From the IMG/VR virus record IMGVR_UViG_3300021963_004812, positions 1 to 21,449 of that record: 21,449 nt of DNA; one strand, given 5' to 3'. The first letter of the stretch is position 1; the number at the start of each line of letters is the position of its first letter. The position numbers and the translations under genes were made by a program. The notes beneath the pieces are model-generated. The model was not told the DNA's origin. It saw only the letters and a list, made by a program, of their open reading frames with translations, and made no database searches. The DNA is from a virus. Below, in pieces: positions 1 to 21,449 of this stretch.

Positions 1-1
1 T

Positions 2-220
2 AACGCAGAGATTGGATCAATTCAATTACAAAAAGCTATTGAAGATCATGATAAATCAGCAGCTAAATATAACGAATATAATCATGAAAAATTAAAAAGA
101 TATACAATAGAAAATAAAAAGTTAATAGAAACATACAAAATGCTTTTAGAGAATTTATATGAACCTAACAAACACAATCTATCTCACAAATATGATTGGC
201 AAACAAACACATATTTTTAA
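2..220 (+). CDS. C-terminal end of an unknown coiled-coil protein (partial)
   Basis: An open frame enters from the left edge and stops at 218-220, leaving the last 72 residues. The visible part is highly charged and rich in Lys, Glu, Asn and Tyr, with long helical stretches and no Pro until near the end, so it looks like a coiled-coil tail. No catalytic motif can be seen. The next gene starts 3 bases after its stop, so the two are probably co-transcribed. It could be a structural or scaffold-type phage protein, but the function cannot be assigned from this fragment. I call it real because the frame is open to the edge and ends exactly where the next gene begins. Confidence 0.6.
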   Translation, partial: NAEIGSIQLQKAIEDHDKSAAKYNEYNHEKLKRYTIENKKLIETYKMLLENLYEPNKHNLSHKYDWQTNTYF

Positions 221-222
221 TA

Positions 223-1110
223 ATGTCAGATATACTTAATATTTTAAATCAATTTAACAATGGATCGGACGGTTCTTCTCCAAAACCTAACACAAAAAAG
301 GATGGTGAAAATAAAAAGATACCTTTAGTTACATCAATAGAAGCATATACACCAAGAGAATTATCTGAAATTTTAAAACCTAAAATTTCAATAGTAATGC
401 AGTCGTATTTGGGTGAATACAATGGATCTAGAGAAGACTCTATTAAAAAATTCAATCGAGCTATTGAAAGTTTTAAAAATCAAATTTATAAAAATTGTGA
501 ATTGATTATAGTAGCAGACGGATGCATGTTGACATTTAATACGTACTTGGCAAAATATCAACACGACGCTAATATTAAAATAGCTTACGTTGATAAAAAA
601 GGTGTAGGTAAAATGTATGATAATGTTACAGAAGATAAAAAATTCTATAGAGGTTTACCTAGACAAATAGGTTTGGAAATGGCCGCTGGTGAAGTAGTAT
701 CATATATGGATTCAGACGATTTTTTATTACCAACATTCACTTTAGGTATTTTATCGTCGTATAACATGAAGCCGGATGCAGACTGGTTCATCAACAGAAG
801 TTGGTATGATAACATAGAAGCTGATTGGGAAAAGGAAACTGTATTTGATTCTTTTGACAGATCAGACGCTATAAGAATAGAAGGTATACCTAGTAAATGG
901 GCTGCAACTAAATTAAAAGATAATTTAATAGTTTTAAGTCCTTGGTTATTAGCTCACAAGAAAGGTGTTAATATAAAATGGAGAGACACCGTAGGCCACA
1001 GTGAAGACGTGGATTTTAACACTAGATTACGAATGGACTACAAAAACGGTTTCGTGTATGCAGTACCTGCTTATGTAAGATGCCATTATACAGGACAATG
1101 GGATTATTAA
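223..1110 (+). CDS. GT2-family glycosyltransferase
   Basis: This 295-residue protein is a probable GT-A fold glycosyltransferase of family 2, transferring a sugar from a nucleotide-sugar to an unknown acceptor. The N-terminal Rossmann-type segment begins with a strand followed by a Ser-rich turn (ISIVMQSY), and LIIVADG forms the nucleotide-binding strand. The metal-binding DxD motif is DSDD at residues 163-166. A SED motif near residues 260-262 fits the catalytic base position of GT2 enzymes. I start at ATG 223, three bases after the upstream stop. An in-frame ATG at 196 would overlap the previous gene by 25 bases and add nine unconserved-looking residues. The gene ends tail-to-tail with the minus-strand J-domain gene, overlapping by four bases. 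With the second GT2 gene downstream it may glycosylate virion proteins or host surface sugars; the acceptor is inference. Confidence 0.88.
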   Translation: MSDILNILNQFNNGSDGSSPKPNTKKDGENKKIPLVTSIEAYTPRELSEILKPKISIVMQSYLGEYNGSREDSIKKFNRAIESFKNQIYKNCELIIVADGCMLTFNTYLAKYQHDANIKIAYVDKKGVGKMYDNVTEDKKFYRGLPRQIGLEMAAGEVVSYMDSDDFLLPTFTLGILSSYNMKPDADWFINRSWYDNIEADWEKETVFDSFDRSDAIRIEGIPSKWAATKLKDNLIVLSPWLLAHKKGVNIKWRDTVGHSEDVDFNTRLRMDYKNGFVYAVPAYVRCHYTGQWDY

Positions 1111-1700
1111 GAATTTTTATCTTTTAAACTATTCTTAAAAACACCTAAACATATACTTAAAAATTTCTGTCTAGCTTTTTCATCATCTTTGGTATACCAT
1201 TGATATGCCATAGAAGACTCGTACTTTTGAATTTCTTTTTTAAGATCTTCGTTTTTGAGTTTTATATTTTGAATTTGCTCTTCACCAATATCTTGTAAGT
1301 CCAAGTCTAAGTTACTAGCCGTTCTTAATAATAAACCCCAATCATAAGAGTTATTTGCTGTCGTAGCATTTTCATAACATTCTTTTAAAAATTGTGCTTC
1401 TTTTTCAGAAGCACTTTTTATTTTATCAGGATGGCACTTTAAAACTATTTTTCTAAATAATTTTTTAAATACAGCATCATTGTGATTTTCAATTGGCTCT
1501 TCTTCTTTAATTTCTGGGGTTTCAACACTAGGATTATTAGAAGGCATAAGTGCTTTCATAGCTTCGTTGTCACCAGACTCGACCATTGCATTTCTAAATT
1601 CACCTTCCGCAATAGAAGATATGTCCTTGACATCAATCAGAGATTCGTATAGATAATTGTAATCTCGTAATATTTTTTTTAATGTAGCACTATTATTCAT
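1107..1700 (-). CDS. J-domain (DnaJ-like) protein with unusual architecture
   Basis: This 197-residue protein carries a J-domain signature in its middle: LFRKIVLKCHPDK, with the Hsp70-stimulating HPD tripeptide at residues 90-92, then a helix (ASEKEAQFLKECYENATTA) matching J-domain helix III. Unlike ordinary DnaJ, the domain is not N-terminal. About 75 mostly helical and acidic residues precede it, and a helical segment with SSMAYQWY follows. There is no zinc finger or G/F region. Presumably it recruits host DnaK to a specific phage task, such as replication or assembly; the client is unknown. It is the only clear minus-strand gene here, lying between a glycosyltransferase (four-base tail overlap) and the fibre genes. 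A CATAAATA element at 1723-1730 on its strand, one base from the T4 late octamer, could drive it. Confidence 0.8.
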   Translation of the reverse strand: MNNSATLKKILRDYNYLYESLIDVKDISSIAEGEFRNAMVESGDNEAMKALMPSNNPSVETPEIKEEEPIENHNDAVFKKLFRKIVLKCHPDKIKSASEKEAQFLKECYENATTANNSYDWGLLLRTASNLDLDLQDIGEEQIQNIKLKNEDLKKEIQKYESSMAYQWYTKDDEKARQKFLSICLGVFKNSLKDKNS

Positions 1701-1722
1701 GTATTTGCACTATTAGCGTTTA

Positions 1723-1730
1723 TATTTATG
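1723..1730 (-). promoter_or_regulatory. Possible T4-late-like promoter for the J-domain gene
   Basis: Read on the minus strand this is CATAAATA, one mismatch from the T4 late octamer TATAAATA, ending 22 bases before the start codon at 1700. The spacing is similar to that of the better octamers upstream of 16765 and 17230. The same stretch read forward (1721-1735) resembles the TATATTTACnGTATA elements found elsewhere in the window, so its orientation is ambiguous. Confidence 0.3.
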
Positions 1731-1752
1731 ATATATATTTTAACAAAAAAAT

Positions 1753-1768
1753 AGAGGTAATTACCTCT
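1753..1768. promoter_or_regulatory. Perfect 16-bp palindrome between divergent genes
   Basis: AGAGGTAA is followed directly by its reverse complement TTACCTCT. The site sits between the divergent starts at 1700 and 1805. It has no spacer, so it reads more like a dimeric-protein operator than a terminator. It cannot terminate either flanking gene, because both are transcribed away from it. As RNA, the top strand would form only a tight stem. The function is inferred from position alone. Confidence 0.4.
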
Positions 1769-1804
1769 GTCTTGTAAACAAAAACAAAAAATAAAAAACA
1801 ATTC

Positions 1805-2557
1805 ATGGCACAGATTAAAATCAAACAAGTTGATGGTTTACAGTCTATATTAGATGCATTAACTGTCGCTGTTACATCTGGTTCTTTGAAATCGTCTTAC
1901 ACACAAAATTCTCACGGCTTTACAGCTGGTATGATTCTTTCGTATGTTGATGGTTCTTGGGTTCCAGCAGATGCTACAACAGAAGAGACCTTAGGTAGAA
2001 TCGTTGTAGAGAGTGTAACAACAAACACATTTGTTGGAGTTCAAGTTGGTACTATCACAATTCCATCATGGGATTTAACACCAGGTTCGTACTACGTAGT
2101 AGACGAATCAGGAACAGGTATTCCAGCTGAATTTACCAGCAACGATGCTTACAATGTAAGCAACCCTGTTTTACAGGCATTAACATCATCGATTGCCCAC
2201 GTACTTCCTTGGAGACCTTCTATCGGAAAACAAATTATCGAAGTACCTGTTGCAATTACACAAACAATTCTTGCATTACCAACTTCTGGTAATTACCAAC
2301 CTACTGGTTTAACAATGCAATTTACACCATTTAAAGATGGTTCTGTAAACGTATTAATCAATGGTATTTCTGTATTAGAAGGTGACGGAGTTAGAACAAA
2401 CGAAGCTTATTTTTCAAACGACGGTGGTTTAACAGCAAAAACTTTAGCAAATATTGAAGCTGGTGATGAAATTTACTGGAACGGTGATATTGCAGGTTTT
2501 GATTTATCTGGTACAGATCAAATTGACGTTGAATATCAAAGAACAACAAACGCTTAA
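1805..2557 (+). CDS. Probable tail-fibre-associated structural protein
   Basis: This 250-residue protein has no catalytic motif and looks like a beta-rich virion protein. The segment around residues 36-60 (HGFTAGMILSYVDGSWVPA) matches the recurring 'HGF..G..+....G.WV.A' pattern of phage fibre and tail proteins. The C-terminal half (residues 150-250) is rich in Gly, Thr, Asn and short beta strands, with GSVNVLINGISV as a typical beta-hairpin. The next gene, 27 bases downstream, is the collagen-like fibre, so this is probably a fibre partner or fibre-base protein. Low Lys/Arg and good codon bias for the window suggest a well-expressed late gene. The family assignment rests on composition, pattern and neighbourhood, not on a recognised named family. 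Confidence 0.7.
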   Translation: MAQIKIKQVDGLQSILDALTVAVTSGSLKSSYTQNSHGFTAGMILSYVDGSWVPADATTEETLGRIVVESVTTNTFVGVQVGTITIPSWDLTPGSYYVVDESGTGIPAEFTSNDAYNVSNPVLQALTSSIAHVLPWRPSIGKQIIEVPVAITQTILALPTSGNYQPTGLTMQFTPFKDGSVNVLINGISVLEGDGVRTNEAYFSNDGGLTAKTLANIEAGDEIYWNGDIAGFDLSGTDQIDVEYQRTTNA

Positions 2558-2584
2558 TCAAAAAATAAAAACAAACATTAAAAA

Positions 2585-4393
2585 ATGGCAACACCAATTA
2601 TTAAAGCAGCCGGATCATCTGGAACTTCAGGTAGTAATGGCTTAAACGGTACTTCTGGTTTTGACGGTTTGGACGGTACTTCAGGAACAGCTGGAACTTC
2701 AGGTTCTAATGGTTCTTCTGGTATCAACGGTACTTCAGGTACTGCTGGAACTTCAGGTTCTAGCGGAACTGATGGAAGTAACGGTTCTAGTGGTTCTTCT
2801 GGTACGGCTGGTACTTCAGGTACTGCTGGTACTTCAGGTACTTCAGGTTCAAACGGTTCATCAGGAACATCAGGTTCATCAGGAACAAACGGTTCAAGTG
2901 GTTCATCAGGAACTGCAGGTACATCAGGAACTTCAGGAACAGCAGGTACTTCAGGTACTGACGGTTCTTCAGGAACTGCAGGTACTTCAGGAACTTCAGG
3001 TATAGACGGTACTTCAGGTACAAATGGTTCTTCAGGTTCAAGCGGAACAGCTGGAACTTCAGGAACAGCTGGAACTTCAGGAACAGCTGGAACTTCTGGT
3101 TCAAGCGGAACAGACGGTTCTTCTGGTTCAAGCGGAACAGCTGGAACTTCAGGAACAGCTGGAACTTCTGGAACTTCAGGTTCTAATGGTTCTTCAGGTT
3201 CAAGCGGAACGGCAGGAACTTCAGGAACAGACGGTTCTTCAGGTTCAAGTGGAACAGCAGGAACTTCAGGAACTTCAGGTTCTAATGGTTCTTCAGGTTC
3301 AAGCGGAACAGCTGGAACTTCAGGAACAGACGGTTCTTCAGGTTCAAGTGGAACAGCAGGAACTTCAGGAACAGCAGGAACTTCTGGAACTTCAGGTTCT
3401 TCTGGAGTTAACGGTGCTCAAGGCGCTGCAGGAACTTCAGGAACATCTGGTTCAAGCGGAACAGCAGGTACTTCAGGCACAGCTGGAACTTCAGGTTCTT
3501 CTGGAGTTAACGGTGCTCAAGGTGCTGCAGGAACTTCTGGTTCAAGTGGTTCTTCAGGAACTTCTGGTGTATCAGGAACTTCTGGTTCAAGCGGTTCTTC
3601 AGGAACTTCAGGTGTAAACGGTGCTCAAGGTGCTACAGGTGCTCAAGGTGCTACAGGTGCTCAAGGTGCTACAGGTGCTCAAGGTGCTACAGGTGCTCAA
3701 GGTGCTACAGGTGCTCAAGGTGCTACAGGTGCTCAAGGTGCTACAGGTGCTCAAGGTGGTTCAGGTACTTCAGGCGTAAATGGTGCTCAAGGTGCTACGG
3801 GTGCTCAAGGTGCTGCTAATCAAGGTGCTCAAGGTGCTCAAGGTGCAAGTGGAGCTACTATTTTAGGTTCATCAAATACATGGACAGGTATTAACCAATT
3901 TACATCTAATCAAAACACAGGAACTGGATCTAATGCACAATTACAAGCATACGGAACTACAAGCGGTGCTATGATGTCATTTCACAGAGGTGGTGCTTAT
4001 GCAATTAACTTAGGTTTAGATTCAGATAACGTATTTAGACTAGGTGGTTGGTCTGCTGGCGCAAATAGATTGCAAATCGATATGTCAGGTAACCTTACTA
4101 TGGCAGGTGATATTACAGCATACTCTGATGCAAGAGTTAAAGAAAATGTAGAAACTATTGCAGATGCATTAAATAAAGTTTTAGCTTTAAGAGGTGTTTC
4201 TTATAATAGAACAGATTCTGACGATAAAGCTAAGAAAATCGGTGTAATCGCACAGGAAATGCAAGAAGTTATGCCAGAAGTTGTTCACGAACAAGCTGAC
4301 GGAATGTTAGGTGTTTCTTATGGAAACTTAGTAGGTTTATTAATCGAAGCTATCAAAGACTTAAATGCTAAGGTAGATTCATTACAGAAATAA
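2585..4393 (+). CDS. Collagen-like tail fibre with C-terminal S74 intramolecular chaperone
   Basis: This 602-residue protein has three parts. Residues 10-425 are almost unbroken Gly-X-Y triplets (about 138) built from Thr, Ser, Ala, Asn, Asp, Val and Gln, with no Pro, Lys or Arg. One break occurs near GAANQG. Residues 426-510 form a beta-rich linker typical of fibre heads. Residues 510-602 match the peptidase S74 / chaperone-of-endosialidase domain: YSDARVKENV at 513-522, then KKIGVIAQEMQEVMPEVV and a terminal coiled coil. In this family the chaperone trimerises the fibre and cuts itself off before the conserved Ser-Asp (here S514-D515). The protein is probably a trimeric receptor-binding fibre on the virion tail. 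A terminator follows at 4433. Oxygenase and glycosyltransferase genes lie immediately downstream. Confidence 0.93.
   Translation: MATPIIKAAGSSGTSGSNGLNGTSGFDGLDGTSGTAGTSGSNGSSGINGTSGTAGTSGSSGTDGSNGSSGSSGTAGTSGTAGTSGTSGSNGSSGTSGSSGTNGSSGSSGTAGTSGTSGTAGTSGTDGSSGTAGTSGTSGIDGTSGTNGSSGSSGTAGTSGTAGTSGTAGTSGSSGTDGSSGSSGTAGTSGTAGTSGTSGSNGSSGSSGTAGTSGTDGSSGSSGTAGTSGTSGSNGSSGSSGTAGTSGTDGSSGSSGTAGTSGTAGTSGTSGSSGVNGAQGAAGTSGTSGSSGTAGTSGTAGTSGSSGVNGAQGAAGTSGSSGSSGTSGVSGTSGSSGSSGTSGVNGAQGATGAQGATGAQGATGAQGATGAQGATGAQGATGAQGATGAQGGSGTSGVNGAQGATGAQGAANQGAQGAQGASGATILGSSNTWTGINQFTSNQNTGTGSNAQLQAYGTTSGAMMSFHRGGAYAINLGLDSDNVFRLGGWSAGANRLQIDMSGNLTMAGDITAYSDARVKENVETIADALNKVLALRGVSYNRTDSDDKAKKIGVIAQEMQEVMPEVVHEQADGMLGVSYGNLVGLLIEAIKDLNAKVDSLQK
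2612..3859 (+). repeat. Degenerate nine-base-based Gly-X-Y repeat tract
   Basis: About 1.2 kb of short, impure tandem repeats encode the collagen-like part of the fibre. The commonest units encode GTSGTAG, GSSGSSG and GAQGAT. Synonymous codons differ between copies in the first two thirds, while the last third is nearly pure. Such tracts gain and lose copies by recombination, changing fibre length without breaking frame because units are multiples of nine bases. Confidence 0.85.
3620..3745 (+). repeat. Seven exact copies of an 18-base repeat
   Basis: The unit GGTGCTCAAGGTGCTACA is repeated seven times head to tail without a single mismatch and encodes GAQGAT each time. An eighth copy, diverged in its second half, follows. 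The identity at synonymous sites contrasts with the scrambled codons of the preceding tract and indicates a recent expansion. Confidence 0.9.
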
Positions 4394-4405
4394 ACAAATA
4401 GAATA

Positions 4406-4426
4406 GATTAAGTATAAAGCTTAATC
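4406..4426 (+). other. Small hairpin just downstream of the fibre gene
   Basis: GATTAAG and CTTAATC form a perfect 7-bp stem around a 7-base loop. It lies between the fibre stop at 4393 and the intrinsic terminator at 4433. It has no U-run, so it may protect the 3' end of the fibre message rather than terminate it. Confidence 0.4.
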
Positions 4427-4432
4427 CTTTCA

Positions 4433-4464
4433 AAAGCTCGGTCGAAAGGCCGAGCTTTTTTATT
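4433..4464 (+). terminator. Strong intrinsic terminator after the fibre gene
   Basis: An 11-bp stem (AAAGCTCGGTC with GGCCGAGCTTT, one G-U pair) closes on a GAAA tetraloop and is followed by a T-rich tail. GNRA loop, GC-rich core and U-run make this the most convincing terminator of the window. It separates the fibre genes from the 4497 operon. Confidence 0.9.
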
Positions 4465-4468
4465 TTTA

Positions 4469-4476
4469 GATAAATA
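4469..4476 (+). promoter_or_regulatory. T4-late-like promoter octamer before 4497
   Basis: GATAAATA matches the T4 late consensus TATAAATA at seven of eight positions. It lies right after the terminator and 20 bases before the start codon at 4497, in the same relative place as the exact octamers upstream of 16765 and 17230. Confidence 0.5.
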
Positions 4477-4496
4477 AGTTATTAAATAACACAATT

Positions 4497-5417
4497 ATGA
4501 TTAATCAAATTACACAAAATCCAGATACTAGATGGTATTTTGATTCAATTTATAAAATTGGAAATGAATACAAATTAAACGGTTGGATCTATAATTCAGG
4601 TATGGATATTACCAATTATTATTTAGATGGTGAAAAATTATCTGTACTTAAATCAAATAGACCAGACGTGAATAATTATTTTAGTATACCAGATACTGAT
4701 TTTAAATTGGGTATTTCATTTAGAATATCAACAGATCTAAAAGAATCGATTTTATCTATAGAAGTTGATGGAGAAATTATAAGTTTAGGATCTATTTTAA
4801 AGTGGATTGTTTACTATTCTCAATTTAATAGAGATCACAAAGATCTTATAGTTGTAGATAACTTCTATGAAAATCCAGACTTAGTTAGATTATTTGCTAT
4901 GAATTCGTTAGGTTTTGAACCTTCTGATTATCACAAAGGACAAAGATCCAAAGAAAGATTTTATATTAATGGTACTAAAGAAAAGTTTGAAAAAATAATA
5001 GGTCGTAAAATTACCAATTGGGATCATCCTAATTATGCAAATGGTGTATTTCAATTTACAACAGCACAAGATCCTATAGTTTATCACGTAGATACTCAAA
5101 CTTATGCTGCTATGGTTTTTTTAACACCAAATGCTCCATTAGAAACAGGTACAGCATTTTATAAATCAAAATTTACAGGTGCTACCATATTCGACGGTAC
5201 GCATGATCAAGAAGAATTTAATAAAACATTTAAAGGTCTTAATACTAATTTAAATTTTTATGATAGCACTCAATATGAATTAATGGATGAAGTCGCTAAC
5301 GTTTACAATAGATTAGTTCTTTTTAATGCAAAAAGAATTCACGCAGCTACTAAATATTTCGGCGATGAAATAGAGAATGCCAGATTTTTTCAACTATTTT
5401 TCTTTGATGTAGAATAA
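4497..5417 (+). CDS. 2OG-Fe(II) oxygenase-like protein (DUF6445-type)
   Basis: This 306-residue protein has a double-stranded-beta-helix dioxygenase signature in its second half. An HxD pair (YHVDT, H197 and D199) and a distal His (RIHAA, H282) form the iron triad, and R296, fourteen residues later, could bind 2-oxoglutarate. Segments MVFLTPNAPLETGTAFYKSK and RLVLFNAKRIHAA are typical of prolyl-hydroxylase-like folds, and IVVDNFYENPDLVRLFAM matches the usual N-terminal start of such domains. Residues 1-115 form a separate beta-rich region, perhaps for substrate or virion binding. T4-like cyanophages also carry 2OG oxygenases of unknown role near tail-fibre genes. Position between a fibre and a glycosyltransferase suggests it modifies a virion protein; the substrate is unknown, and the fibre repeat contains no proline. 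The stop lies six bases before the next gene. Confidence 0.82.
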   Translation: MINQITQNPDTRWYFDSIYKIGNEYKLNGWIYNSGMDITNYYLDGEKLSVLKSNRPDVNNYFSIPDTDFKLGISFRISTDLKESILSIEVDGEIISLGSILKWIVYYSQFNRDHKDLIVVDNFYENPDLVRLFAMNSLGFEPSDYHKGQRSKERFYINGTKEKFEKIIGRKITNWDHPNYANGVFQFTTAQDPIVYHVDTQTYAAMVFLTPNAPLETGTAFYKSKFTGATIFDGTHDQEEFNKTFKGLNTNLNFYDSTQYELMDEVANVYNRLVLFNAKRIHAATKYFGDEIENARFFQLFFFDVE

Positions 5418-5423
5418 CATATT

Positions 5424-7238
5424 ATGATATTACATATAATTACAAGATGCAGTAAACCTGCAAACCTCTTAAGAATTAAACAATCTATTACCGAAGTTAT
5501 AGAAAAAAATAATGCTAATATAAAATGGCATATTGCGTTTGATACAGATATTTTAAAAGATATTGATGCAGAACTTTTAGAGCATCTTGATATTGATTGG
5601 ATTAATATGTCCTTCAGAAATGACGTTTCGTCATATATGTCTCTAAATTCTATTATAAAAAATATAGAAGATGAAGGATTTGTATATCTTTTAAATGATA
5701 ATAATGTTTTACAAGAAGATTTGTACAACAGATTATTAAATTTACAAACAGATAAAGATATTTTTGTATTCTCACAACAAGTAGGTTCATTAGAAGGTAC
5801 TTCTTTTTTTAATAGAATTGCTTTACCTGAAAATATAGCTCCTACTAAAATAGATGGACAACAGTATGTTGTTAAATTACAATACTTCAAAGATAACAAA
5901 TTCGTTGATAGTTACTTAGCGGATGGCTTATTTATTGAAACACTTTACCAGAATCACACAGATTTAACAGAAATTACACAAGACATCTTAGCTTATGGTA
6001 ATGCTCTAGAAAAAGTAAACAAAGCCAGACATCCCAGAATACTCTACATAGGAGAAGGTACGCCTATTTTAAAAACTAATAATCCAGTTTCTTGGGAAGC
6101 TGATGAACTAGAAGTTAGATATTTAGAAAATGATTCTGAATTTATTCAAGAATTCATGAATTTTAAACCAGATGCCATTTTAACTATCGGCGATGAAATT
6201 TCATTCGAGAATTTGTATAATGCACCCTTAGAAATTAGAAAATCCTGGATTAACTTAGAAACATTAGAAGATAATGCCGGAGAAAAAGTATATGAAGCTG
6301 CTATGTTTAACATATTGCAAAATACAAAAAAATATTTGGTTTCATTTTTTACACCAGTCTATAATACCAAACAAAAACTTTATAAAACGTATGAATCTTT
6401 AAGAAATCAAACTTATAGTAATTGGGAATGGACAATCGTAAATGATTCAACCGATAATGGTTTAACATTAAAAATAGCTGAGTCAATTGCTAAAGTAGAT
6501 CCTAGAGTTAAAGTTTATGATTTTAGAGAAAAGTCTAGTGGTTTAATCGGTGAAGTTAAATGGCGAGCAGCTTGTATGACAACTGGAGAAATCTTAGCTG
6601 AATTGGATCATGATGATTATTTAACACCAGATTGTGCAGAGTATTTGATGAAAGCTGCTGAAAGGCATTTAGACTGTGGATTCTTTTATTCAGATTGTGT
6701 CGAGTCTAGAGAAGATCACAGTGCTATTATATATGGAGAAGGTTTTGGTTGTGGTTATGGAGCTTACAAAAAAGAAGAAGCTTTAGGAAGAATATATGAC
6801 GTAAGTATTGCGCCTAATATCAATCCTAAAACTATTAGACATATCGTTGGAATTCCTAATCATATTAGAGCATGGAGAAGAGATGCTTATTTTTTAGCAG
6901 GTGGTCACTGTAGAAGTTTAACCATTGCTGATGATTATGAACTAATTATCAGAACATTCTTAACAACCAAAATGTTAAGAATTCCAAAATTATTGTATGT
7001 TCAATATTTTTATAATGATGGCGTTGAAATGAATACTCAAGATTTAACTAGAGCAGATATACAACGACGAGTTAAAACTATTGCTAGAATTTATAATCAT
7101 ACGATTAAACAAAGATTTGAACAATTAGGTAAAGAAGATTGGGCATTTGATCCGGATTTTGCAGAAAAAGCTTTAGATGTGCCTTCTAGATTTGGTGATG
7201 CTGAGCAACATGTTAACGAAACGTTTGTTATAGAATAA
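5424..7238 (+). CDS. Large GT2-family glycosyltransferase, two-domain
   Basis: This 604-residue protein ends in a clear GT2 catalytic domain (about residues 303-560). LVSFFTPVYN starts the nucleotide-binding strand, RNQTYSNWEWTIVNDSTDN follows, the DxD metal motif is DHDD at 395-398, and DDYELIIR at 503-510 supplies the acidic catalytic position. The N-terminal 200 residues look like a second, degenerate GT-A domain: LHIITRCSKPANLL opens it, and YLLNDNN replaces a DxD. A Rossmann-like middle segment (ILYIGEGTPIL ... DAILTIGDE, near 205-260) links them. Such multi-domain proteins build glycans on phage or host surfaces. Probably co-transcribed with the oxygenase gene six bases upstream and the ATP-grasp gene downstream. 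Acceptor and sugar are unknown. Confidence 0.87.
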   Translation: MILHIITRCSKPANLLRIKQSITEVIEKNNANIKWHIAFDTDILKDIDAELLEHLDIDWINMSFRNDVSSYMSLNSIIKNIEDEGFVYLLNDNNVLQEDLYNRLLNLQTDKDIFVFSQQVGSLEGTSFFNRIALPENIAPTKIDGQQYVVKLQYFKDNKFVDSYLADGLFIETLYQNHTDLTEITQDILAYGNALEKVNKARHPRILYIGEGTPILKTNNPVSWEADELEVRYLENDSEFIQEFMNFKPDAILTIGDEISFENLYNAPLEIRKSWINLETLEDNAGEKVYEAAMFNILQNTKKYLVSFFTPVYNTKQKLYKTYESLRNQTYSNWEWTIVNDSTDNGLTLKIAESIAKVDPRVKVYDFREKSSGLIGEVKWRAACMTTGEILAELDHDDYLTPDCAEYLMKAAERHLDCGFFYSDCVESREDHSAIIYGEGFGCGYGAYKKEEALGRIYDVSIAPNINPKTIRHIVGIPNHIRAWRRDAYFLAGGHCRSLTIADDYELIIRTFLTTKMLRIPKLLYVQYFYNDGVEMNTQDLTRADIQRRVKTIARIYNHTIKQRFEQLGKEDWAFDPDFAEKALDVPSRFGDAEQHVNETFVIE

Positions 7239-7251
7239 TGATATATAGCAC

Positions 7252-8202
7252 ATGAGAGGTAAAAATAAAATCATGTTATTCGAGCAATTTTTAAACGAAG
7301 CTTATAAAAGAGACGAGTTTCAAAAAGTTATAATTACGCGTAGAGCCGAATTAGACGATTCGTTTATTACTGGACCAAAATATACGCCTAAAGATTATTG
7401 GGTTGTAGTTACTAGAGGCACTGAATTAGAAAGTGTACCTAAGAATTTGCCAGTTTTGTGTTATGATAAAAAGACTTTAGAAAAATTATTAGATGAAGGT
7501 ATTATTCAAAACGACCAAGTTTATAATAAATTAGAAGCTCGTAAAAAAGTAAGTTCAAAAGCAGAATTCTATAAGTTACACGCAGACAGCGGTTATATTA
7601 TGCCAACTGTTTTGGATAAAAATGGAATCAAAGATCTTAAGTTTCCTATAGTTGCAAAGCCAGATAACGAGCATAGCGGCTTGGGTATTCAAGTTTTTAA
7701 ATCTAAAGAAGAATTAGATGACGCAGATCTAAGTAAGTTTTCATCATTCTCAGAAAAAATAGACATCAAAGAAGAACATAGATTTTTTGTTTGGCGTGGA
7801 GAAATGATTCAGTGGACTCAAAGAAAACCAATGGATGATGAAACTGCAGATATTGCTAAGAAAAATCCAGATCAAGAAACAAACTTCTCATATATTTTAA
7901 GAAATGAGCAGCCAAGTGATGACGTTAAAAAAGTAATAGCTTATTTTTCAGAAGCACATAGTGACTTAGATTTTTATGCTATTGATCTAGCAGAAACAAA
8001 AGACGGTAAAATTTACGTCTTCGAAATGAATTCAGAACCCGGAGCATTATTCGGAGTTATGTCGCTCGTATATCAACGTATCTACCAAGACTGGTATGAA
8101 AAAACCATAAGCGATGATACTGTTCAATTACTAAAAGATTTTAGACAAAAGGATATTGAAGCTAATAAGAAACAAAATCCTAACTGGAAGGTAAAAGAAT
8201 AA
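7252..8202 (+). CDS. ATP-grasp ligase-like protein with capsid-targeting-like N-terminus
   Basis: This protein of up to 316 residues has an ATP-grasp core of the RimK/carboxylate-amine ligase kind. FPIVAKPDNEHSGLGIQVF (K136 plus Gly-rich loop) binds ATP, EHRFFVWRGEMI is the middle strand, and D245, E258 and N260 (IDLAE, EMNSEP) are the metal ligands. It would join a carboxylate to an amine using ATP; substrates are unknown. A second ATG at 7273 gives the start MLFEQFLNEAYKR, which resembles the T4 internal-protein capsid-targeting sequence (MKTYQEFIAE|A) including the gp21 cleavage pattern hydrophobic-x-Glu|Ala. I list the outer ATG as bound, but 7273 may be the true start. It ends the fibre/modification block and may act on virion proteins. 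Confidence 0.82.
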   Translation: MRGKNKIMLFEQFLNEAYKRDEFQKVIITRRAELDDSFITGPKYTPKDYWVVVTRGTELESVPKNLPVLCYDKKTLEKLLDEGIIQNDQVYNKLEARKKVSSKAEFYKLHADSGYIMPTVLDKNGIKDLKFPIVAKPDNEHSGLGIQVFKSKEELDDADLSKFSSFSEKIDIKEEHRFFVWRGEMIQWTQRKPMDDETADIAKKNPDQETNFSYILRNEQPSDDVKKVIAYFSEAHSDLDFYAIDLAETKDGKIYVFEMNSEPGALFGVMSLVYQRIYQDWYEKTISDDTVQLLKDFRQKDIEANKKQNPNWKVKE

Positions 8203-8219
8203 GAACAAAAGATTTTTTT

Positions 8220-8453
8220 ATGGGTTATCCTAACAACACGTGTATGCATATCACGATATATGTACATCACATGCAAATTGACGAACTGTTTGATTTTTTA
8301 AATGATAGAATCGACACTCCGCCACCTTATTGGTATCATCACGAGGACGCACCTTATTCAATCTCAGGAGGTTATGCGGCTGTTAATGTAGATTATCATA
8401 ATTATCAAAAGATCAGAACTGAAAGAACATGGGACAGTCCCTTAAATATTTAA
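8220..8453 (+). CDS. Small hypothetical protein, His/Tyr-rich
   Basis: A 77-residue protein of unknown function, rich in His and Tyr, with PPPYWYHHEDAPY in the middle and no signal peptide or membrane segment. Clustered His, Asp and Cys could bind metal, but no known motif is matched. It begins 17 bases after the ATP-grasp stop and ends 21 bases before a terminator, so it is likely the last gene of the fibre/modification operon. Codon use is like its neighbours. Overall it is probably real because it fills the gap exactly between operon and terminator. Confidence 0.6.
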   Translation: MGYPNNTCMHITIYVHHMQIDELFDFLNDRIDTPPPYWYHHEDAPYSISGGYAAVNVDYHNYQKIRTERTWDSPLNI

Positions 8454-8474
8454 AAACTTTTTTGAAAATAAGTT

Positions 8475-8503
8475 AGCCCAAATTTTTTTATTTGGGCTTT
8501 TTT
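8475..8503 (+). terminator. Intrinsic terminator (module copy 1)
   Basis: AGCCCAAA and TTTGGGCT form an 8-bp stem around a T-rich loop, followed by TTTTT. It ends the operon upstream of the exonuclease gene and is nearly identical to the terminator at 13517. Confidence 0.88.
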
Positions 8504-8506
8504 GTG

Positions 8507-8521
8507 TATATTAGCTGTATA
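8507..8521 (+). promoter_or_regulatory. Promoter-like core TATATTAGCTGTATA
   Basis: One of four related cores of the form TATATTTACnGTATA. It lies directly after a terminator and 19 bases before the exonuclease start at 8541. TATATTA resembles the Bacteroidota -7 box TAnnTTTG. This is the most diverged of the four copies. Confidence 0.5.
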
Positions 8522-8540
8522 ATAACTAAACAAAGAAATA

Positions 8541-9284
8541 ATGTATAAAGCAGAAGAACTTAAAAACATGCTTTTCGTAGATATCGAAACAGCATCTTCT
8601 CATGAAAATTATGAATCGTTTGTAGATTCACTAGGACCTAATTCAAGTATGGAAGAATGGTGGGCTGATAAAGCACAGTATCTTAAAAAAGATCGAGTAG
8701 AATTAAGTCAATTATCTAATGCAGAAATGTATAATACGCAAGCTGCTATATTTCCAGAATGGGGTCGCATTGTTTGTATCACCATCGGTCAGGTTAAAAT
8801 AGATTCAAACGGAATTCCTAATGATTTTAAAATGAGATCATTTGCAGGTGAAGATGAGAAGGCTATTTTAGAAGAATTCTTGCCAACACTCTCTGCTATT
8901 TTTTCAAAAGCGCCTTCTATTCGAATCGTCGGTTTCAATATCAAAGGCTTTGATATTCCTTATATCTGTAAAAAAGCAATGATCCATGGTGTTAAATTAC
9001 CATATCAATTTCATTTACAAAATGTAAAACCATGGGACAATTGTCTTTTGGATATTTCAGATATTTGGAAATTCGGTGGTTGGAATGGTGCAAAGCTTGG
9101 CGTTGTATGTGAAGTGATGGGAATTCCAAGTCCAAAAGAACAATTAGCTGGTGGAGAAGTTAGCGCTACTTTTTGGAGAGGTGATTTAAAGCTTATTACA
9201 GAATACTGCGAAAGAGACGTTAAAGCTACAGCAAATGTTCTTTTAAAAATGAGTGGCTTTGACACATTGACATTAGACTCTTAA
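8541..9284 (+). CDS. DEDDy 3'-5' exonuclease (PolB exonuclease-like)
   Basis: This 247-residue protein is a stand-alone 3'-5' exonuclease of the DEDDy/DnaQ-like superfamily, closest in pattern to the 'predicted 3'-5' exonuclease related to PolB' family (DNA_pol_B_exo2). Motif I is FVDIETAS with D14 and E16, motif II is GFNIKGFDIPYI, and motif III is YCERDVKAT, with the Tyr and Asp four residues apart as expected for DEDDy. It would remove nucleotides from DNA 3' ends using two metal ions, in proofreading, recombination or degradation of host DNA. There is no polymerase domain. It opens a new transcription unit, directly behind a terminator and a promoter-like element, and precedes the chaperone genes. 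Confidence 0.88.
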   Translation: MYKAEELKNMLFVDIETASSHENYESFVDSLGPNSSMEEWWADKAQYLKKDRVELSQLSNAEMYNTQAAIFPEWGRIVCITIGQVKIDSNGIPNDFKMRSFAGEDEKAILEEFLPTLSAIFSKAPSIRIVGFNIKGFDIPYICKKAMIHGVKLPYQFHLQNVKPWDNCLLDISDIWKFGGWNGAKLGVVCEVMGIPSPKEQLAGGEVSATFWRGDLKLITEYCERDVKATANVLLKMSGFDTLTLDS

Positions 9285-9290
9285 AATAAA

Positions 9291-9303
9291 TGACAATATG
9301 TCA
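9291..9303. promoter_or_regulatory. Short palindrome upstream of the Hsp20 gene
   Basis: TGACA-ATA-TGTCA is a 13-base palindrome just after the exonuclease stop and 78 bases before the Hsp20 start. A TATAAAAA box follows at 9319-9326. It could be an operator or a weak hairpin; I see no U-run. The palindrome is short enough to occur by chance. Confidence 0.25.
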
Positions 9304-9380
9304 AATTATTTAGCTTGGTATAAAAATTGAAGGATATTAATCAATGGTAATAAAGCCAGAAACTATAAACTATAAAAATT

Positions 9381-9755
9381 ATGTTTGGACACACAGGAAA
9401 AAGTTCATTTGAAAAATTAGCTGAAAAAATGTTTGATAGTATTGAACCAACGTGGAAACAAGAATTCAGATTTGCAAATCCGTTTAATGATACTAGTTTA
9501 GAGGATAATACACTAAGTATCGCATTACCTGGATTTTCTAAAAAGGACATTAAGATTGATGTTGACGGAGATTTACTAGTTGTTTCTAGTAAGGTTGAAG
9601 AAGCTGATGAAACAAAATTTAAAAAATCTTTTACAAGATCATTTAGATTAATTAAAGACATAGATGTTGATACTATTAAAGCATCGATGGAAAATGGTAT
9701 TCTATACATCACATTCGAAAGAAAAAATGTGGCAAAAGAAATAAAAATATCTTAA
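9381..9755 (+). CDS. Small heat-shock protein, Hsp20/alpha-crystallin family
   Basis: This 124-residue protein is a small heat-shock chaperone that would bind unfolding proteins without ATP. The alpha-crystallin domain spans about residues 38-118. It opens with NTLSIALPGFSKKDIKIDV and ends with the family hallmark ASMENGILYITF (A-x-x-x-N-G-x-L). A short C-terminal IKIS may serve as the I-x-I tail that locks oligomers. Hsp20 genes are known in T4-like cyanophages and other large phages. Here it sits near a CbpA-like J protein, which suggests a phage chaperone group. The start is 96 bases after the previous stop; an ATG at 9344 is out of frame and stops after 22 codons. Confidence 0.93.
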   Translation: MFGHTGKSSFEKLAEKMFDSIEPTWKQEFRFANPFNDTSLEDNTLSIALPGFSKKDIKIDVDGDLLVVSSKVEEADETKFKKSFTRSFRLIKDIDVDTIKASMENGILYITFERKNVAKEIKIS

Positions 9756-9783
9756 ATTATTTTTTTATGTCAAATCTTTTTAT

Positions 9784-9798
9784 TATATTTACAGTATA
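9784..9798 (+). promoter_or_regulatory. Promoter-like core TATATTTACAGTATA
   Basis: This core and its upstream flank (TCAAATCTTTTT) are nearly identical to the element at 13806. It lies 12 bases before the start codon at 9811. TATATTTA fits the Bacteroidota -7 box, and TACnGTA is itself a small palindrome that could be an operator. Confidence 0.6.
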
Positions 9799-9810
9799 AA
9801 ACTATAAGAT

Positions 9811-10107
9811 ATGTTTGCAGACTACGAAAACGACGAATTTGAAATGGATGACGAAATGTCACAAGAAGAAATTATTAACGCAAAGCAATTGTACAATAGT
9901 TTAGTGGATAGATTAGTCCGCGAAAATTATGAATCTATTGCCAAAAATGGTATTGATATTGTAAATACTAAAATTCATAATCTCGAGCCAAAACAAATAG
10001 AACAATTACGAGGCACTTTAGATTTTATGATTGCATATTTTACAGAATTAGAAGAATATGAAAAATGTGCAGTTTTACACAAATACGTCGAAGAGCTCAA
10101 TCAATAA
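9811..10107 (+). CDS. Small acidic protein with EEYEKC motif (paralogue of 11443)
   Basis: A 98-residue acidic protein of unknown function. The first 20 residues are mostly Asp, Glu, Met and Phe. The rest is helical and ends in TLDFMIAYFTELEEYEKCAVLHKYVEEL. This C-terminal block closely matches the end of the 85-residue protein at 11443 (FIDLLIKYFEEVEEYEKCDKL), so the two are diverged paralogues. The 'EEYEKC..L' helix recalls UVR-type helical hairpins (E-x-x-A/C-x-x-L) that bind partner proteins, but that is only a resemblance. It is driven by its own promoter-like element and followed by a terminator, so it forms a single-gene unit. Confidence 0.75.
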   Translation: MFADYENDEFEMDDEMSQEEIINAKQLYNSLVDRLVRENYESIAKNGIDIVNTKIHNLEPKQIEQLRGTLDFMIAYFTELEEYEKCAVLHKYVEELNQ

Positions 10108-10113
10108 TTTTTT

Positions 10114-10118
10114 GGAGG
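10114..10118 (+). other. Orphan GGAGG (strong Shine-Dalgarno) with no gene
   Basis: A perfect GGAGG lies seven bases after the stop of the 98-residue gene and just before a terminator. The next ATG (10142) is inside the terminator hairpin. Intergenic Shine-Dalgarno sequences are otherwise absent from this window, so an ownerless one stands out; it may be chance. Confidence 0.3.
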
Positions 10119-10132
10119 TAAATATAAAATTC

Positions 10133-10159
10133 AGGGCACTTATGTGCCCTTTGTTTTTT
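10133..10159 (+). terminator. Intrinsic terminator
   Basis: AGGGCAC and GTGCCCT form a perfect 7-bp stem on a TTAT loop, followed by TTGTTTTTT. It closes the unit encoding the small acidic protein at 9811. Confidence 0.9.
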
Positions 10160-10195
10160 AATCGAAATATATAATACAATATTAAAATAATAACT

Positions 10196-10387
10196 ATGGA
10201 ACCAAAAGCATTAACAGACATTGCAACTCAACTTAAAAGAATTGCCGATATGATGGAACGTAATGAAAAACGTAACCTTATTAAAAATGACGGTATAGAA
10301 AAAGTTAAAGAGGCAATTAAAAAACGCAAGGATGAATTATTACGAAACATTGAAAGTTCCCGAGACAGCAAGTCAGGAAGAGATTAA
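10196..10387 (+). CDS. Small helical protein overlapping the DnaJ-like gene
   Basis: A 63-residue, highly charged, helical protein (TQLKRIADMMERNEKRNLI, then a Lys/Glu run). Its last 56 bases overlap the start of the J-protein gene in another frame, an unusually long overlap. The overlapped part encodes the less-ordered C-terminus. The repeated 'L..I...M' pattern suggests a short coiled coil. It is the first gene after a terminator and probably shares a message with the J protein and bS21-like genes. The function is unknown. Translation of the J gene may depend on ribosomes finishing this one. Confidence 0.65.
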   Translation: MEPKALTDIATQLKRIADMMERNEKRNLIKNDGIEKVKEAIKKRKDELLRNIESSRDSKSGRD

Positions 10388-11141
10388 AGCCGCGTATCGT
10401 AAACTTGCAAAAGAATATCACCCAGATAAAAATACGGGTGAAGATACCAAACAAAAATTTCAACAGATACAAGAAGCTTACTCTGTTTTAGGCGATAAAA
10501 ACAAAAAACAAGAGTATGATTCTAGAAATAGTCAACCTAATTTGGAAGACTTATTAAAAAACTGGGGCTTTGGTAATAATTTCGCAGATGATTTTAATAT
10601 GCACTTCGGTGGATATAGAAATAATCCAAATGCCAAAGGACAAGATATTAGAGTTACAATTCCTATAACTGTGAGTGAAATCTATAATGGATTTTCTAGA
10701 TCGATCGACGTCGGTACTGGCAGAATTAATGCTAATATACCTAAAGGTGCCAGAGAAGGTTCTAAATATAAAATGGCAGGCAAAGGGCAACCTAATCCCT
10801 TTAATTCCAATGCGCCTGCTGGAGATCTAATCATTAATATCAATTTGCAATACGATGAAAATTATATTATACAAGGTGATGATGTGATGATAGAAAGCTT
10901 TGTTAAATTCTATGACATGATTTTAGGTACTAATTTAGAGATTAGAATACCAAGCGGTAAAATCTCTATAAAAATTCCAGAAAATACATCACCGGGTAAA
11001 ATATTAAGAGTGCCTGGAAAAGGCTTACCAATTGCGGGCACAGAAATGTCAGGCGCACTATTAATAAAAATTAATACTAATTTTCAAAATTTAAATTCAG
11101 AGCAATTATCTTTAATAAATAGAGTTAAAGAATTAGATTAA
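10332..11141 (+). CDS. CbpA-like (class B) DnaJ co-chaperone
   Basis: This 269-residue protein is a J-domain co-chaperone that would stimulate DnaK. The J domain fills residues 1-65, from NYYETLKVPETASQEEIKAAYRKLA through HPD at 30-32 to KKQEYDSR. A shortened linker follows, then two DnaJ C-terminal substrate-binding domains: IRVTIPITVSEIYNGF near 100, INANIPKGAREGSKY, and GTNLEIRIPSGKISIKIPENTSPGKILRVPGKGLP near 200-235. There are no CxxCxGxG zinc repeats, so it is of the CbpA/class B type and shorter than the usual 300-330 residues. ATG 10332 is chosen because the J domain begins there; it starts inside the previous gene. Hsp20 lies nearby but no DnaK is seen, so it must use the host DnaK. 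Confidence 0.93.
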   Translation: MNYYETLKVPETASQEEIKAAYRKLAKEYHPDKNTGEDTKQKFQQIQEAYSVLGDKNKKQEYDSRNSQPNLEDLLKNWGFGNNFADDFNMHFGGYRNNPNAKGQDIRVTIPITVSEIYNGFSRSIDVGTGRINANIPKGAREGSKYKMAGKGQPNPFNSNAPAGDLIININLQYDENYIIQGDDVMIESFVKFYDMILGTNLEIRIPSGKISIKIPENTSPGKILRVPGKGLPIAGTEMSGALLIKINTNFQNLNSEQLSLINRVKELD

Positions 11142-11162
11142 TTTAAAAACACAACAACAGTT

Positions 11163-11354
11163 ATGATTATCATAGATGTAAACGGTAATATAGAAAAAGC
11201 TCTAAAAGAATATAAAAGAAAAGTTGCTAAAGTTAAACAAAACCAGCAACTTAGAAATAATCAAGAATTTGAAAAACCATCTGTAACTAGAAGAACAGAA
11301 ATAACCAAGGCCAAGTACGTTCAGGCTATTAAATCTCAAGCGGACCAAGATTAA
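11163..11354 (+). CDS. rpsU: Ribosomal protein bS21-like
   Basis: This 63-residue protein matches small-subunit ribosomal protein bS21 along its length. MIIIDVNGNIEKALKEYKRKV corresponds to the bS21 start (basic helix after a short strand), QQLRNNQEFEKPSVTRR to the conserved central 'LR.R..F.KPS..+R' block, and a Lys-rich helix with YVQAI ends it. Starting with MIII and carrying KPSV and YVQ is typical of Bacteroidota bS21. Virus-encoded bS21 has been reported before. It could replace host bS21 in ribosomes. In Flavobacterium, bS21 helps occlude the 16S anti-Shine-Dalgarno, so a phage version might alter start-site choice; that is inference. It is 21 bases after the J gene and has no Shine-Dalgarno itself. 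Confidence 0.87.
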   Translation: MIIIDVNGNIEKALKEYKRKVAKVKQNQQLRNNQEFEKPSVTRRTEITKAKYVQAIKSQADQD

Positions 11355-11442
11355 TTTTATTAACATAATAAAATTCTGCAATAATCCACTCGGTAAACGC
11401 TATGTAAATATATAGCATAAGATAAAAATACCACACGTACAC

Positions 11443-11700
11443 ATGAGCTACATATCAAATGAGGAGAAAGATCAACTCATGAGATCTAGTTACTATATAA
11501 TAACACGAAACTTTACTAAAACAGTAAATCGTTTCATTGCGTTCCAAGATGGAAGTAATTCTATTGAAATACCGCACGGTATAGGCCAAAGATCCAAATT
11601 TATAGATTTATTAATTAAATACTTCGAAGAAGTCGAAGAGTATGAGAAGTGCGACAAACTCGTGAAGCTGAAAGAGTTAGTTGTGGATGCAGGTGATTAA
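11443..11700 (+). CDS. Small protein with EEYEKC motif (paralogue of 9811)
   Basis: An 85-residue helical protein of unknown function. Its C-terminal half (FIDLLIKYFEEVEEYEKCDKLVKLKELV) matches that of the 98-residue protein at 9811, while the N-terminal half is different and neutral-to-basic rather than acidic. This is a paralogous pair flanking the J-protein and bS21-like genes. The shared helix may bind a common partner. It follows an 88-base gap and precedes phoH by 25 bases. A weak AT-rich hairpin in the gap (TTTTATT/AATAAAA, near 11356-11373) is not convincing as a terminator. Confidence 0.72.
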   Translation: MSYISNEEKDQLMRSSYYIITRNFTKTVNRFIAFQDGSNSIEIPHGIGQRSKFIDLLIKYFEEVEEYEKCDKLVKLKELVVDAGD

Positions 11701-11725
11701 CCACAAATTAAACAAAAACTAAATT

Positions 11726-12463
11726 ATGCAAAAAAGATCAGCAGAAAGTAAAACAAAATCAACTAGCAGCAGACCAACGGCTGCCAAACCAAAAAAGACA
11801 ACAGTTAAAGAATTAGATTTAGTAGGAGTACAATTAAAACCAAGTCAACAAGATTATTTTCAGCAGATCCAAAAGAACGAAATTACATTTTGTTCTGGAC
11901 CAGCAGGTACGTCAAAAACATTTACAGCATGTTTTACGTCATTACATTTATTAGCCACAAAACAAGTTTCCAAAATTATTTTATGTAAACCGATTCAAGA
12001 ATCTGGAGAAAAGTTAGGGTTCTTACCCGGAGATATTGCAGACAAAATTGATCCATACATGCAATCTTATATTTCAAACTTCAAGAAGATTGTAGGTGAT
12101 GAATTAACAGAAGGCTTAATTTCTTCTGGAGCAATAGAATTCAAACCGCTTGCATTTATGAGAGGAGATACCTTTGATGATGCTTTCATGATTCTAGATG
12201 AAGCACAAAATGCAACGTTTAAACAACTTATGCTGTTCGTAACTCGTATGGGTAAAAATTCTAAAGTTTTAGTGACAGGCGACGTTAGTCAGTATGATAT
12301 TCCTAAAGCAAGCGCAGGTCTTCCTGGATTTACAGCCTTAATGAAAGGTGTTAAAGGTGTAGGCGAACATATCTTTACCAACAAAGATATTGTAAGAGCT
12401 AAGATTTTACAAGATGTCGTAGACAGATACGACAAATGGAGAGTAGACAATCCAGAGAAATAA
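11726..12463 (+). CDS. phoH: PhoH-like P-loop ATPase
   Basis: This 245-residue protein is a PhoH-family ATPase, a group widespread in tailed phages and related to the N-terminal half of superfamily I helicases. An unstructured Lys/Ser/Thr-rich tail (residues 1-30) precedes LKPSQQDYFQQIQKNEITFCSG. The Walker A motif is GPAGTSKT at 58-65, where Ser replaces the usual Gly before Lys. IILCKPIQESGEKLGFLPGD is the family hallmark after it, and Walker B is MILDEAQN at 155-162. VTGDVSQYD is the next conserved motif. The role in phages is unsettled; RNA or nucleotide metabolism is most discussed. The RNase HII gene starts 50 bases downstream, behind a hairpin that covers its start codon. Confidence 0.93.
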   Translation: MQKRSAESKTKSTSSRPTAAKPKKTTVKELDLVGVQLKPSQQDYFQQIQKNEITFCSGPAGTSKTFTACFTSLHLLATKQVSKIILCKPIQESGEKLGFLPGDIADKIDPYMQSYISNFKKIVGDELTEGLISSGAIEFKPLAFMRGDTFDDAFMILDEAQNATFKQLMLFVTRMGKNSKVLVTGDVSQYDIPKASAGLPGFTALMKGVKGVGEHIFTNKDIVRAKILQDVVDRYDKWRVDNPEK

Positions 12464-12475
12464 AACAAAGTAAAG

Positions 12476-12518
12476 GACATGTGTATAACTATTATAACTT
12501 TAATAATATACACATGTC
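12476..12518 (+). promoter_or_regulatory. Hairpin that sequesters the RNase HII start codon
   Basis: GACATGTGTATA (12476-12487) and TATACACATGTC (12507-12518) are perfect 12-bp inverted repeats around a 19-base AT-rich loop. The 3' arm contains the ATG at 12514 in its middle. In RNA the start codon would be fully paired, so messages reading through from phoH should be poorly translated, while messages starting inside the loop would lack the 5' arm. There is no U-run after it, so it is not a standard terminator. Confidence 0.75.
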
Positions 12519-13146
12519 TGATACTAGATACGTAACACTCAAATCACATTATAACGAAGACCAATCAATCATAGAAGTTGGCGTAGACGAAGCTGGCCGA
12601 GGATCTCTTGCTGGTCCAGTCACAGTAGCTGCATGTATAATGCCAGTTAATTTTTCACATCCTTTAGTCAAAGATTCAAAGCTTCTTTCTGAAAAACAAA
12701 AAGAAGAAGCGTATAAGATCGTAATGGCAAACGCAATAGCTTGGCATTGTGTGCATGTTGATGCCAAATTAATAGAAGAACAAAACATTCTAAAAGCAAC
12801 TTTACACGGTATGATGTTGGCGTTAAGCGGTGTTGAAGAAACTACAGATTTTGATTTTATCTTAGTCGATGGAGATCAATTCCATGGATATAATGGTAAA
12901 AATTACGTAACGATCGTCGGCGGAGATAATAAATATACATCGATTGCTGCAGCTTCTATTATTGCAAAAATCAAACACGACAATTGGATGAGAGAATGTG
13001 AAGAAGGTAAAATATATGGATGGGCTTCTAATAAAGGATATGGTACTAAACAACATTTAGATGCCATCAAAGAGCACGGTCCATCTGAACATCACCGAAC
13101 AAGTTTCATTTCACATATTGTTACAAAAACAGCAGAATTATTTTAA
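12514..13146 (+). CDS. rnhB: Ribonuclease HII
   Basis: This 210-residue enzyme cuts the RNA strand of RNA-DNA hybrids and at ribonucleotides embedded in DNA. The signature VGVDEAGRGSLAGPV gives catalytic D25 and E26. LVDGDQ gives D119, GGDNKY gives D138, and AAASIIAKIKHD is the conserved family segment after it. The length is normal for bacterial RNase HII. It may remove primers in phage replication, as T4 Rnh does with an unrelated fold. I start at ATG 12514. An in-frame ATG at 12436 would overlap phoH and add 26 residues without any family resemblance, some of them encoded by the hairpin. The next gene overlaps its stop by one base (TAATG). Confidence 0.93.
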   Translation: MSDTRYVTLKSHYNEDQSIIEVGVDEAGRGSLAGPVTVAACIMPVNFSHPLVKDSKLLSEKQKEEAYKIVMANAIAWHCVHVDAKLIEEQNILKATLHGMMLALSGVEETTDFDFILVDGDQFHGYNGKNYVTIVGGDNKYTSIAAASIIAKIKHDNWMRECEEGKIYGWASNKGYGTKQHLDAIKEHGPSEHHRTSFISHIVTKTAELF

Positions 13147-13490
13147 TGAAAAATTTATTTAATGGAATTATTTTATTGACGATCGGACAAGCTATTGTTT
13201 GGTTTCAAACTAACGGTCAATTTGTATGGCCATTCTTTAAAAGAAATCCTTTAGTAATAGCATTAATCGGTGGTAGTATAGTTTCATATACATTTATTCT
13301 CGGTACCAAAGAATTAGCAACTTATTATGAAGGTGCTCTTTGGCCTGGTAGATTTATTGGATTTACAGTCGGTATGTTTACATTTTCAGCCCTAACATAT
13401 TTAATGATGAATGAAGGTATTAATACAAAAACTGGCATTTCATTAATTTTAGCAGCAATTCTATTAGGCGTTCAGTTGTTCTGGAAATAA
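13146..13490 (+). CDS. Small integral membrane protein, about four TM helices
   Basis: A 114-residue hydrophobic protein with about four membrane segments: residues 5-22, 34-54, 68-88 and 95-113. Short loops contain TNGQFVWPFFKRN and KELATYYEGALWPG. No transporter or holin signature is clear to me; its length and even spacing recall small DMT/SMR-like proteins, but the hallmark Glu in helix 1 is missing. Its ATG overlaps the RNase HII stop by one base, so translation is coupled and might share the control of the hairpin. A terminator follows 27 bases after its stop. It may act in the host inner membrane. Confidence 0.75.
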   Translation: MKNLFNGIILLTIGQAIVWFQTNGQFVWPFFKRNPLVIALIGGSIVSYTFILGTKELATYYEGALWPGRFIGFTVGMFTFSALTYLMMNEGINTKTGISLILAAILLGVQLFWK

Positions 13491-13516
13491 ATGTTAATAA
13501 CTTTTAAAAATAAGTA

Positions 13517-13547
13517 AGCCCAAATTTTTTAGTTTGGGCTTTTTTTC
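13517..13547 (+). terminator. Intrinsic terminator (module copy 2)
   Basis: AGCCCAAA and TTTGGGCT form an 8-bp stem with a T-rich loop and a TTTTTTT tail. Its stem is identical to that at 8475, and the flanks are also alike. Confidence 0.88.
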
Positions 13548-13548
13548 G

Positions 13549-13563
13549 TATATTTACAGAGTA
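13549..13563 (+). promoter_or_regulatory. Promoter-like core TATATTTACAGAGTA
   Basis: It follows the terminator tail directly and lies 18 bases before the start codon at 13582. It matches the cores at 9784 and 13806, with GA replacing one position of the GTATA part. Position and repeated occurrence support promoter function. Confidence 0.55.
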
Positions 13564-13581
13564 ATTAAAAACAAATACAAT

Positions 13582-13770
13582 ATGAAATACTTTTTAGTCT
13601 TAAGCACAGATCAAATAGCAGAAGTTAAAAAACAAAATTTAGAAGTTGAAATTTTAAACGAAGATATTACGCCTTCAGGTGGAATCTCTATTCAAATTAC
13701 CATTAAAGATGGTACAGATCTTTTATCTTTATTTTACGCTGGCGTTTATTACACACTTGATAAAAAATAA
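13582..13770 (+). CDS. Small hypothetical protein
   Basis: A 62-residue protein of unknown function (MKYFLVLSTDQIAEVKK, then a beta-rich C-terminal half with GGISIQITIKDGTDLLSLFYAG). I start at ATG 13582, because extending the frame further upstream would need a TTG start inside the terminator stem at 13534. The gene has its own promoter-like element and is followed after 35 bases by another copy of that element, so it forms a short single-gene unit. No motif points to a function. Composition is soluble, without signal peptide. Confidence 0.7.
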   Translation: MKYFLVLSTDQIAEVKKQNLEVEILNEDITPSGGISIQITIKDGTDLLSLFYAGVYYTLDKK

Positions 13771-13805
13771 ATGCCTAAATATTTTTTTATCTCAAATCTT
13801 TTTAG

Positions 13806-13820
13806 TATATTTACTGTATA
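13806..13820 (+). promoter_or_regulatory. Promoter-like core TATATTTACTGTATA
   Basis: With its upstream flank (TCAAATCTTTTT) it is nearly identical to the element at 9784. It lies 15 bases before the start codon at 13836. There is no terminator in front of this copy. Confidence 0.6.
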
Positions 13821-13835
13821 AACAAAAACAAAAAC

Positions 13836-14234
13836 ATGAACATTCAAGAATTCAAATGTAATGGTTTTGGCAATGCGCAACAAGCCGACAATGTTAAACC
13901 AACTATTCAAACCGCAATTTCAGTATTTAGATTACGTAAAACTAACGAAGAGATATTTGCCAGTTTTCCAAAGGGAGATGATTATCATTTAGGTACTAGA
14001 TTTTACGATGATGATTCCGTAGCTAGTCGTATATGTTCAGGCTTAGTAGAATACGCAGAAAAACAATTGTACAAAGCATTTGGTAAAGACGCGCCATCTT
14101 TAATCGTAGAACAATGCATTGATGCATTAGTAAATTCTTTAAGTGGCTCAGAAATGGATCTAATTATTTTAGAAGGTATGCGAGATTGTGCTTCAGCTGA
14201 TCATTGGTATGCATACGAAAAACAATGGAATTAA
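13836..14234 (+). CDS. Hypothetical protein upstream of UVDE
   Basis: A 132-residue soluble protein of unknown function. It has TIQTAISVFRLRKTNEEIFASFP in the first half and a helical second half ending ADHWYAYEKQWN. Several Cys residues (C9, and others in SRICSG, VEQCID and MRDCAS) are not arranged as a zinc site. It starts 15 bases after a promoter-like core and ends 16 bases before the UVDE gene, so the two are probably co-transcribed. It could be an accessory of DNA repair by context only. Confidence 0.7.
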   Translation: MNIQEFKCNGFGNAQQADNVKPTIQTAISVFRLRKTNEEIFASFPKGDDYHLGTRFYDDDSVASRICSGLVEYAEKQLYKAFGKDAPSLIVEQCIDALVNSLSGSEMDLIILEGMRDCASADHWYAYEKQWN

Positions 14235-14250
14235 TCAACATATAATAGAT

Positions 14251-15177
14251 ATGAAAATAAATTTAGGGTACTGTTGTATTAATATGACTTTGCAAAAAGA
14301 ACGTAAAGTTACTATTGGTCGTGGCATGATTAAAAAAACATTCGCAGAAAAAGGTATTAATTATGCAAGCGAATTGGCTTTAGCAAATGTCAAAGATATG
14401 GTAGAAATTATCAAATGGAATCATAAAAATGGAATTTCATTATATCGTATGAGTTCTGACATGTTTCCTTGGTGCAGTGAATACGAACTTAAAGATTTGC
14501 CAGATTATGACAAGATTTGTAATGTTCTCAAAGGTGCAGGTACTTTAGCTAAACAATATGGCCAAAGACTAACCTTTCATCCCGGTCCATTTTCAGTATT
14601 AGCTTCGGCAAATCCAGACGTGGTTACAAAAACTATTCGAGATTTAAATACGCACGGTGAAATTATGGATCTTATTGGTTTGCCTAGAACGCCTTATGCA
14701 GCTATCAATATACATGTTAATACAACAGCGCCAGATAAAGCGTCTGCTATGCAAAGATTCTGCGAAAACTTTAAACGCTTAGACGATTCTGTTAAATCTA
14801 GACTCGTAGTAGAAAATGATGACAAGGAGTCACAATACACAGTTCAGGACTTATATGATTCCGTGTATAGTATCATACGTGTTCCGATAACATTTGATTA
14901 CCATCATCATTGGTGTCATCCTGGTGAATTAGATCAAGAGGCTTCTTTAAAATTAGCAGCAAAATCTTGGCCTAAAGATGTCAAACAACTTACACACTTT
15001 TCTTCATGTAAAACTATTCATGAAGATGCTTCTCAAACTAATAAGCGAGCACATGCAGATTACTTATATGACAAAATAGATTCTTATGGCTTAGATATTG
15101 ATGTAGAAGTAGAAGCTAAAGCCAAAGAATTAGCTGTATTTCAATATTTGAAACAAAATAAATTACAATTGGTATAA
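14251..15177 (+). CDS. uvsE: UV-damage endonuclease (UVDE family)
   Basis: This 308-residue TIM-barrel enzyme would nick DNA 5' to UV photoproducts, starting a light-independent repair route. Family motifs appear in order: INLGYCCINM at the start, ISLYRMSSDMFPW, LTFHPGPF (H110), INIHVN (H155), LVVENDD (E188) and FDYHHHWCHPG (D216, with H218-H220 and H223), matching the metal-binding residues of UVDE. The length is standard. I start at ATG 14251, where the family N-terminus begins; an in-frame ATG at 14188 would overlap the previous gene by 47 bases. T4 uses the unrelated DenV for the same lesions. The gene fits a phage exposed to sunlight, a habitat inference only. Confidence 0.93.
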   Translation: MKINLGYCCINMTLQKERKVTIGRGMIKKTFAEKGINYASELALANVKDMVEIIKWNHKNGISLYRMSSDMFPWCSEYELKDLPDYDKICNVLKGAGTLAKQYGQRLTFHPGPFSVLASANPDVVTKTIRDLNTHGEIMDLIGLPRTPYAAINIHVNTTAPDKASAMQRFCENFKRLDDSVKSRLVVENDDKESQYTVQDLYDSVYSIIRVPITFDYHHHWCHPGELDQEASLKLAAKSWPKDVKQLTHFSSCKTIHEDASQTNKRAHADYLYDKIDSYGLDIDVEVEAKAKELAVFQYLKQNKLQLV

Positions 15178-15192
15178 AAAGATAAAAACAAT

Positions 15193-15456
15193 ATGTCAGA
15201 ACTTAAATTAAAGGCGTTAAAAGCACGCTACACTGCACAAAGATTAGAAGCTTTGGCTACTATCGAAGTTTATATGTCAAATTCTGTTGGAATTGGCGAA
15301 CATCCTCAAATCATCGATGAGATTGATAAATTGGTTAGATCAGTTGATGAAGCCGATGGTTTATTAAAAACGTTGAATTCTATTTTTAAAGTAGAAGAAG
15401 TAGAAGAAACCAAGTATAGCGGTGAGAAAGAAGCACCTAAACAACCAGAAAACTAA
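15193..15456 (+). CDS. Small helical conserved phage protein
   Basis: An 87-residue helical protein: LKLKALKARYTAQRLEALATIEVYMSNSVGIGEHPQIIDEIDKLV, then a second helix and an acidic, Pro/Glu/Lys-rich tail. The pattern 'EL+L+ALKA+Y.A.RLEA...I..Y..N.VGIGEHP.I..E.D' is one I associate with small proteins of T4-like marine phages; no function is known to me. It starts 15 bases after uvsE and is followed by a terminator, so it is the last gene of this unit. Confidence 0.72.
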   Translation: MSELKLKALKARYTAQRLEALATIEVYMSNSVGIGEHPQIIDEIDKLVRSVDEADGLLKTLNSIFKVEEVEETKYSGEKEAPKQPEN

Positions 15457-15463
15457 AATTAAA

Positions 15464-15486
15464 AGAGGACAAAGTCCTCTTTTTTT
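15464..15486 (+). terminator. Intrinsic terminator
   Basis: AGAGGAC and GTCCTCT form a perfect 7-bp stem on an AAA loop, followed by six T. It separates the UVDE unit from the genes at 15507 onward. Confidence 0.9.
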
Positions 15487-15506
15487 ACGTAGATATATAA
15501 TCTAAT

Positions 15507-15914
15507 ATGAGCAAAGAACAAACATATAAGGATTATCCTAAGGCTGCATCTAAAAATGCACAAAAGGCAATTGATTGGAAAGAAAAATACGGCCGCGATA
15601 TTGTAACAGCTGGCACCGCAGTTGGTTGGCAAAGAGCACACCAATTAGCTAAAGGTGAAGCTCTATCAGAAGATGTCGTTTCTAGAATGGCACAATTCAA
15701 TAGACACAGAAAAAATTCAAAGATTGCTCCTGAATTTAAAGACGAACCTTGGAAAGATAGAGGCTATGTAGCTTGGCTTATTTGGGGTGGAGATGAAGGT
15801 GTTAATTGGGCTATGGAAAAGATGGATAAAATAAAAGTAATATCTGCAACAGAAGGCCTTACATTCGACGAATTTCTAATTATTAATGAATCACTAAAAA
15901 AATTAGATATATAA
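15507..15914 (+). CDS. Small phage protein with the KAAS/WGGDEG domain
   Basis: A 135-residue protein dominated by a domain (residues 10-108) seen in many phage proteins, sometimes near or fused to head-assembly proteins. Its pattern is KAASKNAQKAIDWKEKYGRD, then TAVGWQRAHQLAKGEALS, RMAQFNRHRKN, and PWKDRGYVAWLIWGGDEGVNWA. The function of the domain is not known to me. The C-terminal tail contains LTFDEFLIINES, which resembles the capsid-targeting-like peptides of neighbouring genes but lies at the wrong end. It starts 20 bases after a terminator tail, with an AT-rich promoter-like stretch between. The acidic gene at 15948 follows after 33 bases. Confidence 0.75.
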   Translation: MSKEQTYKDYPKAASKNAQKAIDWKEKYGRDIVTAGTAVGWQRAHQLAKGEALSEDVVSRMAQFNRHRKNSKIAPEFKDEPWKDRGYVAWLIWGGDEGVNWAMEKMDKIKVISATEGLTFDEFLIINESLKKLDI

Positions 15915-15947
15915 TCTTTAAAAACATAATAAAATAATATCATTATC

Positions 15948-16658
15948 ATGGCAAAATTAAAAACATTTGAACAGTATGTTTCAGAAATGGACAGAGCTGA
16001 AGAAATTGAAAAAGAAATCGTAGACTTAGGTACTCCAGAAGAGGAATCAACCGAAGATGCAGACAAAGTACAATCACCAGAACAAGAAGCTAACGAAGCT
16101 AATGACGTAACAGGAATTGAAGCAGATGAGTTAAAAAATGACTTAAATGACAAAACTCCAGAAGTTATTGACGCTGATGGTAAAAAATACGCTAAAGCTG
16201 AAGATAGAGCAGAAGACGATTCAGCTGAAGTAAACAAAGATTTAAAAGATCAAGCTGAAGGTGAAGATATCGGTAAAGAAGTATCTGAGGCTGAAGAAAA
16301 AGAAGAAGCTGAAGAAACTCCGGCGGAGGAAGACGCTGAAAAAAAAAGTAAAGACGAACCTAAAAGACCAGTAAGTGAAATTCTTAAAGAGTGCTACGGC
16401 ATGATGAAAGAAGAAGCTGCTGCTTGGGCAAATGATGAGCATGACGAACACACTATTGAAACGTACATGACTGAAAATGCTGCATTGGTTGGTGGATTCG
16501 CAGCTAATACTTTAAAAGAAATGAGAGAAGACTATGCATTAGAAGCATACGAAGCTGCATGTAACCAAATCAAAGAGGCTTTTTGTAAAAAAGTTGATGA
16601 GGCTAAAGATTCTAATATGACTCCAGGAGAAAGAGAAGAAGAAGCAGCTAACCAATAA
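15948..16658 (+). CDS. Acidic probable internal-head or scaffold-type protein
   Basis: A 236-residue protein in two parts. Residues 1-145 are extremely acidic and low-complexity (Glu, Asp, Lys, Ala runs), predicted disordered. Residues 146-225 are a helical domain (EILKECYGMMKEEAAAW ... ENAALVGGFAANTLKEM). The N-terminus, MAKLKTFEQYVSEMD, resembles the T4 capsid-targeting sequence (MKTYQEFIAEA), including a hydrophobic-x-Glu end. In T4 such peptides direct internal proteins into the prohead core and are cut by the gp21 protease. I therefore infer an internal head or core protein, without proof. A strong terminator follows. Confidence 0.72.
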   Translation: MAKLKTFEQYVSEMDRAEEIEKEIVDLGTPEEESTEDADKVQSPEQEANEANDVTGIEADELKNDLNDKTPEVIDADGKKYAKAEDRAEDDSAEVNKDLKDQAEGEDIGKEVSEAEEKEEAEETPAEEDAEKKSKDEPKRPVSEILKECYGMMKEEAAAWANDEHDEHTIETYMTENAALVGGFAANTLKEMREDYALEAYEAACNQIKEAFCKKVDEAKDSNMTPGEREEEAANQ

Positions 16659-16683
16659 TATATAAGCGTATCATCTTATATTT

Positions 16684-16715
16684 GAAAGGAGACCAAATTG
16701 GTCTCCTTTCTTTTT
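16684..16715 (+). terminator. Strong intrinsic terminator
   Basis: GAAAGGAGACC and GGTCTCCTTTC form a perfect 11-bp stem around AAATT, followed by TTTTT. It ends the acidic-protein unit. Confidence 0.92.
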
Positions 16716-16738
16716 GTAAACAAATCCCAGGAAATTAG

Positions 16739-16746
16739 TATAAATA
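16739..16746 (+). promoter_or_regulatory. T4-late-type promoter octamer (TATAAATA)
   Basis: This is an exact T4 late consensus octamer, extended to TATAAATAACTA. It lies behind a terminator and 18 bases before the dCMP deaminase start. The same 12 bases recur at 17214. T4 late promoters need only this octamer and the gp55 sigma factor. Confidence 0.65.
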
Positions 16747-16764
16747 ACTAATAAGATTTAAAAT

Positions 16765-17205
16765 ATGCCTAGAATTCCAATAGACAAGATATACATGCAA
16801 ATAGCCTATCAAGTGGCTAAACTATCTTATGCAGAAAGACGTAAGGTCGGATGTGTAATTGTCAAAGACGAACAGATCGTTTCATTTGGCTATAATGGAA
16901 CACCTCATGGATTTGACAATGAATGTGAAACGTATTCACATGATGGTTGCGAATGCACTACCAAAAGAGAAGTCCTACATGCTGAATCAAATGCGCTAAC
17001 TAAGTTGGCAAAATCTACCTTGACTTCTAAAGACACTATTCTTTACACTACTACACTACCTTGCTTTGATTGCGCTAAATTGATTATTCAAGCTGGGGTA
17101 AAGGAAGTTTATTATTGTGAAGACTATCGCGACATGTCAGGTATTATGTTATTACAGCGCGCGGGCATTGAGGTCAATCAAGTGATTGTCTGGAACAATG
17201 ATTAA
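16765..17205 (+). CDS. dCMP deaminase
   Basis: This 146-residue zinc enzyme would convert dCMP to dUMP, feeding dTMP synthesis for phage DNA. The zinc site is HAE (H72, E74) plus PCFDC (C100, C103), the standard cytidine/deoxycytidylate deaminase arrangement. GYNGTPHGFDNECE at 42-55 is the hallmark of the dCMP branch, and C54, H59, C62 and C64 can form the second zinc site known in T4 Cd. It ends with a helix-strand pair (YYCEDYRDMSG). The start is 18 bases after a T4-late-like octamer, odd for a gene that is early in T4. Neighbours are small unknown genes rather than other nucleotide enzymes. Confidence 0.93.
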   Translation: MPRIPIDKIYMQIAYQVAKLSYAERRKVGCVIVKDEQIVSFGYNGTPHGFDNECETYSHDGCECTTKREVLHAESNALTKLAKSTLTSKDTILYTTTLPCFDCAKLIIQAGVKEVYYCEDYRDMSGIMLLQRAGIEVNQVIVWNND

Positions 17206-17213
17206 TTAATTTA

Positions 17214-17221
17214 TATAAATA
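17214..17221 (+). promoter_or_regulatory. T4-late-type promoter octamer (TATAAATA)
   Basis: Another exact octamer with the same extension TATAAATAACTA as at 16739. It lies eight bases before the start codon at 17230, so a transcript from it would be nearly leaderless. Confidence 0.6.
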
Positions 17222-17229
17222 ACTAGAGT

Positions 17230-17454
17230 ATGGGATTTAATGTAAGACATTATCCAGAGGACGTTACAGTACTAAAAGACAAACTAGCCAAAGAAGGCTC
17301 TCAGTATTTTTACAATATGTACCTTAAGAGAGTAGACTGTTGGATGGGTTCAGATAAGACAAAGGAATCAGAACGATTTATAGATAAATTTATGGAGAAG
17401 TATAATGAAACAAATATTGAATTTCATAGCATCTCTGAGACACAAGAAGCGTAA
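17230..17454 (+). CDS. Small hypothetical protein
   Basis: A 74-residue soluble protein of unknown function, with aromatic and charged residues (VRHYPEDVTVLKDKLAKEGSQYFYNMYLKRVDCWMGSD) and an acidic end. It sits directly behind a T4-late-type octamer and ten bases before the next gene, so it starts a run of closely spaced genes extending to 19722. No motif is recognised. The late-type promoter suggests a structural or assembly role, by inference. Confidence 0.65.
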   Translation: MGFNVRHYPEDVTVLKDKLAKEGSQYFYNMYLKRVDCWMGSDKTKESERFIDKFMEKYNETNIEFHSISETQEA

Positions 17455-17464
17455 TCAGACAATT

Positions 17465-18043
17465 ATGAGTAATAATACAGAACAGTTAGAAAAAACAAGG
17501 GTATTCCAGTGGATCAAAGGGGATTCATTCGGAAAAGTAGTAACCTTAAAGGAAGAGGATAGTGAATTTTTATATTTTACAGACGGCTCTCAGATTTATA
17601 AGACCGTTGCTAAGGAATTCTTATTAGAATCATTAGACGGTGATATGCCTCTACCAGATGCTAAGCCTTTAGGAAATGGGTCTAAGGTTAATTCTAGAAC
17701 CAGTATTATAGCGGAAAATGTGTATGAAGATAAATCTCCCACGCAAATTTCCCAGCAAATCCCCCAGCAAATTTCCCAACAAACTCCTGAAGAAACGCCA
17801 CTTGAACAACTAATTGTCAAACTCTCTAAGAAGAATTCGACAACATTAAATGTTCCAGTTGAATTAAATTTACCTAGAAAGGAAATAGTTGATTTGCTAG
17901 TTGACAACTCTGAAGAATATGATAGAGATGCAGTCTTAGCTATAATTGTCGAAACGACTCTAAATAAAATCAATATAAATACATTAAGAGAAACATTAAA
18001 AGAACAAATAAACTCACACTTAAAAAATTATTACAATGAGTAA
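17465..18043 (+). CDS. Hypothetical protein with a Gln/Pro linker
   Basis: A 192-residue protein with two likely domains. An N-terminal beta-rich region (TRVFQWIKGDSFGKVVTLKEEDSEFLYFTDGSQIYKTVAKEFLLE) runs to about residue 60. A Gln-rich linker (QISQQIPQQISQQ) near 95-108 is encoded by a 12-base tandem repeat. The helical C-terminus follows. I start at ATG 17465; an earlier in-frame ATG at 17405 would overlap the previous gene. The next gene begins eight bases before its stop. The first domain looks like a small barrel that could bind nucleic acid or a tail component, but I do not recognise it. Confidence 0.7.
   Translation: MSNNTEQLEKTRVFQWIKGDSFGKVVTLKEEDSEFLYFTDGSQIYKTVAKEFLLESLDGDMPLPDAKPLGNGSKVNSRTSIIAENVYEDKSPTQISQQIPQQISQQTPEETPLEQLIVKLSKKNSTTLNVPVELNLPRKEIVDLLVDNSEEYDRDAVLAIIVETTLNKININTLRETLKEQINSHLKNYYNE
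17744..17779 (+). repeat. Three 12-base tandem repeats
   Basis: CAAATTTCCCAG, CAAATCCCCCAG and CAAATTTCCCAA lie head to tail and encode the linker QISQQIPQQISQ. Copy-number change would lengthen the linker by four residues without a frameshift. Confidence 0.8.
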
Positions 18044-18419
18044 AAAAACAACATCTTTCAGTAGACGTCAAAGACGTGAAATGTATCGTAGAGCTGGATT
18101 CTTAAGAATCAAAAATGGTTATAATCCACTAGGTCCAATCATGGCTAATTGGTATACTAAAACTAGAGAAGAAGGTAAACAAATTCATGAAGAGCATACT
18201 AGAATGGTAGAAACTCAAATTGAAGAGAAATTACAAACAGTACTTAACAAGTCTAAAGAAACTTGGACAGAATTAGGTTATAACGACGCTGAAATCAAAA
18301 TGTTAGAAGAAGCATTCTCATTGAGAAATGTTAAAAACAGAGAAACATTTACAGCTGACAGAAAGCAAGCTAAAAGATTAGAAAAAGAAGCTTACAAATT
18401 AAAACTATCTAGAGCATAA
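18036..18419 (+). CDS. Basic helical hypothetical protein
   Basis: A 127-residue basic protein starting KKTTSFSRRQRREMYRRAGFLRIKNGYNPLGPI, followed by a long helix (EEGKQIHEEHTRMVETQIEEKLQTVLNKSKETW) and a Lys/Arg-rich C-terminus. The Arg-rich start could bind nucleic acid or a capsid partner. It overlaps the previous gene by eight bases and ends in a TAATG junction with the next one, so the genes are translationally coupled. No family is recognised; the genes around it read like a phage assembly cluster. Confidence 0.72.
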   Translation: MSKKTTSFSRRQRREMYRRAGFLRIKNGYNPLGPIMANWYTKTREEGKQIHEEHTRMVETQIEEKLQTVLNKSKETWTELGYNDAEIKMLEEAFSLRNVKNRETFTADRKQAKRLEKEAYKLKLSRA

Positions 18420-18736
18420 TGCAAAACATAAGATTAGAACTAGCAGATAATGGTATTATCAAGATAGTCGAAGATGATAACATCAATGCAGCAGGAGAAG
18501 TGTATACTTCTGTTACTGTATATGATTTTGAAAGTTCTAATGCTACTGAATCTAAGATTAATTTCATCAATGATTTAATCTTAGATTCAGGTCTAGAGCT
18601 TGGTAACTCTAAAGATAAAAACCAAATAAAAATATCAGTGGACTGGGGCGATGAATATCAGCCTTCAAAAACTGAAATCGAAGAAAAGATTAAGGCACTT
18701 AAAAGTGATCTTAAACACTTCGAAGAGATGTTATAA
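18419..18736 (+). CDS. Hypothetical acidic protein
   Basis: A 105-residue acidic protein, beta-rich at the start (IRLELADNGIIKIVEDD, EVYTSVTVYDFE), then INFINDLILDSGLELGN and a C-terminal helix (EIEEKIKALKSDLKHFEEML). It shares one base with the previous stop (TAATG) and ends directly against the next start at 18737 with no gap. Function unknown. The strict packing supports it as a real member of an operon from 17230 to 19722. Confidence 0.72.
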   Translation: MQNIRLELADNGIIKIVEDDNINAAGEVYTSVTVYDFESSNATESKINFINDLILDSGLELGNSKDKNQIKISVDWGDEYQPSKTEIEEKIKALKSDLKHFEEML

Positions 18737-19138
18737 ATGAAATTAATCATAGATTGTGTTTGGTGTTCAAACAGAAGAGATTTTGTCAAATTTTTAAAAA
18801 CAGCGGATGCTTACGAATCTGTAATAGATTACTATGCGATCAATGTTAAGTTGTCAAAATCTGATCCTGATGGAATTCAACCACCAGACACGATCATAGG
18901 ATTACATTTAGTTAAAGGTATTCAAGATGCCAAAAACAATAACAAATCTAAATTACTTTACGTAATTAAAAATCTAAACGCAGAAACCATCGAAACAGTT
19001 TCTGATATGTTTTGTTCAATATATGAAATAGAAGAAAACGAAATGAGCATTTCTCTATTCATTATTAACAGAGACGATTATCCTGGAAAAACTGTTCTAT
19101 CTAAATTCGATTCTGTTAAATTCATTGAAAAAGTATGA
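18737..19138 (+). CDS. Hypothetical protein
   Basis: A 133-residue protein with an alternating strand/helix pattern: MKLIIDCVWCSNRRDFVKFLKT, then a central DTIIGLHLVKGIQDAKNNNKSKLLYVIKNLNAE and a final SISLFIINRDDYPG. This could be a small alpha/beta fold of the kind seen in inactive P-loop or adaptor proteins, but there is no Walker motif. It begins on the base after the previous stop and ends in an ATGA overlap with the next gene. No function can be assigned. Confidence 0.7.
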   Translation: MKLIIDCVWCSNRRDFVKFLKTADAYESVIDYYAINVKLSKSDPDGIQPPDTIIGLHLVKGIQDAKNNNKSKLLYVIKNLNAETIETVSDMFCSIYEIEENEMSISLFIINRDDYPGKTVLSKFDSVKFIEKV

Positions 19139-19722
19139 TACGCCATCGTTTATTTTCAAAAGGCGAAACAGTATACGCCTTACTTTCTAATTTTAGATAC
19201 CCTAACGTTTTATTCCCAGTACAAGCTGTCATATATGATGTGAAGTTTGATACTGATATGCCGCAATATCAACTTAAAATAAATAAGTTTTATGATGATG
19301 TCGCATTCTTAAAAAGATATTTCTTTGGTCTTACATTTAAGCGTGATTTTGAATCTAAACAAACTAAGATTAATCTTAAGCGATCACTTTACCCTACTAT
19401 ACAAGATTTAGAACGAGTGTTTACTGAAAAATGGGAAAGTTATATGATCGCAGTAGATTCAGTATATTGCGTAAAGACACAGGGCGAATTGAAAGAGCTC
19501 TTCAACTCTCTTCAAGATCACTTCGTTGAGAAGAATATTAAAGATTTATGGGATCTGACTAGTCGCTCCTTTTATTCAAAGGGACAATATTACTACCATG
19601 CTCGTGGAGAATTCGAAGCTTCACTTAAAAAATTCTTAGCCGATAGAGTTAAACCAGAAAAAGATTATTTCGATAAATTATTGTATAGAGCTGATAATAA
19701 AGAACTAGACAACATAGAATAA
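19135..19722 (+). CDS. Hypothetical protein, last of the coupled cluster
   Basis: A 195-residue protein of unknown function, rich in aromatic residues (RYFFGLTFKRDFES, RSFYSKGQYYYHARGEFE). The first third is beta-rich (FSKGETVYALLSNFRYPNVLFPVQAVIYDVKFD), the rest helical. It overlaps the previous gene by four bases (ATGA). Next comes a 59-base gap with a small hairpin and then a large probable virion gene, so it may be involved in tail or baseplate assembly. That link is positional only. Confidence 0.7.
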   Translation: MIRHRLFSKGETVYALLSNFRYPNVLFPVQAVIYDVKFDTDMPQYQLKINKFYDDVAFLKRYFFGLTFKRDFESKQTKINLKRSLYPTIQDLERVFTEKWESYMIAVDSVYCVKTQGELKELFNSLQDHFVEKNIKDLWDLTSRSFYSKGQYYYHARGEFEASLKKFLADRVKPEKDYFDKLLYRADNKELDNIE

Positions 19723-19745
19723 TATTAAATAAGATATATATGTAA

Positions 19746-19765
19746 TAAGGCCGATTAGGCACTTA
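19746..19765 (+). other. Small leader hairpin before the last gene
   Basis: TAAGGCC and GGC-CTTA pair around a GATTA loop with one bulged A. It lies in the leader 17 bases before the start codon at 19782. There is no U-run, so a 5'-leader structure (stability or processing) is more likely than a terminator. Confidence 0.35.
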
Positions 19766-19781
19766 ACATATATAACTTAAT

Positions 19782-21449
19782 ATGGCGAATAATAAAAAAT
19801 TAACCAAGGAACAGATTAAAGCTGCAAAGGATGCAGAATTAGCAAAAAAAGCTAAAGTAAATCTTAAGAAGAATAGCCAAGCTAAGGTAGACGCTTCTAA
19901 AAAAGATTTACTTGGAAAGCCGCCTATTGCCGATGAAGATATTATTTCTCCAGATCAATCATCTCAACCAAAAGTTTATGATTTAACTTCACAAGTTGAT
20001 CCTGGAGGGCTTAAATTATATAATAAAAAGATAATGTCTACGTCTTATACAACTAAAGACACTAAGCAGACTATATCTGGAAAGCCTACACAACAATCGA
20101 TTTTTAATAATTTTGCTTTATTTAGATTTAATGGTACGCCATTCACCGAAGACACCGGATCAAACATAGATTCTTATAATACTGTAGATTTCGGAGACAA
20201 AGATTTATATGAAAATCCAACAGTTTCAAAAATAATTAGTAAGTGTAATGCGAGTGAAAAACACAAAAGTTATAAATACGAATGGTCTGATTTTGCATTG
20301 TGTAAATATTTAGGTAAAATACCAAACAACCACATGATCACTTTGCGTAGATTTTCATTTCCAATTGGAGATGATATTATGCATATCAAAATGACAGATA
20401 AGGGTGGAACATTAATAGACGTTGCACAACCAGATATTGCTAGAGCAGTCACGTGGATGTCAGAAGCCACTGGTAATCAATTAGAAGAAATATTAAAATT
20501 TGATTACAACTATAAATGGAAACCTGTTGAAGCAGATATTCAAGTACTAGATTCACAAACTCAAGCTAAAAGAGGTAAATTAGGGTCATTTATAGACAAC
20601 AGTACCATATTAAGTGCATTAAACGCAACAGCTAACGGTGTAAATGCTGCTGAAAAAAGAAGAATTGAATCTGCTGGTGCTGGATTTGATGCTTTTAAAG
20701 AGACATATCCAAACCATGTTTATGGACCATATAACTCTATTAGATCGATGATTGTTAGAGATGGTGGTATGGAATTCAACCAATCATTTACTCTTAAATT
20801 TCAATATGAAATGAGAGCTATCGGTGATGCAAATCCAAAAGCTTTATTTTTAGATCAATTTGCAAATATTTTAGCATTGACATATTCAAATGCACCATTT
20901 TGGGGTGGAGAAGTTAGATATACTAATTCAGGTGAAGGTTCTATTGGAAGACCTTTGGGCGATATTAGTAAATTAACAAGCGGAGATTATGGTGGATTTT
21001 TTAAATCGGTATTAGGTGATTTAAAAGGACTAGCCGGTGGAGGCACAATGGCTGGCATTACAAGTTTATTAGGTAAAACAGCTAACAACTTATTAGGAGG
21101 TGCTTTGATGGATTTATTTAATTCACCACAAGGAGGTCAAGTTGCAAATGCATTTTTAACAGGTGAACCAACTGGAGCATGGCACGTTACTATCGGAAAT
21201 CCTTTAAATCCTATTGCTGTTATAGGTAATTTAATTTGTGAAAAGTCAGAAGTTCAATTTAAAGGCCCTTTGGGTCCATTAGACTTTCCTGAAAATTTAG
21301 AAGTTTCAATCACTTTAAAACCAGGTCGACCTAGAGATAAATCTGAAATAGAATCAATGTTTAATGCAGGAAGAGGAAGATTCTTTATTACGCCAGCTGA
21401 TGGTCCAGATACCAATAAAGAAAAAATAGCAGGTACTGCAGTTGGTGAT
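19782..21449 (+). CDS. Large probable virion structural protein (partial, runs off right edge)
   Basis: An open frame of 556 codons starts at ATG 19782 and reaches the window edge without a stop. A Lys/Ala-rich N-terminal tail (first 50 residues) precedes a long region with a Tyr-rich, Gly-rich beta character. A Gly-rich segment near residues 390-450 (SGDYGGFFKSVLGDLKGLAGG) follows. Near 465-530 lies WHVTIGNPLNPIAVIGNLICE and then FKGPLGPLDFPENLEVSITLKPGRPRDK. There are no enzymatic motifs. Size, composition and position after a run of coupled late-looking genes suggest a tail or baseplate protein. The segment NPLNPIAVIGNLICE followed by LEVSITLKPGRPRD reads like a tail-tube/baseplate-type domain, but I cannot name the family with confidence. 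Confidence 0.75.
   Translation, partial: MANNKKLTKEQIKAAKDAELAKKAKVNLKKNSQAKVDASKKDLLGKPPIADEDIISPDQSSQPKVYDLTSQVDPGGLKLYNKKIMSTSYTTKDTKQTISGKPTQQSIFNNFALFRFNGTPFTEDTGSNIDSYNTVDFGDKDLYENPTVSKIISKCNASEKHKSYKYEWSDFALCKYLGKIPNNHMITLRRFSFPIGDDIMHIKMTDKGGTLIDVAQPDIARAVTWMSEATGNQLEEILKFDYNYKWKPVEADIQVLDSQTQAKRGKLGSFIDNSTILSALNATANGVNAAEKRRIESAGAGFDAFKETYPNHVYGPYNSIRSMIVRDGGMEFNQSFTLKFQYEMRAIGDANPKALFLDQFANILALTYSNAPFWGGEVRYTNSGEGSIGRPLGDISKLTSGDYGGFFKSVLGDLKGLAGGGTMAGITSLLGKTANNLLGGALMDLFNSPQGGQVANAFLTGEPTGAWHVTIGNPLNPIAVIGNLICEKSEVQFKGPLGPLDFPENLEVSITLKPGRPRDKSEIESMFNAGRGRFFITPADGPDTNKEKIAGTAVGD

Follow-up and report, generated by a model that had tools for sequence, protein, structure and literature searches.

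A phage bS21 gene lacking a Shine-Dalgarno sequence in a conserved DnaJ–PhoH gene block

Main finding

The open reading frame (ORF) at positions 11163–11354 of the 21,449-base IMG/VR stretch analyzed here (hereafter the window) is, judging from its sequence, a genuine bS21 homolog, a chance match being excluded. The gene most likely descends from a Flavobacteriales-type rpsU gene, and selection seems to have kept it in a large, uncultured tailed phage, the host of which presumably belongs to the Bacteroidota. No ribosomal protein is found in phages more often than bS21, and in Flavobacteriales this protein decides whether ribosomes read the Shine-Dalgarno (SD) sequence, rpsU itself being almost the only gene to use one. 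The window gene is a further example of a type already published, in a setting unlike the best-described one. The features on which the analysis draws are the following:

9381–9755, + strand: small heat-shock protein Hsp20 (Pfam, PHROG), near the block and less consistently present
9811–10107, + strand: 98-aa protein whose C-terminus bears an EEYEKC motif resembling the one in the 85-aa protein (from the sequence)
10332–11141, + strand: DnaJ-type co-chaperone (J domain and DnaJ_C), adjoining the bS21 gene on its 5' side and conserved in the block
11138–11162, + strand: region upstream of the bS21 gene, with no SD (duplex with the 16S tail, +0.8 kcal/mol)
11163–11354, + strand: phage bS21 (rpsU-like), 63 aa, on profile, tree, and alignment evidence; Y52 corresponds to Y54 of Flavobacterium johnsoniae
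11443–11700, + strand: 85-aa protein with an EEYEKC helix motif at its end, adjoining the bS21 gene on its 3' side; conserved block marker
11726–12463, + strand: PhoH-like ATPase (Pfam), conserved in the block
12436–13146, + strand: RNase HII (Pfam, NCBIfam), conserved in the block

Identification of the bS21 homolog

The ORF runs, as originally predicted, from an ATG at 11163 to a stop codon at 11352–11354; its translation is MIIIDVNGNIEKALKEYKRKVAKVKQNQQLRNNQEFEKPSVTRRTEITKAKYVQAIKSQADQD, and it is the only bS21 in the window. Its identity, proposed in the original prediction, was confirmed by profile searches, in which Pfam PF01165 (43.1 bits for a cut-off of 27, E 3.3e-11, residues 7–53) and NCBIfam TIGR00030 (31.7 bits; cut-off 28.95) both exceeded their curated cut-offs, and PHROG_21469 "ribosomal protein S21" also matched (E 1.1e-4). 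The best PDB sequence match was the bS21 of F. johnsoniae (7jil_z, E 1.7e-10), which a profile of 11 relatives, including three host bS21, recovered over positions 1–63 (E 1.5e-31). The central LR...F.KPS..R block that had been noticed at the outset is found as LRNNQEFEKPSVTRR. With its 63 residues and the two helices (10–34 and 39–62) of its AlphaFold2 model (mean pLDDT 82), the protein has the length of about 60–70 aa and the two-helix fold of a bS21. A weak Pfam match to Mre11_2nd, which lies under its own cut-off, was dismissed as compositional.

The window protein belongs to the same family as the F. johnsoniae protein (7jil; PMC9976891), has the same length and shares about 45% identity with it. 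Its last 10 residues, which are outside the Pfam match, align with Flavobacteriales bS21, and both proteins carry the C-terminal KA.YxQ stretch with the tyrosine that stacks on the anti-Shine-Dalgarno (ASD). Tyr54 of F. johnsoniae bS21 stacks on A1534 and helps to steer the 16S 3' tail into the pocket formed by bS21, bS18, and bS6; the Y54A substitution or the loss of the C-terminus raises SD use, and ribosomes without bS21 show increased SD use and decreased initiation on SD-less mRNAs (PMC9976891). Y52 of the window protein aligns with this residue. Among the 88 distinct phage proteins compared, the position is occupied by Y in 78, H in 6, and F in 2, and is therefore aromatic in 86, a conservation already described for Bacteroidetes phages by Chen et al. 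2022 (PMC9723584). The window protein differs from host bS21 at the helix-1 and loop positions F23V, G27K, and T28Q, and the phage-type residues recur among the 88 sequences (V for F23 in 65, K/R for G27 in 79, Q for T28 in 78); this zone is broadly matched by the divergent region in the phage bS21 of Chen et al. (PMC9723584). These differences in residue composition may reflect an altered function.

Relatives, phylogeny, and selection

In INPHARED, no close copy was found in annotated isolate phages, the sole tblastn matches being metagenomic phages with less than 60% identity. In IMG/VR, 40 loci were obtained using the protein itself as query, and a broader alignment used as query gave 381 matching stretches, 80 of which were kept. 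In a tree of 139 bS21 rows, which has only 64 columns and a moderate resolution and holds no sequences other than bS21, the window protein lies inside a phage-only set of 46 rows (SH-aLRT 95), which joins the Flavobacteriales bS21 (also 95); the Bacteroidales-type bS21, assigned as such from the type of sequence, are distant from it. The comparison with the relative at locus L005 gave a dN of 0.18 and a dS of 1.03 (dN/dS about 0.18; NG86, a rough value on very short sequences), which points to purifying selection on the phage bS21.

A longer view of the phage is provided by a 256,444-base record (L003, in G002), which shows 94% nucleotide identity to the window over the shared region and has a GC content of 32.3%, 27 tRNA genes, and a Gp23-type (T4-like) major capsid gene. 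Terminase genes were sought via PF17289 in 13 phage records, and none were found in any of them.

Organization of the gene block

The order DnaJ, bS21, 85-aa protein, PhoH, RNase HII, and small membrane protein occurs in 13 of the 117 bS21 loci obtained in the two IMG/VR scans; one further locus (L041) also shows the block order in a record that ends before DnaJ. The identities of DnaJ, PhoH, and RNase HII drop to about 41–64% in the more distant block loci. The original prediction had placed the gene with chaperones in what looked like a host-takeover block: the Hsp20 and DnaJ genes are real, while "host takeover" is an interpretation. Since 127 of 900 published phages have Hsp20 in the vicinity of bS21 (Chen et al., PMC9723584), a chaperone neighborhood is not in itself new.

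The phages described by Chen et al. 2022 (PMC9723584) resemble the present one in being large, AT-rich tailed phages with many tRNAs, in carrying a Flavobacteriia-like bS21 with an aromatic position 54 and a divergent helix 1, and in that phage and bacterial bS21 form separate clusters. They differ in that their bS21 is on the reverse strand among capsid, terminase, and protease genes, whereas the window bS21 is co-directional with DnaJ, the 85-aa gene, PhoH, and RNase HII. The distance from bS21 to the Gp23 capsid gene amounts to 88–97 kb in the block records (in linear coordinates) and to 92 kb in the 256-kb relative. The published arrangement was recovered at four other loci (L015, L018, L147, and L173), where bS21 lies 4.4–5.4 kb from the major capsid protein gene and on the opposite strand. 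Given the distance in the block records, the late expression inferred by Chen et al. should not be transferred to this phage.

The surroundings of bS21 are rich in genes of nucleic-acid metabolism, not in virion genes, and include a PolB-type 3'-5' exonuclease (8541–9284), the UV-damage endonuclease UvdE (14188–15177), and a dCMP deaminase (16765–17205). An ATP-grasp protein (7252–8202; Pfam R2K_3) has a weak match to the PHROG "ribosomal protein S6 glutaminyl transferase" (E 2.4e-6); its gene recurs near bS21 in related phages, and the ASD pocket of bS21 also includes bS6. Three different small proteins (83–98 aa) that flank DnaJ and bS21 share the C-terminal EEYEKC helix motif: those at 9811–10107 and 11443–11700 in the window, and those encoded by ORFs located 5' of the 85-aa gene in L308 and L311. 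Farther away, a collagen-like fiber with GTSGSSGTAGTSG-type repeats (2585–4393) matches tail-fiber families, and a protein with a partial J domain (1107–1700, − strand) is encoded on the strand opposite to its neighbors.

Start signals of bS21 and of the phage

SD pairing was computed between the 25 bases 5' of each gene and the sequence AUCACCUCCUUUCU, which we take to be the 16S tail, an assumption supported by its complementarity to host rpsU leaders; alternative 16S tails gave the same contrast between host and phage. All 79 Flavobacteriales rpsU genes examined, a sample gathered with a Flavobacterium query and phylogenetically clumped, have an extended SD (−16.8 to −23.3 kcal/mol), vs. 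+0.8 kcal/mol for the window bS21. The 92 distinct pairs of phage gene and leader have a median of −1.1 kcal/mol, and only one of them reaches −13 or below. The Mann-Whitney p obtained with the clumped host sample does not count as independent evidence. The exception, a block phage (L210/L305), has an extended SD, AAAAAGGAGGTAGAGTC, before the ATG (−14.3 kcal/mol) and, to judge from this leader, may have retained or recovered autoregulation of the host kind. When Bacteroidota genomes were drawn evenly, a pairing of −13 or below was seen in 39 of 70 rpsU leaders, these 70 being weighted to high-scoring bS21; the SD contrast is therefore clear-cut only against Flavobacteriales, and the argument that the phage gene escapes host control is weaker if the host lies outside this order. 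Two or three bS21 genes each were observed in six Bacteroidota genomes (G051, G102, G110, G117, G132, and G154), and both copies of G051 (L218 and L264) and one of those of G117 (L282) have no strong SD; these extra copies may be prophage or alternative ribosomal copies.

The rpsU of Flavobacteriales is known for its exceptionally strong SD and is autoregulated via ribosomes lacking bS21 (McNutt et al. 2023, PMC9976891). The window gene thus differs from F. johnsoniae rpsU, which has the extended SD and autoregulation in the host; the missing SD concerns the control of the gene and not the bS21 character of its product.

The avoidance of SD extends throughout the phage. In the 256-kb relative, an SD of −7 kcal/mol or below precedes 1 of 274 genes (of at least 80 aa), vs. 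19 in the mock upstream region, and A is overrepresented at −3 (0.67) and at about −11 to −13 (0.59–0.63). In the window, no SD was found at any of the 27 starts checked. SD-less, A-rich initiation is the Bacteroidia pattern (PMC9976891), and the weak SD use which the original prediction had called upon is therefore seen in the phage itself. Since the phage avoids SD, it should depend on the mode of initiation of bS21-replete ribosomes, which is poor in bS21-free ones.

Proposed role of the phage bS21

The reading we favor is that the phage bS21 probably enters the host 30S subunit, hides the ASD, keeps the ribosomes bS21-replete for the SD-less phage messages, and turns down the host rpsU. 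According to this scheme, the phage protein would join the host 30S instead of, or alongside, the host protein, its retained C-terminal helix and tyrosine would keep the 16S 3' tail tucked away, and the bS21-replete ribosomes would favor the SD-less, A-rich messages of the phage. The rpsU of Flavobacteriales needs a free ASD, since its extended SD is best translated by ribosomes lacking bS21; by occluding the ASD, the phage protein would therefore engage the host's own feedback and lower the synthesis of host bS21, whereas the phage gene, having no SD, should escape this autoregulation. Expression of the phage bS21, its incorporation into ribosomes, the occlusion of the ASD, and the displacement of host bS21 are what we infer from gene and protein sequences. 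The idea of a ribosome swap in Bacteroidota phages has already been published (PMC9723584, PMC9976891). The original prediction went on to suggest that a phage copy could change which starts are used; this is not favored, because Y52 is kept and the phage genes avoid SD, and the simplest prediction is that the protein helps to maintain SD-less initiation.

More tentatively, the phage might actually exploit the rpsU feedback to swap bS21, a possibility about which we are rather doubtful: as bS21-free ribosomes vanished, SD-dependent synthesis of host bS21 would vanish with them, the phage gene would still be translated, and the pool of ribosomes would drift to the phage bS21 form with no need for a protease. 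Another link has been proposed by McNutt et al. (PMC9976891), namely that a phage protease acts against host bS21, autoregulation being the counter-defense. If the feedback were indeed exploited, the loss of the SD by captured rpsU genes would mark this strategy in general; captured copies that keep the ASD-hiding residue and have no SD yield a sharp prediction, namely that host rpsU is silenced by phage bS21. In the open-licence literature searched, we found neither the SD contrast with the escape that it implies, nor the role in maintaining SD-less initiation, nor the DnaJ–PhoH block setting, and no Bacteroidota phage bS21 with a tested function was encountered there; the search being confined to this literature, priority is uncertain.

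It is also conceivable, and in our opinion unlikely, that the altered N-terminal helix and loop of phage bS21 make ribosomes prefer phage messages, as in the specialized ribosomes of Chen et al. 2022. The fact that the changes at F23, G27, and T28 are consistent across the 88 phage sequences and that Chen et al. find the same region divergent is in line with this idea; however, host and phage messages both look SD-less and A-rich and offer no known sequence feature by which bS21 could discriminate between them, and the window gene lies outside the late structural cluster on which the model of Chen et al. rests.

Phage-borne bS21, purifying selection on it, and the idea of ribosome replacement were reported by Mizuno et al. 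2019 (PMC6375957) and Al-Shayeb et al. 2020 (PMC7162821); many of the S21 of huge phages carry an N-terminal extension, which the window bS21 does not have. In the study of Mizuno et al., E. coli ribosomes took up a pelagiphage bS21 and, once purified, were severely impaired in protein synthesis (PMC6375957). This impairment would fit a phage bS21 that poisons host ribosomes, slows them down, or works away from the ribosome, which we nevertheless regard as improbable: the protein tested was, unlike the present one, that of a pelagiphage placed in a non-cognate host, the rRNA-binding end and Y52 are conserved in the window protein, and crippled ribosomes are of little use to a virus that makes hundreds of proteins.

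Losses of bS21 from the block

Searching with the 85-aa protein yielded 80 loci, 75 of which have at least 700 bases upstream; bS21 occupies the same slot at 56 of these 75 loci and is absent from 19. In 11 records without bS21 in the slot, including records of 234, 234, 200, and 145 kb, no other copy was found above the cut-off. On a tree of the block (DnaJ, PhoH, RNase HII, and the 85-aa protein; 821 columns), the absence corresponds to three events, affecting L286, L311, and one clade of 17. A fourth apparent loss (L290) proved to be an artifact of a contig end, which also explains the lack of bS21 in L299 and L304. In L286, nearly the whole gene has gone from between flanks that are about 87% identical, and a 3' remnant, ATTAAATCTCAAGCGGACCAAGAGTAA, corresponds to the last bS21 codons; L311 and L308 are 94–98% identical apart from the missing bS21. 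A small EYEKC protein was considered as a replacement for bS21 and rejected: in sister phages its gene lies 5' of bS21, so that the losses are simple deletions.

The gene is thus most likely ancestral in the block and losable and, having been lost at least three times, would be helpful but not essential, with a conditional benefit. That it is a mere passenger with no present function is very improbable, since these losses, one of them very recent with its 3' remnant, are set against the dN/dS of about 0.18, the occupation of the same slot across deep branches of the block tree, and the aromatic residue kept at position 54 in nearly all the phage proteins. Matched pairs with which to ask when bS21 helps are provided by the DnaJ–PhoH setting and by the deletion that occurred naturally in a close relative. 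At the L286 locus, PhoH and RNase HII are also separated by about 950 additional bases, which contain an ORF that reads like a putative GIY-YIG-type homing endonuclease.
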